From Succinimonas amylolytica DSM 2873 (GTDB lineage Bacteria; Pseudomonadota; Gammaproteobacteria; Enterobacterales; Succinivibrionaceae), in the NCBI RefSeq assembly GCF_000378405.1, contig NZ_KB899636.1, positions 1,002,657 through 1,066,656 on the forward strand: a stretch of DNA of 64,000 bases, read 5' to 3'. Shown here in pieces: positions 1-64,000 of this stretch. Made by a program: the position numbers and the translations under genes. The first letter of the stretch is position 1. Every line of letters starts with the position of its first letter. The notes under the pieces are model-generated. The model was not told the DNA's origin. It saw nothing but the letters and a program-made list of their open reading frames with translations, and did not search any database.

Positions 1-1239
<1,239 letters not shown>

Positions 1240-1318
1240 ACAACGCCCGGAAAGTTTGGCGCTTGCGGGTTTGAACGGAAGAAGTGATTTGAGGCGAGAT
1301 TAGATTTTTAAACCGGAT

Positions 1319-1438
1319 TGCCTGATGAAGATAACGTTCTGGAACCACCTGTATCCATTCCGAACACAGAAGTGAAACGGAACAGTGCCGATGGTAGTGT
1401 AGCATTCGCTATGTGAGAGTAGGTCATTGTCAGGCATT
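1319..1438 (+). rRNA. rrf: 5S ribosomal RNA, first copy
   Basis: About 119 nt with the conserved 5S core (CCGAACACAGAAGTGAAA and CCGATGGTAGTGTAG). The terminal helix I is closed by TGCCTGA at the 5' end and TCAGGCA at the 3' end. It follows 23S by about 80 bp in the usual rrn order. Its outer stems differ from the second copy downstream, while the loops are the same. Confidence 0.95.
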
Positions 1439-1460
1439 ATTATTTTATATAAAAGGGTTC

Positions 1461-1577
1461 GCCCGGCGACCATAGTGCTGTTGCACCACCTGTATCCATT
1501 CCGAACACAGAAGTGAAAAGCAGTAACGCCGATGGTAGTGTAGCATTCGCTATGTGAGAGTAGGTCATCGCCGGGCA
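1461..1577 (+). rRNA. rrf: 5S ribosomal RNA, second copy
   Basis: A second 5S gene lies 23 bp after the first. Its helix I is GC-rich (GCCCGGCGA with TCGCCGGGC) where copy one is AT-richer. The interior from CCACCTGTATCC to the 3' loop is nearly identical to copy one. The stem changes occur on both strands of the helix, so both copies should fold normally. Confidence 0.95.
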
Positions 1578-1592
1578 GTTATTAAAAGAGAA

Positions 1593-1617
1593 GAGCCTCC
1601 TTTTGGGAGGCTTTTTT
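1593..1617 (+). terminator. rho-independent terminator of the rRNA operon
   Basis: GCCTCC, a TTTT loop and GGGAGGC are followed by a run of T. It lies 16 bp after the second 5S gene and ends the rrn operon. Confidence 0.9.
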
Positions 1618-1902
1618 CGTCACTGGATTTCTGAAAAGTTCTGTTGTACGTTTTTTCTTTTCTTCCTTCTTTTCCTGATTTACCGGAAATTCCCGCTGAC
1701 TGTATGTAATTATGTATTTCTGTTTGGTAAATGTCAGGCGGGTCAGCCGGCTTTTAGGGTTGATTATCACTGCGGGGATTATGGTAATAAATCGAAAGCC
1801 GCTCATTTATCCCTTTCTGACTGATATGTCTGACGCGCTATGAGATCTGGTGCTGACAGGAATTGCCTGACAACGGGTGTTACGTACTCGCAAAAATGTT
1901 TA

Positions 1903-1918
1903 TGGCATGATTATTGCT
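1903..1918 (+). promoter_or_regulatory. sigma54-type -24/-12 promoter for flgJKL
   Basis: TGGCATGATTATTGCT has GG and GC separated by exactly 10 nt, as in RpoN promoters. The predicted start is about 1929, some 30 nt before the flgJ ATG. The rest of the 1618-1957 intergenic stretch shows no gene. Confidence 0.75.
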
Positions 1919-1957
1919 TCCGTAATGATGAGAGATATTTGTTTTGGCGGAGGCGTT

Positions 1958-3067
1958 ATGGATATTAAGTCAGGCACCCCTGATTTTGGTCTGGTACAGG
2001 ATGTTCGCAGTCTGAACCGTCTTCGCGATATGGGACGGGATGATTCTTATGAAGCCCGAAAGCAGGCGCTTTATACGGCTGCGGAACAGTTTGAGTCCTT
2101 GCTGAATCAGTTCTGGTTCCGGGGGATGCGCGAGTCCAATGATGAAATCTGTCCGGACAGTCCTTTGAAAACCTCTGATGGAGGCGTTTTTCAGTCAATG
2201 CTGGATGAACAGATTATTACTGGGGTTGCAAAAGCTAATGCCGGAAACAGATCCTCCATTACCAACCTTCTTGTTAAGCAGTTTGCCAGGAGTCTCGGAG
2301 ATGACGGCAAAAAGATCATTGCCGAGATTGACGGTAATCCTGCCGATTCCAAATATTCCGGCACCGCCGGGGACATTCCAGGGCGGCAGAATTTTGTCGC
2401 CGGCGCTTCCGGAATGCCTTCTCCTCTGTCAGAAAGTCCACTTCCGGATCATCTCCGGATGACTGATGCGCGACCGGATGCGAATATTCATGCCAATAAT
2501 GAAGTACGGGATCGGATTCTTGACATGGAGCTCGGCAGAAGAGGAGGGGAGAATCGTATTAAGGCCTATAGCAATACCGATGATACTCGTTATGATTCTG
2601 ACATGACATTTGACAGTCCTCGGGATTTTGTTACCAAGCTAATGCCTTTGGCTCGTAAGGTTGCCAGAAAGTTCGGTCTCAATCCTGTGGTTATCGTCTG
2701 TCAGGCAGCTCTGGAAACCGGCTGGGGCAAACATATTGGAGCTGACAACAACTTCTTTGGTATCAAGGGTAACTCCTCCTGGAAGGGCCGCACAGCTGTC
2801 AAATCTTCGCCGGAATTTGAAAATGGCCGGATGGTTAACGAGCTTTCTTCTTTCCGGGCCTACAATTCTCCTAGGAAGAGCTTTGAGGATTATGCCAGCC
2901 TGATATCTACCAATACCAGATATGCCAAAGCAGCTTCGGTCAGTAGTGATCCGGATCAATATTTTGAAGAAATTCAGAAGGCAGGGTATGCAACTGACCC
3001 GAATTATGCAAAGAAACTTAAAAGAATATACAGAAATGACGCTTTCAGTGGTTTTACTGAAAACTGA
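1958..3067 (+). CDS. flgJ: flagellar rod assembly protein / muramidase FlgJ
   Basis: FlgJ caps the growing rod in the periplasm and cuts peptidoglycan so the rod can cross the wall. The 369-residue product shows both known parts. The N-terminal third has the rod-binding region (FESLLNQFWFRGMRESN). The C-terminal half is a glucosaminidase domain with the CQAALETGWG motif and the NNFFGIK motif. I use the ATG at 1958 because GGCGGAGG precedes it at the right distance; an upstream in-frame ATG at 1877 lies before the promoter and has no ribosome site. It is the first gene of flgJ-flgK-flgL; flgB-I are not here. Bifunctional FlgJ is the beta/gammaproteobacterial form. Confidence 0.93.
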   Translation: MDIKSGTPDFGLVQDVRSLNRLRDMGRDDSYEARKQALYTAAEQFESLLNQFWFRGMRESNDEICPDSPLKTSDGGVFQSMLDEQIITGVAKANAGNRSSITNLLVKQFARSLGDDGKKIIAEIDGNPADSKYSGTAGDIPGRQNFVAGASGMPSPLSESPLPDHLRMTDARPDANIHANNEVRDRILDMELGRRGGENRIKAYSNTDDTRYDSDMTFDSPRDFVTKLMPLARKVARKFGLNPVVIVCQAALETGWGKHIGADNNFFGIKGNSSWKGRTAVKSSPEFENGRMVNELSSFRAYNSPRKSFEDYASLISTNTRYAKAASVSSDPDQYFEEIQKAGYATDPNYAKKLKRIYRNDAFSGFTEN

Positions 3068-3084
3068 TCGGGAGAGAGAGAATT

Positions 3085-5091
3085 ATGTCTGACATGCTGA
3101 AAATCGGAACCAGCGGAGTTCTTGCCCAGCGCGCCTTGCTGCAGACTACCAGTAATAACATCAGTAATGTCAATACCGAGGGGTATTCGAGGCAGCGCTC
3201 CATAATTCGTACCAACGTTCTGGATCAGGGAACTGGGGTGATTACCACTTCCCGGGTTATTAACACCTATGCTGAACGGGAGCTTCTTAGGGATAATGCC
3301 AGGGTGGGGTATTATACCGCCAAAACCGAAGGACTCAGCTCCATTGACAGCATGCTGTCAAGCGATGCCACCGGCCTTAATCCTGTGATTTCCGATCTGT
3401 TCGCTTCCATACAGGGCGCCAATTCTGCTCCTACTGAACTTTCTGCCCGTAACTCCCTTATGGGCAATCTGGAGGTTTTTACCAATAGGGTTAACAGTAT
3501 AGGGAATAATATCCAGGAGCAGTACATTACTAATAACCGCAAGATTCTGGAATCAGTAAACAGGGTTAACGATCTTCTGGAAAGCATTTACAAGTTTAAC
3601 AGTCAGATTGTGGAGTCCAGTACTGACACCAGCTCTGCCGCTTATCTTCAGATGCAGGATCAGCGGGATCATCTTATTGAAGAGCTTTCGGAAATTATTG
3701 ATATCAAGACCGTGGATCAGCCAAATGGCTCCTGCTACGTAAACATGGCTTCCGGTCCTACCCTGGTTCTGGGGGATGGCTGTGCTACTCTGGCTGCGCT
3801 ACCATCTAGCCTTGATGAATCAGAGTACCAGCTGGGTTTTACCTATAACGCCAGCAGGAGCTATACCATGCTCAGTGATGATGTGGGCGGCAAACTGGGG
3901 GGGTATTTTGATGCCGGTGATTCTCTGAGAGAAGTGCAGAGATCTCTCGGAAAGCTGACCGTAGCTCTGGCAGACAGCCTTAACAAGCAGAACAAGTCCG
4001 GTATTACCCTGGAAAACAATGCCGGAGATGCCCTGTTCAATTTTCCGGAAACTCGGGTTTTTACCAAGAGCACCACTGCCGGCATGACCATGTCATTTAT
4101 GGAGGGGTATGCCGGAAATGTTACCGGAAAAGACTATCTTATCAAGATCAATGAAGATGGCACCTATGCACTGAATGAAAAGAACGGCAATACATTAACG
4201 GAAATTTTTCAGGGAAACACCGCAGACCTTAACGGTACTATTACCATACCAGGGCTGGGTTTTCAGTTGGAGGTGGCCGGAACTCCCTCTGTGGGGGATG
4301 AGTTTCTGATCCAGCCTACGGCCAATGTCAGCTACAACCTGAGCATGAAAATCAACCGTCCAGAGGACTTTGCCTTCGCCAGTGTTGTCCGGGCCAGCGA
4401 AAATTCCCAAAACCTGGGGAACGCCACCATCTCAATTAACGGGGTTACCAACACCGATGCCACTTCGGCGTTTTCAATGGAGCCTTCCCGCAGCATTTCC
4501 GGTGCCAATTTTGCTGCCACTGCTCCGGTAAAGGTGGTAATCAATGCCACCGGAGATTATGAGGTATATGATACCAACGACAATCTTCTTGGCACGACTC
4601 TTGCTTCTACCAAAGGGGGCAATATTTTGGCAAACATGCTGAGCGATGTTTCCGATCCGGACAGCCGTGTATATGCGGATCCGGACATGACTCCCGGTTA
4701 TGATTTCAGCATTACCGGTACTGTCAGAAATGGGGACAGCTTTTCTATAGAGCTTAACACCAACGGTTTTGCGGATAATTCCAACGGCATTATGATGCAG
4801 GATCTGGAACAGGCGCAGCTGGTGCAGGGAAAAATCAATCAGACAGTTTCGGCTTCCTACAGCGATATGGTCAGCAATCTCGGCAGCACTATCGCTGTCT
4901 CCAATGTTAATCTGGAAGCGGCTACGGCTAAGAGAGATCAGACTCTGACCATTACCGAGGAATCCAGCGGTGTCGATTTGAATGAAGAGGCCTCTAATCT
5001 GGTCAGATATCAGCAGTGCTATCAGGCCAGTGCCAGAATAATAGCTGCTTCGCAGACTGTTTTTGAATCACTGATGAGTGCGCTGGGGTAA
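3085..5091 (+). CDS. flgK: flagellar hook-associated protein 1 (hook-filament junction) FlgK
   Basis: FlgK joins the hook to the filament outside the cell. The 668-residue product has the typical N terminus (GTSGVLAQRALLQTTSNNISNVNTEGYSRQ split over residues 8-38) and the typical C terminus (SGVDLNEEASNLVRYQQCYQASARII). These two ends form the helical rod-type core and the middle is variable. It is over 100 residues longer than the E. coli protein, with the extra length in the surface-exposed centre. It starts 17 bp after flgJ with a GGGAG ribosome site and runs directly into flgL. Confidence 0.95.
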   Translation: MSDMLKIGTSGVLAQRALLQTTSNNISNVNTEGYSRQRSIIRTNVLDQGTGVITTSRVINTYAERELLRDNARVGYYTAKTEGLSSIDSMLSSDATGLNPVISDLFASIQGANSAPTELSARNSLMGNLEVFTNRVNSIGNNIQEQYITNNRKILESVNRVNDLLESIYKFNSQIVESSTDTSSAAYLQMQDQRDHLIEELSEIIDIKTVDQPNGSCYVNMASGPTLVLGDGCATLAALPSSLDESEYQLGFTYNASRSYTMLSDDVGGKLGGYFDAGDSLREVQRSLGKLTVALADSLNKQNKSGITLENNAGDALFNFPETRVFTKSTTAGMTMSFMEGYAGNVTGKDYLIKINEDGTYALNEKNGNTLTEIFQGNTADLNGTITIPGLGFQLEVAGTPSVGDEFLIQPTANVSYNLSMKINRPEDFAFASVVRASENSQNLGNATISINGVTNTDATSAFSMEPSRSISGANFAATAPVKVVINATGDYEVYDTNDNLLGTTLASTKGGNILANMLSDVSDPDSRVYADPDMTPGYDFSITGTVRNGDSFSIELNTNGFADNSNGIMMQDLEQAQLVQGKINQTVSASYSDMVSNLGSTIAVSNVNLEAATAKRDQTLTITEESSGVDLNEEASNLVRYQQCYQASARIIAASQTVFESLMSALG

Positions 5092-5097
5092 TTGATT

Positions 5098-6288
5098 ATG
5101 CGGGTAACTACAGGTTTAAGCTTTGACAGAAGTGTTCGCTACATGCAGGAGTCAAATTCCCGTCTGGAGACACTTAACCGTCAGTACAACACCGGAGCCA
5201 AATTTGCTGTAGCTTCGGAAAATCCGATCGGCATGGGTACCAAGCTGCGTCTTGATTCCGAAATTGCCAGTTACCAGCAGTACTCGGTGAATGCCGGACT
5301 GGCTTCGGATCAGCTGAGTCTTGAAGAAACGGCGCTGAGTTCCATTTACGAATCCATGCTGCATGCGGTAACCAGCATGCAGGCCGGGGTAAATGGCACC
5401 TACGACCAGGCTAATTTCAACACAGTGGCGCAGGATCTGGAGGAAGTGAGAGACATGCTGTTTGATCTCATGAATACCAAAACTGCCGGTGGTGAATATA
5501 TTTTTAGCGGTAATCAGTCGCTGATACCGGCATTTTCAAAAACCTCTGACGGAGAGTTTATCTGTAATGCCGACGGCGGGCAGAGGCAGGTTAAAGTATC
5601 ACCGTCTGTAACTATGACCACTTCTGACAGCGCGCTTTCTGTTTTTGAGAAGGCTCAGCTCTGTCGTACTGCTACTGCGGGAACTTCGGGAGTGTCTGTA
5701 GCCTATGACAACAGCGACGTGTTCAACAGCTTCGTAAATGGCTACTATGATGTTTATCAGAATAACGACCTCAATATTGCAGTTACCGGGAATACCTATA
5801 CTGTTACCGGAAGAGGTGGCACGGTGTTGCAGAACGGCACGGTTTCCGATAAAGGAGTCATCAATTTCAGAGGAATGGAGATTACCATGGACTCAGGGGT
5901 GAACAGCGCGGTGATTTCCCTGGATCCCCCGGCCAATGACAATGTGCTGAATACGCTGTCCTCCATTATTGACGTTCTCAGGGACGATTCGGTTTCTGCC
6001 TATGATAAGGGACAGATGCTGAGAATGGGGCAGGTATCTCTGAACAGTGCCAAGGAAAATGTCAATTTGACGCTGGGGCGGGTTGGATCCCGGCTCAGTA
6101 ATATAGATGCGGTAATAAGTTCCAATAATGCGCTTTCGGATATCAAGACCGAGGTCCGTGCCAATGAGTGCGAAGTGGACGTTTATGAGGTGGTTTCAGA
6201 GCTTCTGCAGGAACAGAACGCTCTCAATGTGGCGCGGCAGACCTTTAGTTCCATTCACGGATCCACGCTTTTTGACTATATTCACTGA
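5098..6288 (+). CDS. flgL: flagellar hook-associated protein 3 FlgL
   Basis: FlgL is the second hook-filament junction protein. The N terminus (MRVTTGLSFDRSVRYMQESNSRLETL) and the C-terminal helix (EVVSELLQEQNALNVARQTFSSIHGSTLFDYI) are flagellin-like and typical of FlgL. I take the ATG at 5098; an in-frame TTG six bases upstream abuts the flgK stop and is less likely. It is the last gene of the flgJKL unit. A Dps- or ring-binding role is not suggested; this is a filament part of 396 residues. Confidence 0.93.
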   Translation: MRVTTGLSFDRSVRYMQESNSRLETLNRQYNTGAKFAVASENPIGMGTKLRLDSEIASYQQYSVNAGLASDQLSLEETALSSIYESMLHAVTSMQAGVNGTYDQANFNTVAQDLEEVRDMLFDLMNTKTAGGEYIFSGNQSLIPAFSKTSDGEFICNADGGQRQVKVSPSVTMTTSDSALSVFEKAQLCRTATAGTSGVSVAYDNSDVFNSFVNGYYDVYQNNDLNIAVTGNTYTVTGRGGTVLQNGTVSDKGVINFRGMEITMDSGVNSAVISLDPPANDNVLNTLSSIIDVLRDDSVSAYDKGQMLRMGQVSLNSAKENVNLTLGRVGSRLSNIDAVISSNNALSDIKTEVRANECEVDVYEVVSELLQEQNALNVARQTFSSIHGSTLFDYIH

Positions 6289-6545
6289 TTATCAGGATTA
6301 ATCAGGGACAGGGGATGGCTTGCCCTGGCCTGGGTAGCCGGGCAGGTGTCTTTCTGTGTTCCCGGACAGGTTTTCTGTTTTTCTCATGCTGACTCTGCTT
6401 TTTTTCGAGCTTCATTGCGTAAACCATGATTTCTGAGTCTTTCGGACAATTTTCTCATTATGATTTGCTGACTCGTCCTTAATATTTTTCTATTTCCCCG
6501 AATTTATGAAACTTAGGGTAACAATTGAGGGGGATCTTTCGGTTG

Positions 6546-6573
6546 TTGAAAATTTCAAACTTTGTGCTAGAAT
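6546..6573 (+). promoter_or_regulatory. sigma70-type promoter of feoAB
   Basis: TTGAAA (6546-6551) and TAGAAT (6568-6573) are separated by 16 bp, giving a start near 6580. The two palindromes that follow lie at about +5 to +40, where a bound repressor would block transcription. The rest of the 6289-6545 stretch holds no gene that I can see. Confidence 0.6.
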
Positions 6574-6583
6574 TGTCTCAAAA

Positions 6584-6620
6584 TTTAGCATTTGCTAACA
6601 TGATTTAGCAAATGCTAAAT
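6584..6620 (+). promoter_or_regulatory. paired palindromic operator in the feoA leader
   Basis: Two palindromes with the same core lie here. TTAGCA-TT-TGCTAA is at 6585-6598. ATTTAGCA-AA-TGCTAAAT is at 6603-6620. Their centres are 20 bp apart, about two helical turns. The sites are also inverse copies of each other, so 6584-6598 and 6605-6619 form a 15-bp inverted repeat. They are the likely target of an iron-dependent DtxR-type repressor, plausibly the one encoded after feoB. Confidence 0.7.
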
Positions 6621-6658
6621 TACTGAAAAATATGAACAAAGTATTTAAGGATTAAGAA

Positions 6659-6889
6659 ATGTTGTTCAGCGAATTGAAATCGGGACAGGTCGCGGAAATC
6701 AAAGCGATAAAAGCCGGAGAACTTCATGCCCGCAGGCTTTATGAAATGGGATTTCTGCCGCATACCAGGATATCACTGGAGCATGTTGCCACCCTGGGAA
6801 GCCCGGTGATTGCGGGGATCAGAGGTTTTTGCATTGTTCTTGGAAAGAAGGATGCGGACTCTATTGAAGTGGAGGTGATTTCAGAATGA
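6659..6889 (+). CDS. feoA: ferrous iron transport protein A
   Basis: FeoA is a small cytoplasmic SH3-like protein that supports the FeoB iron(II) transporter. The 76-residue product has the family pattern L-x-x-G-x-x-A-x-I at the start, RRLYEMGFLP near residue 26, and a final GFCIVLGKKDADSIEVE strand region. It starts 39 bp after the operator pair with an AAGGA ribosome site and overlaps feoB by 4 bp (ATGA), so translation is likely coupled. Confidence 0.93.
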   Translation: MLFSELKSGQVAEIKAIKAGELHARRLYEMGFLPHTRISLEHVATLGSPVIAGIRGFCIVLGKKDADSIEVEVISE

Positions 6890-9120
6890 CGGGGAACACC
6901 AGATCCTGCTGCGAAACTCCGGATGTTACCGGAGATGCCTCAGCAAGAAAAGTCATGTTTATCGGCAATCCCAACTGCGGCAAAAGTACTTTGTTTAACC
7001 GGCTTTGCAATCTGCATGTCCGGACGGGAAATTATTCGGGGGTGACGGTAGCCCGTCATACTGGAAGATACTCGGACTCTATTCAGATGGTGGATCTTCC
7101 AGGTATTTACTCGCTATCCACGGCTTCTGCTGAGGAGCTTATAGCCCGGGACGAGCTGCTTAACGAACATTGCGATCTTCTTGTAGATATCGTGGATGCC
7201 ACTTCTCTGGAAAGAAGCCTTTACCTGACACTGGAACTCCGGCTTCTGGGACTTCCCATGGTACTTCTTCTCAATATGTGGGACGAAACCGAAAGGGAGG
7301 GGATTCAGATAGACGCTGCCGCTCTGGAAAAAGAGCTGGGTATCAGAGTTATCCCCATAAGCGCTACCAGAGGGGACGGTCTCAGGGAGTTTAGGGAATA
7401 TTTGGAGCACGGAGAATGGCTGCCTTCGGCCCCGTTCTGTCCTGGAAAATCCGAACTGTCAGCCGCTCTTACCGAATTAAGATCGGCGGTATCTCCAGAA
7501 TTTCAGAACCAGTCCTGTTTCTGGAGCATGAGTGCACTCCTGGGAGACGGAGTTCCCGAGAAATGCTTCCAGGATCCGGAAACGGCTAATGTGGTTGCTA
7601 AGTACCGGACTCTCCTGGCTTCAGGCAGTGAAAGCGGCAGTGTTTATGAGGCTGTAGCTGCGGAACGTTACGGATTTATTTCAGATTTTATCGCCCGTCA
7701 TGTCAGGGTGATCGCTCACCGGAAAACGCTGACACAGCGCATCGATTCGGTGGTACTTAACCGCTTTTGCTCTCCAATCATTTTTATTGCTGTCATGTTT
7801 CTGGTGTACTTTGTGTCGGTAACCTGGCTGGGGAGTATTGTCACTGACTGGACCAATGATGAGCTTTTCGGGGAAATGATTATTCCCTGGACCTCTGAAA
7901 TGATGGAAAAACTTGAGTTTTCCGAGCTGACCACTTCTCTGGTGAGTGACGGTATTATCGGTGGCGTGGGAGCGGTGCTGGGCTTTGTGCCGCAGATGCT
8001 GATTCTGTTTCTGATGCTGTCGCTTCTTGAGGAGTGCGGCTATATGACACGAGCCGCATTTTTTCTGGACCGGCTGTTTAACAGCTTTGGACTTAGTGGC
8101 AGGGCCTTTATCCCGTACATTATCGGTTCTGGCTGCGGAGTTCCGGCCCTTATGACGGTGCGAACCCTTCCCACCGAAAGCGAAAGAAGAGTTACGCTGT
8201 TTACGGCAACTATGATTCCCTGCAGTGCCAAGCTGCCGGTTATCGTACTCTTTGCTTCGGCCATATTCACCGACTATCCCTGGTTTCCGGTGGCTGTATA
8301 TCTTGCGGCAGTGGCAATAATCATTATTTCCGCTTTGATAATGCAGAAGTTTCAGACCTTCAAAACTTCACCGGCTCCGATGCTGCTGGAAATGCCTCTC
8401 TACCATATTCCGTCTCCCAGAGTAGTTTTTCTGACGGTATATCAAAGAGTGCGCGCTTTTATTAAAAAGGCCGGTACCATTATTCTGGCGTGTTCGCTGC
8501 TTATCTGGACTCTTTCTTCCCTGGGGTACACCGGTGAAGATGGGATTCACACTGTCTCGGATCCCGATGAGAGTATTCTTGCTGATGTGGCCGGGCCGGT
8601 ATCTGCAGTGTTTGCCCCCCTGGGTTTTGACGATTACCGGGCTACTGTAGCTACGGTTTCGGGGATGTCTGCCAAGGAGGTTATTGTAAGCACTCTCAGC
8701 GTGTTTGCCGGGGCTGAAGAGGATGCCATGGACAGTGAAGATGATGAGGTGGTTACCGGACTTTATGAAAGGGTGCGCAATAACATTTTTCATATTGATG
8801 AGATGGGAACAGCAGGAATTCTGGCTGCGCTGTCTTTTGTCCTGTTTAACCTCTTTACTGTGCCCTGTATCGCAGCAGTAGGAACCATGCACCGTGAAAT
8901 CGGAGGCGGACGTCTTTTCTGGTACGCCATTGCCTATCAGCTCGGCTTCAGCTATGCCTTTGCTTTTATTGTATATCAGATTTCTATGATGCTGGCTGGT
9001 TATGGATTCACGTTCTTTACCGGACTGGCAATGGCTCTGACGGCGGCTATTCTGTGGCTCATGTTCAGAAAAGGCCCCTCCCAGAGTGCTGAAATTCCCT
9101 TTGTGATGGTGTCCAGATAA
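6886..9120 (+). CDS. feoB: ferrous iron permease FeoB
   Basis: FeoB is the inner-membrane ferrous iron importer with a cytosolic GTPase domain. In the 744 residues one sees G1 GNPNCGKST (27-35), G2 region SGVTV (51-55), G3 DLPGIYSL (70-77) and G4 NMWDE (130-134). The C-terminal membrane part carries the gate motifs EECGYMTRAAF and GSGCGVPA. The length is close to E. coli FeoB (773). It overlaps feoA by 4 bp. No feoC follows; the next gene is a DtxR-type regulator. A weak hairpin-T terminator lies after it. Confidence 0.95.
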   Translation: MTGNTRSCCETPDVTGDASARKVMFIGNPNCGKSTLFNRLCNLHVRTGNYSGVTVARHTGRYSDSIQMVDLPGIYSLSTASAEELIARDELLNEHCDLLVDIVDATSLERSLYLTLELRLLGLPMVLLLNMWDETEREGIQIDAAALEKELGIRVIPISATRGDGLREFREYLEHGEWLPSAPFCPGKSELSAALTELRSAVSPEFQNQSCFWSMSALLGDGVPEKCFQDPETANVVAKYRTLLASGSESGSVYEAVAAERYGFISDFIARHVRVIAHRKTLTQRIDSVVLNRFCSPIIFIAVMFLVYFVSVTWLGSIVTDWTNDELFGEMIIPWTSEMMEKLEFSELTTSLVSDGIIGGVGAVLGFVPQMLILFLMLSLLEECGYMTRAAFFLDRLFNSFGLSGRAFIPYIIGSGCGVPALMTVRTLPTESERRVTLFTATMIPCSAKLPVIVLFASAIFTDYPWFPVAVYLAAVAIIIISALIMQKFQTFKTSPAPMLLEMPLYHIPSPRVVFLTVYQRVRAFIKKAGTIILACSLLIWTLSSLGYTGEDGIHTVSDPDESILADVAGPVSAVFAPLGFDDYRATVATVSGMSAKEVIVSTLSVFAGAEEDAMDSEDDEVVTGLYERVRNNIFHIDEMGTAGILAALSFVLFNLFTVPCIAAVGTMHREIGGGRLFWYAIAYQLGFSYAFAFIVYQISMMLAGYGFTFFTGLAMALTAAILWLMFRKGPSQSAEIPFVMVSR

Positions 9121-9166
9121 CCGGTTCAGGTCTCTGAATATCGCCTAGATTGCCGTGTGCTAAGTA

Positions 9167-9197
9167 AAGCCTTCCTTTTTGTCAGGAGGGCTTTTGT
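9167..9197 (+). terminator. probable terminator after feoB
   Basis: AAGCCTTCC pairs with GGAGGGCTT (one mismatch) and a T-rich tract follows. It separates feoAB from the regulator gene. Confidence 0.6.
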
Positions 9198-9328
9198 TTT
9201 TTCGGGACCATTATCAATTGTTTGTGCAATTGTTTGACTTTATCTGCGCTGCCCGCATATCATACCCCCACGGCAGTGGACAGCCGTCATTGGTATATTC
9301 TTGTTTATGGAACATGCGGAGAACAGCG

Positions 9329-10132
9329 GTGGCGATATATATAGATTCAGAATCCGAGGAGAATTATCTAGAGACCATTCTGATTTTAAGCACCATAAGT
9401 CCTTTTGTCAGAGGGGTTGATATCGCCAGTAAGCTTAATATTTCCCGGCCGTCGGTAAGCCGGGCGGTGGGGTTACTGCGGGATAAGGGGCTGGTGATTC
9501 TGGAAAAGGGGGCTTTTATCACTCTTACCGAGGAAGGTAAAAGAATCGCCCGGAAGGTGGCGTCCTACCATCGAGTTCTGAGAAGCTTTCTGGTTCATGT
9601 GGCATGTATTTCTCAGGAAAAGGCTGATATTGATGCCTGCCGTATTGAACATGTGGTAAGTGCCAGCACCATTCAGGGCATTAAAAGCTTTCTTAAGCGG
9701 GAAAATGTTCTTCCCGGCAATACCATTGATTCCTCGCATCTTCCGGAGATTCGGGAGCTTAACGAGTCCGGAGAAAACTATATTGAGCATATCTACATGA
9801 TGACCCGGGACGGAAAAAGGGTGCGTTCCACGGATCTGGCAAAAACTTTGGAGGTGTCCCGGGCATCCATCAGCCGTGCTATGGATGTGCTGTGCCATCT
9901 GGGGCTTCTGGAACGAGGGGAGAAGGGCGAACTTATTCTGACACCGGCAGGAGAGGAGAAGGCCCGCGGTATTTATGCCCGGCATGTGGTTTTGACCGGT
10001 TTTCTGGAAAAGATTTTGGGGGTATCTCCGAAAATTGCCGAAAAGGATGCCTGCCGCATTGAGCATATGCTTAGTGAGGAGACCTTTAACGGCATCAGAG
10101 CTTTCTGGGAAAAACACCAGGAGTCCTCCTGA
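9329..10132 (+). CDS. single-chain tandem DtxR-family iron-dependent regulator
   Basis: The 267-residue product consists of two DtxR/MntR-type units in tandem. Unit 1 covers about residues 8-125 and unit 2 about 146-262. Each has a winged helix (SKLNISRPSVSRAVGLL and KTLEVSRASISRAMDVL) and a dimerisation part. The metal motif ACRIEH occurs in both (C104/E107/H108 and C242/E245/H246), matching the C-x-x-E-H iron site of DtxR rather than the E-x-x-E-H of MntR. The DtxR Met10 position is Asn in both (N12, N150); H81 and H219 match a further ligand. There is no C-terminal SH3 domain. The GTG at 9329 is chosen because GGAG stands 7 bp upstream; an in-frame ATG at 9314 is possible. Position after feoAB and the feoA operators suggest it represses iron uptake. 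The function is inferred, the duplication is seen. Confidence 0.85.
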   Translation: MAIYIDSESEENYLETILILSTISPFVRGVDIASKLNISRPSVSRAVGLLRDKGLVILEKGAFITLTEEGKRIARKVASYHRVLRSFLVHVACISQEKADIDACRIEHVVSASTIQGIKSFLKRENVLPGNTIDSSHLPEIRELNESGENYIEHIYMMTRDGKRVRSTDLAKTLEVSRASISRAMDVLCHLGLLERGEKGELILTPAGEEKARGIYARHVVLTGFLEKILGVSPKIAEKDACRIEHMLSEETFNGIRAFWEKHQESS

Positions 10133-10357
10133 TGGGGAGTAGAAAGCTGTATGCAGAATTTTGCTGTCCTTCTGTAGTCAGTGTGAATAGATGACTGGAG
10201 TTTCTTCTGGTTCTTTCTTCCTTCATTTAGCCTGCATCTTTGCTCCGCCTCCCCCTTACAGCTAATATCCACATCCAACCATCACTCACATTTTTCCGGT
10301 TCCGCAATAATTCTGTTTGCTCCGCTCCCGTCAGAAGATTTTCACCTTAGGACAAAT

Positions 10358-10543
10358 AGTGTTTATCTGAATGTTGAAGGTTCGGCTGAAGCCGGTTTTT
10401 CTGTAGATATGGCAGAGTATGCACAAAACAGGGCTGGTGTTGTGGACAGGTTTCTTACTGCTGTTGACAAGTTAAGAGACGTGGCTTTCCAGGAGGCTGA
10501 TTCTGTATTTTCGACATCCGCAATGGCGGTTTTATCTTGTTAA
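10358..10543 (+). pseudogene. relic of a flagellin C-terminal region
   Basis: One frame reads through 61 codons to a TAA at 10541-10543 without a usable start codon. Its translation contains FSVDMAEYAQNRAGVVDRF, which lines up with FSVETAANAQNTLAVVDKF of the 505-residue flagellin downstream. A later ADSVFSTSAM resembles DADFASETAVM from the same region, after loss of about 35 residues. The N-terminal half and the final QANQR-ALSLLQS end are missing. I read it as the remains of a fourth flagellin gene; the alternative is a short gene of unknown role starting at the internal ATG at 10409. Confidence 0.55.
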
Positions 10544-10700
10544 CAAATTGTTTTTACCCTGATTCGGGGGATAGGTATGGGTATTACCTGTTGATAACTA
10601 TATTTTTCAAAAAAAATTCTTCCATGTCAGTTTCAGGCTGATTTTCTGGGAAAGAGGAAGCTGTTCTGTTCAATTTATGCTGCGGTAAATAATTGCCGCT

Positions 10701-10714
10701 GTCAAAAACATGAC
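10701..10714 (+). promoter_or_regulatory. FleQ/FlrC-like enhancer box upstream of flagellin 1
   Basis: GTCAAAAACATGAC is an inverted repeat GTCA-N6-TGAC. It lies 130 bp upstream of the -24 GG. The same box occurs before the other two flagellins. It resembles the published FleQ site pattern of Pseudomonas (GTCA...TGAC, 14 bp). Confidence 0.6.
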
Positions 10715-10829
10715 TGGCAAAGTCCCCTTATGCCGCTGTTGGTAATTCTTTTTTAATAACAAATCCCCCTTTGGCAAACAAGGCTCCGGAGGAAATATAA
10801 CTCTGGAGAATTTTCATAAGAATGAGGGC

Positions 10830-10845
10830 TGGCATGATTCTTTCA
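10830..10845 (+). promoter_or_regulatory. sigma54-like promoter of flagellin 1
   Basis: TGGCATGATTCTTTCA has the -24 TGGCA and 10-nt spacing of RpoN sites, but the -12 element is TTTC instead of TTGC. The same departure occurs in the other two flagellin promoters. The start is predicted near 10856. The remainder of 10133-10971 holds the flagellin relic and otherwise no gene. Confidence 0.65.
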
Positions 10846-10971
10846 TAGAGGATAATGCATGGTAATCCGGAATCCCGGATTTTGCCTGAAAATAATAAAT
10901 ACTGAAGTAGCGTATCAGACAGAGCAGGCAAATACGGCTTCAGAGGATAGATAAGCTTAGGAGATTAAAAA

Positions 10972-11859
10972 ATGGCTCTTTATGTAAATACCAATGTGTC
11001 ATCGCTGAACGCAAATCGTAACCTGGCAAATTCCACCTCCGCTCTAGACGTTTCCTACAAGCGTCTCGCTTCTGGCCTTCGTATCAACAGTGCTAAGGAT
11101 GATGCTGCCGGTCTTCAGATCTCAAACCGTCTGACTTCCCAGATCAACGGCCTTAATCAGGGAAACCGCAATGCGCAGGATGGCATATCCTATTCCCAGA
11201 CCGCAGAAGGTGCCATGGACGAAATGACTTCTATGTACCAGCGTATCAGAACTCTGGCACTTCAGTCTGCTAACGGTAGCAACTCTGATGCTGATCGTGC
11301 GGCGATTCAGCAGGAGGTAACCCAGCTCTGTACCGAAATAACCAGAATTGCCAATGATACCACCTATGGCGGAACTCATATTCTGGATGCCTCCATTGCT
11401 ACTCAGACACTGTTTCAGGTAGGTGCCAATGCCAACGAGACCATAGCCATAGATCTGACTTCGGGATTTACTCTGGATCAGACGAAGGCCGTAGTGGCAG
11501 CAGGTACTCTTACTGCCGATGAAACGACAGCTCTGGGAACAATTACAGCTACAGGTTTTGATGTAAGTACTCAGGCCAATGCCCAGAATACGCTGATGGT
11601 TGTTGATAAGTTTGTGGCTGTAATTGATGCCAAGCGAGCTGAGCTGGGTGCTGTACAGAACCGTCTGGAATCCACTATCAGAAACCAGACCAACGTTTCC
11701 GAAAATGTCTCCGACGCCAGAAGCCGCATTCGTGACGCCGATTTTGCTACTGAAACTGCGGCCATGACGCAGCAGAACATCCTGCAGCAGGCATCTCAGA
11801 GCATTCTGAGTCAGGCTAACCAGAGACCGCAGATTGCGCTCTCTCTGCTCCAGTCGTAA
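10972..11859 (+). CDS. flagellin 1
   Basis: This is a filament subunit of 295 residues, secreted by the flagellar type III system. The N-terminal D0/D1 part (residues 1-140) has LNANRNLANSTSALDVSYKR, the QRIRTLALQSANG stretch that corresponds to the region sensed by TLR5 in other species, and the conserved C-terminal D1/D0 part from about 200 to the end (QNRLESTIRNQ, LQQASQSILSQANQR). The central region is short, so D2/D3 are essentially absent. AGGAG lies 8 bp before the ATG. It is a monocistronic gene with its own promoter and terminator, 87-90 percent alike by eye to flagellin 3 at the ends. Confidence 0.95.
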   Translation: MALYVNTNVSSLNANRNLANSTSALDVSYKRLASGLRINSAKDDAAGLQISNRLTSQINGLNQGNRNAQDGISYSQTAEGAMDEMTSMYQRIRTLALQSANGSNSDADRAAIQQEVTQLCTEITRIANDTTYGGTHILDASIATQTLFQVGANANETIAIDLTSGFTLDQTKAVVAAGTLTADETTALGTITATGFDVSTQANAQNTLMVVDKFVAVIDAKRAELGAVQNRLESTIRNQTNVSENVSDARSRIRDADFATETAAMTQQNILQQASQSILSQANQRPQIALSLLQS

Positions 11860-11931
11860 CCGGAAATAACAGTAATGTCTGCCGTCTGATTATCCGGCAG
11901 GCAAGCGGAAGCATTTTACCCTTTCTCTCTT

Positions 11932-11983
11932 GAGCTTTATAGCTCTATCCCTTTGGCCGGCGAGTTTTCTCCGGCCCTTTTTG
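11932..11983 (+). terminator. 3' hairpin and terminator of flagellin 1
   Basis: A small hairpin (GAGCT-TTAT-AGCTC) precedes a GC-rich terminator (GGCCGG ... CCGGCC then T-run, 11955-11983). Almost the same 3' stretch follows flagellin 3. Confidence 0.85.
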
Positions 11984-12080
11984 TTTCAGGAAGGTTGGTG
12001 TAGCTGTCGTTTATCAGAGGCGGAGGCAGCATTTTTCCGGCAGATTTTCTGACAGTTCCTTCGGTTCTGGAGCGTTCGGA

Positions 12081-12094
12081 GTCAAAAACATGAC
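12081..12094 (+). promoter_or_regulatory. FleQ/FlrC-like enhancer box upstream of flagellin 2
   Basis: GTCAAAAACATGAC, identical to the box before flagellin 1, lies 139 bp upstream of the -24 GG. Confidence 0.6.
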
Positions 12095-12218
12095 CGGAAA
12101 TTCCGGCCTCCGGAGTTCACGGTTTTGCGTGTCTTTTCCTCGAGGAGATTTTTTAATCCTTTGAAAATCAGGGAGTGCGGTTTGGCGCATTTTATAGAGA
12201 TCTTTCAGATGAATATTC

Positions 12219-12234
12219 TGGCATGATTCTTTCA
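12219..12234 (+). promoter_or_regulatory. sigma54-like promoter of flagellin 2
   Basis: TGGCATGATTCTTTCA is identical to the flagellin 1 site, again with TTTC at -12. The start is predicted near 12245. Between 11984 and 12334 I see only these control sites. Confidence 0.65.
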
Positions 12235-12334
12235 TGGATAATGAAGCCCAGAGATTCCTGATAACGGAAAAATAAAAATGGAATGCAAACATTTTTATGG
12301 GCTCCCAGACAAGTTAAGCTCAGGAAATTAGCAT

Positions 12335-13852
12335 ATGGCACTTTATGTAAGTACTAACGTGTCCTCGCTGAATGCGAATCGTAATCTGGCTAATGCTACG
12401 AATTCACTCGATACCGCCTACAGGCGTCTGGCCTCCGGTCTCAGAATAAACAGTGCCAGAGATGATGCTGCGGGGCTTCAGATTTCAAACCGTCTGACTT
12501 CCCAGATCAACGGACTTCATCAGGGAAACCGCAATGCGCAGGATGGCATCTCCTATTCCCAGACTGCGGAAGGCGCCATGGATGAAATGGTTGGCATGTA
12601 TCAGCGTATCAGAACTCTGGCGCTTGAGTCAGCCAATGGCAGCAATTCCGATGCTGATCGTAAAGCCATTCAGCAGGAGGTTACCCAGCTCTGTCATGAA
12701 ATTACCAGAATCGCCGAAGACACTACTTTCGGCGGGATCCATATTCTCAACAAGTCTATTACGACGCCAACGGATTTTCAGGTGGGAGCCAATGCAAATG
12801 AAATAGTTAGCATTGATCTTACCTCGGGTTTCAGGCTGGACGATGCTTTTATGAAGCTATACAACGATGCCACTTCGACAGAACAGAGTCTTTTAATGAG
12901 CGCAGTTCCCAGGACAGTATCCTTTAATCAGGGCGGGACGTCACCTGTATTTGATGTGACTGCTGACTATTTTGCTCCCGAGGGACAGTATGCCATCAAG
13001 GTGTCGCAGCTGGCTGACAGCACGGCCGTTAAAAAATCATTTCCTTCATCCGGGGATACCTTTGGAGATGGCGGGACCATGACATTTTCCATTGGCTCCG
13101 GAACCGGGGCTCGGTCGTTTATTGTTGCAGTGGCAGATACAGACACACTTGCGGATATAGTGCAAAAAATCAACACGGCCTCTGGAAACTTCGGACTTGC
13201 TGCCACTTTAGTCTCCAATGCTGATGGGACATCTTCACTGACACTTACTTCATCTCTTAAGGGGGAGGCCTACAAAAACCTGACGGTAAACACTTTGGGG
13301 GCCGCCGAGCTGAGTCCTTTCTCTTTCAGTGTCTCCGGGAGCGGTGCTTCCGGAGGCTGGGATGCCGAAAAGATCGGTCAGGACACGATTGTGGATATTT
13401 CCGGAGAAACCCTTAAAAGTGCCGGTAACACTGTATATTCTTCGTCCAAGGGGCTTACTATAGCCGCCAACCGCCTGTCAGACACTCAGGACGGCACACC
13501 GAATACCCCGTTTGTGGCCACAGATATCACAGTGAATCCGGAGGCCATGTTTTCGGTGGAAACCGCGGCCAATGCCCAGAACACTCTGGCCGTGGTGGAT
13601 AAGTTTATTGCCTGTATTGACAGTAAAAGAGCCGAGCTCGGTGCTGTGCAGAACCGTCTGGAATCTACCATCAGAAACCAGACTAACGTGGCCGAAAATA
13701 TCTCCGATGCCAGAAGCCGTATACGCGATGCCGACTTTGCTTCGGAAACCGCGGTCATGACGCAGCAGAATATTCTGCAGCAGGCCTCTCAGAGTATTCT
13801 GAGTCAGGCCAATCAGAGAACTCAGGTGGCCCTGTCGCTGCTCCAGTCGTAA
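12335..13852 (+). CDS. flagellin 2, large flagellin with a FliD-like central insert
   Basis: A 505-residue flagellin. Residues 1-170 and about 405-505 are the normal D0/D1 ends (QNRLESTIRNQ, LQQASQSILSQANQR). Residues about 200-385 are an extra surface module not found in flagellins 1 and 3. This module aligns along its length with residues about 83-275 of FliD encoded at 16216: SPVF/DPVF, GQYAIKVSQLADST/GNYNLTVKQLAQST, DTFGDGGTMTFSIGSG/ETFGSGGSLTFAIGSG, DTLADIVQKIN/DTLNDIRNKIN, KGLTIAANRLSDT/KGLKITVNRLSDT. It probably decorates the filament or forms a distal or minor filament segment; that role is inference. ATG with AGGAAA upstream. No clear terminator follows. Confidence 0.95.
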   Translation: MALYVSTNVSSLNANRNLANATNSLDTAYRRLASGLRINSARDDAAGLQISNRLTSQINGLHQGNRNAQDGISYSQTAEGAMDEMVGMYQRIRTLALESANGSNSDADRKAIQQEVTQLCHEITRIAEDTTFGGIHILNKSITTPTDFQVGANANEIVSIDLTSGFRLDDAFMKLYNDATSTEQSLLMSAVPRTVSFNQGGTSPVFDVTADYFAPEGQYAIKVSQLADSTAVKKSFPSSGDTFGDGGTMTFSIGSGTGARSFIVAVADTDTLADIVQKINTASGNFGLAATLVSNADGTSSLTLTSSLKGEAYKNLTVNTLGAAELSPFSFSVSGSGASGGWDAEKIGQDTIVDISGETLKSAGNTVYSSSKGLTIAANRLSDTQDGTPNTPFVATDITVNPEAMFSVETAANAQNTLAVVDKFIACIDSKRAELGAVQNRLESTIRNQTNVAENISDARSRIRDADFASETAVMTQQNILQQASQSILSQANQRTQVALSLLQS

Positions 13853-14019
13853 CCGGCGTCATACCGGGCAGGGATGTACGGCCCAAAAGCAGGTTTTTGA
13901 CAGTTTCTTGATTGTCCAGACATAAGCTCTGTTTCTTTTGCCGGAGGTTTTTTTCGGTATTTTGTTTCTGGAAGGGATTTTTCGGGCGTTTTTTTTCTGG
14001 ACGGCAATAATCTGCCGCC

Positions 14020-14033
14020 GTCAAAATCATGAC
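14020..14033 (+). promoter_or_regulatory. FleQ/FlrC-like enhancer box upstream of flagellin 3
   Basis: GTCAAAATCATGAC, one base from the boxes before flagellins 1 and 2, lies 117 bp upstream of the -24 GG. Confidence 0.58.
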
Positions 14034-14135
14034 CGCCGGGTTTCTGGAATGTGAGGATCTGTACCGTCTCGAAACAGCCGCAGCACTCCTTTCATATCAG
14101 TGAACGCAAACATTTATTTCCTGATTTCTGATGAC

Positions 14136-14151
14136 TGGCACGGTTCTTTCA
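14136..14151 (+). promoter_or_regulatory. sigma54-like promoter of flagellin 3
   Basis: TGGCACGGTTCTTTCA has a full -24 TGGCACG and again TTTC in place of TTGC at -12. The start is predicted near 14162. The 13853-14316 stretch otherwise has no gene. Confidence 0.65.
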
Positions 14152-14316
14152 TATGAAACTGATGCGGGGATAGCCCCGGAATATAACAATAAACCGAAGG
14201 GGTGCGAAAGCGAAGAGCAGTTTCCGGAATCAGACAAGAGAAGAATGAAACAGATGTCTGAAAATTAGGTTTTGGTACCTGCTTCGGAAAGACAGTCAAG
14301 CTCAGGAGATTTAAAA

Positions 14317-15240
14317 ATGGCTCTTTATGTAAATACCAACGTGTCGTCGCTGAATGCGAACCGTAATCTGGCAAATTCCACTGCCGCACTGGACGTTTCC
14401 TACAGGCGTCTTGCTTCCGGACTTCGAATTAACAGTGCCAAGGATGATGCTGCCGGTCTTCAGATCTCAAACCGTCTGACCTCCCAGATCAATGGCCTCA
14501 ATCAGGGAAACCGCAACGCTCAGGATGGCATATCCTATTCCCAGACCGCAGAGGGTGCTATGGACGAAATGACTGCCATGTACCAGCGTATCAGAACCCT
14601 GGCACTTCAGTCTGCCAACGGCAGTAATTCCCAGGCAGACCGCGATGCCATTCAGCAGGAAGTAACCCAGCTTTGCACCGAGATTACCAGAATCGGTGAG
14701 GATACCACCTACGGCGGTACTCATATCCTTAACAAATCCATTACTACCTTGACTGATTTTCAGGTAGGTGCCAATGCCAATGAGGTTATCAGCATTGACC
14801 TTACCGACGGTTTCAGAATGAACGATGTTTATACGACCATTTATACGGATGCCAATACCACTGCTGCCGAAAAGACCCAGCTGGACAGTGCCGTGGCCAA
14901 TACCGGAGATACATCTGCCCATGCCGCCGGCATTCACTTTGATGTATCAAGCCAGACTGCAGCCCAGGACACACTGGCTGTGGTGGATAAGTTTGTAGCA
15001 GTGATTGACGCTAAGCGGGCCGAGCTTGGTGCCGTGCAGAACCGTCTGGAATCAACCATCAGAAACCAGACCAACGTTTCTGAAAATGTCTCTGACGCCA
15101 GAAGCCGCATCCGCGATGCCGACTTTGCTACTGAAACAGCGGCTATGACCCAGCAGAATATTTTGCAGCAGGCTTCCCAGAGCATCCTGAGTCAGGCTAA
15201 CCAGAGACCGCAGATTGCGCTTTCACTGCTTCAGTCCTAA
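14317..15240 (+). CDS. flagellin 3
   Basis: A filament subunit of 307 residues with the same D0/D1 ends as flagellin 1 and a short central region slightly longer than that of flagellin 1. The first ATG of the open frame is at 14272, but the start with the CAGGAG ribosome site and the conserved MALYVNTNVSSLN opening is at 14317. Flagellins 1 and 3 end in the same NQRPQIALSLLQS and share 3' sequence, so they are the closest pair and probably the most recent duplication. It is followed by its own terminator. Confidence 0.95.
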   Translation: MALYVNTNVSSLNANRNLANSTAALDVSYRRLASGLRINSAKDDAAGLQISNRLTSQINGLNQGNRNAQDGISYSQTAEGAMDEMTAMYQRIRTLALQSANGSNSQADRDAIQQEVTQLCTEITRIGEDTTYGGTHILNKSITTLTDFQVGANANEVISIDLTDGFRMNDVYTTIYTDANTTAAEKTQLDSAVANTGDTSAHAAGIHFDVSSQTAAQDTLAVVDKFVAVIDAKRAELGAVQNRLESTIRNQTNVSENVSDARSRIRDADFATETAAMTQQNILQQASQSILSQANQRPQIALSLLQS

Positions 15241-15296
15241 CAGAAAATAACAGTAATGCCTGCGTTCTTTTTCCGGCAGCTTTTTACCATTTCTCT

Positions 15297-15351
15297 CTTG
15301 AGCTTTATAGCTCTATCCCTTTGGCCGGCGATTTTTCTCCGGCCCTTTTTT
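15297..15351 (+). terminator. 3' hairpin and terminator of flagellin 3
   Basis: GAGCT-TTAT-AGCTC and then GGCCGG ... CCGGCC with a T-run (15323-15351). It is nearly identical to the 3' end of flagellin 1. Confidence 0.85.
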
Positions 15352-15510
15352 GACTTAAGAACGGAAATATTGCCGGAATTCCGGAAAATCTGTTTTCTCA
15401 GGCGATAAAGTCCGGACATTTGTTTTTCAGTTACGGCATGGTATAAAGGTGATTAAAATCACATATTTAAGATATGTTTTGCAGGAAAAGAGTTTTTTTT
15501 AATCTTTTAC

Positions 15511-15537
15511 TAAAGTTTAAATTTTTTTGTCCGCTAA
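15511..15537 (+). promoter_or_regulatory. sigma28 (FliA) promoter of flaG-fliD-fliS
   Basis: TAAAGTTT, 11 nt, TCCGCTAA matches the FliA pattern TAAAGTTT-N11-GCCGATAA at 8/8 and 6/8 positions. The start is predicted near 15545, about 80 nt before flaG. The 15352-15625 gap holds no gene. Confidence 0.75.
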
Positions 15538-15625
15538 GGGTATGTCTGAAAGTGTATTTATTGCATAATGAACAGGCGGAGGACTTATCCTCTGGTAACT
15601 TGATAGAAATACGGGTGGTGGAAAT

Positions 15626-16159
15626 ATGATTGATGCGGTAGTTAACAGTTCAGCCGATTTCCTTGCCAAAGGGAAAATACAGAATTCTCCGGCAGCAGAG
15701 GTAAATCATGCTGTGAGCACGGAGACCAATTCCAAGACCAGCAAGGCCACTGAGGTTCAGAGTCAGGCCAGGGCAGTCAATGACAAGGATAAGGTTACCG
15801 GAACTCTTGTTGAGGAACAGAAAAAGGCAGCTGAGCTCGAAAAAGAAGCGAAGCTGAAGGAGCTGGCTCAGGAAGAGGCTGAGGAAGACGGCGGTATAAA
15901 GACTCAGGAGGAGCTTGACAAGATGGCCGAGGCTATGTCCCAGCTGATTCCGGGATACGGTCTCAGCTTTGCCATGGACAAAGATCTCAACGAGGTGGTG
16001 GTTACCGTAACCAACAAAACCACCGATGAGGTTATCAGACAGATTCCCAGAGAAGAATTCCTCACTATCGCCAAAAAGTTTAACGAGCTTTTACAGGAAT
16101 TCAGCGGTAAAACCTCCGACGAGGATCTGAAGGGTGTTTTCATGGACAGCCACGCGTAA
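15626..16159 (+). CDS. flaG: flagellar protein FlaG
   Basis: FlaG-family proteins are small and influence filament length; they usually sit before fliD in polarly flagellated bacteria. The 177-residue product has a polar, Glu/Lys-rich N-terminal half and the family domain at the C-terminal end (LSFAMDKDLNEVVVTV, VIRQIPREEFLTIAKKFNEL). It is the first gene behind the sigma28 promoter and lies 56 bp before fliD. The role is known only loosely for the family. Confidence 0.88.
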   Translation: MIDAVVNSSADFLAKGKIQNSPAAEVNHAVSTETNSKTSKATEVQSQARAVNDKDKVTGTLVEEQKKAAELEKEAKLKELAQEEAEEDGGIKTQEELDKMAEAMSQLIPGYGLSFAMDKDLNEVVVTVTNKTTDEVIRQIPREEFLTIAKKFNELLQEFSGKTSDEDLKGVFMDSHA

Positions 16160-16215
16160 TATGCGCTGGCAGAAGGGCACGGTTCAGTGAATAGATTTTT
16201 AGAGGAGACAGTACT

Positions 16216-17712
16216 ATGGTTTCATCGGTAACTTCGGCAGGCGCGGCCTCCGGCATTGATTTTGAAAGCATTATTTCAGCCAGTGTTGCCGCCAAGAAGG
16301 CATCCCTGAGTTCGCGGATTTCCTCTAAAAAGGAAAATACCCAGCTTGAAATCACCGGTGTCGGTCTTTTGAAGAGCAATCTGACTACTTTCAAGGATCT
16401 CCTGGACAACATGACTAAGGAGAATGCCTTTAACAAAAGAGCGGTGACCTCTAACCAGAGTACCACGGATCCGGTATTCAGCGTGGAGACCAAGGATTCT
16501 GCTGCCAACGGCAACTACAATCTGACCGTGAAGCAGCTGGCTCAGAGCACCTCCTTTAGTACCAGCTTTTCGTCGCTGGAGGAGACATTCGGCAGCGGTG
16601 GCAGTCTGACCTTCGCCATCGGTTCCGGAGATGATGCCAAGTCTTTCAGTGTTGAGGTTGGCGAAGGGGATACCCTTAATGATATCCGCAATAAGATCAA
16701 CAACAGTGCTGACAGCTTCGGGGTGACTGCCAATATTATCACTCTGCAGGACGGCACGGCAAAGCTGGTGCTGGATTCCTGTAAAACTGGAGAGTCCTAC
16801 AGCAACTTTTCGGTAACAGCCTCCGGAGACGAGTCTCTGAATGCCTTCAATGCCTCTATCACCACTGATGAGAACGGCAACAAGGTAGCTTCCGGGGATT
16901 CCTCTATGAAGCTGGTGCGGGCTGGTCAGGACGCACTTCTTGATGTGGATGGCGATACCCTTTCCAGCAGCACCAATGTCTTTGATGACACCATCAAGGG
17001 ACTAAAGATTACGGTGAACCGTCTTTCCGATACTGAAAAGGTAGAAAGCGAAAACGGCACAGAGACTGGCTTCAAGTCCAATACTCTCAGTATCACCACT
17101 GATACCAGTTCGCTCAAAAAGATGATGAACGAATTTGTCAGTACCTACAATGAACTCAGAACAAATCTTGATAATCTTACCAAGAATAATACCTACTCCG
17201 AGGGCAAGAGTAATGATGATGGCGGGTATCTGGCAGGTGATTCCACCGGCAAGACTATCAAAAATGCCATGTCCAATCTTCTGACATCGTTTACCATTGG
17301 CGGAGAATCCTCCGGACTCAGTCTGTTTTCTCTGGGCCTTGAGGTTGACAACAAGGGTAATCTGTCGGTCAACAGCGAAAAGTTTGAGGATGCCATCAAT
17401 AACAAGTATGACCAGGTAGTGGCGGCCTTTACCGGCAAGAACGGAGTGTGCGCGAAGCTGTCGTCGAATCTGGAAACCTATACTAAGACCGGCGGTATTC
17501 TTGACCTCAGAAAGGATTCTCTTAATTCCGAGCTTCGCAGCATTGAGAATCAGGAGAATGCCAATTCCTCCTATCTGGCCAAGTACGAGGAATCACTGAG
17601 AAACCGTTACGGCAATCTGGATACCATGATTGGTACCATGAATACTTCTCTTTCGTACCTGACTTCCGCTCTGAGCTCCATGAACGTTAACAACAGCAAA
17701 TCGTCATCCTAG
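16216..17712 (+). CDS. fliD: flagellar filament cap protein FliD
   Basis: FliD forms the cap at the filament tip under which flagellin folds. The 498-residue product has the FliD N-terminal region (SGIDFESIISASVAAKKA, residues 12-29), a central part (about 83-275) that supplies the surface domains, and the C-terminal coiled region (SSYLAKYEESLRNRYGNLDTMIGTMN). Its central part is visibly homologous to the insert in flagellin 2 (12335-13852). AGGAG precedes the ATG by 7 bp. It lies between flaG and fliS in a normal flaG-fliD-fliS order. Confidence 0.95.
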   Translation: MVSSVTSAGAASGIDFESIISASVAAKKASLSSRISSKKENTQLEITGVGLLKSNLTTFKDLLDNMTKENAFNKRAVTSNQSTTDPVFSVETKDSAANGNYNLTVKQLAQSTSFSTSFSSLEETFGSGGSLTFAIGSGDDAKSFSVEVGEGDTLNDIRNKINNSADSFGVTANIITLQDGTAKLVLDSCKTGESYSNFSVTASGDESLNAFNASITTDENGNKVASGDSSMKLVRAGQDALLDVDGDTLSSSTNVFDDTIKGLKITVNRLSDTEKVESENGTETGFKSNTLSITTDTSSLKKMMNEFVSTYNELRTNLDNLTKNNTYSEGKSNDDGGYLAGDSTGKTIKNAMSNLLTSFTIGGESSGLSLFSLGLEVDNKGNLSVNSEKFEDAINNKYDQVVAAFTGKNGVCAKLSSNLETYTKTGGILDLRKDSLNSELRSIENQENANSSYLAKYEESLRNRYGNLDTMIGTMNTSLSYLTSALSSMNVNNSKSSS

Positions 17713-17773
17713 CGTGTTTCTGTTGCTGATTATGCGGATCTGCTTGGGTTTTTGGTGAGTGAGATGAGATATA

Positions 17774-17803
17774 ATGCAGCACCGGCGGGTGCTGTATTTT
17801 TTC
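17774..17803 (+). terminator. terminator between fliD and fliS
   Basis: GCAGCACC-GGC-GGGTGCTGT followed by a T-run. It would separate most fliD transcripts from fliS, or attenuate them. Confidence 0.75.
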
Positions 17804-17926
17804 GTGAAGAATAGGTTTTACAGCTTTTGCCGGGCCCCCTGATGTCAGGTTGGGTGCTGTTTTCCCCGGTAGCGGGGGAATGGTTCGGTTTAGGCGTGAT
17901 GAACGATTCACTGACGGAGCATAGCA

Positions 17927-18361
17927 ATGTACGGACGAAATTTAAAGGCATACAAAACCACCAATCTGGAAGCTGAGATTTCTGTTGCCGATCCTCACAG
18001 GATTATTTCCATGCTCTATGAAGGGCTGTTTCAGAGAATCGCTCAGGCCAAGGGAGCTATTGAAAGAAAGGATTATGCCTACAAGGCAGATCGTATTGAA
18101 AAGGCTATTGCCATTGTTACTGGTCTCGAAACCGGTCTTGACATGAGTCAGGGGGAGATTTCCCAGAATTTCATGGATCTGTACGAATACGTCAAGCAAC
18201 GGCTTCTGGATGCTTCCCTTAAGCTTGATACCGCTCCTCTGGATGAAGTTATCAAGTTGTTAATGCCCATTAAGCAGGCCTGGGACGGCATTTCCATGGA
18301 AGACAAGGAAAAAGCCTTTGCCGAAAGAGCTCGTTTGGATTCTGCCGAAGGTGCGAACTAG
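17927..18361 (+). CDS. fliS: flagellin export chaperone FliS
   Basis: FliS binds the C-terminal D0 helix of flagellin in the cytoplasm and stops early polymerisation. The 144-residue product has the family opening (YKTTNLEAEISVADPHRIISMLYEGL) and the following helical repeats, ending with an acidic/Ala-rich tail. It has a GGAG ribosome site. With three flagellins plus a chimeric one nearby it is the only FliS-type gene in the window. Confidence 0.93.
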   Translation: MYGRNLKAYKTTNLEAEISVADPHRIISMLYEGLFQRIAQAKGAIERKDYAYKADRIEKAIAIVTGLETGLDMSQGEISQNFMDLYEYVKQRLLDASLKLDTAPLDEVIKLLMPIKQAWDGISMEDKEKAFAERARLDSAEGAN

Positions 18362-18420
18362 GGTAGGCTTAGCGGGATATAAAAGGCGAGGACAGGATTC
18401 TGCAATCGGGAGAAGCGGTA

Positions 18421-18762
18421 TTGGCTAGCGGCGCTACGGATAATGTTTCTGACGGGAGTGGACTGCCCCGGCTGGAGCGGCATCTCAAAAATATGGAATC
18501 CCTGATGGTGGATTTCAATACTAATTTTACGATAATAGAGCAGGAGAGCAACGAGTTTTCCAGGATCTTTCCGGCAGTTGTTGATGAAATGATCCGGGCC
18601 GGAGAGATCGCCGAGCTGAGAGTCATTGAGCTTCGCATGAGGAAGATCCTGGACGAGTTCATGAGACTTCGGGCCGAGACTCAGGAGGAACTTCTCAAGT
18701 GCCGGAGATCTGCCCGTGGTATCAGCAGTTACCGCATGAACGACGGCCATCGGCGTTTCTGA
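18421..18762 (+). CDS. probable FliT-like flagellar chaperone
   Basis: A 113-residue, mostly helical charged protein lying where fliT stands in flaG/fliD-fliS-fliT clusters. There is no diagnostic motif, so the name rests on position, size and helical content. The only start with a ribosome site is TTG at 18421 (GGGAGA 7 bp upstream); the next in-frame Met is in MESLMVDF. If it is FliT-like it would bind FliD before export. An unrelated small flagellar gene is possible. Confidence 0.55.
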   Translation: MASGATDNVSDGSGLPRLERHLKNMESLMVDFNTNFTIIEQESNEFSRIFPAVVDEMIRAGEIAELRVIELRMRKILDEFMRLRAETQEELLKCRRSARGISSYRMNDGHRRF

Positions 18763-18870
18763 TTTTTGTTCCTGGCAACACTGCCAGTACCTGTTTAATA
18801 GCTTTTGGCCGCGTTTCAAGCTAAGCTTAGGTTATTCCCGTTTTTCCTGGCATGTTCTTCATTTTTCAGA

Positions 18871-20805
18871 TCAGCCCTGTTCCTGATTTTTTTTCGGGGA
18901 ATCTGCCCTGCCTGTGAACAGGCATCTCATGGCGTTCATTACCGCCAGGATCATAACACCTACATCGGCAAATACTGCCAGCCACATTCCAGCGAGCCCC
19001 AGAGCTCCCATAAGCAAGCATCCGGCTTTGATTCCGATAATGAACCAGATATTTTCCCGAACGATGCGGAGACATTTTCTGGAAATTCCGATTGCTTCTG
19101 CGATCTTGCCGGGATCGTCGTCCATAAGAACCACATCGGCGGCGGAAACAGCGATATCTGTCCCGAGCCCGCCCATAGCGATACCCGCATCTGCTCTTGC
19201 CAGCACGGGAGCGTCATTGATGCCGTCTCCCGCAAAAAGCACCTTCCCTTTGCTTTCAGAGATTATCTTTTCTAAAAATTTCAGCTTATCTTCAGGCAGA
19301 AGTCCGGCATAGAATTCCTTAATATTCAGCTTTGCAGCGATATCCCGGGCGGCATCTTCAGTATCTCCGGTGAGCATGGCAATGCGGGAAATGCCGCAGT
19401 TCCTGAGGGCGGAGAGACCGCGGGAAGCTCCGGACTTCAGGGAATCGGAGATTACTGCATAACCGAGATACCTGCCATCAAGGGCTGCATGTACTAGAGT
19501 GCCTGAAACGGCGGTGCCGCCGGATAAAATGCCGCGCTCCTGAAGGAGTTCCTGATTTCCGGCCAGGACTGCAAACTCTTTTCCGGGGGAACCTGAAAGT
19601 TCTTTAAGGCGGCATTGTACTCCACGCCCCGGAATTTCCCGGTAATCAGAGGTTTCATAGCGGAGAGCCCGTTCCCCAAAAGCCTTTTTAACTGCCCGGG
19701 CAGCCGGGTGATCCGAACAGCGTTCTGCATGGGCCAGAACGCTGAGAAGCTCCTCCTTGTCTGTTCCAGCGGCGGAATGAAGATCTGTTACCTCAAAGCT
19801 CCCGGTTGTCAGGGTACCGGTTTTGTCGAATACCACGGCATCAGTATTTGCCATAACCTCCATAAAGGCGGTACCCTTAATTAAAATTCCCTGCCTGGAA
19901 GCTCCGCCTATACCGGCAAAGAATGAGAGCGGGATGCTGATTACCAGAGCACAGGGACAGCTGATGACCAGGAACGTCAGAGCACGGTAGCACCACTCGT
20001 TCCAGTTTCCGGACTGCCCCAGGGCGGTGAGGATTAATGGTGGCAGTAAAGCCAGTGCCAGGGCGGCATAAACCACGAGCGGGGTATAGATACGGGCGAA
20101 TCTGGTTACAAAGCGTTCAGAGCGGGATTTCCGGAGACCAGCGGTTTCGATAAGCTCCAGTATTTGGCTGGCTGCGGAGTCATCGAAGCTTTTGGTTGTT
20201 CTGATTTTGAGGTATCCGCTGAGATTTATCGTCCCGGAATGCACTAGGGTGCCGGGTTTTGCATCCCGGGGGAGAGATTCGCCGGTAAGAGCTGCTGTGT
20301 TAATGCCGGAATGTCCTTCGATGACGATCCCGTCCAGAGGGATGCGTTCGCCGGGTTTTACCGCAATAAGAGACCCCACAGGGACCTTCTGTGCCGGCAC
20401 TGCTTCGGGTTCGCCGTTTTCGTTAAGGACGCCGGCAGTTTCCGGACGAAGATCCATAAGGGAGGTAATATTTTTACGGCTTTTGGCGACGGCCCAGTCT
20501 TCGAACAGTTCGCCTGTCTGGTAGAAAATCATGACGGCCACGGCTTCAGTGTATTCACCGGTTTTCAGGAAGGCAATGGCCAGAGCTCCGATGGTAGCAA
20601 TGCTCATGAGCAGGCATTCATCGAAGGGCTCGCGGTTGAGAATTCCCAGGAGGGCTCGTTTCAGAACATCATAACCGATTAGGAGGTAGGGGATGAGGTA
20701 CAGAAAGAGGAGCAGGCCTCCGGAAGCAGAAGAATAGAAAATTCCTGCTATAAGCAAGATCGCGAGACAGATTCTGAAAAGGCGGAGTTTTTGTTCCCGG
20801 TTCAT
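18871..20805 (-). CDS. P1B-type heavy-metal-exporting ATPase (Zn/Cd/Pb type)
   Basis: This is an inner-membrane metal exporter of 644 residues. It shows TGES (174-177), the membrane CPC motif (SCPCALV, CPC at 283-285), the phosphorylated DKTGT (327-331), the HP locus (SDHPAA, near 365) and GDGINDAP. Asn-x7-Lys in membrane helix 7 (ENIWFIIGIK) and Asp-x-Gly in helix 8 (FADVGVMI) place it in the P1B-2 class, like ZntA. It lacks an N-terminal metal-binding domain; that domain is a separate gene 16 bp upstream. It is divergent from the flagellar genes and probably metal-induced. Confidence 0.9.
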   Translation of the reverse strand: MNREQKLRLFRICLAILLIAGIFYSSASGGLLLFLYLIPYLLIGYDVLKRALLGILNREPFDECLLMSIATIGALAIAFLKTGEYTEAVAVMIFYQTGELFEDWAVAKSRKNITSLMDLRPETAGVLNENGEPEAVPAQKVPVGSLIAVKPGERIPLDGIVIEGHSGINTAALTGESLPRDAKPGTLVHSGTINLSGYLKIRTTKSFDDSAASQILELIETAGLRKSRSERFVTRFARIYTPLVVYAALALALLPPLILTALGQSGNWNEWCYRALTFLVISCPCALVISIPLSFFAGIGGASRQGILIKGTAFMEVMANTDAVVFDKTGTLTTGSFEVTDLHSAAGTDKEELLSVLAHAERCSDHPAARAVKKAFGERALRYETSDYREIPGRGVQCRLKELSGSPGKEFAVLAGNQELLQERGILSGGTAVSGTLVHAALDGRYLGYAVISDSLKSGASRGLSALRNCGISRIAMLTGDTEDAARDIAAKLNIKEFYAGLLPEDKLKFLEKIISESKGKVLFAGDGINDAPVLARADAGIAMGGLGTDIAVSAADVVLMDDDPGKIAEAIGISRKCLRIVRENIWFIIGIKAGCLLMGALGLAGMWLAVFADVGVMILAVMNAMRCLFTGRADSPKKNQEQG

Positions 20806-20821
20806 AGCGGCGCACCCCTGT

Positions 20822-21055
20822 TTACAGGAAGATCTCAGAGTCAGGAACGGCTTTTTTGCAGTTTTTCCGTACTTCTTCCATGATGGTGGCGGTGTCGGGG
20901 AGACTGCCGTCGGCAGGTTCTGAGAATTCGACGGCCATTCTGAGCGCCATAAAGCTTACGGAGACTCTTTTAACACCGGGGGTTTTGCGGGCGGCGGTTT
21001 CCATTTTGAGGGCGCAGTTGGCGCAGTCGGTCATGATTTTGTAGATCTTTTCCAT
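20822..21055 (-). CDS. small heavy-metal-associated (HMA) domain protein
   Basis: A 77-residue HMA/ferredoxin-fold metal-binding protein. The motif DCANCALKMET gives the C-x-x-C pair close to the N terminus, and the rest follows the HMA fold length. It begins at the ATG at 21055 with a GAGG ribosome site 8 bp before; the longer open frame upstream is not used. It directly precedes the P1B ATPase, which lacks its own HMA domain, so the two genes look like one exporter split in two. It may hand metal to the ATPase or sense it. Confidence 0.88.
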   Translation of the reverse strand: MEKIYKIMTDCANCALKMETAARKTPGVKRVSVSFMALRMAVEFSEPADGSLPDTATIMEEVRKNCKKAVPDSEIFL

Positions 21056-21083
21056 AGCGGTACCTCGGAATATTGATAGAATA

Positions 21084-21101
21084 GTTGAGTATATGCTCAA
21101 C
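21084..21101 (-). promoter_or_regulatory. palindromic operator of the HMA-ATPase operon
   Basis: GTTGAGTATATGCTCAAC is an 18-bp near-perfect palindrome between the -10-like TATAAT (21108-21113, minus strand) and the HMA start. Position and shape suit an ArsR/SmtB or MerR metal sensor; the regulator gene is not next to it. The 21102-21438 stretch is AT-rich and shows no other gene. Confidence 0.55.
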
Positions 21102-21438
21102 AGTTGTATTATACTCCCGGGGAAAGACGGGAGCAATAGGAGGTGCATATTCTGAAAAGCCAGAATGACTGGTGCGGCTATGGGCGTACGTTTCATACCT
21201 TGGTTTATCGGTTGAGAGTATCCTGATTAATTTTTAAAATGGAGAATGGTATTAAGGGAATTTTTATAATAATAAATGCTGCTATTATTATTTTTTTGCT
21301 TAGTGCAATGTTTTTTAGATAGTAATTTGGGTAATGAAGGTTGTTGCTATATAATCGTAGTAATATCAGCAGAGATTTATAGTACTATGTCTATAAAGAA
21401 CATGGTGTTTGTGAGGATTTCAGAACAGTGGTGATTGT

Positions 21439-22443
21439 ATGGCGGGATGGAATTTACAGCGCGGTGTGATTACTGATTATAATCCCGACGAAGAGAAACT
21501 GTGGTCTTTATTCAATTATGTCTTTTCCGATGCCTGTTCAAAGCGAAATACATACAAGTTCGGATTTATTAAATCATTGCTTGATAATGCCTTTAACGGT
21601 ATGGAAAATTCAGAAGGGATATTTTTTTCCTATAGTCAGATTTTTGCTCGTTTCGCCGAGAACTACTGGAATCTTGTTGTTAAGTATGATTTGAGGCAGA
21701 TGAGATCTGATGGAAAATCGGTTTATTCTAATGTAGAAAAAATATTAAAAGAAGCTGTTGATAATTCTGTATGTGCATTTCTCGAATTCAGCTCACTTGA
21801 TGTAATAAAGCAGTCATCAGTTATTTCCAGGGTCGCATCAGAGTGTCGGAAGTACGTGGTGGGTGCCCTTTATAATGATTTTGACGGTGTAATTTACTCA
21901 TTTGATTTAAAACATGATGGTTTGGTTTTGAATTATCGGGTATACGAATTTATGCTTAAATATAAGTCTGAACTTGAACGTCTGAATTATTATTCGTGGG
22001 CAAAATTTCTTGAATCTGTTAATGAAGACAATGCCGTTGTGCATCTTCTCAATAAATTGGAATTTGCAACTCCAAGACGTTCGGATCTGTCGATCTATAG
22101 GGAAATTCTCAGAATGGAGTTTGAGGAAAATACCTGTTTTTATTGCGGCAGAAAACTCGGTAATAAGATTCATGTTGATCATTTTATTCCCTGGTCATTT
22201 GTCAAGGATGATAAATTATGGAATTTTGTTCTGGCATGTCCTGCCTGCAATGAGAGAAAAAATAACCGCCTGCCGAACAGAGAATTTCTTGCGGTAATTG
22301 AAGACAGGAACAAACAGATTATCCGAAAAACTAATAATAGGATTGTACTGAACGAATTTAGCGGATATTCTGATGATTTACTGATTAAAATGTGGAATTA
22401 TGCCAAAATGAGCGGTGTTAAAGAATATTCCCTCAAAACATGA
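21439..22443 (+). CDS. HNH-type nuclease domain protein of unknown role
   Basis: A 334-residue protein with an HNH nuclease at the C-terminal side: C233-x2-C236, VDHFIPW around D247/H248, N262, and C267-x2-C270 with NNR after it. Residues 1-220 are helical and match no family that I recognise. The gene is much more AT-rich than its neighbours and stands alone between a metal exporter and an ion channel, which suggests recent transfer. HNH proteins of this layout occur in phage defence, in restriction systems and in selfish elements; none is proven here. Confidence 0.8.
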   Translation: MAGWNLQRGVITDYNPDEEKLWSLFNYVFSDACSKRNTYKFGFIKSLLDNAFNGMENSEGIFFSYSQIFARFAENYWNLVVKYDLRQMRSDGKSVYSNVEKILKEAVDNSVCAFLEFSSLDVIKQSSVISRVASECRKYVVGALYNDFDGVIYSFDLKHDGLVLNYRVYEFMLKYKSELERLNYYSWAKFLESVNEDNAVVHLLNKLEFATPRRSDLSIYREILRMEFEENTCFYCGRKLGNKIHVDHFIPWSFVKDDKLWNFVLACPACNERKNNRLPNREFLAVIEDRNKQIIRKTNNRIVLNEFSGYSDDLLIKMWNYAKMSGVKEYSLKT

Positions 22444-22522
22444 ATCTGCTGACATCTTTCAGGAGAATCTAAGCGTCATCTGTTACTTTTAAGGGACTGC
22501 TCTGGTATTGATGGTATACTGC

Positions 22523-22552
22523 AAAAAAATACCGGAGTCATGCTCCGGTATC
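22523..22552 (-). terminator. terminator of the ion channel gene
   Basis: ATACCGGAG-TCATG-CTCCGGTAT with a T-run on the minus strand. It is the end of the gene at 22610-23497. Confidence 0.85.
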
Positions 22553-22609
22553 ATTCATTATATTCCAAAGGGGCTGTATCCAGTTCCCTCCAGCGCTGTT
22601 TAAAGCTGA

Positions 22610-23497
22610 TTAGTTATCGCTAACCTGGGGAATGTCAGGATTAACCCCGTTATTGCCCTTATACTTAGCTTTCAGTTTTTTCAGGTTTTCTTTTTCCTTC
22701 TCCATAATTTCCTGGTAGTTATTAATTACTGCGCCTACAACCAGGTTGATGAGCAGGAAGGCCGCAAACATGTACCAGAGAATATGGAAGCCGGTAACCA
22801 GTGCCGGGGAAGCCTGAATCAGATTGAGTCTGGAAGCGGTTACCAGATTGTAGCGGAGGTCGGTCCAGTCGTCGCCGGTCATGCATCTGAGCAGGGAAAA
22901 CAGAGCTTCCGGGAGAGTGCCGTACGGATCATCGGAATTAGCCGGGGCATGAGGAGCTATTTCATAGAGCTGTACCAGAGCCTGCTGCTGTTCCGGAGTG
23001 GCGGTGGCGGCGTTGGGCAGTTTGAAGAAGTAGATGCCGGCGATGGCGAAGACGTACATGAAGATAAACATGACCAGGGCGTTGTAGGTCAGGGATTTCA
23101 GTGACCGGATCATTACCGATATTATCAGCCGGAATTCCAGGCTGGTCTTGAAAATCTTGAGAATTCGGAATACGCGGAGTACTCGAACCGCGGTGATAAC
23201 CGAGGAGTTTGAGGAAATATCCTCAGGAATGTAGCCTGAGATTACGATCAGAAGGTCAAAAATGTTCCAGCCGTCCTTGAAGAAATCCTTCAGGGATTTA
23301 CGAACGATAAACCTCAGGACTATTTCGATGGTGTAGATGATCAGACAAGCCATGTTTATGTTTTTGATGGCCTCTGTGGACTGATAGGTTTCTGCGCCGA
23401 TAGCTGTACAGTTAATGAGGATAACTCCCATTATGAACAGTTCGAATTTTTTATTGTAAACAAAGCTGTGAATTTTTTCTTTAAGTGCAGGGTTCAT
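22610..23497 (-). CDS. prokaryotic voltage-gated cation channel, six-helix type
   Basis: A 295-residue ion transport protein of the NaChBac/CavAb type. Residues 17-128 form S1-S4. S4 carries spaced arginines and lysines (R105, R108, R111, K114, K117). S5 is near 137-158, S6 near 232-258, and a short C-terminal helix follows. The pore filter reads TGDDWTD (207-213). Two acidic residues before Trp resemble calcium-selective filters (DDW) more than the ESW sodium type. The loop between S5 and the pore helix is long (about 160-195). Selectivity is inference. AGGAGG stands before the ATG. Confidence 0.88.
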   Translation of the reverse strand: MNPALKEKIHSFVYNKKFELFIMGVILINCTAIGAETYQSTEAIKNINMACLIIYTIEIVLRFIVRKSLKDFFKDGWNIFDLLIVISGYIPEDISSNSSVITAVRVLRVFRILKIFKTSLEFRLIISVMIRSLKSLTYNALVMFIFMYVFAIAGIYFFKLPNAATATPEQQQALVQLYEIAPHAPANSDDPYGTLPEALFSLLRCMTGDDWTDLRYNLVTASRLNLIQASPALVTGFHILWYMFAAFLLINLVVGAVINNYQEIMEKEKENLKKLKAKYKGNNGVNPDIPQVSDN

Positions 23498-23562
23498 GAT
23501 TACCTCCTTTGAAGCCGGAATTTTATCACAAAATGGACAGAGGACTCACCGAAGAATTCCAG

Positions 23563-23592
23563 CAAAAAAAAAGGCCGCATGATGCGACCTTT
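23563..23592 (-). terminator. terminator of rpsU-yqeY
   Basis: GGTCGCATCATGCGGCC on the minus strand followed by a long T-run, directly after the yqeY stop. Confidence 0.9.
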
Positions 23593-23608
23593 TCACAGAG
23601 CAGTACGC

Positions 23609-24061
23609 TTAAAGCTTTTGCAAAGCTTCACGAACCTTCTTGCTAAGAAGTCCCATATCAGTCTTGCCTGCAGCCTGGGGTTTCAGTATCGCCATGACCT
23701 TGCCCATGTCGGACATGCCGGCGGCATCAGATTCCCTGACAGCATTTGAAATCAGATCATCAACCTCCGCTTCGGAAAGCTGGGGAGGCAGGAAAGCCCT
23801 GAGTACATCAGCCTCAAAATTTTCATGATCCGCAAGATCAGTACGGCCGGCAGCGGCGAACTCCTTTGATGATTCCTCGTGCTGCTTTATCAGCTTGACC
23901 ACGAGAGAAAGAAAGAGAGAATCGTCCACTGCATCGATCCGCTGATCCACTTCAACTTTCTTAACCTCAGAGAGCAACATACGAAGGGCGGCAGTGCGCT
24001 CCTTATCTTTTGCCAGCATTGATTTTTTCAGTGCGGCATTCAAATCTTCGCGTAATGACAT
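23609..24061 (-). CDS. yqeY: GatB/YqeY domain protein
   Basis: A 150-residue YqeY family protein, resembling the tail domain of the GatB amidotransferase. The N-terminal helix (ALKKSMLAKDKERTAALRMLLSE) and the conserved C-terminal helix (MGKVMAILKPQAAGKTDMGLLSKKV) are typical. It follows rpsU by 31 bp on the same strand. The function of the stand-alone family is not well defined; a link to tRNA or translation is plausible from the domain. Confidence 0.9.
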   Translation of the reverse strand: MSLREDLNAALKKSMLAKDKERTAALRMLLSEVKKVEVDQRIDAVDDSLFLSLVVKLIKQHEESSKEFAAAGRTDLADHENFEADVLRAFLPPQLSEAEVDDLISNAVRESDAAGMSDMGKVMAILKPQAAGKTDMGLLSKKVREALQKL

Positions 24062-24092
24062 ATCTCCAAGACCTCAAAAGATTTCAGCAGGA

Positions 24093-24308
24093 TTAATACA
24101 GACGGCTGTGGCGTGCGTTCTCGCGAGCCAGCTTCTTAGCCTGACGCTTGGCAGCAGAAGCCTTCTGACGCTTGCGAATGGTAGTAGGCTTCTCATAGAA
24201 TTCGCGGCTGCGAACATCTGCAAGAATACCAGCCTTTTCACAGGCGCGCTTGAAACGGCGTAATGCTACGTCAAACTGTTCATTTTCACGTACTTTAATA
24301 ATTGGCAT
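24093..24308 (-). CDS. rpsU: 30S ribosomal protein S21
   Basis: 71 residues with the S21 pattern: [27 protein letters not shown] at the start and a basic C-terminal tail ([19 protein letters not shown]). It is divergent from tsaD, as in many gammaproteobacteria, and yqeY follows where dnaG would stand in E. coli. The 24309-24618 intergenic region must hold both divergent promoters. Confidence 0.97.
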
Positions 24309-24618
24309 GAGCCATCACCTCGATAGAATATTAAAAATTACGCAGATCTCCACGTGAATAGAGAAACTGCAGAAAATAACGCTGCGCGGATTTTAATATT
24401 AAACGGTCATAAAGTAAACGTTTTTTAACGGTTTTTCTGGTATTTTTTGAGAGAAAGTCTCGAAGAACCCTGAAAAATTGTGAAATGTCCTCCGGGGGCG
24501 CCGGAAGTAGCTCCTGCGGTTTACTTTTCTGCTATGCTGCCATTTCCGCCGTATTCCCACAGTTTCCCCATAAGATAGTATAATTCCCTGTTTTCTGATT
24601 TTAAGGGGGGTCGTCCGT

Positions 24619-25638
24619 ATGCGTATTCTTGGAATTGAAAGCTCCTGTGATGAAACCGGAGCAGCGGTATATGACGATAAACTGGGACTTTTGAGCAATG
24701 CTCTCTATTCTCAGATAGCCATGCACGCCGAATATGGCGGGGTGGTGCCGGAGCTTGCCAGCCGGGATCATATCAAAAAGGCGCTGCCGCTTATCAGTAA
24801 GGCTCTAAATGATTCCGGATCATCACCAGCCGATATTGACGCTGTGGCCTATACTGCTGGGCCTGGTCTCGTGGGGGCTCTCATGGTAGGAGCTGCGGTA
24901 GCCCGCAGTCTTGCCTATGCCTGGAACCGGCCGGCCGTTCCGGTGAACCATATGGAGGGGCATCTTCTCGCCCCCATGCTGGAGGAACGTAAGCCGGAGT
25001 TTCCGTTTCTGGCGCTACTGGTGTCTGGCGGTCATACCATGATTATTCAGGTGGCGGCTCCCGGTTCCTACCGGATTCTGGGGCAGTCTGTGGACGATGC
25101 TGCCGGAGAGGCCTTTGACAAGACGGCAAAGCTTCTGGGAATTCCCTATCCCGGAGGACCTCTCCTGTCCCGGCTGGCGGAGCAGGGCGTTCCCGGCAGA
25201 TTCCATTTTCCGAGACCGATGGCAGACAGTCCTAATCTGGACTTTTCATTCTCGGGCCTGAAAACCCACGCAGCCAACACTATCAGGGAAGTAGAAGATT
25301 CCCAGCAGGCAAGAGCCGATATTGCCAGAGCATTCGAGGAGGCTGTTACTGATATCCTGGCCATAAAGGTACGAAAGGCCCTCAGGCAGACCAGTTACAG
25401 AAGATTGGTGGTGGCCGGAGGTGTCAGTGCCAACAGGGGTATCAGAAAGGGGCTTGCCGATCTTATGACGGAGCTAGGAGGCGAGGTGTTTTATCCCAGA
25501 ACGGAGTTTTGCACCGATAACGGCGCCATGATCGCTTATGCGGGTATGTTCCGGTTCAAAATGGGGACTCGGGCGGATTTATCCGTGGAGGTACGCCCCC
25601 GCTGGCCGCTGGACACTCTGGAGCAGAATAATGGCTGA
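24619..25638 (+). CDS. tsaD: tRNA N6-adenosine threonylcarbamoyltransferase subunit TsaD
   Basis: TsaD joins threonylcarbamoyl to A37 of ANN-decoding tRNAs in the TsaBDE complex. The 339 residues open with the typical [15 protein letters not shown], contain the metal-binding HMEGH histidines near 111 and 115, and the ASKH-fold motif LVSGGHT. GGGGGG upstream is the likely ribosome site. Its end overlaps folB by 8 bp (ATGGCTGA). Confidence 0.96.
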
Positions 25639-26065
25639 GATGTTTTCTGAAAAAGCTTTTGCCGCCTTTGGATCTTCTTGGGGGAAAGCGGACTATGACA
25701 CCGTGCTTATTCGGGATCTCAGAACACAGTGCATTCTGGGCATCCTCCCTGAGGAGAGGGTAACGCCCCAGACGGTGGTGTTCAATGCCGAACTTTATAC
25801 GGATCTCACCCGGGCTCTTTCCTGCGATGACATTTCAGAAACCCTGAACTATGCCCGTGCCGCGGAAATTATTACCGCCACTGCCGCCAGTGTCAGAGCC
25901 GGTACTGCGGAATATCTGGCCGGAAGAATCATCGCAGCTCTTCGGCAGGAATTCGGAGAAAGGCTTCAGGGAATTCTTCTGGAGATTCAGAAGCCCGAGA
26001 TTCTTCCAGATGTCTCGGGAGTAGGAGTACGGGTCAGAAGAATGTTCGGAGGCGGTAATGACTGA
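25631..26065 (+). CDS. folB: dihydroneopterin aldolase
   Basis: FolB cleaves dihydroneopterin in the folate pathway. The 144-residue product has the family opening [21 protein letters not shown] (residues about 23-43) and the C-terminal [23 protein letters not shown]. It has about 18 extra residues at the N terminus. The ATG at 25631 is used; a longer frame from 25538 lies inside tsaD. It overlaps tsaD by 8 bp and folK by 8 bp, so the three are translated together. Confidence 0.93.
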
Positions 26066-26570
26066 GGTGTATCTTGCTCTTGGAAGCAACATAAAGAGAA
26101 CCGCCAGCCTTGTTCATGCCGTAAAGCGTCTTTCCGGAGTTCTTGTGAGCTGGAAGTGTTCCCGGGTTTACAGGAGCGTTCCTCATAACAATGCCCGGGG
26201 GCCGGAGTTTTTCAATGCTGTGATAGCCGGCTGTACGGATCTTTCTCTTCCGGATCTTTTTAATTTTACCAAGGCTGCGGAAGCCGAAATGGGCCGGGAA
26301 AACTGGATATCTCCCGAGGGAGAAACGTTCTCGCTACGGTGTCTGGACATCGATATCCTGACCTACGGGGATACCGTATCCGTAAATCCGGAGCTCCCGC
26401 GTTCGGATCTTACCAATTATTCCTTTGTCATTCAGCCGGTTCTGGAGCTTAAGCCGGATTTTCGGATGCCGGGAAGAGACGGATTTCTTAGAGAACTGGC
26501 GGATCCGGCATGTCTGAGGCCATTGCCTGTCGTTCCGGAATTGGATCTGGAACTGCTGTCCCGGAGCTGA
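26058..26570 (+). CDS. folK: 2-amino-4-hydroxy-6-hydroxymethyldihydropteridine pyrophosphokinase
   Basis: FolK transfers pyrophosphate from ATP to hydroxymethyldihydropterin, the step after FolB. The 170 residues open with VYLALGSNI and carry FFNAVIAG, the LDIDIL metal/ATP motif near residue 93, and RSDLTNYSFVIQP. Fused folB-folK order is common; here they are separate but overlapping genes. Confidence 0.93.
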   Translation: MTEVYLALGSNIKRTASLVHAVKRLSGVLVSWKCSRVYRSVPHNNARGPEFFNAVIAGCTDLSLPDLFNFTKAAEAEMGRENWISPEGETFSLRCLDIDILTYGDTVSVNPELPRSDLTNYSFVIQPVLELKPDFRMPGRDGFLRELADPACLRPLPVVPELDLELLSRS

Positions 26571-26623
26571 TCTAAGGGAAATTGCGGTGTCCGTAATTAT
26601 TTAAAACTGTTGGGTGTGCAATC

Positions 26624-27604
26624 ATGGATTTCTATCAGGCTTTTATTCTTGCAGTGATTCAGGGACTAACCGAATTCCTCCCTGTTTCCAGTTCGGCTCA
26701 TCTAATTCTGCCTTCTCAGCTTCTGGGGTGGCCGGATCAGGGGCTGGTTTTTGACATTTCCGTTCATGTTGGGACGCTGCTGGCAGTTCTTATCTATTTC
26801 AGAAAGGAGCTCCGGCTGATGGTGGCGAATCTTCTGTGCTGGCTGTTCCGAAAAGATGCTCTTGATACCGACGGCCGTTTGCTTCTCTGCGTGCTTCTGG
26901 GAACGGTTCCAGTGGGACTGGCGGGGCTTCTGTTCAAGGGATTTATCGAAACGGCTCTTCGCAGTGACTACGTTATTGCTGTAACTACCATTGTGTTTGG
27001 CATTGTTCTTCTGATTTCGGAAATCTATAACCGCCGGGCTCTTAAAAATCCGGAGCGGGAGAACAGAACCTTTGAGCTGATGAATTCCGGTACTGGCGGT
27101 TCGGCAGCCTCCGCAGATCCTAAAGAGTCGTCTGCCATGGCAGCTTCGGAATCTTTGAAGACTCCCGGCTATGTCGGACATATTACGGAAACTGTAAAGG
27201 ATCGGGATAATGTCCGAGCCTTTGTTCTGGCGCTTATTATTGGCTGTGCCCAGGCGATAGCACTGATTCCGGGAACCTCCCGATCCGGTATTACCATGAC
27301 GGCCGGGTATTTTCTAAGAATGTCTCCGGAAAATGCCGCCCGATTCAGTTTTCTGTTGTCTATCCCGGTGATCATTCTCTCAGGACTTATGGGAGTTAAG
27401 GATCTCATTACTGGCGGTGCCGGGACTGAAGGCGGTGCCGGTATTATGATGATTGCCGTGGGCACTCTGGTGTCCTTTGCGGTGGCGCTACTGGTGATTA
27501 AGCTTTTTCTGAAGTTCCTTACCAGAATTGGCCTGCTTCCTTACGTCATATACCGCATTCTTCTGGGGATAGCCCTTTTTGCCGTGCTTGGTGCCGCTGA
27601 TTAA
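26624..27604 (+). CDS. uppP: undecaprenyl-diphosphate phosphatase
   Basis: UppP (BacA) recycles the C55 lipid carrier at the inner membrane. The 326 residues show the two signature segments, LTEFLPVSSSAHLIL (residues 15-29) and IALIPGTSRSGITM (near 210). A hydrophilic stretch of about 50 residues (150-200) between them makes it longer than the E. coli protein (273). It is convergent with cca. Confidence 0.94.
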   Translation: MDFYQAFILAVIQGLTEFLPVSSSAHLILPSQLLGWPDQGLVFDISVHVGTLLAVLIYFRKELRLMVANLLCWLFRKDALDTDGRLLLCVLLGTVPVGLAGLLFKGFIETALRSDYVIAVTTIVFGIVLLISEIYNRRALKNPERENRTFELMNSGTGGSAASADPKESSAMAASESLKTPGYVGHITETVKDRDNVRAFVLALIIGCAQAIALIPGTSRSGITMTAGYFLRMSPENAARFSFLLSIPVIILSGLMGVKDLITGGAGTEGGAGIMMIAVGTLVSFAVALLVIKLFLKFLTRIGLLPYVIYRILLGIALFAVLGAAD

Positions 27605-27637
27605 TCCGGTGCCTGGGAGGATCTGTCCGGGGTTTAG

Positions 27638-28900
27638 TCAGAACAGCTCCTCTGATATTCCCTGTTCTTTCCAGAATCTTTTTAGCCATTCCTGTGCTGC
27701 GGCAATGACCTTCTGTCTTCTTCTGGAAAGCTCTGTCTGAATTTCCGCGCCCTGAAAGCCGTCCTGAATTACCGGGGCGGGGGTGATTTTTCTGGCCTGG
27801 TTGAAGAGGTACACCAGATTGTAACTTTGGGTAAAATGCTCCGGGGTTTTCTTGTCCCGGCCGCGAAAGTCGGCGGTGAGACATTCTGCCAGAATGAAGA
27901 TGTTTTCCGGCTTCTTGTAGCCTCCCATTTTGAAAAATACCCGATCCAGAATAGCCGGATCCTTGCTGTTAAGTCTGGTGTAGCTGTGGTTTTCGGAGAT
28001 TTTTACGGCAAAGTCCCGGTAGAGGGACGGAATTTTGAGAGCCGCGGCCATGGCCCTGATTCGGGGGGCTCCCTTTTCAGTATGCTTTTCGTGCCGTGGA
28101 AGGCTTTCCGGAGGAGTTTCCAGCTTCCCGAAATCGTGAGTCAGCATGGCAAATCTGGTAACCGGATTCCGAGTAATACGGGAAATTTCCCGGAGTGTAA
28201 GCATGGTATGGTCAAATACGGTACCTTCAGGGTGAAAGTCCGGAGGTTCCGGGATACCGTGAAGGGCGGCAATATCGGGCATGACACATTTCAAAGCCCC
28301 GGTTTTTTCCAGAAATATGAAGTACTGTTCCGGATTGTCAGTAGAGAGTGCCTTTTCCGTTTCAAGCCAGATTCTTTCAGGTGTCAGTGCTTCAAGTTCT
28401 CCCGAAGCGGCCATCTCGGTGCAGAGTTTTTCCGTTTCCGGCGCTACCCGAAACCCCATCCGGAAAAAACGGGCATAGAATCTGGCTAGCCGGAGCACCC
28501 GGAGGGGATCTTCAGAGAAGGCCGGTCCCGCATGTCTCAGAATGCGGTTCGCAATATCCTGGGCTCCGTTCAGGGGATCTACCAGATTGCCATGTTCATC
28601 CTCGGCAATGGCATTGATGGTGAGATCCCGGCGTTTCAGATCCTCAGTTATGGAGATGTCCGGAGAAAAGTCGCACACAAAGCCGTTATAGCCATGTCCG
28701 CTTTTTCTCTCGGTGCGGCAGAGGGCATACTCCTCTCCGGTTTTTGGGTGGATAAATACCGGAAAATCGTGTCCTACCTGCCGGTAGCCCAGCCGGAGAA
28801 GATCCTCGGGAGTTGCTCCTTCAACGCAGTAGTCGCGATCCTTGCCTTTGATACTAAGAATTCTGTCGCGGACAGCGCCGCCTACCAGATAAATCCGCAT
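27638..28900 (-). CDS. cca: multifunctional CCA-adding tRNA nucleotidyltransferase
   Basis: This enzyme adds CCA to tRNA 3' ends. The 420-residue product shows GGAVRD (7-12), the KDRDYCV catalytic carboxylates (near 19-25), RRDLTINAIA, and an HD phosphohydrolase domain (AMLTHDFGKLETP), the class-I gammaproteobacterial form. GGGAGG precedes the ATG. It is divergent from gspA. In E. coli it also sits between ygiM and uppP. Confidence 0.95.
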   Translation of the reverse strand: MRIYLVGGAVRDRILSIKGKDRDYCVEGATPEDLLRLGYRQVGHDFPVFIHPKTGEEYALCRTERKSGHGYNGFVCDFSPDISITEDLKRRDLTINAIAEDEHGNLVDPLNGAQDIANRILRHAGPAFSEDPLRVLRLARFYARFFRMGFRVAPETEKLCTEMAASGELEALTPERIWLETEKALSTDNPEQYFIFLEKTGALKCVMPDIAALHGIPEPPDFHPEGTVFDHTMLTLREISRITRNPVTRFAMLTHDFGKLETPPESLPRHEKHTEKGAPRIRAMAAALKIPSLYRDFAVKISENHSYTRLNSKDPAILDRVFFKMGGYKKPENIFILAECLTADFRGRDKKTPEHFTQSYNLVYLFNQARKITPAPVIQDGFQGAEIQTELSRRRQKVIAAAQEWLKRFWKEQGISEELF

Positions 28901-29038
28901 TATTCCTCCCGGGTGTTGAGCATTTTTGTTTGAGATAATTCATGATAAAACCCGTTTACAGTGTAAAATATCATCCTTCTACGAACAACTGAATATTATT
29001 CGGTATTCCTCAAGTTTTGCATGATAAAGGTTGAGACC

Positions 29039-31648
29039 ATGTACAAGAGTTTTTTCGGACTGAACGAGCTTCCCTTCAGTATCTCTCCGAATCCTAAATA
29101 CTTTTATCTCAGCAGCCACCATAAGGAGGCCCTGTCCATGCTGCGGCACGGCATCATGGATTCCGGAGGCTTTGTGCTGTTCACCGGAGAGGTGGGAACC
29201 GGAAAGACGGTGATTTTAAGGACTCTTCTGAACTCCATGCCTGAGGATATTGCTACTGCCGTTATCTATGATCCTGCGCTGCCGCTTCTGGAAATGCTGG
29301 AGAAAATCTGTGAAGAGTTTGGCATTCAGATTCCGGACAATGCCGGTAAAAGAGCGCTGACCGATCTTATCAGTGATTTCCTCAAGGGACTTCATGCACA
29401 GGGGAAAAGGGCTGTTCTCCTTATAGACGAAGCTCAGCTGATTCCTGATGAAGTGGTAGAGCAGGTAAGACTGCTGACCAACATTGAAACCGACAATAAA
29501 AAGATTCTGCAGGTGATTTTGGTGGGGCAGCCGGAACTTCAGGAAAAATTTCGTCAGTCCCATATGCGTCAGGTGGCTCAGCGTATTACCGCCAGATTTC
29601 ACCTGCTGCCGCTATCCCTGGAAGAGGTTGATGCCTACCTCAGATACCGGATGCAGGCTGCGGGATGTGTGCAGATCATTTTTTCGAACGCTGCGGTCTC
29701 TGAGCTTTACCGTTTTTCCCACGGTATTCCAAGAATAATCAATGTGGTAGCTGACCGGGCACTTCTGGCGGCCTTTGTGGATCGTTCCCCGAAGGTGGAG
29801 CGTCGCCATATGCAGCGGGCGGCTCGGGAGGTTTTAGGAACCAAGACTCTGCCGGAAAGGGTGAAGGAGAGACTTCAGGTGCTGCAGTTTTCCGGAAAGC
29901 TGCTTCCTCTGGCGGTTACTGCCGTGCTTATGATCGGGACGGGCTATTTTTTGGGAACCTGCACCGGGAAGTCCCTTAATGATTTTTCAGAGCGGGAGGT
30001 TATTCAGGAGCTTAAGACGGATCCGGATGTTATGGCCCTTGCCGAAGAGCTTCAGGAGCTCAGGACCCGGCAGAAGAATTTCGAGACAGTAAAAAGAGAG
30101 CAGACCCGCTTTGCTGCCGATATCCTTAACAACAGCTTTGAGGAATCATCCTGGAAGAATCTGGTACAGCTCTGGGGAGTTACCAGCATTCCGGATGATG
30201 CACGGGAAGCCTGGAAGTATCTCGGTGCGCTGGGCTACCGCTGTCTCAGGGGCAAGTCGTCTCTCAGCGATCTTGAACGTTACAACGTTCCGGCGGTGGT
30301 GCAGCTAATGGATAAAAAGCTGACACCGTTCTATGCCGTGCTTCTTAAAATGAACGAGCAGTATGCAGTGATTCTTATGAATGGCCGGGAGTGGATCATG
30401 CCCCGGGAATGGCTGGAGGATTCCTTTGAAGGAGACTTCACCCTGATCTGGCCTTTGCCGGACGGTTTTGCCGAGGTGGACGAAAACAGCTCCCATAAGG
30501 CTCAGGAACAGGTCTTTAACATGCTGAGGCGTTATGATTCAGGTGATGAAACCGAGTTCAGGACCTGGGATTCCGATGTGCAGAATATGGTTTCTGCATT
30601 TCAGCGTGATTCAGGTCTTCCTGAAACCGGAGTTGCCAGTATTGAAACCCTGTGGGCTCTTCTGCCGTATGCAGACACCGATAACCCTCTCTACAATCAG
30701 TACATTCTGCCGGAAGATCTGGAACGGGCCAGAAGAGGAGAGCCCGTTTCCGCAGGAGAGGTTCCGGAAGCTTCCCGTTCCGGAGAAATGACAGATGACG
30801 ATAATACCGGAAATCCCGGTCATGAGCCGTCTCCGGCGGATCTGGCGCTTTCGGAAATTCTGGAAGGCTCTGATTCCTCTACCTCCGGAGGCGAGGGAGC
30901 AGGGGCGGATTCTGAAGCAGACCTTTCACCAAAAACTATAAAGGAGCCCCATAATAATTCCGGGCCCGGGGGGACGGAACAGCCCCGGAATGTTTCTGAT
31001 AGTGTTTCCGGTTCTGAAGCTCCTGAAGCCGTGAAATCCGGTCATCACGATGGTTCCGAACAGCAGCTTTCTCCGGAAAAGAATCCGGAGCCTGATGCCG
31101 GGAAAGATAAGTCTTCCCAGAAGGTTCCGGAACCGGTAAGCGGCACCGTCATGGCAGCTAATCCTGCGGAAGTACGGGATCGCACCCTGAACGGGGTTAA
31201 TCTCAGGACCGAAGCACTGACAGCAAAGCCCGAGGCAGATTCGGCCAAGAAATCTGGCAAAACTTCCAGTGCGGGAAAAACGTCAGGAAAGGCTCCTGAA
31301 AAACCGGCAGAAAAGCCGCACGGGAAATCAGCGGCTGCAAACAGGGCGGCTGACAAAAAAAATGACAGGCCTGCTGATAAAAATAATGAAAAAGTCCCTG
31401 AGAAACCAGCGGAAACGACAGGTGGGGCGCCGGCTATGAATGCTCCTGCCGCTAATACTCAAAAATCCCAGCAGAAGGTGCTGTCGAGTCCGGGAGTTCC
31501 CGGGGGCGAAGCGCTGCCTCCCGCTTTCAGAGGGGAGGCTGATATGGGGCTGGACATGCTTAATATTCTGGAGAGCGAAGCCAGCAGATCCGGTGTTCCT
31601 CTGAGCACGGATCAGGAAACGGTCAATGCAGAAAATGGAGGAGAGTGA
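29039..31648 (+). CDS. gspA: type II secretion assembly ATPase GspA (ExeA-like)
   Basis: ExeA-type proteins pair with GspB to place the secretin in the wall. The 869 residues begin with a MYKSFFGLNELPFSISPNP AAA+ head (Walker A GEVGTGKT near 44-51, Walker B AVLLIDEAQL). A membrane helix follows near 285-300, then a C39-like and peptidoglycan-binding region (to about 560). The last 240 residues are Pro/Glu/Lys/Ser-rich and unstructured. I use the ATG at 29039 (AAAGG upstream) over the in-frame ATG at 29021. No other gsp genes are in the window except gspB. Confidence 0.9.
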   Translation: MYKSFFGLNELPFSISPNPKYFYLSSHHKEALSMLRHGIMDSGGFVLFTGEVGTGKTVILRTLLNSMPEDIATAVIYDPALPLLEMLEKICEEFGIQIPDNAGKRALTDLISDFLKGLHAQGKRAVLLIDEAQLIPDEVVEQVRLLTNIETDNKKILQVILVGQPELQEKFRQSHMRQVAQRITARFHLLPLSLEEVDAYLRYRMQAAGCVQIIFSNAAVSELYRFSHGIPRIINVVADRALLAAFVDRSPKVERRHMQRAAREVLGTKTLPERVKERLQVLQFSGKLLPLAVTAVLMIGTGYFLGTCTGKSLNDFSEREVIQELKTDPDVMALAEELQELRTRQKNFETVKREQTRFAADILNNSFEESSWKNLVQLWGVTSIPDDAREAWKYLGALGYRCLRGKSSLSDLERYNVPAVVQLMDKKLTPFYAVLLKMNEQYAVILMNGREWIMPREWLEDSFEGDFTLIWPLPDGFAEVDENSSHKAQEQVFNMLRRYDSGDETEFRTWDSDVQNMVSAFQRDSGLPETGVASIETLWALLPYADTDNPLYNQYILPEDLERARRGEPVSAGEVPEASRSGEMTDDDNTGNPGHEPSPADLALSEILEGSDSSTSGGEGAGADSEADLSPKTIKEPHNNSGPGGTEQPRNVSDSVSGSEAPEAVKSGHHDGSEQQLSPEKNPEPDAGKDKSSQKVPEPVSGTVMAANPAEVRDRTLNGVNLRTEALTAKPEADSAKKSGKTSSAGKTSGKAPEKPAEKPHGKSAAANRAADKKNDRPADKNNEKVPEKPAETTGGAPAMNAPAANTQKSQQKVLSSPGVPGGEALPPAFRGEADMGLDMLNILESEASRSGVPLSTDQETVNAENGGE

Positions 31649-31650
31649 TT

Positions 31651-32565
31651 ATGTCATTGTTTTCAGAAGCGGACAGTCTCAAAAACGAAGCCTCCGGCAT
31701 TGATCTCATGCCAGGAAGGGATGCCCGGATTGTATGGCTGTGGAGAGCCGTTTTCGGGGGGGTGGCAGTGCTGACTCTGTCCTACGGCTATATTTTGGGA
31801 TACCGCAGCAACAGCAGTGAATACAGTGCTTTTTACGAACAGGAGAAGGTTCAGGTGCTGGAGGGGCTTCGGAAGTCTGCTGACAGTATCCGGGTAGCCA
31901 TGGAGTCTGATGATGCCGAGGATTATCCATTTATAGACAAGCCCCGTATTCACAATTTCAATATTCGCTACAGCGAGGATGATTTTGCCAGCACCAGCGG
32001 TGATCCCCGGAGGACCGACTCTGCTGCGAAGTCAGGCAGGGATGATTTTTATGCTGATGAATACGAGACCTCCATTCCCAAAAGCTCTCGGGATCGGAAG
32101 AAGGATGATACGGCAAATTCCGGAATCGAAATAGCCGCCAGACAGGATAAAAAGAGTCCGGCCAGACAGCCTGACACCAAACCCAGACAGGAGAACCGGG
32201 TTGAGACCAAAAAGCCTTCTGTTCAGGATCTTTTTTATGAAGCTGTTGAAAGCACCGGCGGCATGGAATCCTTCCAGCCGGAGGCCGGACGATCCCAGAA
32301 GGCCCGGGATCGTAAAATGTCTCAGGAGGCCATCCCCCTGGGATCACTTCCGGACAGTATCAAAAACCAGATTCCTTCATTTGTCTACAATGCACACAAC
32401 TATTCTACTGACAGCTCTCGCCGTTCAGTAACTCTTAACGGAGTAAGCGTTAAGGAAGGGGGGCGCTTCAGAAATCTGGATGTGGTGAAAATCGGCGAGG
32501 ATTATGTGGTATTCCGGGTGCAGGGACAGAGCTTCAGCTGGAAAGCTATGGACGACTACCGCTAA
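31651..32565 (+). CDS. gspB: type II secretion protein GspB (ExeB-like)
   Basis: A 304-residue membrane protein. One helix lies near residues 30-50 (WLWRAVFGGVAVLTLSYGYIL), followed by a charged periplasmic stretch and a C-terminal domain with the GspB pattern (PSFVYNAHNYSTDSSRRSVTLNG, VKEGGRFRNLDVVKI). It works with GspA to insert the secretin. The ATG at 31651 (GGAGGAG 7 bp before) is preferred over the GTG at 31645. The gspA stop overlaps this region, so the two are translated together. Confidence 0.88.
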   Translation: MSLFSEADSLKNEASGIDLMPGRDARIVWLWRAVFGGVAVLTLSYGYILGYRSNSSEYSAFYEQEKVQVLEGLRKSADSIRVAMESDDAEDYPFIDKPRIHNFNIRYSEDDFASTSGDPRRTDSAAKSGRDDFYADEYETSIPKSSRDRKKDDTANSGIEIAARQDKKSPARQPDTKPRQENRVETKKPSVQDLFYEAVESTGGMESFQPEAGRSQKARDRKMSQEAIPLGSLPDSIKNQIPSFVYNAHNYSTDSSRRSVTLNGVSVKEGGRFRNLDVVKIGEDYVVFRVQGQSFSWKAMDDYR

Positions 32566-32708
32566 GGGGGAGAGCTGGAAAGCGCATTGTTCTCGATAGA
32601 ACGTCAGTTGGTATTATTGAGCGGTTAGATAGAAGGCCGACGCCATAGGATTCCCGGCAGCGGCCATTATGGGAGGGAAGCAAGGAATGGGTATACTTCC
32701 AGTATCTA

Positions 32709-33542
32709 TTAGTAGTAATCGTCCCGCTTTCTTCTCGGACGGGGCAGATATACCAGAATCACCCCGATAACGGCGCCGGCACCGGCGATGAGAGCTCCGT
32801 TTTTCCACCAGCGGATCTGCATTTCCTGTTCCCTGGTCTTAAGCTGGGCGTCAAGATCGGCCTTGAGAGCCCGGGCTTCCTTGAGCTCTTCTACCTGGGA
32901 CAGCTGTTCCTTCTCCAGCGCGGCGTGGGCTATCTTGAGCTGCTCTAGCTCCTTCTTTTTTTCGCGGAGCTCTCTGGCGTTTTCGCTGTCGATATTGTCA
33001 AGCTTGTACTTGAGCTCGGCGTTTTCACGGGTAAGCTCTTCAACCTGATAGCGGTAGCTCTTTTCTTCCTGGATATATTTCTTGGGAATCCATGCTTCCT
33101 GACCGTTGGGCTTGATTACCTGATAGTAGTCCTTCTTTTCGGAAATAAACTCCAGCCGGTCTCCGGGGTGAACAGTTCCGGTAAGCTTGTACTCTTTGCC
33201 GGGACCGCGGGTAGTCCAGATGCCTTCGTTTTCCGAGACATACACGAATTTTGCTCCGGCGCGGCTAGCTGGACGCGGATTGTCTGTCTGCTGACTGTCA
33301 ATGCTGTCTGCGCCGGCTGCCGGGGCTGGCTTTTCAGCAGCCGGGACTGGGCTGTCTTTATTGCTATCTGCGATTTCGCCGGGCGCAGAAACCGTATCTC
33401 TGGCCTCGGCTGCTTTTTTGGCCATAACGGCATCTCTGGTCGGAATTTCTATGGTTTCCGGCGCCGGTTCAGCCAGAGCAGTTTCTGCCATCAAGATTCC
33501 TGCTGTAAGACCTAGTAGCACGGCTGATTTTAGTTTTATCAT
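32709..33542 (-). CDS. ygiM: SH3-domain inner-membrane protein, YgiM-like
   Basis: A 277-residue protein of the bacterial SH3-domain family whose E. coli member YgiM also neighbours cca. It has a signal peptide (residues 1-24), an acidic/Ala-rich linker, an SH3b domain (about 95-160, with VYVSENEGIWTTRGPGKEY), a coiled coil (about 165-245) and a C-terminal membrane helix with a basic tail (RPRRKRDD). The role is unknown; a link to the wall is likely from the SH3b fold. Confidence 0.88.
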   Translation of the reverse strand: MIKLKSAVLLGLTAGILMAETALAEPAPETIEIPTRDAVMAKKAAEARDTVSAPGEIADSNKDSPVPAAEKPAPAAGADSIDSQQTDNPRPASRAGAKFVYVSENEGIWTTRGPGKEYKLTGTVHPGDRLEFISEKKDYYQVIKPNGQEAWIPKKYIQEEKSYRYQVEELTRENAELKYKLDNIDSENARELREKKKELEQLKIAHAALEKEQLSQVEELKEARALKADLDAQLKTREQEMQIRWWKNGALIAGAGAVIGVILVYLPRPRRKRDDYY

Positions 33543-33712
33543 GTTTGCCTGTTTTCCATCTGTCTATCAAAAAGTGTGATTATTCTACTAAAAATGATGA
33601 CAAAAGGCTATTGATGGTATCTTTCCCGGCTTCCGGATGGGAGGCTTACGAAGAGCATGGAATCCGGAAATCTGCAGTAATTTGCAGTAATTTGCAAGAC
33701 TTGCCAGAGGGA

Positions 33713-33752
33713 TCAAAAAAGGCATGACCGTTTGTCTAAAACGATCATGCCC
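33713..33752 (-). terminator. terminator of the DUF47-pit operon
   Basis: GGCATGACCGTTT-GTCTA-AAACGATCATGCC with one mismatch, followed by a T-run on the minus strand. It may also stop ygiM-side transcription. Confidence 0.85.
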
Positions 33753-33775
33753 CGAACAGCCTTATGCTTTCTTTA

Positions 33776-35050
33776 TCAGGAGATGGCCAGAAGCACGGTT
33801 TTCATGATGAAGTAGACAATGATGGCGAAAAACGCTCCGGCCGGAACAGTTACTACCCAGGACACCACAATGTTTCGCACGATATTGAGATTTATGGCAG
33901 CAATGCCTCGAGCCAGTCCGACGCCCATGATGGCTCCCACCAGAGTCTGGGTGGTAGATATGGGGAGTCCGGTTCCTGAAGCCAGAACCACAGTACCTGC
34001 CGTAGCCAGCTGCGCTGCAAATCCGCGGCTGGGGGTGAGAGCTGTAATTCCCGAACCTACAGTGTTCATAACCTTGTAGCCGAAGGTGGCCAGACCTACC
34101 ACCATTCCCAGAGCCCCCAGAAGAAGAACCCATGACGGAAAGGACACGGCTCCTGACGGCATTTCTCCGTTAGAGGAAAGAATAGCCGCCACCGAAGCCA
34201 GAGGTCCGATAGCGTTGGCCACATCGTTGGAACCGTGGGCAAAAGCCATAGCGCAGGCGGTCATCAGCATTAGTACGGAGAACAGCTTTTCGACATTGGC
34301 ATAATGCTTCTTGGCTTCCAGAGTCTGATCGAAATGTAAAAAACTGAACAGAATCTTGGCAACAATTCCGGCACATATGGAAATTCCCAGTCCGAGAAGC
34401 CAGCTCTCACTGGCGGTAAGTTCAATGTTTACATGCTTAAGCCCCTTGTCCAGGGTTACTACCGAAATTATGAGAACGGTGAGAAAGACGTAGTAGGGAG
34501 CGATTCTTTTGGCATGCTTCAGGGGATGAAACTTGCAGAATATAAAACGCTGTATATGCACAAACAGGAAGAATGAGAATACTCCGGCGATGACCGGGGT
34601 GATGACCCAGGATCCGACAATTCCCCCGAAGGCATCCCACTGTACGGCTTTGATTCCGGAAGCCACCACACCAAAGCCCACCAGAGCTCCGATAATGGAG
34701 TGAGTGGTGGAAACCGGCCAGGAAAACAGTGTAGCTACTATCAGCCAGAGTCCGGCTGAAAGCATGGCGCTTATCATTCCCAGCACCAGATCCTGAGCGG
34801 GAATAGTGCATTCCGGAGAGAGAATGCCATCCTTTATGGTGGATACCACCTCGCCGCCAGCCAGATAGGCTCCGAGGAATTCAAAAATAATGGCGATGAC
34901 GATTGCCTGTCTCACGGTAAGCGTTTTGGTGCCCACCGATGTTCCCATGGCGTTGGAAATATCGTTGGCTCCGATCCCCCAGGCCATAAGGAAGGCAACC
35001 ACAGCGGCAAATCCGATAAACATCCCGCTGTGAGCTAACATAAATTCCAT
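33776..35050 (-). CDS. pit: low-affinity inorganic phosphate transporter PiT
   Basis: A 424-residue inner-membrane phosphate (metal-phosphate) carrier of the Pit family. The duplicated PD001131 signature is visible as GANDISNAMGTSVGTKTLT (near 28-46) and GSNDVANAIGPLASV (near 265). About ten membrane helices can be drawn. I choose the ATG at 35050 over the GTG at 35059. It follows the DUF47 gene by about 12 bp, a common pair in which the partner helps control the transporter. Confidence 0.93.
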   Translation of the reverse strand: MEFMLAHSGMFIGFAAVVAFLMAWGIGANDISNAMGTSVGTKTLTVRQAIVIAIIFEFLGAYLAGGEVVSTIKDGILSPECTIPAQDLVLGMISAMLSAGLWLIVATLFSWPVSTTHSIIGALVGFGVVASGIKAVQWDAFGGIVGSWVITPVIAGVFSFFLFVHIQRFIFCKFHPLKHAKRIAPYYVFLTVLIISVVTLDKGLKHVNIELTASESWLLGLGISICAGIVAKILFSFLHFDQTLEAKKHYANVEKLFSVLMLMTACAMAFAHGSNDVANAIGPLASVAAILSSNGEMPSGAVSFPSWVLLLGALGMVVGLATFGYKVMNTVGSGITALTPSRGFAAQLATAGTVVLASGTGLPISTTQTLVGAIMGVGLARGIAAINLNIVRNIVVSWVVTVPAGAFFAIIVYFIMKTVLLAIS

Positions 35051-35062
35051 GGGTGACACCTA

Positions 35063-35740
35063 TTATGCTTTTGAAACCATGGCTTCCAGTCTGGAGCCTA
35101 CTCGTTCGGCCTGATCCGCAAGGTCTCCGATTTTTTCCAGGACCTTGTAGAGGAAAATTGCATCCACAGGATTAATTTCGTTTTCTCTGAGGTACAGCTC
35201 GTGTCTCAGATTTATCTGGATCTGGTCGGTATCATCTTCAATCATGTCAAGATCCCGCACCATGCTTTCCACTACTCTGATTTCCCGGCCGCGGAATCCT
35301 GTTTCCAGAAGATCATCAAGCTGGTGAATTACCTTTACGGCAAGCTCGGTGGCATCGAGACAGCGGTTGATGTACTTCATAAAAAGCTCTTTGACCTCGG
35401 TGGGAATATGAAGCTGCCGCCCTACCATGATTCCGGCGATATCCTTTGCCCGGTTGGCAATTTTGTCCTGCTGGTTCACCAGATCCAGAAGATCGGTCCG
35501 GGCCAGAGGCATGAAGAGAGAATTGGGGAGATTCAGACGGATTTCGCGCTTCAGGAGATCCGCCTCCTTTTCCTTGGCGCTGATTTTCTGCTGACAGGCC
35601 AAGGCCTTTTCCCAGTCGTCAGAAAAAACACATTCAAAAAATTCCGGAAGATCCTTGCAGCATTCATGAACCTTCTGAATATGGTGATACATCGGTTTGA
35701 GCGGGGACTTGGCAAACAGGCTTAGAAAGTTTACCGGCAT
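35063..35740 (-). CDS. DUF47 family PhoU-like protein
   Basis: A 225-residue helical protein related to PhoU, paired with Pit transporters in many bacteria. The pattern FECVFSDDWEKALACQQKISAKEKEADLLKREIRLNL and the E-x-x-x-D spacing are seen in the N-terminal half, and the end is FLYKVLEKIGDLADQAERVGSRLEAM. The ATG at 35740 has AGGAGG 5 bp before it, so the longer frame to 35770 is not used. It probably modulates the phosphate transporter; that is family inference. Confidence 0.9.
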   Translation of the reverse strand: MPVNFLSLFAKSPLKPMYHHIQKVHECCKDLPEFFECVFSDDWEKALACQQKISAKEKEADLLKREIRLNLPNSLFMPLARTDLLDLVNQQDKIANRAKDIAGIMVGRQLHIPTEVKELFMKYINRCLDATELAVKVIHQLDDLLETGFRGREIRVVESMVRDLDMIEDDTDQIQINLRHELYLRENEINPVDAIFLYKVLEKIGDLADQAERVGSRLEAMVSKA

Positions 35741-35806
35741 GGGCACCTCCTTATACAGAAAACCGGTCATATTTTACCTTTCCTTCCGTATCTGAACAAT
35801 AAAATT

Positions 35807-35867
35807 ATCCCCGTCCGTCCGAGGGCCGAAATTCCTGCGTAACAGGGCTATTTTGCAGGACGGGGAT
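35807..35867 (-). other. long stem-loop in the DUF47-pit leader
   Basis: ATCCCCGTCC (35807-35816) and GGACGGGGAT (35858-35867) are perfect inverse copies. A second pair, TCCTGC and GCAGGA, sits inside. It would fold in the 5' leader of the DUF47-pit transcript, or end a transcript from the other side. No T-run is present. Confidence 0.4.
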
Positions 35868-36197
35868 ATGCTCTTCCGTAATGTTCTGTGAGGTGTAATG
35901 CAATTAGCAATTGCCTGTAAATATCTTATGCAAAGTTGGTACCAATGCGCACTATGATGTGAACATATCTACCGCTGTGCGGGTATCAGGGAGCTAAGAG
36001 CCGGCGCGGGCATCAGTCCAGGCTGTTTAGAGCAGAAGCCGCAACGAAGGTCATGGTTAGAGTGAAGGAGGCGGCAGGAAAGGTCTTCTGGAAAAACAGC
36101 CAGAGCTTCCTGAAGCTTTAAACTGTTTCAGGGATTTGTCGCCTTTTCACGAGATCCGCTGGGTAGTTGCGCTGGAAAGTCAAAAGTCTGAGGGCGC
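35868..36197. other. intergenic stretch without a recognised gene
   Basis: I find no convincing gene here. A perfect palindrome GCAATTAGCAATTGC is at 35900-35914. From about 35980 to 36120 one frame stays open for about 47 codons but has no family match and no start. It lies next to an IS relic. Confidence 0.3.
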
Positions 36198-36524
36198 TTG
36201 CAGGTGAGCTGTATGGAGAAGGAACGCTATTATCTGAAAGCAAAAGCAGCAAAATTGTATATCACAGCTGACGGTGATGGGAGTAACGGTGATCGTTACA
36301 GTTTTTGGCAATCCGAATTTCAAAAGCTTGCAAATGACCGCGGCTTTCCAATATTTAGGATTCCCATTTTTCTCCGGGAACTTTGGTGCCGTTTTTGTGG
36401 CCTAAACGCAGGAAATATCATAAAGGGCACGGATAATCTGTTTTCTGTCTGTCTGAGATTCCCCCGGAAACGGGACTTTTTCTGGAAGTGCAAAAAACGC
36501 TGCCGAATCGCTTTATGGTTATAA
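36198..36524 (+). pseudogene. relic of an ISAzo13-like transposase
   Basis: The frame contains KLYITADGDGSNGDRYSFW, which matches LYITADGGGSNGRRNKLW of the intact ISAzo13-like transposases at 41303 and 49003. A little further on, HF-PPGT can be read only after a frameshift (near 36363-36390). The rest is unrelated. It is an old, decayed copy between the phosphate operon and the CYTH gene. Confidence 0.75.
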
Positions 36525-36857
36525 GAATCAGCTGAAACCTTCTTTGCTGTACTCTGGTTGCGTGGATTCTCTGGCTGATCCAGAGGGGCTGTAGCTATCA
36601 GCGTTAGGATTGATCAGCCTGATAATATGTTGCTCTGGTATACGAGCTAGTTACCAGAAACCAGCTGCTTATTGTGATAGAGTTAAGAACAGATAATCTG
36701 CCGGTGCAGCAGATTAGGATGCAGGACTGATTCAGGAGCTGCACAGACTATCATTCATTACAGCAGTCATTATCGGCATTAACTATAATTTCAAAACCAG
36801 GCCCGCCGGCGTCTGATTGAAAATCGGTCTTAATATTTATCCTCAGGAGGCATGTGC
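36525..36857. other. intergenic stretch before the CYTH gene
   Basis: No gene or RNA is recognised between the transposase relic and the CYTH gene, apart from small hairpins. Confidence 0.3.
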
Positions 36858-37850
36858 ATGGCACAGGAAACAGAAGTAAAGTTTATGGTGGAATCCGGAA
36901 ATCCCGGAGATGTTATTGACTGGGCGGAGAGTGCGGGGCTTCTCAGTGGAAGACCTGTGCAGCTGCATCTTGATAATTATTACTACGATACCCCTGACTT
37001 TATACTGCGTCAGGCTGGAATCGCTCTCAGGGTCAGATGTTCTGATGACAGCTGGGAGGCCACCATAAAGACCCGGGCCGGAGGAAATGAGGGAAAAACC
37101 GGAGGTGTGCACATTCATCCGGAATACACTGTTCCTTTGCCGGGGCAGCCGGAATATCCGGATCTTGGTATTTTTCCGGGGGAAATTTTTAGAGATCTTC
37201 CTTCTGGAGAGATTCAGGAAAGACTGACACGAATCATGAGTCAGAGATGTGTGCGTACCATTTTTAATGTTTTCGGTACTACACCGCTCCATGAGGACTT
37301 TATTATCGAGATCAGCTTTGACGAAGTTGTTTATCAGGGGAAAAACGGCGATATACCTGGAAGGGAACTGGAGCTGGAACTGAAGGAAGGTGGTTCCGGA
37401 GCTCTTCTTTACGTTGCCGCCATTCTTCTGGAAGCCGAAAAGGCCAGGGAAATGCCCCTGAAGCTGAGAACGGGGTCTGTTTCAAAAATGGAGCGTGCGG
37501 CCATTTATGCAGGACTTGCGGAGGCTGGAACGCCCTCCGGGGGAGACCTTTCGTCGGATCGGGGGATCTGTCAGACACTTGCGGGGCTTGAAAGACGCTG
37601 TTTTCTGGAGAGCGACAGTATCAGAGCGGCTCAGGCTTTCAGGGATCTCGGAAGTTTTTTCAGGGAGATTTCCGAATCCCCCGTTTCGTCGTCTTTGCGG
37701 GATAATCTGAAGATTCTGGCCAGAGACTATTATGACAAAAAGCTTCCGGATCTTCCTCTGGCCGAAAGAAAGAAAGCTCTGAAGCTTATGCTGACAGCTC
37801 CGGATCTGGTACTGGCTCGGCTCAGACTGGAGCTGGAGAAGAGTCTCTGA
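36858..37850 (+). CDS. ygiF: CYTH domain protein, inorganic triphosphatase-like (YgiF type)
   Basis: A 330-residue protein with the CYTH ETEVKF signature at residues 4-9, an N-terminal beta-barrel region to about residue 205, and a shorter C-terminal helical part in the place of the CHAD domain. E. coli YgiF hydrolyses triphosphate and stands next to glnE, as here (35 bp apart). The ATG at 36858 is 7 bp after AGGAGG; the ATG at 36852 is only 1 bp after it. The exact substrate is not shown by sequence. Confidence 0.85.
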   Translation: MAQETEVKFMVESGNPGDVIDWAESAGLLSGRPVQLHLDNYYYDTPDFILRQAGIALRVRCSDDSWEATIKTRAGGNEGKTGGVHIHPEYTVPLPGQPEYPDLGIFPGEIFRDLPSGEIQERLTRIMSQRCVRTIFNVFGTTPLHEDFIIEISFDEVVYQGKNGDIPGRELELELKEGGSGALLYVAAILLEAEKAREMPLKLRTGSVSKMERAAIYAGLAEAGTPSGGDLSSDRGICQTLAGLERRCFLESDSIRAAQAFRDLGSFFREISESPVSSSLRDNLKILARDYYDKKLPDLPLAERKKALKLMLTAPDLVLARLRLELEKSL

Positions 37851-37885
37851 TAACCAAACCGGCTATTTCAACCGAGGACATTTTC

Positions 37886-40789
37886 ATGGCGATTACAGAC
37901 GAGATGGCCGCTCAGGCGGAAAAAAATCTGACAAGACTTTTTGATGGGGTTAAGGATCCGGATCTTGAAGTTCTTGAAAAACATCGGGTGCTTATCCGGG
38001 AAGTTTTTGCCTATTCAGATTATGTGTCCTGGTATGCCATTAAGTGGCGGAGCCGTTTTGTCAGAATGCTGGAATCTGGAGAATATGAATGGTCGCACCG
38101 CTATGAATCCTACAGATCGGAGATTCGGGTGCTGATTCGGGATGTTTCAAACCTGGAATCTCTTAAAAAGGCGGTGCGGGAATTCAGGAATGACAAGATG
38201 GCGGTTATTGCCATCAGGGAGATTCTTGGCAAATCAACTCTTAACGAAAGCCTTATGCACTCGTCTTTACTGGCCGAGGCGGTGGTAGTGGAGGTTCTGG
38301 ACTATCTTTACAGACTTAATGCCGGAATCAGCGGCATCCCGGTTTCGGCATCTTCCGGAGCTCCCCAGAAAATGCTGGTTATCGGCATGGGCAAACTGGG
38401 CGGGTACGAGCTGAACTTTTCTTCAGACATTGATTTGATTTTCTGCTATCCCGAAAGAGGCGAAACTATAGGCGGGCGGAAGCCGGTGGATAACCAGGTG
38501 TTTTTTACCCGCCTGGGACAGCAGCTTATCCAGGTGCTGGAACAGAAGACCGGGGATGGTTTTGCCTATCGGGTGGATATGCGGCTTCGGCCGTTCGGGG
38601 ACAGCGGTCCCCTGGTAAGTTCCTTTGCCGCCCTGGAGGACTATTATCTCAGACATGGCCGTTCCTGGGAGCGCTATGCCATGGTCAAGGGACGGGTGCT
38701 GGGGGATGAGACTCCCGAAGGCGAGGAGCTTATGGACATGCTCCGTCCTTTTGTCTACCGGAGATATCTGGATTTCGGGGCTATTGAGGCACTTCGGAAG
38801 ATGAAATCTCTTATCGAGGCGGAGGTGCGCCGGCGCCATTTATTCGGTAATTTCAAACTGGGTGAGGGCGGCATTCGGGAAGTGGAGTTTGTAGCCCAGG
38901 TATTTCAGCTGATGCGGGGCGGGCGGATTAAGGATCTGCAGGAAAGAACCTTGCTTAGAGTGCTGGTTTCCCTTCGGGACTGCGGCTGCATTGATGAGGC
39001 CTCCTGCAGGGTTTTGAGTCAGGGTTACGTCTTTCTCCGCAGAACAGAAAATCTCCTTCAGGAAATCCGGGACGAACAGACGCAGACTATTCCCCAGAAC
39101 AGTCTGGATCGCTCACGGCTTCACCTGGCTATGGGGTTTGATACCTTTGAAGCGTTTTATGACAGGCTGACTGAGGTAATGCATGAAGTGCACCGGGAGT
39201 TTTCGGCAATCATTTCCGAGCCCGCCGAAGAAAAGGACGAAGAAGATCCGGTATTCATGGATCTCTGGCTGGTAAGTCTGACTCCTGACGAAATAGAGGA
39301 GCTCCTCGAAAAGAATTTCCGGGATGTGTCGGATATTCCGGGACTGGCCACTGAGATCGTTCATCTTAAAAAGGAGCTTCACAGCCGGAGCATTGGTCCC
39401 AACGGCCGGGAGATACTGAACCGGCTGATGCCGTATTTTCTGGGACGGCTGGCATTGTTCGACGAGGATGTGCTGCCTACTTTTAAAAGAATCTCCCGGC
39501 TTATTTGGTGTATCTGCCAGAGAACCACCTATATGCAGCTTCTTCTGGAAAACAACGGGGTGGCCGAACAGGTTCTGAAGCTATGTCATGAAAGTGAGCT
39601 TATTTCCGAACAGATAACAGAGCATCCCATTCTTCTGGATGAGCTTCTGATTCCGGAAAATCTCTACCGTCCGGTGAATCCCCTGGATTATGACAAGGAG
39701 CTTAGGGAGTTTATGCTCCGGATTGAGAATGACGATCTGGAACAGCAGATGGAGGCACTGCGGCAGTTCAAGCTGATTCAGCTGCTGCGGATCTGCGCGG
39801 CAGATCTGGCAGGCGTGCTTCCCCTGATGAAGGTCAGCGATTATCTGACATTTCTGGCCCAGTCCATCCTGAATGAGGTGGTGAATCTGGCCTGGAAGCA
39901 GGTCACTGACAAATATGGAGAGCCAGGCAATGCCAGAGTTCGGGGCGATCGCGGCTTTGCGGTAATTGCTTACGGCAAAATGGGCGGCATCGAACTGGGG
40001 TACGGAAGCGATCTGGATCTGGTATTCATGTCAGACAGTTCGCTGGACGGAGAAACCTACGGTAAACAGGTGGTTTCCGACAGAATGTTCTATGGCAGGC
40101 TGGCGCAGCGCATTATGCATCTTTTTAGTACCAGGCTTTCTTCTGGCATTCTTTATGACGTGGATGCCAGACTGCGTCCCGAAGGAGAGTCGGGACCACT
40201 GGTATGCACTCTTAATGGTTATGAAAACTATCTGGAGAAGCGGGCATGGACCTGGGAGATTCAGGCTCTGGTGCGGGCTCGGGCTGTCGTTGGTCCCGAG
40301 AGAATGATCGGTGAATTCAACAGAATCCGGGACAGGTTTTTGAGAAAGCCCCGGGATCCGGAAGTGCTCAGGAAGGAAGTGGCGGACATGCGCGTAAAGA
40401 TGTCTCAGAATCTGAACCGGGCCCGGCCGGGATTTTTCGACCTTAAGCACAGCCCGGGGGGAATGATTGATGTGGAATTTACCGCCCAGTATCTGGTGCT
40501 GGCCAATGCTCCTGGAAATCCTGATATGGTGCTGTGGAGCGACAATATCAGAATTTTTGAGGAATGTGTCCGTCTCAATCTGTTAAGTCCCGAAGACGGT
40601 AATTACCTCAAGGAGGCCTATCTGGCCATCAGAAACCGCTATAACCGCCAGGCGCTTCTGGGAAAGTCGAAAGTTGTTCCGGATACGGAGCTGATACCGG
40701 AACGGGAACATGTTGCAGCGATCTGGAAAAGAATTGTCGGCGGGGTTTCCCATCATCAGGGTACCTCTGTAAAGAAAAACTCCCCGTAA
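37886..40789 (+). CDS. glnE: bifunctional glutamine synthetase adenylyltransferase/deadenylase
   Basis: GlnE adenylylates and deadenylylates glutamine synthetase in response to PII and glutamine. The 967-residue product carries two nucleotidyltransferase domains. The first has GMGKLGGYELNFSSDID near residues 167-183. The second has YGKMGGIELGYGSDLD near 694. The length matches E. coli GlnE (946). It lies directly after the CYTH gene. It has no sign of damage. Confidence 0.96.
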   Translation: MAITDEMAAQAEKNLTRLFDGVKDPDLEVLEKHRVLIREVFAYSDYVSWYAIKWRSRFVRMLESGEYEWSHRYESYRSEIRVLIRDVSNLESLKKAVREFRNDKMAVIAIREILGKSTLNESLMHSSLLAEAVVVEVLDYLYRLNAGISGIPVSASSGAPQKMLVIGMGKLGGYELNFSSDIDLIFCYPERGETIGGRKPVDNQVFFTRLGQQLIQVLEQKTGDGFAYRVDMRLRPFGDSGPLVSSFAALEDYYLRHGRSWERYAMVKGRVLGDETPEGEELMDMLRPFVYRRYLDFGAIEALRKMKSLIEAEVRRRHLFGNFKLGEGGIREVEFVAQVFQLMRGGRIKDLQERTLLRVLVSLRDCGCIDEASCRVLSQGYVFLRRTENLLQEIRDEQTQTIPQNSLDRSRLHLAMGFDTFEAFYDRLTEVMHEVHREFSAIISEPAEEKDEEDPVFMDLWLVSLTPDEIEELLEKNFRDVSDIPGLATEIVHLKKELHSRSIGPNGREILNRLMPYFLGRLALFDEDVLPTFKRISRLIWCICQRTTYMQLLLENNGVAEQVLKLCHESELISEQITEHPILLDELLIPENLYRPVNPLDYDKELREFMLRIENDDLEQQMEALRQFKLIQLLRICAADLAGVLPLMKVSDYLTFLAQSILNEVVNLAWKQVTDKYGEPGNARVRGDRGFAVIAYGKMGGIELGYGSDLDLVFMSDSSLDGETYGKQVVSDRMFYGRLAQRIMHLFSTRLSSGILYDVDARLRPEGESGPLVCTLNGYENYLEKRAWTWEIQALVRARAVVGPERMIGEFNRIRDRFLRKPRDPEVLRKEVADMRVKMSQNLNRARPGFFDLKHSPGGMIDVEFTAQYLVLANAPGNPDMVLWSDNIRIFEECVRLNLLSPEDGNYLKEAYLAIRNRYNRQALLGKSKVVPDTELIPEREHVAAIWKRIVGGVSHHQGTSVKKNSP

Positions 40790-41052
40790 GCGTACATAAG
40801 ACGTATTTATGAAGATCCCGAAGCTTGCTTAAATCGGTCATCGGTTACATAGAAATTAAGCTGCCTGACAGCTCTTTCGAACAGGATCTTACATACTCGC
40901 ACCTTAGTTTCCTTCCGGGCACAACGGAGTTTCTCCGGTTCGTATTAGGTCTTAAACCGTCTTTTTAAGGCTTCAGGGATTCTTGACAAAAGTGCTGGTG
41001 AATCCGTACCATATCACACAAAAAAAATCGGGATGTGCTGAAGGAATTTGCA

Positions 41053-41241
41053 ATGGAAGCGAAGATCACAAATAACAATCTTCCTGCTAATCAGCACGAT
41101 ACTGACCATTCCAAACTGGATAACCTTTACTCGTTAATCGAAAAACTTACATCAACCATTCAAGAGCAGACCTCAACCATTCAGAAGCAGACTGAAGCCT
41201 TTCAAAATCAAGCTAAGGAATTGTTAAAAAATAAAGTTTAA
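41053..41241 (+). pseudogene. N-terminal part of an IS66-like coiled-coil ORF, interrupted by an ISAzo13 element
   Basis: A short gene starts at 41053 (MEAKITNNN) behind GAAGGA and codes for leucine-zipper-like repeats (ENLYSLIEKLTSTIQEQTSTIQ-type). At 41217 an ISAzo13-like element has entered. If that element is removed with one TAA copy, the frame continues at 42570 as VEEQENRISELLDLLKK and ends at a TGA near 42670. Such coiled-coil openings resemble the front of IS66 transposases. The rest of any transposase is missing. Confidence 0.55.
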
Positions 41242-42569
41242 TTATCTATTAGTTTTTACCCGCCACAGTGTGCTATCATAGTGATAGTCATTGGAGGGTA
41301 GAATGATTCCGGAAAACACTAGAATTTTTGTAGGGAAAGTACTCCCTCAGCTGGATGAAAAACAAAGAAGAATTTTTCTTGGAGCTTTATCTGAAATGCT
41401 GGGGAGAGGAAGTGTCAAGGATCTCCATGAGCTAACACAGATCTCTCAGGTCACAATCATTGAGGGTAAAAAAGAGTGCGCAAATATAGAACCGAATCCT
41501 AAGTTCAAAACAACCGGTAAAAACAGGAGCGCAAGCGGTGACAGGGTAAGAGCAGAAGGTGGTGGAAGGAAATCAATCCGTGAAAAATACCCTCAGGTTA
41601 TAGATGAGATAAACCTTTTACTGGAAAACAGTACAGTAGGAAATCCTGAGAATCCATTGTGCTGGACCACCAAAAGTCTTCGTAATATTGAGGCTTCACT
41701 CAAGGGAAAAGGAATGTCTGTCAGTTATGTAACCATTGGTAATATTCTAGAGGAGATGGGGTACAGTCTGCAGCAGAACCGGAAATATACAGAGAGCGGA
41801 AATGCAGGACCTGATCGGGATGCTCAGTTTCAGTACATCAACAATAAAGCCAAAGAATTCATGAACAATAAAAACCCGGTGATATCTGTTGATGCCAAGA
41901 AAAAAGAACTGATTGGCAGTTACAAGGATCCGGGAAAAGAATATGCCCCGAAAGGCAATCCGGCGAAGGTAAATGATCATGATTTTGAAGGTCCGTGTGG
42001 GAAAGCCTGCCCTTACGGCATTTACGATTTAAACTTCAATGAAGGGTTTGTCAATGTCGGGTTGAGCGCCGATACAGCAGAGTTTGCCGTCAACAGCATT
42101 CGGGAGTGGTGGCGAACAATGGGAGTTGAAAAGTATCCTGAAGCCACATGTCTGTATATCACCGCTGATGGAGGGGGAAGTAACGGCAGACGTAATAAAC
42201 TATGGAAGACCAGCCTTCAGAGTTTTGCAAATGAAACAGGTTTGAATATCCACGTGTCCCACTTTCCGCCTGGTACCAGCAAGTGGAACAAAATTGAGCA
42301 CCGTATGTTTGCCTTCATCAGCAAGAACTGGCGTGGGAGACCATTGGAAACAGTGGAGATCATCATTAATTTAATCAGTGCTACGACAACCTCGTCTGGA
42401 TTAAAGGTTGCGTGCAAGTTGGATGAAAAAGTCTACGAGAAAGGAAAAGTGGTGTCTAATGAAGAACTTAGCGGGATAAATATCACCATGGACGACTGGC
42501 ACGGTGAGTGGAACTATATCATAGCTCCCACAAACCAACAAAATTAAATTTAATTTTTAACAATTCCTA
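41214..42569 (+). mobile_element. complete ISAzo13-like insertion sequence, copy 1
   Basis: The element is 41217-42566. Its left end begins GGAATTGTTAAAAA and its right end is the inverse (TTTTTAACAATTCC). It is flanked on both sides by TAA (41214-41216 and 42567-42569). Removing it restores an open frame in the interrupted gene. It encodes one transposase. Confidence 0.85.
41303..42547 (+). CDS. ISAzo13-like transposase
   Basis: A 414-residue transposase with the family core: VISVDAKKKELIGSYKDPGKEYAPKG (near 195), LYITADGGGSNGRRN (near 290), HFPPGTSKWNKIEHRMF (near 320). These hold the likely acidic catalytic residues. The in-frame TTG at 41291 is ignored because GGAGGG precedes the ATG at 41303. 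It seems intact. Confidence 0.9.
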   Translation: MIPENTRIFVGKVLPQLDEKQRRIFLGALSEMLGRGSVKDLHELTQISQVTIIEGKKECANIEPNPKFKTTGKNRSASGDRVRAEGGGRKSIREKYPQVIDEINLLLENSTVGNPENPLCWTTKSLRNIEASLKGKGMSVSYVTIGNILEEMGYSLQQNRKYTESGNAGPDRDAQFQYINNKAKEFMNNKNPVISVDAKKKELIGSYKDPGKEYAPKGNPAKVNDHDFEGPCGKACPYGIYDLNFNEGFVNVGLSADTAEFAVNSIREWWRTMGVEKYPEATCLYITADGGGSNGRRNKLWKTSLQSFANETGLNIHVSHFPPGTSKWNKIEHRMFAFISKNWRGRPLETVEIIINLISATTTSSGLKVACKLDEKVYEKGKVVSNEELSGINITMDDWHGEWNYIIAPTNQQN

Positions 42570-42711
42570 AAAAAGTTGAAGAACAGGAGAATAGGATCAG
42601 CGAGCTCCTGGATTTACTCAAAAAAGCAGATTCCGAGCTTTCAGACAGCAAAAACTCGTTAAAACCCTGAAAACGCTCCTGTCTTCCAAAGAGGTTGATC
42701 ACAACTTCCGC

Positions 42712-44400
42712 GTATTTTAGGTAGGAAGCAAAGGAGCTGCTGGCGTCAACTCAGTTCCTATAGGCACAGATAATGCCTCAAAAATGCTGCGCTCGTTTTT
42801 TGATGCATTTTCTATAGTCCATGTTCCATTTCTTCTTATTGCTTTTACTGATGATGCGGTCATCATGACCTCTGGCATATAAACCCCAGATAATGAACTC
42901 TGCCTGAGTCTTTCATGAATGGCTCCGCGGATCAGTGTTGACAGCAGCATCATGAATGCAAGTCCCTGCAGCTCTGCCCAATCCTGCACGCCCAGCGCGT
43001 TGAAATCCATCTGATGCTTCAAATAGTCATAAAAGGACTCAATGCTCCATCGAGTTTTATAGTATTCGTAAATCTCCTGAGGCGTCCCGCTATGTGTCGT
43101 TTCCAAGATGATGACACCGAACGTCTTTTCTGCAGCTTCAAGTTTGGTTTCGGTATATCCGGGAAGCTTCTTCTCCAGGCACTCAAGATAGTTTGCTTTC
43201 TCACAATCAGCTTCATGAAGATTTCGGAAATAGATGGTTCTGGTTCCGCCTTCATCGGAAGCAACCTGATATTCAACTGCGCTCTTGATAGTATGCAATC
43301 CTTCCCTGCGTTTATAGACAAATGTTTTCAGTCGGCCTCTGCTGCGTTTTAGCGCATTCTGGTATGAGGTCATGTTGGAGGATACCGGCATAATATATGT
43401 GGCGTTTTTGCCCGCCAGAATCTGCTTTAATTCCGGAGAATAGAAGCCGCGATCCATTAAATACAGGCAGTCTTCTACAATGACATCTTCAATAAGTTCC
43501 TTGACTGATGTCTTGTCGTTTTTGCTTCCGTCAAACATTTTCATTGCAACGGGACGGCCTTTCGTAACATCGAACGCTTTAAGCAAATTTATCTGTTCGC
43601 AGCCTAACTTCTTATACTTGTAGCCGTATTCCGTCATTCCATCCAGCTTTGAGTATCTGGGAATAACATGACCGTCTATTGCAATTTCTTTGGCGCTTTG
43701 AAGAAGGATATCCTGGAACTTCCTTGCTTCCGTGTCTCTTCTTCCAAGATTTTCCAGAATGTTGGAAACGGCCCTTCCTCCCATTTTAAGGTCTGGATAA
43801 GCAACGGAGAGAGAGCTCTTCTTGTACAGGAGGGAAACAGCGGAAACAGGCCGAAATCCATTGACGGCGTAAATCAATGCTAAAACCCAGATTCTTTTCG
43901 CATTCTCATCCTTTCTGAACGCCTGGTAAAATTGCTCCATTACCTCCCTGGCGCACTCTTCCGCTAATTGATATGCGCCATATTCAAGAACTGTATATCC
44001 AAGCTCTTCATTAGGTATATACCCGTTCTCCAGAGTGATTTTCCCCAGAATTCCCTTCGTTTTGGTATGCCATTTTCCGGTTTCAGGGTCTTTCACGTTT
44101 TCCATTGCATAAACATAGAATCCGCCATGAATCTTCTTAACCATGGTTCCCCTGGGCTTGTGCTTCAGAATTTCTGGTGGAACTGTATATCGTCCGCTGG
44201 AACTAGTCATTTGCATATGCTCTTTTGTATACCTACAATATACCTAAATTATTGACCATTTCAGACAAAAAATCAAGCCTAAAAAAACAAAAAAACGGCA
44301 AAAAGCCGCTTTTTAAGGATATTTGAGTGTTTTTACGTGATAAACGCTTACGCGATAGACGAGCTATAGCAATCTTGAAATTTGGATTTCATACCTAAAT
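42712..44400 (-). mobile_element. IS4/IS1634-like insertion sequence
   Basis: The ends TATTTTAGGTAGGAA (left) and TTCATACCTAAAT (right) share the inverted motif TTTAGGTA-x-GAA. The flanks show TCCGC on both sides (42707-42711 and 44401-44405), a possible target duplication. A second TACCTAAAT lies inside near 44245, so the right end is uncertain. A small hairpin with T-run at about 44293-44315 lies inside the right end. Confidence 0.6.
42717..44216 (-). CDS. IS4/IS1634-family transposase
   Basis: A 499-residue DDE transposase. The first acidic motif is near AIDGHVIPRYSKLDGM, the second near LYLMDRGFYSPELKQIL, and the third is YKTRWSIESFYDYLKHQMDF. The order and the Y-R-E pattern are those of the IS4-related group. 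The frame is intact. It is on the strand opposite to the neighbouring ISAzo13 element. Confidence 0.88.
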   Translation of the reverse strand: MQMTSSSGRYTVPPEILKHKPRGTMVKKIHGGFYVYAMENVKDPETGKWHTKTKGILGKITLENGYIPNEELGYTVLEYGAYQLAEECAREVMEQFYQAFRKDENAKRIWVLALIYAVNGFRPVSAVSLLYKKSSLSVAYPDLKMGGRAVSNILENLGRRDTEARKFQDILLQSAKEIAIDGHVIPRYSKLDGMTEYGYKYKKLGCEQINLLKAFDVTKGRPVAMKMFDGSKNDKTSVKELIEDVIVEDCLYLMDRGFYSPELKQILAGKNATYIMPVSSNMTSYQNALKRSRGRLKTFVYKRREGLHTIKSAVEYQVASDEGGTRTIYFRNLHEADCEKANYLECLEKKLPGYTETKLEAAEKTFGVIILETTHSGTPQEIYEYYKTRWSIESFYDYLKHQMDFNALGVQDWAELQGLAFMMLLSTLIRGAIHERLRQSSLSGVYMPEVMMTASSVKAIRRNGTWTIENASKNERSIFEALSVPIGTELTPAAPLLPT

Positions 44401-44528
44401 TCCGCCGATGTTGTGTGTCACCACATCTATAAAAACCAATGTTTTTTATCTACACTCTGATTTCGACAATGGACTATACAAATACCTGGTTCCAACTTAC
44501 ATGATCGGGCTGCCGAACTTCGGAAAAG

Positions 44529-46409
44529 TTACTTCGTGTTCAGACCATAATCTGGATCTTCGGAAATTTTCTTTTCACCCAATAGTGTTCTGGCGTTCTC
44601 CATGTTTATAGAATAGCTGTTTGACGATAAATCATAGCTACTGTTGTAATAATTTGATGACGTGAGTCCCATGACTGATAGCATAAGATCAAATATGAGA
44701 TCATTTGTGAAGCACGTGTCGATACGTTGGGACAGAGTGCTGACGATTGTATCGTTTTGCTGGATGTATTTCTCAGAAAAGCCCACTATAAATGGAATTC
44801 GAACCATATCGAACACAAAATGCGTAGTATTGTGATCATTTCCCATCTGACGGGGATCTGCCCCATGATCGGAAAAATAACCAAAAAATTTCAGATTGGT
44901 ATTGGCTGAGAAATGCTGGAAGAACCTATCAACAACGTAATCGGTGTAGTAGATGGAATTGTCATATTCATTAATGATGTCTTCTTCATCGAAAAATCTG
45001 CTGAAATCTTCGGGGAATCTGTCTAGGTATTTTGTATGACTTCCCATCAGGTGAATTATGACAAGAGAATCTTTCTCAATATTAAATTTCTTTGGAACGA
45101 TATCAAGAATGTCCAAATCAAAGATTTTGCCGCCTTTATGGGATTCCGAGACGAACTTGATGTTGTCGGCGCTCATAGATATGGCAGTTAACGGCGTAAC
45201 GATCATGCTGTCCCCAGACTGATTGCTTAACCAGTACGTATCGAAACCAGCCTTGCCGGCAATATCGATAATCGAAACGGCATGAGATAAATCCTCTCCG
45301 TTGTACTGATTTACGTTCGTCAGGGCGTTTGTTACGCTTTGAACGGTATGAGTAAACGAGGAATAGGCGTTACGAAACGAAATAAACCTGAAGTTGTCCT
45401 TGTTTTCAGAAATTCTTTCTCTCATACGAGGTGTGGTATCGTGCTTATAGCCATATAGGCTCAGGTGGTTACGGGTGGCAGATTCTCCGATTATCAGTAC
45501 GTAAACTCCCTTTTCCTGATCTCCAGAAGATACCGCTCCTGAAAATTGGATATTCTTTAGGGCAATATCCCGGTTTTTTACAAAATCTCCGTAAGACCTT
45601 AGCATATAGCACGAAAAGGCAAGAACCTGCTTGGCTTGACATCCGTATCCTTTCCCGCTCTGAACCAGTATTCCCAGAGACATTACTCCCATGAAAAATA
45701 TAATAAAAAGTGATGAAACGGTTCTGAATATTCTTCCAGTGATAATTTGCTGTGAGGTCTGGTTGTTCATGTTACTGTCAGTTTTGCTGTATGTTCTGTG
45801 AAAAACTCTTGTTATGAACCATCCGCCTGTCAGTATTGCCAAAAGTGCTACGGAGAACACTGCAAGCTGTGTTCCGGAAAATGAGGTTTCCAAATATGTC
45901 AGCGCTTCCCTTGGATTGGTCTGTGCAATGGCCAGAATGATATCTCCCTGAAGAATGCCACCGTTCGCCACAAAGTATAAATAGAATGACAGGGCGTAAA
46001 GCAACGCTGCAAAGTACAGGACGTCGCATATATATGAGATGACAAGCCTTACACGGTGGTGGGTTAAAGCTTTTTCAGGAGCAAGCTTCAAATAAAGAAC
46101 CGAAAAGTAAAAGAAATTTCCCACCATAAAGGAAGCCAGGTATTCGTGTGCGGGAATCTTGTGTCCACATAGTAATCCCAGCGCCGGAATCAGCAGGTAC
46201 AGAAAGGTCAATGGAAGATACGATGCCAGAAATTTTCTGGTAGGTTTAACAGATGAATAAACCAGGATGGCAAATAATATGGTCAGTTGGCATATGAAAG
46301 AATTTGACAGGGCATCACAGCCATACTTAAAGATTGTTTTGTATGTGAAAAATACTGACGTGATAACCAGGGCTGCAGACAGAAGATGCTTTTTGTGTAA
46401 CAGAGTCAT
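44529..46409 (-). CDS. phosphoethanolamine transferase, EptA/CptA-type sulfatase fold
   Basis: A 626-residue inner-membrane enzyme. Residues 1-260 have about five membrane helices. A periplasmic alkaline-phosphatase-like domain follows with IIGESATRNHLSLYGY (GES at 308-310, T312 as the likely nucleophile) and HLMGSHTKY and DHGADPRQ later. Such enzymes add phosphoethanolamine to lipid A or core sugar, which often raises resistance to cationic peptides; which acceptor is used cannot be told. It follows the IS region and precedes a porin gene on the same strand. Confidence 0.85.
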   Translation of the reverse strand: MTLLHKKHLLSAALVITSVFFTYKTIFKYGCDALSNSFICQLTILFAILVYSSVKPTRKFLASYLPLTFLYLLIPALGLLCGHKIPAHEYLASFMVGNFFYFSVLYLKLAPEKALTHHRVRLVISYICDVLYFAALLYALSFYLYFVANGGILQGDIILAIAQTNPREALTYLETSFSGTQLAVFSVALLAILTGGWFITRVFHRTYSKTDSNMNNQTSQQIITGRIFRTVSSLFIIFFMGVMSLGILVQSGKGYGCQAKQVLAFSCYMLRSYGDFVKNRDIALKNIQFSGAVSSGDQEKGVYVLIIGESATRNHLSLYGYKHDTTPRMRERISENKDNFRFISFRNAYSSFTHTVQSVTNALTNVNQYNGEDLSHAVSIIDIAGKAGFDTYWLSNQSGDSMIVTPLTAISMSADNIKFVSESHKGGKIFDLDILDIVPKKFNIEKDSLVIIHLMGSHTKYLDRFPEDFSRFFDEEDIINEYDNSIYYTDYVVDRFFQHFSANTNLKFFGYFSDHGADPRQMGNDHNTTHFVFDMVRIPFIVGFSEKYIQQNDTIVSTLSQRIDTCFTNDLIFDLMLSVMGLTSSNYYNSSYDLSSNSYSINMENARTLLGEKKISEDPDYGLNTK

Positions 46410-46445
46410 GAGGATTTAAAGGAGGAATATGGAAATAAAACAGTG

Positions 46446-46495
46446 ATCAAAAAAGCCCTTTCACTTCATTTTTAAAAATCCGTGAAAGAGCTAAA
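46446..46495 (-). terminator. terminator of LamB-like porin 1
   Basis: On the minus strand AGCTCTTTCACGG ... GTGAAAGGGCT and a T-run. Nearly the same sequence follows porin 2 at 58350-58400. Confidence 0.85.
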
Positions 46496-46580
46496 ACCCA
46501 GAGTGTTTTTCTTCCCTATGTACCTGAAGCGCTGATGAGCAGACGTTCCGGAACATCAGGAAACATCAGAAGGGACTCTG

Positions 46581-48014
46581 TTACCACCAGGCTTCAACCT
46601 GAGAGCCCAAAGAGAACTGGTAGTTGTGATGGTTTAACTTTCTGTCTCCGGCTTGGTCAAATTTGCCACCGAACTGATCCCCTCCCTGATAGGATGCGTA
46701 GAAACGTATTGCAGGACGAGCCCAGAAACCCTTTCCGGGAGTAAATTGTTGAGCCAGGGTAACTTTATAAAGATCAGGATCCTTGGCTTCAAATTTATCC
46801 CATGCACGAGGATTTACTGAGGTATTAACAGTTTTCATCTGGGAATAGCCTAACTCTAAAGTGGTTCTGGTGAATTCTGTCCATTTATATTCGGGGCGTA
46901 GTACGATTGCATATTCCCAGCCGCTTCTCGGGTATACCCAGGTATTTTCCATGTTGTGAGTGTTGGTGTCATAGTGTGCCCACATTAATGCGTAACCTAC
47001 ACCAAAATTGCCGATGTCCATAACACCGTGATCGGTAAGTCTTACACCGTTGGTATCGGCCGTTCTGGGGTCATAATATTCACCAGCGTGGTTTGCATTA
47101 TCAATCTGCCCGACATAGCCAAAGCCGTTGGTTCCCCACTGAATTACAAAATGATTGGTTAAATTCAGACTGTCGGTATTGATACCAAAGGTATGATCCA
47201 AAGTAGCCAAAACACCGGAATCTGCATTTGACAACCGTGTGTTATCCTGCTTCTTCTGATACTTTGACACCCACGGCAAGCCGTAGATAAGGTTAGCGTC
47301 CAAGGTACCGAATCCAACAGGTATCTGACGCCATTTAAAGTCCAGTTTATAAACATGACGCCAGTTTTTACCTAAATCAAGGCTACCGAATGTGGTGTCT
47401 GAACCATCATTCTGTCCCTTGATAACAGCAAAATCCAAATTTCCAAGGCCTGTATCTATATTTTCGATACCAGCTCCATAGCCTTCATCATTCAGATAAT
47501 AGAAGTCCATGATGTGGATATCAGAACGGTTGTAATATCTCTTACCACCCCAGATGGTGTAATTATCCGTGTCATATTTCACAAACAATTCACGAATGGA
47601 GTTTCTCTGGCCGCTGTTATGATTAATACCATCATTGTATCTGTTACCGCCAAAGGCATCTCCCTCACCCATGCCGATATTCTGGAATGAACCACCCTGA
47701 CGATCAATTTGGTTGTCGTCTTCTTTGGTACCATACATAACAAGGGTGTGAACAGAAAACTTATTGTTAGCCTTGTTGTACACATCCTGGCTGAAAGAAA
47801 GTTCAGCATAGGTATCGCATTCATCACCAAGACGGCCAACCTTGTGACCGCGCTTTCCATTGCCACCACAGTAAACATCACCACCACGCATGGAAGCCTG
47901 AGCGCTGGCACGGAAATACCCGTGGAAATCAACTGCGGAAGCAGTAACTGAAGCTGCAAGAGAACCAGCCGCGAGAGCAATGCCGGCAGCTAAAGGAAGC
48001 CATTTTGCCTTCAT
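46581..48014 (-). CDS. LamB-like maltoporin, copy 1
   Basis: A 477-residue outer-membrane beta-barrel with a signal peptide (residues 1-27, ending SASA). After it come [10 protein letters not shown] and [11 protein letters not shown], both family hallmarks of LamB, and the strand pattern IENIDTGLGNLDFAV. It ends with the outer-membrane C-terminal Trp (VEAWW). LamB-type pores admit maltose and maltodextrins. The true start is the [11 protein letters not shown] Met at 48014, which is shared by all three porins here; the AAGGAA before it is the ribosome site. Confidence 0.9.
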   Translation of the reverse strand: MKAKWLPLAAGIALAAGSLAASVTASAVDFHGYFRASAQASMRGGDVYCGGNGKRGHKVGRLGDECDTYAELSFSQDVYNKANNKFSVHTLVMYGTKEDDNQIDRQGGSFQNIGMGEGDAFGGNRYNDGINHNSGQRNSIRELFVKYDTDNYTIWGGKRYYNRSDIHIMDFYYLNDEGYGAGIENIDTGLGNLDFAVIKGQNDGSDTTFGSLDLGKNWRHVYKLDFKWRQIPVGFGTLDANLIYGLPWVSKYQKKQDNTRLSNADSGVLATLDHTFGINTDSLNLTNHFVIQWGTNGFGYVGQIDNANHAGEYYDPRTADTNGVRLTDHGVMDIGNFGVGYALMWAHYDTNTHNMENTWVYPRSGWEYAIVLRPEYKWTEFTRTTLELGYSQMKTVNTSVNPRAWDKFEAKDPDLYKVTLAQQFTPGKGFWARPAIRFYASYQGGDQFGGKFDQAGDRKLNHHNYQFSLGSQVEAWW

Positions 48015-48405
48015 AATAATTCCTTTTCCCATTAGGGATTAAACATTATATTTACTCAGTCTTTTGTATATTTAAGACCGACGTCATCCGTTTATGGTTT
48101 TAACACCCTTGGAATAAGTCTTTCAGGTCTTCAGTTTTGTTTTTATTGTCCGGTACATAGTCTCAATACTGAAAACGGATGTTGCTAAATTGTTTTTAAA
48201 AAAATTATGTTTGATGGTGAAGTAAACTCCCTGCGGATCTGCTTCCGGCGAATTCCGGAAGCTTTGTCCGTAATCTCTTTTTTGAAACGGTGGTGTTACT
48301 AATTTGTGACTTGGAATGCCGTCCGAAGGATGATACCGGGGAATATCTGTGGAATAGATAATGATAGCGGCGGTGATAAATGGTAATTGTTGGTATGTAT
48401 AACTG
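48015..48405 (+). repeat. direct repeat: upstream region of porin 1
   Basis: The first about 390 bp upstream of porin 1 match the region upstream of porin 3 (61551-61927) in the same orientation. The match includes the CGTCCGAAGG-ATGATA and ATAATGATAGCGGCGGTG stretches. The match stops near 48405, right at the join to the ISAzo13 relic. Contains the promoter region of porin 1. Confidence 0.8.
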
Positions 48406-48416
48406 TAGAAAAACAA

Positions 48417-48941
48417 CATTTGCAAAGAAGAAAGAACTTATCGGCAACTATAAAAACAACGGGGCGGAATACAGGCCAAAAGGAAATCCTGTTAAAGTTA
48501 ACGATCATGATTTTGGAAAAGATCGTGCGGCACCATATGGGGCATATGATGTGGCAAAAAATGAAGGCTTTGTTAATATCGGATTGAGTGCTGATACCGG
48601 AATTTTTGCATCCAACAGTATCAGGATGTGGTGGGACTCAATGGGGCGTGAACGCTATCCTGATGCGAAGGAAATATTGATTACAGCTGATGGAGGAGGA
48701 AGCAATGGTCGCCGAAACAGACTGTGGAAAAATGGACTACAGGATTTTGCCAACGAGTCAGGATTGACAGTTCATGTATGTCATTTTCCTCCAGGAACGA
48801 GTAAATGGAATAAGATAGAACATCGCATGTTTGCTTTTATAAGTAAGAACTGGAAAGGGAAACCTTTAGAAACAATAGAAGTGATTGTAAATCTAATAGC
48901 TTCAGCAACGACATCTCCAGAAGGTTCTTCAGGATTGAAAG
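48417..48941 (+). pseudogene. ISAzo13-like transposase, front-truncated, interrupted (first part)
   Basis: Contains KKKELIGNYKNNGAEYRPKG and LITADGGGSNGRRNRLW and HFPPGTSKWNKIEHRMF. The N-terminal half is gone; the frame stops at the inner insertion. The matching C-terminal part is at 50302-50450. Confidence 0.85.
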
Positions 48942-50304
48942 TAAGGAGTTGTGCATAAATAACCTTTACAACTTTTTATAAGTCTAGCCCTATTATGCTA
49001 TCATGACAATCAACTGTAACGTTGATGTCAATGAGGCTGATATGGTAGAGCTTGACGAGGTTGCAATAGCAACAAAAATTAAAAAGATGCTTCCATTCCT
49101 GAATGAATTCCAAAAGCGGATATATCTTGCTTCAGAAGCAGAAATTTTGGGTTATGGCGGTGTTTCGAAAATCAGCAAGGAAACTGGAGTTTCCAGAGTG
49201 ACCATAAGCTCGGGAATAAAAGAACTCAATTCCCTTGATGGAGAAACATCTGAACAATTGCAAATCAGGCTCCAAAAAGAGCGAGTAAGAAATGAAGGCG
49301 GGGGGAGGAAGCGTGTCGAGGAAACGCAGCCTGGGGTAAAGGAAGCCTTGGAATCAATCATAAGTGAAAGCTCCTTTGGTGATCCGCAAAGCCTGCTGAA
49401 GTGGACTACGAAGAGTCTGAGAAATCTTGAACAGGAAATGAACCGCAAAGGATTTAATCTCAAATACAGAAAAATTGGTTACCTGTTGAAAGAACTGGGA
49501 TATAGCCTCCAACTGAATCAGAAGATGAATCAAGTGGGGCAGGAACATCCTGACCGTGATGAGCAATTTAAGCATATCAGCAGCAAGGCAAACTCCTTTC
49601 TTGAACAAAACTTTCCTGTGATATCAATAGATTGCAAAAAGAAGGAGAACATAGGAAACTTCAAGAACAACGGTGCAGAGTATGCTCCAAAAGGCACTCC
49701 GACAAAAGTTCTTGATCATGATTTTTCGTTGCCTGAACTTGGAAAAGCTGCTCCTTACGGGATATATGATATTGGTCTGAATGAAGGCTTCGTAAATGTC
49801 GGAGTAAGTTCGGATACCGCGCAGTTTGCCGCAAATTCAATACGTTCATGGTGGTATGAAATGGGCAAGGAAAGATACCCGGAACCCAGTCAAATCCTAA
49901 TAACCGCAGATGGTGGCGGAAGCAATGGATCTCGAAACAGACTGTGGAAATATGAACTTCAGCAGTTTGCAGACGAAACTAAACTGGCGATCAGCGTTTG
50001 CCATTTCCCGCCAGGAACATCAAAATGGAACAAAATTGAACATCGGCTATTCAGTCAAATTACAAAAAACTGGCGTGGGCATCCCCTTGTTAGTTTGCAA
50101 GTGATAATAGATCTTATTGCCGGAACAACTACAGCGACCGGACTGAAAGTGGTGGCAAAAGCGGATGAAAAACAGTACTCAACTGGAATCAAAGTGTCTG
50201 ATGAAGAATTTAAATCTTTGAACATAGTTGGTGATGAGTTTCACCCTGATTGGAACTACACAATCAGCCCGAATTTGTAAAGTTTATTTATGCACAGTTC
50301 CTAA
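48942..50304 (+). mobile_element. complete ISAzo13-like insertion sequence, inner copy
   Basis: The element is 48945-50301. Left end GGAGTTGTGCATAAATAA and right end inverse of GGAACTGTGCATAAATAA. TAA duplications are at 48942-48944 and 50302-50304. It is inserted in the outer element's transposase gene. Confidence 0.88.
49003..50280 (+). CDS. ISAzo13-like transposase
   Basis: A 425-residue intact transposase. It shares VISIDCKKKENIGNFKNNGAEYAPKG, LITADGGGSNGSRNRLW and HFPPGTSKWNKIEHRLF with the copy at 41303, but is a different subtype with a different N-terminal part. The ATG at 49003 has no clear ribosome site; an internal Met near 49042 is possible. Confidence 0.9.
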   Translation: MTINCNVDVNEADMVELDEVAIATKIKKMLPFLNEFQKRIYLASEAEILGYGGVSKISKETGVSRVTISSGIKELNSLDGETSEQLQIRLQKERVRNEGGGRKRVEETQPGVKEALESIISESSFGDPQSLLKWTTKSLRNLEQEMNRKGFNLKYRKIGYLLKELGYSLQLNQKMNQVGQEHPDRDEQFKHISSKANSFLEQNFPVISIDCKKKENIGNFKNNGAEYAPKGTPTKVLDHDFSLPELGKAAPYGIYDIGLNEGFVNVGVSSDTAQFAANSIRSWWYEMGKERYPEPSQILITADGGGSNGSRNRLWKYELQQFADETKLAISVCHFPPGTSKWNKIEHRLFSQITKNWRGHPLVSLQVIIDLIAGTTTATGLKVVAKADEKQYSTGIKVSDEEFKSLNIVGDEFHPDWNYTISPNL

Positions 50305-50450
50305 CATGTGTTGTAGATCCTAAAGATTACCCAAATAGTATAAAAATATCAGATGAAGAATTAAACAAAGTGAATCTATCACAGGAAGAATGGTATGGTG
50401 AATGGAACTATATAATAAAACCTAACTCAGACGATAAATGTAAAGATTAA
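50302..50450 (+). pseudogene. ISAzo13-like transposase, interrupted (second part)
   Basis: Reads CVVDPKDYPNSIKISDEELN and ends EWNYIIKPN before a stop near 50450. This is the end of the outer copy after the insertion of the inner element. Confidence 0.8.
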
Positions 50451-50474
50451 ATTTCTATAGTTCCTTAGCTTCTG

Positions 50475-51476
50475 CTAAATATCATGATACCTGGATGGAG
50501 CGTCAGGAGACGGGGTGGTTTTAAATCTGCGGTGTACCCACATATATTGAGGTACAGCCTGCTTTATCATGCCTTCGATGATTTTATTGCATCTAGCGGC
50601 ATTTTCGGTCTCGCTGTCTCCAGGAAAATTATCGAGAACGTCGTCTATTGCCAGCCGGTAGCCCTGATAATCGGGGAGTCTTATGGTGTATGACGGCTGC
50701 ACCACGGTGTTTTTAACCCTGGCAAATCCGGAAGTTCCTGTTACGGTGGCTGCGTCGGGTACTGCAAAGAAGGGAACGAATACTGCTGCCCGGCGGCCGT
50801 AATCCTGATCCGGTGCGTACCAGATCGGCAGCCCCTGCATGAGTGCCTTGATAATGGGTTTGATTTTGCGGCGATCCACGAGATAGAGATTGGATCTGGT
50901 ACGCCCCTTTACCTGCAGATATTCAATAACGATGTTGTCATTGGGTCGGTAGACACCAACTCCCTTTTTTATATAGGTGCCGTAGATCCGGGCCATAAGT
51001 TCAAGAGTGACAAAATGACAGGTGAGCACAATGATGCCTTTACCGCTTTCCGCAATTTCCCGGGCCTTTTGTTCCTGCTCAGGATCAATGTGAACCAGAC
51101 GGCGCAGTCTTTTTTCCGGCCAGTACCATGCCATGGCTGTTTCGAAGATTCCCATGCCGCAGTTGGCAAAGTGCTCCCTAACCAGATCTGATACTTCGGT
51201 ATCGGTGAGTTCGGGCATGGCGAGGCGAAAATTCTGCTCGGTTATTTTTCGGCGTCTCTTAAGAATATGCATGCACAAAATACCGAGAAAACGTCCGAAT
51301 TTCATGAACAAAGGGTAGGGGAAAAGAATGATGAAACGTACCAGAAGCATTAAAAACCAGTCCTTCCAGTACTGCGGCAGGAACATCTGCCACATGAGAT
51401 GAGGATGTTCCTGTGCCTTGCTATGGTAGGCTGAGCTGGTGCTGCTGTTTTGTGTATGGTCTGACATTGTTGACAT
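50475..51476 (-). CDS. lipid A biosynthesis lauroyl/myristoyl acyltransferase (LpxL family)
   Basis: A 333-residue inner-membrane acyltransferase of the LpxL/LpxM family. It has an N-terminal membrane helix (near 38-55), the HX4E-type motif CHFVTLE (H-x4-E near 152), and the typical WYAPDQDYGRRAAVFVPFF stretch. It adds a secondary fatty acid to lipid A. The IS end lies 11 bp after its stop. LpxL versus LpxM cannot be told from the sequence alone. Confidence 0.88.
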   Translation of the reverse strand: MSTMSDHTQNSSTSSAYHSKAQEHPHLMWQMFLPQYWKDWFLMLLVRFIILFPYPLFMKFGRFLGILCMHILKRRRKITEQNFRLAMPELTDTEVSDLVREHFANCGMGIFETAMAWYWPEKRLRRLVHIDPEQEQKAREIAESGKGIIVLTCHFVTLELMARIYGTYIKKGVGVYRPNDNIVIEYLQVKGRTRSNLYLVDRRKIKPIIKALMQGLPIWYAPDQDYGRRAAVFVPFFAVPDAATVTGTSGFARVKNTVVQPSYTIRLPDYQGYRLAIDDVLDNFPGDSETENAARCNKIIEGMIKQAVPQYMWVHRRFKTTPSPDAPSRYHDI

Positions 51477-51502
51477 TTACCTGAATTGAAGTACCCGGAT
51501 TA

Positions 51503-52510
51503 TCAGAATGCCCTGAGATCCCTTACCGAAAATCGTTTAATTAAAGTCGGCGTGAACACCCGGGACTGAACCTGGGTATCCTGTTCCCGGATGATGGCAA
51601 GACCGATGGCGAAGGCCGACATGGCCATGGCGCTTACCGGGTTCATGATAGTGGTGAGCCGGGGATGAAGGTAACGGCTTATGGCCGTATTGTCAAATCC
51701 GATAATAGAAACATGCTCCGGAATCCGGATGTCGTTGTCGCTGAGAATGGCCATAGCTCCTGCGGCCTGCATATCGTTGTAGCAGGCGATGGCAGTAAAC
51801 TGCTGACTGAGGTTCAGAAGAGCCTCTGCTCCCTGTTCGCCACCCTGGGGAGTAGGATCCGCACTGACCACCAGTGCCGGATTAAACGCAATACCGGCTT
51901 CCTCAAGTGCCCTGACATATCCGCGGAATCTCAGGTCAGCATCTGTTATCGGGTGACTGGATCTGATGTAGGCGATTTTCGAGTGCCCGTTCTGAATGAG
52001 GTGTTTCACGGCCAGGTATGCTCCGCCCTCGTCATCCAGATAGACGCATCGCTCCTCGAAGCCCGGAAGCTTTCTATTAATAAGTATCATGGACTTCTGG
52101 TTTGCCATGTATCTGGTAAGCACGTCATCTCTGAGAAGAACTGTGTGGGCGATGATAATCCGGCATCTCTTCTGGATAAGCTCCTCAATGCACTGCCGTT
52201 CTCTTTCCGCATCGTGATAGCCGGCATTTACAATGAGAGACATGCCTTCCTTTGTCGCCGACTGATCCACTGCCTTGACCATCTGTCCGAAATAAGGATC
52301 AGAATGATCGGCGATGCTCATTCCGACAAGCTCGGAATCCTGCCGGGAATTCAGTTTCGGGGAGATTACCGGGTGGTAGTTAAGCTCATCCTGTGCTTTG
52401 ATCACAGCCTCCCGGGTTTCCGGAGTGACTCTGCTGGTATTGTTGATAACCCGGGATACCGTTGCCACGGAAACCCCGGCAAGTTTTGCGACATCTTTAA
52501 TGGTAGCCAT
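51503..52510 (-). CDS. LacI-family transcriptional regulator
   Basis: A 335-residue regulator with the LacI N-terminal helix-turn-helix (IKDVAKLAGVSVATVSRVINN, residues 3-23) and a periplasmic-binding-like sugar domain. The hinge is NYHPVI. The effector is unknown. LacI proteins bind palindromes with a central CG; motifs of that type lie before porin 2 (56532-56804), so it could control the maltoporin genes. It is 4 kb away from them and this link is inference. Confidence 0.85.
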   Translation of the reverse strand: MATIKDVAKLAGVSVATVSRVINNTSRVTPETREAVIKAQDELNYHPVISPKLNSRQDSELVGMSIADHSDPYFGQMVKAVDQSATKEGMSLIVNAGYHDAERERQCIEELIQKRCRIIIAHTVLLRDDVLTRYMANQKSMILINRKLPGFEERCVYLDDEGGAYLAVKHLIQNGHSKIAYIRSSHPITDADLRFRGYVRALEEAGIAFNPALVVSADPTPQGGEQGAEALLNLSQQFTAIACYNDMQAAGAMAILSDNDIRIPEHVSIIGFDNTAISRYLHPRLTTIMNPVSAMAMSAFAIGLAIIREQDTQVQSRVFTPTLIKRFSVRDLRAF

Positions 52511-52765
52511 GATAAAACCTCGTCAGGTTTTTTGGAGATGGTGCCTTAAGGCTACTAGAATTTATGTAATATTTCAATTGTGTTACATTTTTTGTGTGAA
52601 AATTTTCATGAAAATTGCACATGAGGAGAGGTTGAGGAATGGTTGCGACTCAGGGATAATTCCTGCTCTCGGCAGTCATTTTCAGAATGGCGGAATACCT
52701 GGCCATTCGCAACGCTGTCTCTGGGGTATAATATCGGAGTTTAGGATTCAGTGCGGAGTATTCAT

Positions 52766-53800
52766 ATGTCCGGTGCCAATAAAGACAATAATCATGCCGT
52801 TATGTCAGACCCAGATCTCAGAAGGGACGCCGAAAGCTTTTTAAAGGGAGTGCTTCTGGGGGGCAGTGCCCGGGTGCTGAAACATTCGGAGAGCCCGGAT
52901 ACCGGAGTTGCCGCAAAACCGGAGAATGCTGATTTGCATGATGATGCTGACAGCGCCAGCTCAGGGAAACGGGGGCAGCCCGCCAGTGTTTCCGAGAAGC
53001 TTAGTCTGGACGGACTCAGCGAGCTGGCTTCAAGGATCGAAAAGGCTACCGGGAAAAGAATTCGCTCCTATCGTGAGATTCAGGAGGATTATCAGAGGAC
53101 TCTCAAAGATGATATCGCCCGCATGGAAAACGAAAGGTACCGTAAAAAGCTGGAAAGCCTGATGCAGAACTGTGAAATCAGCGATTACTGGGAATTCAGC
53201 AATATGGACGATGACAATAACCCGGCTTACCGCAAGCTGATAGAGTTCTGCCTCAACTGGGTTCAGGATTTCAGGACTGCGGAAACCGAGGGAATGGTGA
53301 TGTCGGATTCCCGGGGAATGAAATATCGTTTTACTCCGGGAACGCTTCTGTGGCTTTACGGAAATTTCGGGGTTGGAAAATCAATGCTGGCCGGGGCCAT
53401 TGCCCATAAACTGATGCGGGAGTATCTGGTGCAGGTAGAGTTCCGCCAGTGGTACACCATTTATACCAGGTTGCAGATGCTCCGCGACAATGAGAAGGAA
53501 TATTACAATTACCTGGAGATGCTTCAGACGGTGCAGCTCCTGGTTATTGACGAGATTGCCGTAGATAATACGAAGCTTTCGGATGCCCAGATGCGGGATC
53601 TGGGAATGATTCTGCGTTCCCGGAAGAACAACGGAAAAAATACCATTATTATTTCCAATGCCAACCCTGAGGTAATTCCCAGACTTATCGGAGATTTCTG
53701 CTGGGAGTCTATCAAGAACTATTCTCTGATTTTTCCCTATGAGGTACCGGGAAGAAACCGGCGGGTTAATAGTCTGGGAACCTATACGATATCAGGCTAG
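52766..53800 (+). CDS. DnaC-like replicative helicase loader (AAA+ ATPase)
   Basis: A 344-residue protein with a polar N-terminal part and a DnaC/IstB-type ATPase. Walker A is GNFGVGKSML (near 198), Walker B is LLVIDEIAVD, and IIISNANPEVI marks sensor I. I use the ATG at 52766 with CGGAG 7-8 bp before it; a GTG frame from 52751 is longer. There is no transposase beside it, so it is more likely a DnaC-type chromosomal loader than an IstB helper, but that is not certain. Confidence 0.8.
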   Translation: MSGANKDNNHAVMSDPDLRRDAESFLKGVLLGGSARVLKHSESPDTGVAAKPENADLHDDADSASSGKRGQPASVSEKLSLDGLSELASRIEKATGKRIRSYREIQEDYQRTLKDDIARMENERYRKKLESLMQNCEISDYWEFSNMDDDNNPAYRKLIEFCLNWVQDFRTAETEGMVMSDSRGMKYRFTPGTLLWLYGNFGVGKSMLAGAIAHKLMREYLVQVEFRQWYTIYTRLQMLRDNEKEYYNYLEMLQTVQLLVIDEIAVDNTKLSDAQMRDLGMILRSRKNNGKNTIIISNANPEVIPRLIGDFCWESIKNYSLIFPYEVPGRNRRVNSLGTYTISG

Positions 53801-53804
53801 CAGT

Positions 53805-54134
53805 TTTGGATGAGGATGTTAACTGCACCTTACCCAGGGGAATCGGGCTTGTAACAGCCCGGTTGAGATAACAGATGTTGATCCTCCGACCACTACAGAT
53901 AGGAATTACTGCCTGAAGTGGCGTTACCTCGCAGGGGGATGGACAGCACCTTGTTATAGTAGAGCTTGCTCTCCTGTAGCTGCACCAGGTACTTTACCAT
54001 CTTTAATATGGTTTATTCCCATGTGGTGCAGTCATAGTTTAACAAGATAAGGTACTATACATTAATACTGGTAGAGACCCAATATTAAAGAAGGAGTACG
54101 GCCTTATCCCACTGCTCGGGAGCAGTGGGATAAG
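53805..54134 (+). ncRNA. structured intergenic region, possible RNA
   Basis: No gene is seen. CGGGCT-TGTAAC-AGCCCG is at about 53844-53861. A perfect 14-bp stem with CGGG loop is at 54103-54134 (CTTATCCCACTGCT and AGCAGTGGGATAAG), only 15 bp before the ruvX start. Several short hairpins lie between. It matches no RNA family that I can name (not 6S, SRP, RNase P or tmRNA by motif). It could be a small RNA or a leader that controls ruvX. Confidence 0.4.
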
Positions 54135-54149
54135 AGCTTGGATTTTTTT

Positions 54150-54602
54150 ATGAAAAAGAAACCGGCAGGACAGAGGTCGGCACTGGCCTTTGATTTCGGA
54201 GTTAAGAGTATTGGCGTGGCCTTCGGGAACGAGCTTACCGGAAAGGCGTCCCCGGTTACGGCTATAAAAGCACGGGACGGTATTCCTGATCAGGCCGCAA
54301 TGGAGCGGGTGTTTAAGGAATGGGCTCCTGACTATGTGGTGGTAGGGCTTCCTCTGAATATGGACGGCTCATTTCAGGAGGTTACCTACAAGGCCCGGAA
54401 GTTTGGAAACCGTCTTTCCGAGCAGTTTCGCATTCAGGTGTTTTTTCAGGATGAAAGACTGACTACCAAGGAGGCGCGGGCAGAGCTTTTTGATGCCGGC
54501 GGTTTTCGTGCCCTGGGGAAGGGGGATGTGGATGCCCTCTCTGCAGTGTATATTCTGGAAGCCTTTTTTCAGAGTGCTGTTCCCGATGAACCGGGCAGGT
54601 GA
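54150..54602 (+). CDS. ruvX: Holliday junction resolvase-like protein RuvX (YqgF)
   Basis: A 150-residue RNase H-fold protein. The typical opening SALAFDFGVKSIGVAFGN and the second site DERLTTKEARAEL are present. The family is tied to ribosomal RNA maturation and to Holliday junctions. The ATG at 54150 is chosen; the in-frame TTG at 54138 lies in the foot of the hairpin. No good ribosome site is seen, so the hairpin may matter for translation. Confidence 0.88.
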   Translation: MKKKPAGQRSALAFDFGVKSIGVAFGNELTGKASPVTAIKARDGIPDQAAMERVFKEWAPDYVVVGLPLNMDGSFQEVTYKARKFGNRLSEQFRIQVFFQDERLTTKEARAELFDAGGFRALGKGDVDALSAVYILEAFFQSAVPDEPGR

Positions 54603-54942
54603 TGAAATATAGTGGCCTTTATCGCGGGTGTTTTTTCTTCGTTATTCTTTTCATCTTATTTCCTTTTTTATTCTTCTCGTTCGTACCTGGCCTCAGGATG
54701 GGAATCAGCCCCCTGATAAAATGATCGTCATGATGTCAGGCACTTATTAGCAGTTTCGTTCGTATCAAATACATTTTATATGCCGTTTTAGACAGGTTTG
54801 TTGTAAAAATGGGAGATGGCTTAAATATTGACAATTTGCATGACTGTAATTGTGAATGAATCGGGAATCTCAGGAATGTCAGCTGGAAAATCATACACAG
54901 GGAGGCTAATCTAACCTAGGACTCGAATTTAGAGGAGGCTTT
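54603..54942. other. intergenic stretch after ruvX
   Basis: An AT-rich stretch without a gene. A TTGACA near 54828 could start transcription of the DUF3545 gene. Nothing else is supported. Confidence 0.35.
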
Positions 54943-55179
54943 ATGGCAACCAGAATTAACCGTGCTGCAAAGGCCCGTACCGCTGAACTTGCAGAAAGCA
55001 GTGAAGTTGCGTCCGGCGTGTTTGACGATGATGAATCCGTTTCAGGCTCCAAGAAAAGAAAAAAGAGTCGCTGGCGTGAGATTGAAGCAATCAGAAGAAA
55101 GTTCCAGCTTCTTAAGGCTCTGAAGGAAATCAATCCCGATTTTGATCCGTATTCCAGTCAGGAATATATGGAATTCTGA
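54943..55179 (+). CDS. DUF3545-like small protein
   Basis: A 78-residue protein. Its second half KKSRWREIEAIRRKFQLLKAL resembles the short conserved core of DUF3545 proteins of Vibrio and Shewanella. AGGAGG is 6 bp before the ATG. Function unknown. A terminator follows at once. Confidence 0.7.
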   Translation: MATRINRAAKARTAELAESSEVASGVFDDDESVSGSKKRKKSRWREIEAIRRKFQLLKALKEINPDFDPYSSQEYMEF

Positions 55180-55188
55180 ACACCGCAA

Positions 55189-55220
55189 AAGGCCTCCGGT
55201 AATGTACAGGGGGCTTTTTT
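55189..55220 (+). terminator. terminator after the DUF3545-like gene
   Basis: GGCCTCC pairs with GGGGGCT across a 12-nt loop and is followed by a T-run. Confidence 0.75.
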
Positions 55221-55303
55221 ATGCCGTGCTGATGGTAATGGCAGCTTTTTATGACGGTGCTGCCAGTGGTTTTGTTTCCTGTGCTTGTTCTGGGCGTTAT
55301 CTG

Positions 55304-55681
55304 TCAGTTCGGAGTGCTGGATTTCGTCAGGATTATCTCAAGAAGCCTTTTGAGGTAGAGAAGCCTGTCGTCGGGTGTCATTTTCAGAAAGGCGTCATCC
55401 GATATCATAGATGACTCGCCTGAATTCCTTTCATAGTGGCCGGATAAAGCCTCTGTTTCTTCTGCTGTGCTGTTCCCGGGATAGTACTTTTCTGTCATTT
55501 TTTTCTTATCCTCATCCGGCATTTTCTGCCAGGCAATTACACCTCTGACCGTATCAGGGAAGGGAATTGTCTTTGGAATGTGAAATTTTACTGCTGCTGT
55601 AGTAACATCTCTGCCGCAGGCGGTGAGTTCCGCACAGGCTGCCAGGATCACTTCAAGATTATTGTTTCTTGTCATGTTCAT
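55304..55681 (-). CDS. hypothetical protein of 125 residues
   Basis: I do not recognise this protein. It starts MNMTRNNNLEVILAACAEL with an Ala/Thr-rich N-terminal helix region that could be a small helix-turn-helix, then a polar loop rich in Glu/Ser and a last helix (PDDRLLYLKRLLEIIL). It is divergent from yqcC with about 30 bp between, so the two share a control region. The possibility of a DNA-binding role is weak inference. Confidence 0.5.
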   Translation of the reverse strand: MNMTRNNNLEVILAACAELTACGRDVTTAAVKFHIPKTIPFPDTVRGVIAWQKMPDEDKKKMTEKYYPGNSTAEETEALSGHYERNSGESSMISDDAFLKMTPDDRLLYLKRLLEIILTKSSTPN

Positions 55682-55711
55682 AATAGAGATAATAGTGGAA
55701 CAGGAGGAATT

Positions 55712-56047
55712 ATGTCTTCTTTTAAAGAACTTGAGACTATTTTATCAGAAATGGAAAACGAGCTTAAGAATCTGGGGCTCTGGGATGTTCCCGAGCCGGC
55801 TACGGAGGCTTTTAAGAGTGAAAGTCCTTTTTATCTGGATACCATGAGCTTCAATGAATGGCTTCATTATGTACTGATAAGGAGGCTGCGGGACGTTATT
55901 GCGGCTTCCGGGAAGCTTCCCGGGAAGGTCCGGATTTTTCCGTATGCCTATGAATACTACAATGAGGATCGTTCCAGATATATGGGGCTTCTGAGAAGTA
56001 TACACCGGCTGGACAGTTTTTTTGAGAGAACGGCAGCGGCTTCCTGA
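55712..56047 (+). CDS. yqcC: YqcC/DUF446 family protein
   Basis: A 111-residue soluble protein. FYLDTMSFNEWLHYVLIRRLRDVI is the typical core of the YqcC family. The ATG at 55712 has CAGGAGG 5 bp before; the longer frame from 55580 is not used. The family has no known biochemical role and is often found near tRNA modification genes in gammaproteobacteria. Confidence 0.85.
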   Translation: MSSFKELETILSEMENELKNLGLWDVPEPATEAFKSESPFYLDTMSFNEWLHYVLIRRLRDVIAASGKLPGKVRIFPYAYEYYNEDRSRYMGLLRSIHRLDSFFERTAAAS

Positions 56048-56531
56048 GGTTGGTGTTATCCCCGGGAACAATATTCCGGGGAAGTTTAGGAATGAGGGAG
56101 CTAAATTATGTACTCGCTCTTCTTCATGTCAATTCAGAAATATGTTACGGCTTTTTCCTTTCTTCCCTCTATATCATAATAATCATACTTTCTGTTCGAT
56201 CTCATTATCTTCTCATGCTGTTCTTGCAGTTGTTTCGAAGAACGTACGATGATACGGATAAGGAGGGGATTTTTTCCTGGTAATCGTACTTGTTAGTTAT
56301 CCGGAGAAGAAGTTGTCAAAATTTTTTGCATTCTCAAGCTCGGGACTGGATGTCTGATGGGAGAGTTTTGAATGGAAGTCGGGATTGGTGGCATTCAATA
56401 TTTAGGAAATATGCTATGAAGCTTTATTGTGCAATGTCTTAGATGTTTGAAAATGATGCTGTGATGACAGTAGTGACTGTGCCGGATAGTGAAAAATGGA
56501 AAATTTCAGTAAGAATGAAATAAAAACAAAA
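56048..56531. other. intergenic stretch after yqcC
   Basis: AT-rich, no supported gene. A hydrophobic reading frame of about 63 codons from 56092 has no ribosome site and is not counted. Confidence 0.35.
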
Positions 56532-56646
56532 TTTGAAAGACGTTTTCAAACACACTGCTGACTTGGAGTCTCAAAAAAAGTTCCGTTTTTTGATAAAAAA
56601 TTTGCCGTAACAGGGGGTAAAAGTGGCAAAAGTTAACGTTTTCAAA
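56532..56646 (+). promoter_or_regulatory. repeated LacI-type half-sites upstream of porin 2
   Basis: TTTGAAAGACGTTTTCAAA (56532-56550) is an imperfect palindrome with central CG. AACGTTTTCAAA at 56635-56646 and TACGTTTTCAAA at 56793-56804 repeat the right half. Such CG-centred palindromes suit LacI-family repressors. Confidence 0.55.
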
Positions 56647-56775
56647 TAGTGAAATATTTTGTAAACACTGTGTGAAAATACTTTCTATAGAATTTTCTCA
56701 TGGCAATTTAAATGTTACTAGATGGTTATCCTTTAAAATGCAAATTTACGTGATTATTGCTAATAAATGCCAAAA

Positions 56776-56819
56776 TGTGATCTGAATCAATATACGTTTT
56801 CAAAAAGTAAAAGTATAAT
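56776..56819 (+). promoter_or_regulatory. promoter of porin 2 with CRP-like site
   Basis: TGTGATCTGAATCAAT (56776-56791) resembles the CRP pattern TGTGA-N6-TCACA. TATAAT at 56814-56819 follows. The site would be centred about 42 bp before the predicted start, as in class II CRP promoters. The third half-site overlaps the spacer. A second TATAAT at 56879 is another possibility. Confidence 0.55.
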
Positions 56820-56913
56820 GTTGTCAAATCTTACGGAGAGGGTGGTCCTCAGAAGCAAGATTTGAAATTTGGTTTAAATATAATGTTTAACCCTAAAGGG
56901 AAAAGGAATTATT

Positions 56914-58260
56914 ATGAAGGCAAAATGGCTTCCTTTAGCAGCTGGCATTGCTCTTGCTGCTGGTTCTGTTGCTGCTTCTGCAGTTGATTTTCACGGTTAT
57001 TTCCGTTCCGGTATTCAGGTTAGTGGTCGCGGCGGTGATGTATTCTGCGGCGGTGACGGCACTGCAGGTCACAAGGTAGGTCGTCTTGGCGACGAGTGCG
57101 ATACCTATGCCGAAATTGCTCTTGGTCAGGAACTCTACAATAAGGCTAACAGACAGTTTAACATTTACACCCGTATGGCTTACGGTACTCCACAGTCTGA
57201 TGACGGTCATGATACTCAGTGGAACGACTGGCAGGCTGCCGGTAGCTCAGGAAATGGGAATGCAGGTCCTTGGGATGGTGGCCGTATCGCCATCCGTGAG
57301 TTCTGGGGCAACTACGTAACCGACGATTATACCCTTTGGGCAGGCAAAAGATTCTATCAGCGCAAGGATATTCACATTTGGGATATCTATACTCTGTCAA
57401 CTGCTGGCTATGGTGTTGGTATTGAGAATATCAATGTTGGTGTAGGCAACATGAACTTTGCTGTCATGAAAAATTCTACAGCGGATAGTGCTTCTGATAT
57501 TTATGGTGATACCACCTACAGGAATAGTTACAACTTCGATCTCCGTTGGAATGGCATTGGTCTCGGTTCTTTTGGTTCTCTTGACGCAGCTGTTATTTAC
57601 GGAATTCCCATGGTATCTAAGTACCAGGAAAAGCATGCAACTGGTACCTTCAATGAGGACTCAGGTGTTCTTCTGACCTTGGATCACGCTCTTTCAGTTG
57701 ATTCACTGATGAATCACTTCATTGTTCAGTGGGGTACTAATGGTTTCTCAGACGTTGGAGCTTTTGGTTCCAATGGTACCAATCTTTACACTTCTGGCAA
57801 GCATATCTATGGTGTAAGACTGGTGGACTGGGGTACCTATGACATTGCCGATTTCACCATTGGCTACGGACTGTTCTGGGGTTACATCAACCATGGTAAA
57901 CATTCAGACGGCTCCTGGAGCAGACCTAACGATGGCTGGGAGTACAGCATCACTGTGAGACCTTCTTACAAGTGGACAGAATACACCCGCACCACTCTTG
58001 AGGCCGGATATTCACAGAAGAAGACTGATCACGGTCGTTGGGGCTGGTTCCAGAAGAATCCTAACCATGATCCTGATATCTACAAGGTTACTCTCGCTCA
58101 GGAAGTTACTCCGGGTAAGGGATTCTGGCAGCGTCCGGCTATCCGCTTCTATGCTTCCTACCAGGGTGGCGATCAGTTCGAGAGCAAGGTTGGTCTTAAG
58201 AAACTTGGAAATCATAACTTCCAGTGGAGTTTAGGCTCTCAGATTGAAGCTTGGTGGTAA
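56914..58260 (+). CDS. LamB-like maltoporin, copy 2
   Basis: A 448-residue outer-membrane porin of the LamB family. The signal peptide (residues 1-23, ending SASA) is followed by [32 protein letters not shown] and a C-terminal EAWW end. It is much like copies 1 and 3 but on the plus strand. It should take up maltose or maltodextrins together with MalM, which lies between copies 2 and 3. It is preceded by AAAAGGAA. Confidence 0.92.
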   Translation: MKAKWLPLAAGIALAAGSVAASAVDFHGYFRSGIQVSGRGGDVFCGGDGTAGHKVGRLGDECDTYAEIALGQELYNKANRQFNIYTRMAYGTPQSDDGHDTQWNDWQAAGSSGNGNAGPWDGGRIAIREFWGNYVTDDYTLWAGKRFYQRKDIHIWDIYTLSTAGYGVGIENINVGVGNMNFAVMKNSTADSASDIYGDTTYRNSYNFDLRWNGIGLGSFGSLDAAVIYGIPMVSKYQEKHATGTFNEDSGVLLTLDHALSVDSLMNHFIVQWGTNGFSDVGAFGSNGTNLYTSGKHIYGVRLVDWGTYDIADFTIGYGLFWGYINHGKHSDGSWSRPNDGWEYSITVRPSYKWTEYTRTTLEAGYSQKKTDHGRWGWFQKNPNHDPDIYKVTLAQEVTPGKGFWQRPAIRFYASYQGGDQFESKVGLKKLGNHNFQWSLGSQIEAWW

Positions 58261-58349
58261 TAAGAGGTTTCAGTTTTTTCGTCCTGACGCGAGCCAGAGG
58301 ATCCTATAATCAGTATCCTCTTGGCGAGGGGATAGAAAAACTCTCTAGG

Positions 58350-58400
58350 TATTAGCTCTTTCACGGATTTTTGAGAAATGAAGTGAAAGGGCTTTTTTGA
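58350..58400 (+). terminator. terminator of LamB-like porin 2
   Basis: AGCTCTTTCACGG and GTGAAAGGGCT with T-run, nearly the same as behind porin 1. The rest of 58401-58775 holds no supported gene. Confidence 0.85.
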
Positions 58401-58775
58401 TCACTGTTATATTTCCACTTTCCTTTTAAAGCCTCATAACTCTGCTACATAAAAAGTCACTTCTAAGTGTTGCCTTGCTTATTCACATCCAATTTTCTCA
58501 TTCAAAGCAATCATTAAATATCTAACTGTGCACCGCCGTATTCTTCATGGTCTGGCCTGCAGTGTTAGATTTGCAAACCGTGGTTTATTAACTGCTAAAC
58601 TTTCCTATACCGATATCGGAATAATATTTTGAGAAAACTTCAGAAAATCCCGGATTAGGAATGAATGCGACATTACTCTTCCGTAGTTCAGCAGTCATGT
58701 CGGTAAGTTGGAACCAGGCATCTGCAAAGACCGTACTACAATCACGAAATCCGCCCTTAATTGTCTGAGAAGCAC

Positions 58776-58806
58776 ATAAAAAAACCGCGACATTTAGCCA
58801 CGGCTT
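58776..58806 (-). terminator. probable terminator of malM
   Basis: On the minus strand GCCGTGGC ... GTCGCGG (imperfect) followed by a T-run, 65 bp after malM. Confidence 0.6.
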
Positions 58807-58870
58807 CAATTTTTCAGAAAACTTCAAAACGGGAAGCTGATAACAATTCCCTTCCGCTCATTATCTGGAG

Positions 58871-59944
58871 CTACTTCTTCATGGACTGCACGGCATCAAT
58901 GAATGTCTGCTGCGCCGAAGCAGAACCGGCTCTCTGAGCTTCTCCTACCAAGGACATGGCTCTTGAAAGATCTCCGTTTCTTACGCTGTCCCTGATAAGC
59001 TTGTTGTAAAGATCTTCAGTTTCCTTAAGCATGGATCCTGCGGGGGCACTGCTGTTCAGTGAAGTATTCTGCAGACTGGGAGCATTATTGCTGGAGGAAT
59101 TTACAATTTCATTACCCTTGCCATCCAGTGAAACCACTGCTGTGGAACCGATGGACTGGGAAGACGTGGAAATAGCCTTGCCGTTGGCAAGAATGACGTT
59201 CTCTTCACGATTGCTCTTGCCCTCTCCGCCGAACAAAGGCTGATCGAAGTAACTAATGATATCGTTGGTAACATCATCCTCCTTCTGGCGGAAGCGGAAA
59301 GAAATTTCAACCTCACCGATAGCGGAATGCTTTACCTGAACATTGGGGAGTGCAGTTTTCTGAAGCTGCAACGCTTCCTGACGGCGAATTTCCGGATTAA
59401 TAATGGAGGTGGTATCAGCCTTGGCTTCATCGGTGGTGTAAATCACCATATAGGCAAATTCATGTCCCGGGGCAGCGCCGGCATTGTTAATGGCCAGCTT
59501 GGCTGAAAGATAACCGTCTCCGATGTAGCTTGCCCTATAACGGAAAGCCGAAGGCTTCAGGGTACTGACCAGCTTGCGATCCTTGTTGTAAAAATCCACC
59601 CGGGGCTGAAAAACAGTATTGATAATCGTAGCGCTCATTTCAACCTGAAGGTACGCAATATTCAAAGGTAACTGGAATACCTTGAAGAAACTTTTTCCGG
59701 TAGGGAAATTAAAGGCTCTGGCATTATTGGCATCGATAAAATACTTTTCTTCCAGTGCTGAAGTTACACTGATCATTTCCTTATCAAGAATATTGCCATC
59801 GGCACAGCAGGCTTCCGCTTCCTGGATCTGCTTTTCTCCTTCGGCCGCAGAAAGGAAGGAAGGACTGGGTTTGGTAAATACATCAGTAACAGTAGAACAT
59901 GCCGTCAAAGTTAAAAATGAAGTTAAAAGAAGTAACTTTCGCAT
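58871..59944 (-). CDS. malM: maltose operon periplasmic lipoprotein MalM
   Basis: A 357-residue MalM-type protein. The lipobox LTAC (residues 13-16, MRKLLLLTSFLTLTAC) makes it a lipoprotein. A C-terminal FVDAVQSMKK-type end and the pattern FNFPTGKSFFKVFQLP and AYLQVEMSATIIN fit MalM of maltose regulons. Its job is not well known; it acts with the LamB pore. It lies between two LamB genes. GGAGG precedes the ATG. Confidence 0.85.
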   Translation of the reverse strand: MRKLLLLTSFLTLTACSTVTDVFTKPSPSFLSAAEGEKQIQEAEACCADGNILDKEMISVTSALEEKYFIDANNARAFNFPTGKSFFKVFQLPLNIAYLQVEMSATIINTVFQPRVDFYNKDRKLVSTLKPSAFRYRASYIGDGYLSAKLAINNAGAAPGHEFAYMVIYTTDEAKADTTSIINPEIRRQEALQLQKTALPNVQVKHSAIGEVEISFRFRQKEDDVTNDIISYFDQPLFGGEGKSNREENVILANGKAISTSSQSIGSTAVVSLDGKGNEIVNSSSNNAPSLQNTSLNSSAPAGSMLKETEDLYNKLIRDSVRNGDLSRAMSLVGEAQRAGSASAQQTFIDAVQSMKK

Positions 59945-60124
59945 AAAGCCTCCGTGCTAATGACTCCTATTTTATCCTATAGGACACCTAATTTACGAAA
60001 AAGTTTGACGAAAGATCATTTTCAGGAAGATTTCGACGTGCTGCAGATGTGTTGGACCGGATTCAGATACCGAAGATTCCACCACATGAGCCGAATTATT
60101 TCTCAAGAAACACAAAAACCGGAA

Positions 60125-60155
60125 ACGAAAAAGGGCAGCTTAATTATGCTGCCCT
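60125..60155 (-). terminator. terminator of LamB-like porin 3
   Basis: GGGCAGC-ATAATTAA-GCTGCCC on the minus strand followed by T-run. It differs from the terminator shared by porins 1 and 2. The 59945-60124 stretch holds no gene. Confidence 0.85.
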
Positions 60156-60194
60156 CTTATTATCAAAATTTAACCAGGAAGTTAAACTTCTCTA

Positions 60195-61927
<1,733 letters not shown>

Positions 61928-61936
61928 ACATAGGAA

Positions 61937-63286
61937 ATGGAAATTCAGAAACCGGAAATCAGGACACAGAAGGATGTGAAGAACCTTGTGCATTATGATC
62001 TTGGAGGCAGAACCTCGGCAATGCTGAAGGTTTACGGAGTCAGGCGCCTTTTTGTCAGAATTCAGAAAAGCACGTCCCGGCTGTCGGTCGCATATGTCTA
62101 CCGGTATTCGGAACGATGTTTTGAAGCGTCCGGTGATGGTTGTTCTGACGATTCGGTAAAATCGAAATCCCGGTATAAAAGCATGGGGACAGTTTCTGAG
62201 ATCTCCCTGAGGGAGGTCAGAAAGCAGGCAGGAATGCTGAACCGGAAGATTCTGCTGGAGGGGATCCGGGAAATAGCAGAACGCCGCGACAAAATCCTCC
62301 GGAATCAGGGCTTCCGTAAAATAACACTGAAGGATCTCCTGAACCTGTACATCCAGAATCATAATCTTAAGGATAGTTCCGTGAAATCCTACCGGTCGGT
62401 GATTTCCGGATACTGTGCCGGTTTTGCGAATACTCCGGTTTCGGAGATTAACCCTGATGAGCTGGATTTTTCTCTCCATAAGAATACCTGCCGGTACTAC
62501 ATTTGCATTCTGAACAGCATTGTTTCATGGGGAGTTAAAAGAAAGCTCATTCCCGATAATCCCTTTCGGGGACTGTACGAGACCTGCGAGGGGGTTCCGG
62601 TGAAGCATCGCAGCGCCTTGTCCTGTAATACTTTCGACAATCTGGACATTGCAGCTAAAAGCGTACAAGGGTTTCTCGCGACTTTGGAAAAGGAATGCCG
62701 GGAACCGGTCTTTCTGACCTGGCTATGTCACATGATACTGGCCACCCGCATCTCCGAAACCTACCGGGTGATTATGAATGCCTCAGGGATGGAGAATATT
62801 CCGGGTTCCGACAGTTTTGTGGTATCCATCGAGGTGAAGTCCACCAGGAAAGGGGACAGTTCAGGCTTCCGGGTTCCGGTCACTCCTGTTATGAAAACTC
62901 TGCTACTCAGGCTTAAGGACTATTACCGGGAAATGCCTCCCGATTCCTTTCCGAAATTTCTCAGAAAAAGCATTCCGGAGAGTTATCGGGAACGCATGAG
63001 TCTTCACGGCACCCGTTCTGTGTTCCGGACGGTAATTGAGCTTATTAATCCGGAAGGAATATGTTTTACGGCCCGGGAGCTGTATTTGTCCCATGACATC
63101 CGAAGTGCCGTGGAGAATTCCTACAACCGGCAGGACTATCTTAACGATCGGGTCAGACTGCAGCAGCTTTACGGAGACTGGATTCTGGGACTTGTTTCAA
63201 AAAAAGTCCGGGAGCATATTGCCCGCAGGCTTTCCGAGAATCTCCAGGCCGGCAGGGCGGAATCCGGAGTGTCGGAACTGGTATGA
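61937..63286 (+). CDS. tyrosine recombinase / integrase, P4-like
   Basis: A 449-residue integrase with the family catalytic set: first Arg in LATRISETY, H-x-x-R as HGTRSVFRT, and the Tyr in ENSYNRQDYLNDRVRLQQLYGDW. An N-terminal DUF4102-like arm and a core-binding part precede it. No tRNA, att site or cargo genes are found beside it; flhA follows 210 bp downstream. It is divergent from porin 3 and starts within 10 bp of the end of the direct repeat. It may be an old, stranded island integrase. Confidence 0.88.
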   Translation: MEIQKPEIRTQKDVKNLVHYDLGGRTSAMLKVYGVRRLFVRIQKSTSRLSVAYVYRYSERCFEASGDGCSDDSVKSKSRYKSMGTVSEISLREVRKQAGMLNRKILLEGIREIAERRDKILRNQGFRKITLKDLLNLYIQNHNLKDSSVKSYRSVISGYCAGFANTPVSEINPDELDFSLHKNTCRYYICILNSIVSWGVKRKLIPDNPFRGLYETCEGVPVKHRSALSCNTFDNLDIAAKSVQGFLATLEKECREPVFLTWLCHMILATRISETYRVIMNASGMENIPGSDSFVVSIEVKSTRKGDSSGFRVPVTPVMKTLLLRLKDYYREMPPDSFPKFLRKSIPESYRERMSLHGTRSVFRTVIELINPEGICFTARELYLSHDIRSAVENSYNRQDYLNDRVRLQQLYGDWILGLVSKKVREHIARRLSENLQAGRAESGVSELV

Positions 63287-63495
63287 AATATGCTCCGGAA
63301 TATCAGTTCTGGCAAATGTGAACAGCAGTTTTTTTTTTGGGTAATCCTCAGTTTTCAGGAAATTACCGTTTTTGGTTTTTACGGTGAAACACGATCCCTT
63401 TCATGAATTTGAAGCACTGCGGGAGGGACACGGACAGCAATAAACAGCAATGATCATATAATGCCTTAGGTAAGAAAATAGGAAGCTTCTGCTAT

Positions 63496-64000
63496 ATGGC
63501 TCTGGATCTCTGGAACAGAATTAAAACCCTGCCTGCAAAATCAGTCGGCACTCCGGTACTGGTGCTGATGTGCCTCGGCATGGTTATGCTTCCCATGCCG
63601 GCATTTTTGCTGGACATGCTATTTACCTTTAACATTACCATCTCCATGCTGATTCTTTTCGTAACCATTTATACGAAAAAGCCCACGGAATTTGCCTCCT
63701 TCCCGTCAGTGCTGCTTATTGCCACGCTGCTTCGTCTTTCTCTCAACGTGGCCTCCACCCGGGTCATTCTGGTTTATGGACACGGGGGAGGGGCCTCTGC
63801 CGGAAAGGTTATCGAATCCTTCGGGAATGTGGTAATGGGCGGCAATTTTGTTGTTGGTCTTATCGTGTTTGCCATCCTGGTGATTATTAACTTTGTGGTA
63901 ATCACCAAGGGCGCAGGACGTATTTCCGAGGTTACCGCGCGCTTTACTCTGGATGCCATGCCCGGGAAGCAGATGTCCATTGATGCTGATCTTAATGCCG
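63496..64000 (+). CDS. flhA: flagellar biosynthesis protein FlhA, N-terminal part
   Basis: FlhA is a membrane part of the flagellar type III export gate. 168 codons are inside the window. The start [12 protein letters not shown] is followed by hydrophobic helices ([34 protein letters not shown]), the typical [24 protein letters not shown] and [26 protein letters not shown] segments. It continues beyond the right edge. GGAAG is about 9 bp before the ATG. The 63287-63495 gap holds no gene. Confidence 0.95.

Follow-up and report, generated by a model that had tools for sequence, protein, structure and literature searches.

In DtxR and IdeR, the apo-protein is mostly monomeric and metal binding leads to the dimer, and the question whether metal-binding cooperativity operates within or between the units is listed as open (PMC10317159, in excerpt). 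One IdeR dimer occupies a 14-bp site, TTAGGNNNNCCTAA (PMC8464063, in excerpt). One unit per chain is characteristic of the DtxR/MntR superfamily, while a single frame encodes two of them in the repressor described here. Single-chain pseudodimers include TraY and repressors engineered as single chains. The double histone fold is a natural one (PMC13088155, in excerpt). All of them have come from a homodimer to one chain by duplication and fusion, as appears to be the case here, but their folds are different and they are not metal sensors.

The window analyzed, a stretch of 64,000 nucleotides of the Succinimonas amylolytica DSM 2873 genome, harbors a tandem DtxR-family repressor gene with feoA and feoB directly upstream (Table 1). 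Like MntR of B. subtilis, B. halodurans, and E. coli, its halves are MntR-sized without the SH3 domain, have the same fold (Z 13–14), and retain Glu at the Glu11 position and the His, Glu, and His ligand positions; the differences are two units per chain, Cys for Glu99, and presumed iron-gene targets. With DtxR and IdeR it shares Cys at the Cys102 position and TTAG...CTAA boxes with the one-dimer IdeR geometry (PMC8464063, in excerpt), but it has neither the SH3 domain nor Met10, has two units per chain, never has His at the His98 position, and retains Glu83 only in four of nine C-halves; moreover, its boxes lie 20 bp apart instead of forming an overlapping 19-bp site. The nearest sequence relatives of the halves are the single-unit DtxR proteins of Succinivibrionaceae (37–53% to the halves, same Cys, same feo boxes) and short proteins called “metal-dependent transcriptional regulator” in gut Bacillota and Collinsella (37–45%, seven rows, same Cys), both of which differ in having one unit per chain. 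Judged from its sequence, the tandem repressor is a natural, lineage-specific single-chain version of the DtxR dimer and most likely the repressor of feoAB. Such a covalent natural dimer makes the cooperativity question directly testable, as ligands can be altered one half at a time.

Table 1. Features of the feoAB–repressor region and related loci (window positions unless a genome or locus code is given).
Feature	Position	Strand	Detail or basis
Sigma70-like feoAB promoter	6546..6573	+	TTGAAA-N16-TAGAAT, TG before -10; consensus match only
Presumed operator box 1, TTAGCATTTGCTAA	6585..6598	.	exact TTAGCANNTGCTAA and leader survey
Presumed operator box 2, TTAGCAAATGCTAA	6605..6618	.	20 bp from box 1
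feoA	6659..6889	+	Pfam FeoA
feoB	6886..9120	+	NCBIfam TIGR00437 above cut-off
Terminator-like stem-loop and T-run, feoB/repressor intergenic	9166..9202	+	pattern match
Promoter-like site of repressor gene	9234..9263	+	TTGACT-N18-TATCAT; consensus match
Tandem DtxR-family repressor gene	9329..10132	+	267 aa, GTG start at 9329, TGA at 10132
N-terminal DtxR unit, residues 5–133	9341..9727	+	fold match and ligand table
Linker, residues 126–146, SH[LFV]P motif	9704..9766	+	motif survey, pLDDT
C-terminal DtxR unit, residues 144–267	9758..10129	+	fold match and ligand table
N-half ligand-type residues	N12, E15, H81, C104, E107, H108
C-half ligand-type residues	N150, E153, H219, C242, E245, H246
Flagellin-like genes (three)	10972–11859, 12335–13852, 14272–15240		span 10972–15240
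Partial Fur-like gene	G000:C4:90253-90426 (L033 1420-1884)		also L044, L048, L049, L054
DtxR-like paralogue	L041 7030-7779 (G026:C59:10029-10778)	-
Second box pair, TTAG-N6-CTAA-like	L238 1501-1535 (G000:C2:388424-388458)		20 bp apart, one mismatched

Two DtxR/MntR units in one reading frame

The gene is a single open frame without interruption. Two stretches of the protein match each of the Pfam families Fe_dep_repress and Fe_dep_repr_C (70.7 and 108.9 bits), and the protein scores for the winged helix (PF01325) and the metal-binding dimerization domain (PF02742) exceed the gathering scores. In an AlphaFold2 model based on an alignment of three rows, the window protein and two relatives (pLDDT 78.6, pTM 0.66), residues 4–127 resemble B. 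halodurans MntR (6kta_B; VIA-align Z 14.2, 2.4 Å, 122 residues) and residues 145–267 resemble B. subtilis MntR (4hv6_A; VIA-align Z 13.5, 1.9 Å, 122 residues). The structure prediction that an earlier sequence-only reading of this DNA had suggested for the monomer thus gives two MntR-like units and, together with the single frame and the two Pfam stretches, bears out its view of two DtxR units in one chain; the separate C-x-x-E-H motif that it had assigned to each half is found as C104/E107/H108 and C242/E245/H246. The predicted placement of the halves relative to each other is only moderately sure, and the linker is poorly predicted (pLDDT below 50 for residues 138–146). Its SH[LFV]P motif occurs in all nine tandem proteins and in none of the 31 single-unit proteins. 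The second unit ends at the C-terminus of the 267-aa protein, with zero residues remaining for an SH3 domain.

Fifty-four of the 56 genomes of Succinivibrionaceae, a family found in the rumen and gut, have a DtxR match (none was found in G035 and G053), and DtxR is accordingly not exceptional in this family, although its presence in a gammaproteobacterial feo locus had been considered unusual. In eight of the 56, the match covers both halves in one frame. These are the window genome (G000) and G028 of genus group g1, G021 of g7, G023–G026 of g9, and G055 of g14; the remaining 46 genomes with a match have single units. With UBA3769 (locus L002), which has no group code and was assigned to g1 by sequence, the tandem layout is found in nine genomes, eight of them from four Succinivibrionaceae genus groups. 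Locus L001 is a letter-for-letter part of the G028 contig and was counted once. In codon comparisons, dN/dS was 0.074 for the N-half and 0.075 for the C-half against L001, and 0.22 and 0.12, respectively, against L002. Both halves are under purifying selection. The recurrence in nine genomes and the low dN/dS against L001 exclude a chance or assembly join. A frameshift or assembly error joining two genes, by which the tandem layout might have been explained away, found no support and is refuted by the relatives, given the single frames and the linker motif of all nine.

A single DtxR gene was found in the window genome, with no second one, and the same holds for each of the eight double-form genomes searched except G026. 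This genome has a diverged DtxR-like paralogue that is collinear with both halves of the window protein at 21% identity; Pfam supports its first half only, and C-x-x-E-H is, by eye, broken in both. It lies near genes that we take to resemble those for a substrate-binding protein and for the catalytic subunit of a carbon monoxide dehydrogenase. In a rather speculative reading, the fused scaffold would have been reused here for another signal.

Outside the family, the double form was not found in 368 other gammaproteobacterial genomes, 33 of which have a match, none covering both halves. On plasmids (72,556 records, 199 with match), there was no double form among the 30 matches listed; the rows covering most of the query have matched lengths of 339–489 bases, so both halves match one single unit there. 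Phages (50,697 records, eight matches) gave no double form, with spans up to 450 bases, and nothing was found in viral contigs with patterns taken from close sequences only. For a contig collection of 84,980 species, the scan used only short exact patterns from the window protein, which detect close relatives. The sole long single-piece match, in Nonomuraea (H23), turned out to be a single DtxR unit of the usual kind whose C-terminal part differs. Rarity of the double form outside Succinivibrionaceae is thus only partly tested, by the class sample, plasmids, phages, and contig pattern scans. Within the titles and abstract beginnings of open-licence PMC literature, a description of a tandem DtxR was not found, nor one of iron regulation in Ruminobacter or Succinivibrio or of a Succinivibrionaceae iron regulator.

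Origin of the fusion and the partial Fur

A tree of 65 rows was made from 18 halves, 31 single units, and 16 other sequences, in which 31 of the 46 single-form genomes are represented; G054, having no clean open frame, and 14 further genomes were left out. The Succinivibrionaceae proteins form one group (support 95/90), the N-halves form one clade (94/89), and the C-halves do so weakly (72/45), and N- and C-halves together are one clade (76/87). An independent duplication within the Ruminobacter group has a p-AU of 0.09 and is not rejected. In the simplest reading, one duplication and fusion would have taken place in an ancestor shared by the four genus groups. The tree favors this reading with modest support, in agreement with the lineage-specific duplication that had been suspected. 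Outside the family, short regulators of gut Bacillota and Collinsella come closest in the tree, rather than the MntR of gammaproteobacteria. These seven rows are a lead, not a proof, that dtxR may have been acquired horizontally.

The search for Fur in the window genome, likewise suggested by the sequence-only reading, gave no full-length match: the only Fur-family match is partial, covering profile positions 1–60 of 121, in a genome 97% complete. None of the eight double-form genomes searched has a full-length Fur match, and each has one partial match. Many single-form genomes have full-length Fur matches too, and seven genomes have no Fur match at all. The partial Fur-like protein has a winged helix, but the metal-binding second half of the Fur profile has no match in it. 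In four of five single-form loci inspected, this Fur-like winged-helix gene lies directly before dtxR, a difference from the locus in the window.

A hybrid metal site in both halves

Each half has six ligand-type residues (Table 1), which we take to be, on MntR/DtxR numbering, Asn (Asp8/Met10), Glu (Glu11), His (His77/79), Cys (Glu99/Cys102), Glu, and His. The equivalences were partly checked against published descriptions (PMC10317159; PMC2628430, both in excerpt). The last five, i.e., E15, H81, C104, E107, and H108 of the N-half and their counterparts, are invariant in nine N-halves, nine C-halves, and 31 singles. At the first position, the singles have Asn (18/31) or Thr (13/31), and one C-half has Asp, so this residue may not be a ligand. 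By its residues, the metal site is a hybrid with MntR-like Glu11 and Asn and a DtxR-like Cys. From the Met10 and Cys102 pair of DtxR/IdeR, Cys is present and Met is replaced by Asn in both halves; the MntR set (Asp/Asn8, Glu11, His77, Glu99, Glu102, and His103) is present except for Glu99, which is Cys here. The Cys and Asn pointed out in the sequence-only reading do exist in both halves, but they do not distinguish the tandem protein, the singles having Cys in 31/31 and Asn in 18/31.

Fe2+ is the most likely co-repressor metal because of the Cys and the boxes before the feo genes. Or the tandem repressor may be an MntR-like sensor of Mn2+, or of both metals, that stands beside feoAB by chance. 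It has Glu at the MntR Glu11 position and Asn in place of Met10, as in some MntR (PMC10317159, in excerpt), and the only NCBIfam model that it passed is that of MntR (NF008273), narrowly and with the scores of the two units summed (155.9 vs. a cut-off of 153). However, every half and single examined has Cys where DtxR has Cys102, a sulfur ligand is linked to Fe selectivity (PMC10317159, in excerpt), and the conserved boxes are found before feoAB; an Mn2+ sensor is therefore an unlikely reading, though one to be kept in mind.

The halves show a small asymmetry at the position aligned with IdeR Pro39, which is Pro in seven of nine N-halves and Ala in eight of nine C-halves. The Arg preceding the ligand His has been lost in seven of nine N-halves. 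This loss, together with the faster change of the N-half against L002, could indicate that repression is left to one half, the other being a copy in decay or with a structural role. It is quite improbable, as none of the nine doubles has lost, in either half, the invariant ligand-type residues or recognition-helix Ser39, Ser42, Ser44, and Arg45, and as both halves are strongly constrained against L001. A further, rather speculative idea is that the halves, freed by the fusion, have diverged in metal affinity or preference, because the N-half is changed beside the ligand His and the C-half has Ala for the base-contacting Pro. The protein would then act at one symmetric operator as an AND gate, either graded or for two metals, and perhaps as a master iron repressor, since it is encoded by the only DtxR gene (apart from the G026 paralogue) and a full-length Fur match is missing.

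Candidate operator and proposed mode of action

The presumed operator was surveyed in 54 Succinivibrionaceae feo leaders, nine of double-form genomes and 45 others, the latter including those of G035 and G053. Each leader was 700 bp where available; that of G006 is 496 bp, that of G039 is cut by a contig end, and leaders are absent for G044, G046, and G052, which have no full feoB. Among 3,328 patterns (256 palindromic tetramers with spacers of 0–12), TTAG-N6-CTAA (14 bp) ranked first by leaders, with 49 sites in 34 of 54, while TTAG/CTAA at other spacings gave 0–9 sites and the reversed control gave four. The pattern of second rank, GTTA-N8-TAAC, represents largely the same sites shifted by one base. 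The third, CTAA-N6-TTAG (17 leaders), is the junction expected from boxes 20 bp apart, and in 10 of the 17 it has fitting outer arms (one mismatch or less). The exact box is present in all nine double-form leaders and in 25 of 45 others; as the other 20 are without it, the box is not universal. Its geometry equals that of IdeR TTAGGNNNNCCTAA (PMC8464063, in excerpt), whose inner G and C are not conserved here. The feo sites described in delta-proteobacteria are Fur boxes and have no relation to TTAG-N6-CTAA (PMC545781, in excerpt). Because the geometry is that of a one-dimer site, one box would be read by one dimer and, by inference, by one fused chain. The same boxes are present in single-unit genomes, where reading them would take a dimer. 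Succinivibrionaceae therefore provide a before-and-after comparison, in which single and fused forms face the same kind of boxes, and the boxes are a testable candidate iron-regulation site for this family.

Exact TTAGCANNTGCTAA occurs only twice in the 3.96-Mb window genome, both before feoA. Box 1 starts 12 bp past the -10 of the promoter-like site, the four half-sites are arranged at 10-bp steps, and the same box pair is found in the leaders of the two other Ruminobacter-type loci, L034 and L002. The sequence-only reading had predicted a palindrome with unequal halves. Instead, the 6-bp arms TTAGCA/TGCTAA of both window boxes are perfectly symmetric, and operator asymmetry through fusion was rejected, since double-form sites are no more asymmetric than others (mean mismatches over nine positions, 2.63 vs. 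3.21). Doubling of the operator through fusion was likewise rejected: exact boxes gave 8/9 vs. 3/45, a difference that is gone when one mismatch is allowed.

The commonest spacing of neighboring boxes is 20 bp. In another arrangement, double chains would dimerize, N with N′ and C with C′, and four winged helices would read both boxes as a unit on one DNA face. A second box, exact or with one mismatch, in eight of nine double-form leaders, the half-sites at 10-bp steps, and the unlikeness of N- and C-halves at the Pro39-aligned residue would all fit such a tetrad. But the second box is equally common elsewhere (21 of 25 other box-bearing leaders, Fisher p = 1, in counts that include genomes that are near-copies of each other), and the arms of each box are self-symmetric, as required for reading by a single chain or a single dimer; the arrangement is thus doubtful. 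Being as common in other genomes, the second box did not arise with the fusion, and the operator seems to be older than the fusion and to have been left unchanged by it.

Probably, then, the protein is a natural single-chain pseudodimer that represses feoAB with one chain per box; metal, pairing, binding, and repression are what we infer from the features above. In this working model, fusion has joined the two units of the usual DtxR homodimer head to tail. With ample co-repressor metal, most likely Fe2+, both halves would be filled, and one chain would use its pair of winged helices to grip a single 14-bp TTAG-N6-CTAA box. Two chains would occupy both boxes, just downstream of the feoAB promoter and over the transcript start, so that feoAB would be off and ferrous iron uptake blocked; when iron is scarce, the chains would leave the boxes. 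Fusion would remove the dimerization step, and the response would thereby be set by metal occupancy, not by protein concentration.

A larger regulon is not supported, as DTTAGN6CTAAH shows no genome-wide enrichment (17 sites vs. 43 in the reversed control). Concerning autoregulation, no exact box was found near the repressor gene in double-form genomes, with one distant hit in G055. Among the singles, a box lies 0.7–1.0 kb upstream of dtxR in 9 of 31, which is weak evidence for autoregulation because the control spacing N0 gives seven sites.

A second pair of boxes in the window genome (L238 in Table 1) precedes a short, broken reading frame, which resembles the start of an outer-membrane receptor and has no Pfam match. 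Its DTISVTANK is presumably TonB-box-like. The fragment downstream of the pair has relatives in five others of the 56 genomes, G023–G026 and G055, all of double form, with no exact box in about 0.5 kb before these relatives. In g9, the feo leaders (L199, L200, and L152) have three-box arrays with spacings of 29 and 22–23 bp, unlike the 20-bp pairs elsewhere, and the middle box of the L152 array has a mismatch.

As for the neighborhood, feoB is the sole match to the FeoB C-terminal family in the window genome, and adjacency of dtxR to feoAB was seen only in Ruminobacter-type loci (window, L034, and L002), within the flanks fetched, some of which are short. Sequences similar to both promoter-like sites exist in L034 and L002. 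The promoter-like and terminator-like sites near the repressor gene are leads, since consensus matches of these kinds, that of the feoAB promoter included, are hardly commoner in the region than in shuffles (5 vs. 3.9 and 7 vs. 4.9, respectively). Genes that we take to be flgK/flgL-like are located upstream of feoA. Downstream of the repressor gene, there are three consecutive flagellin-like genes whose ends are similar by eye.
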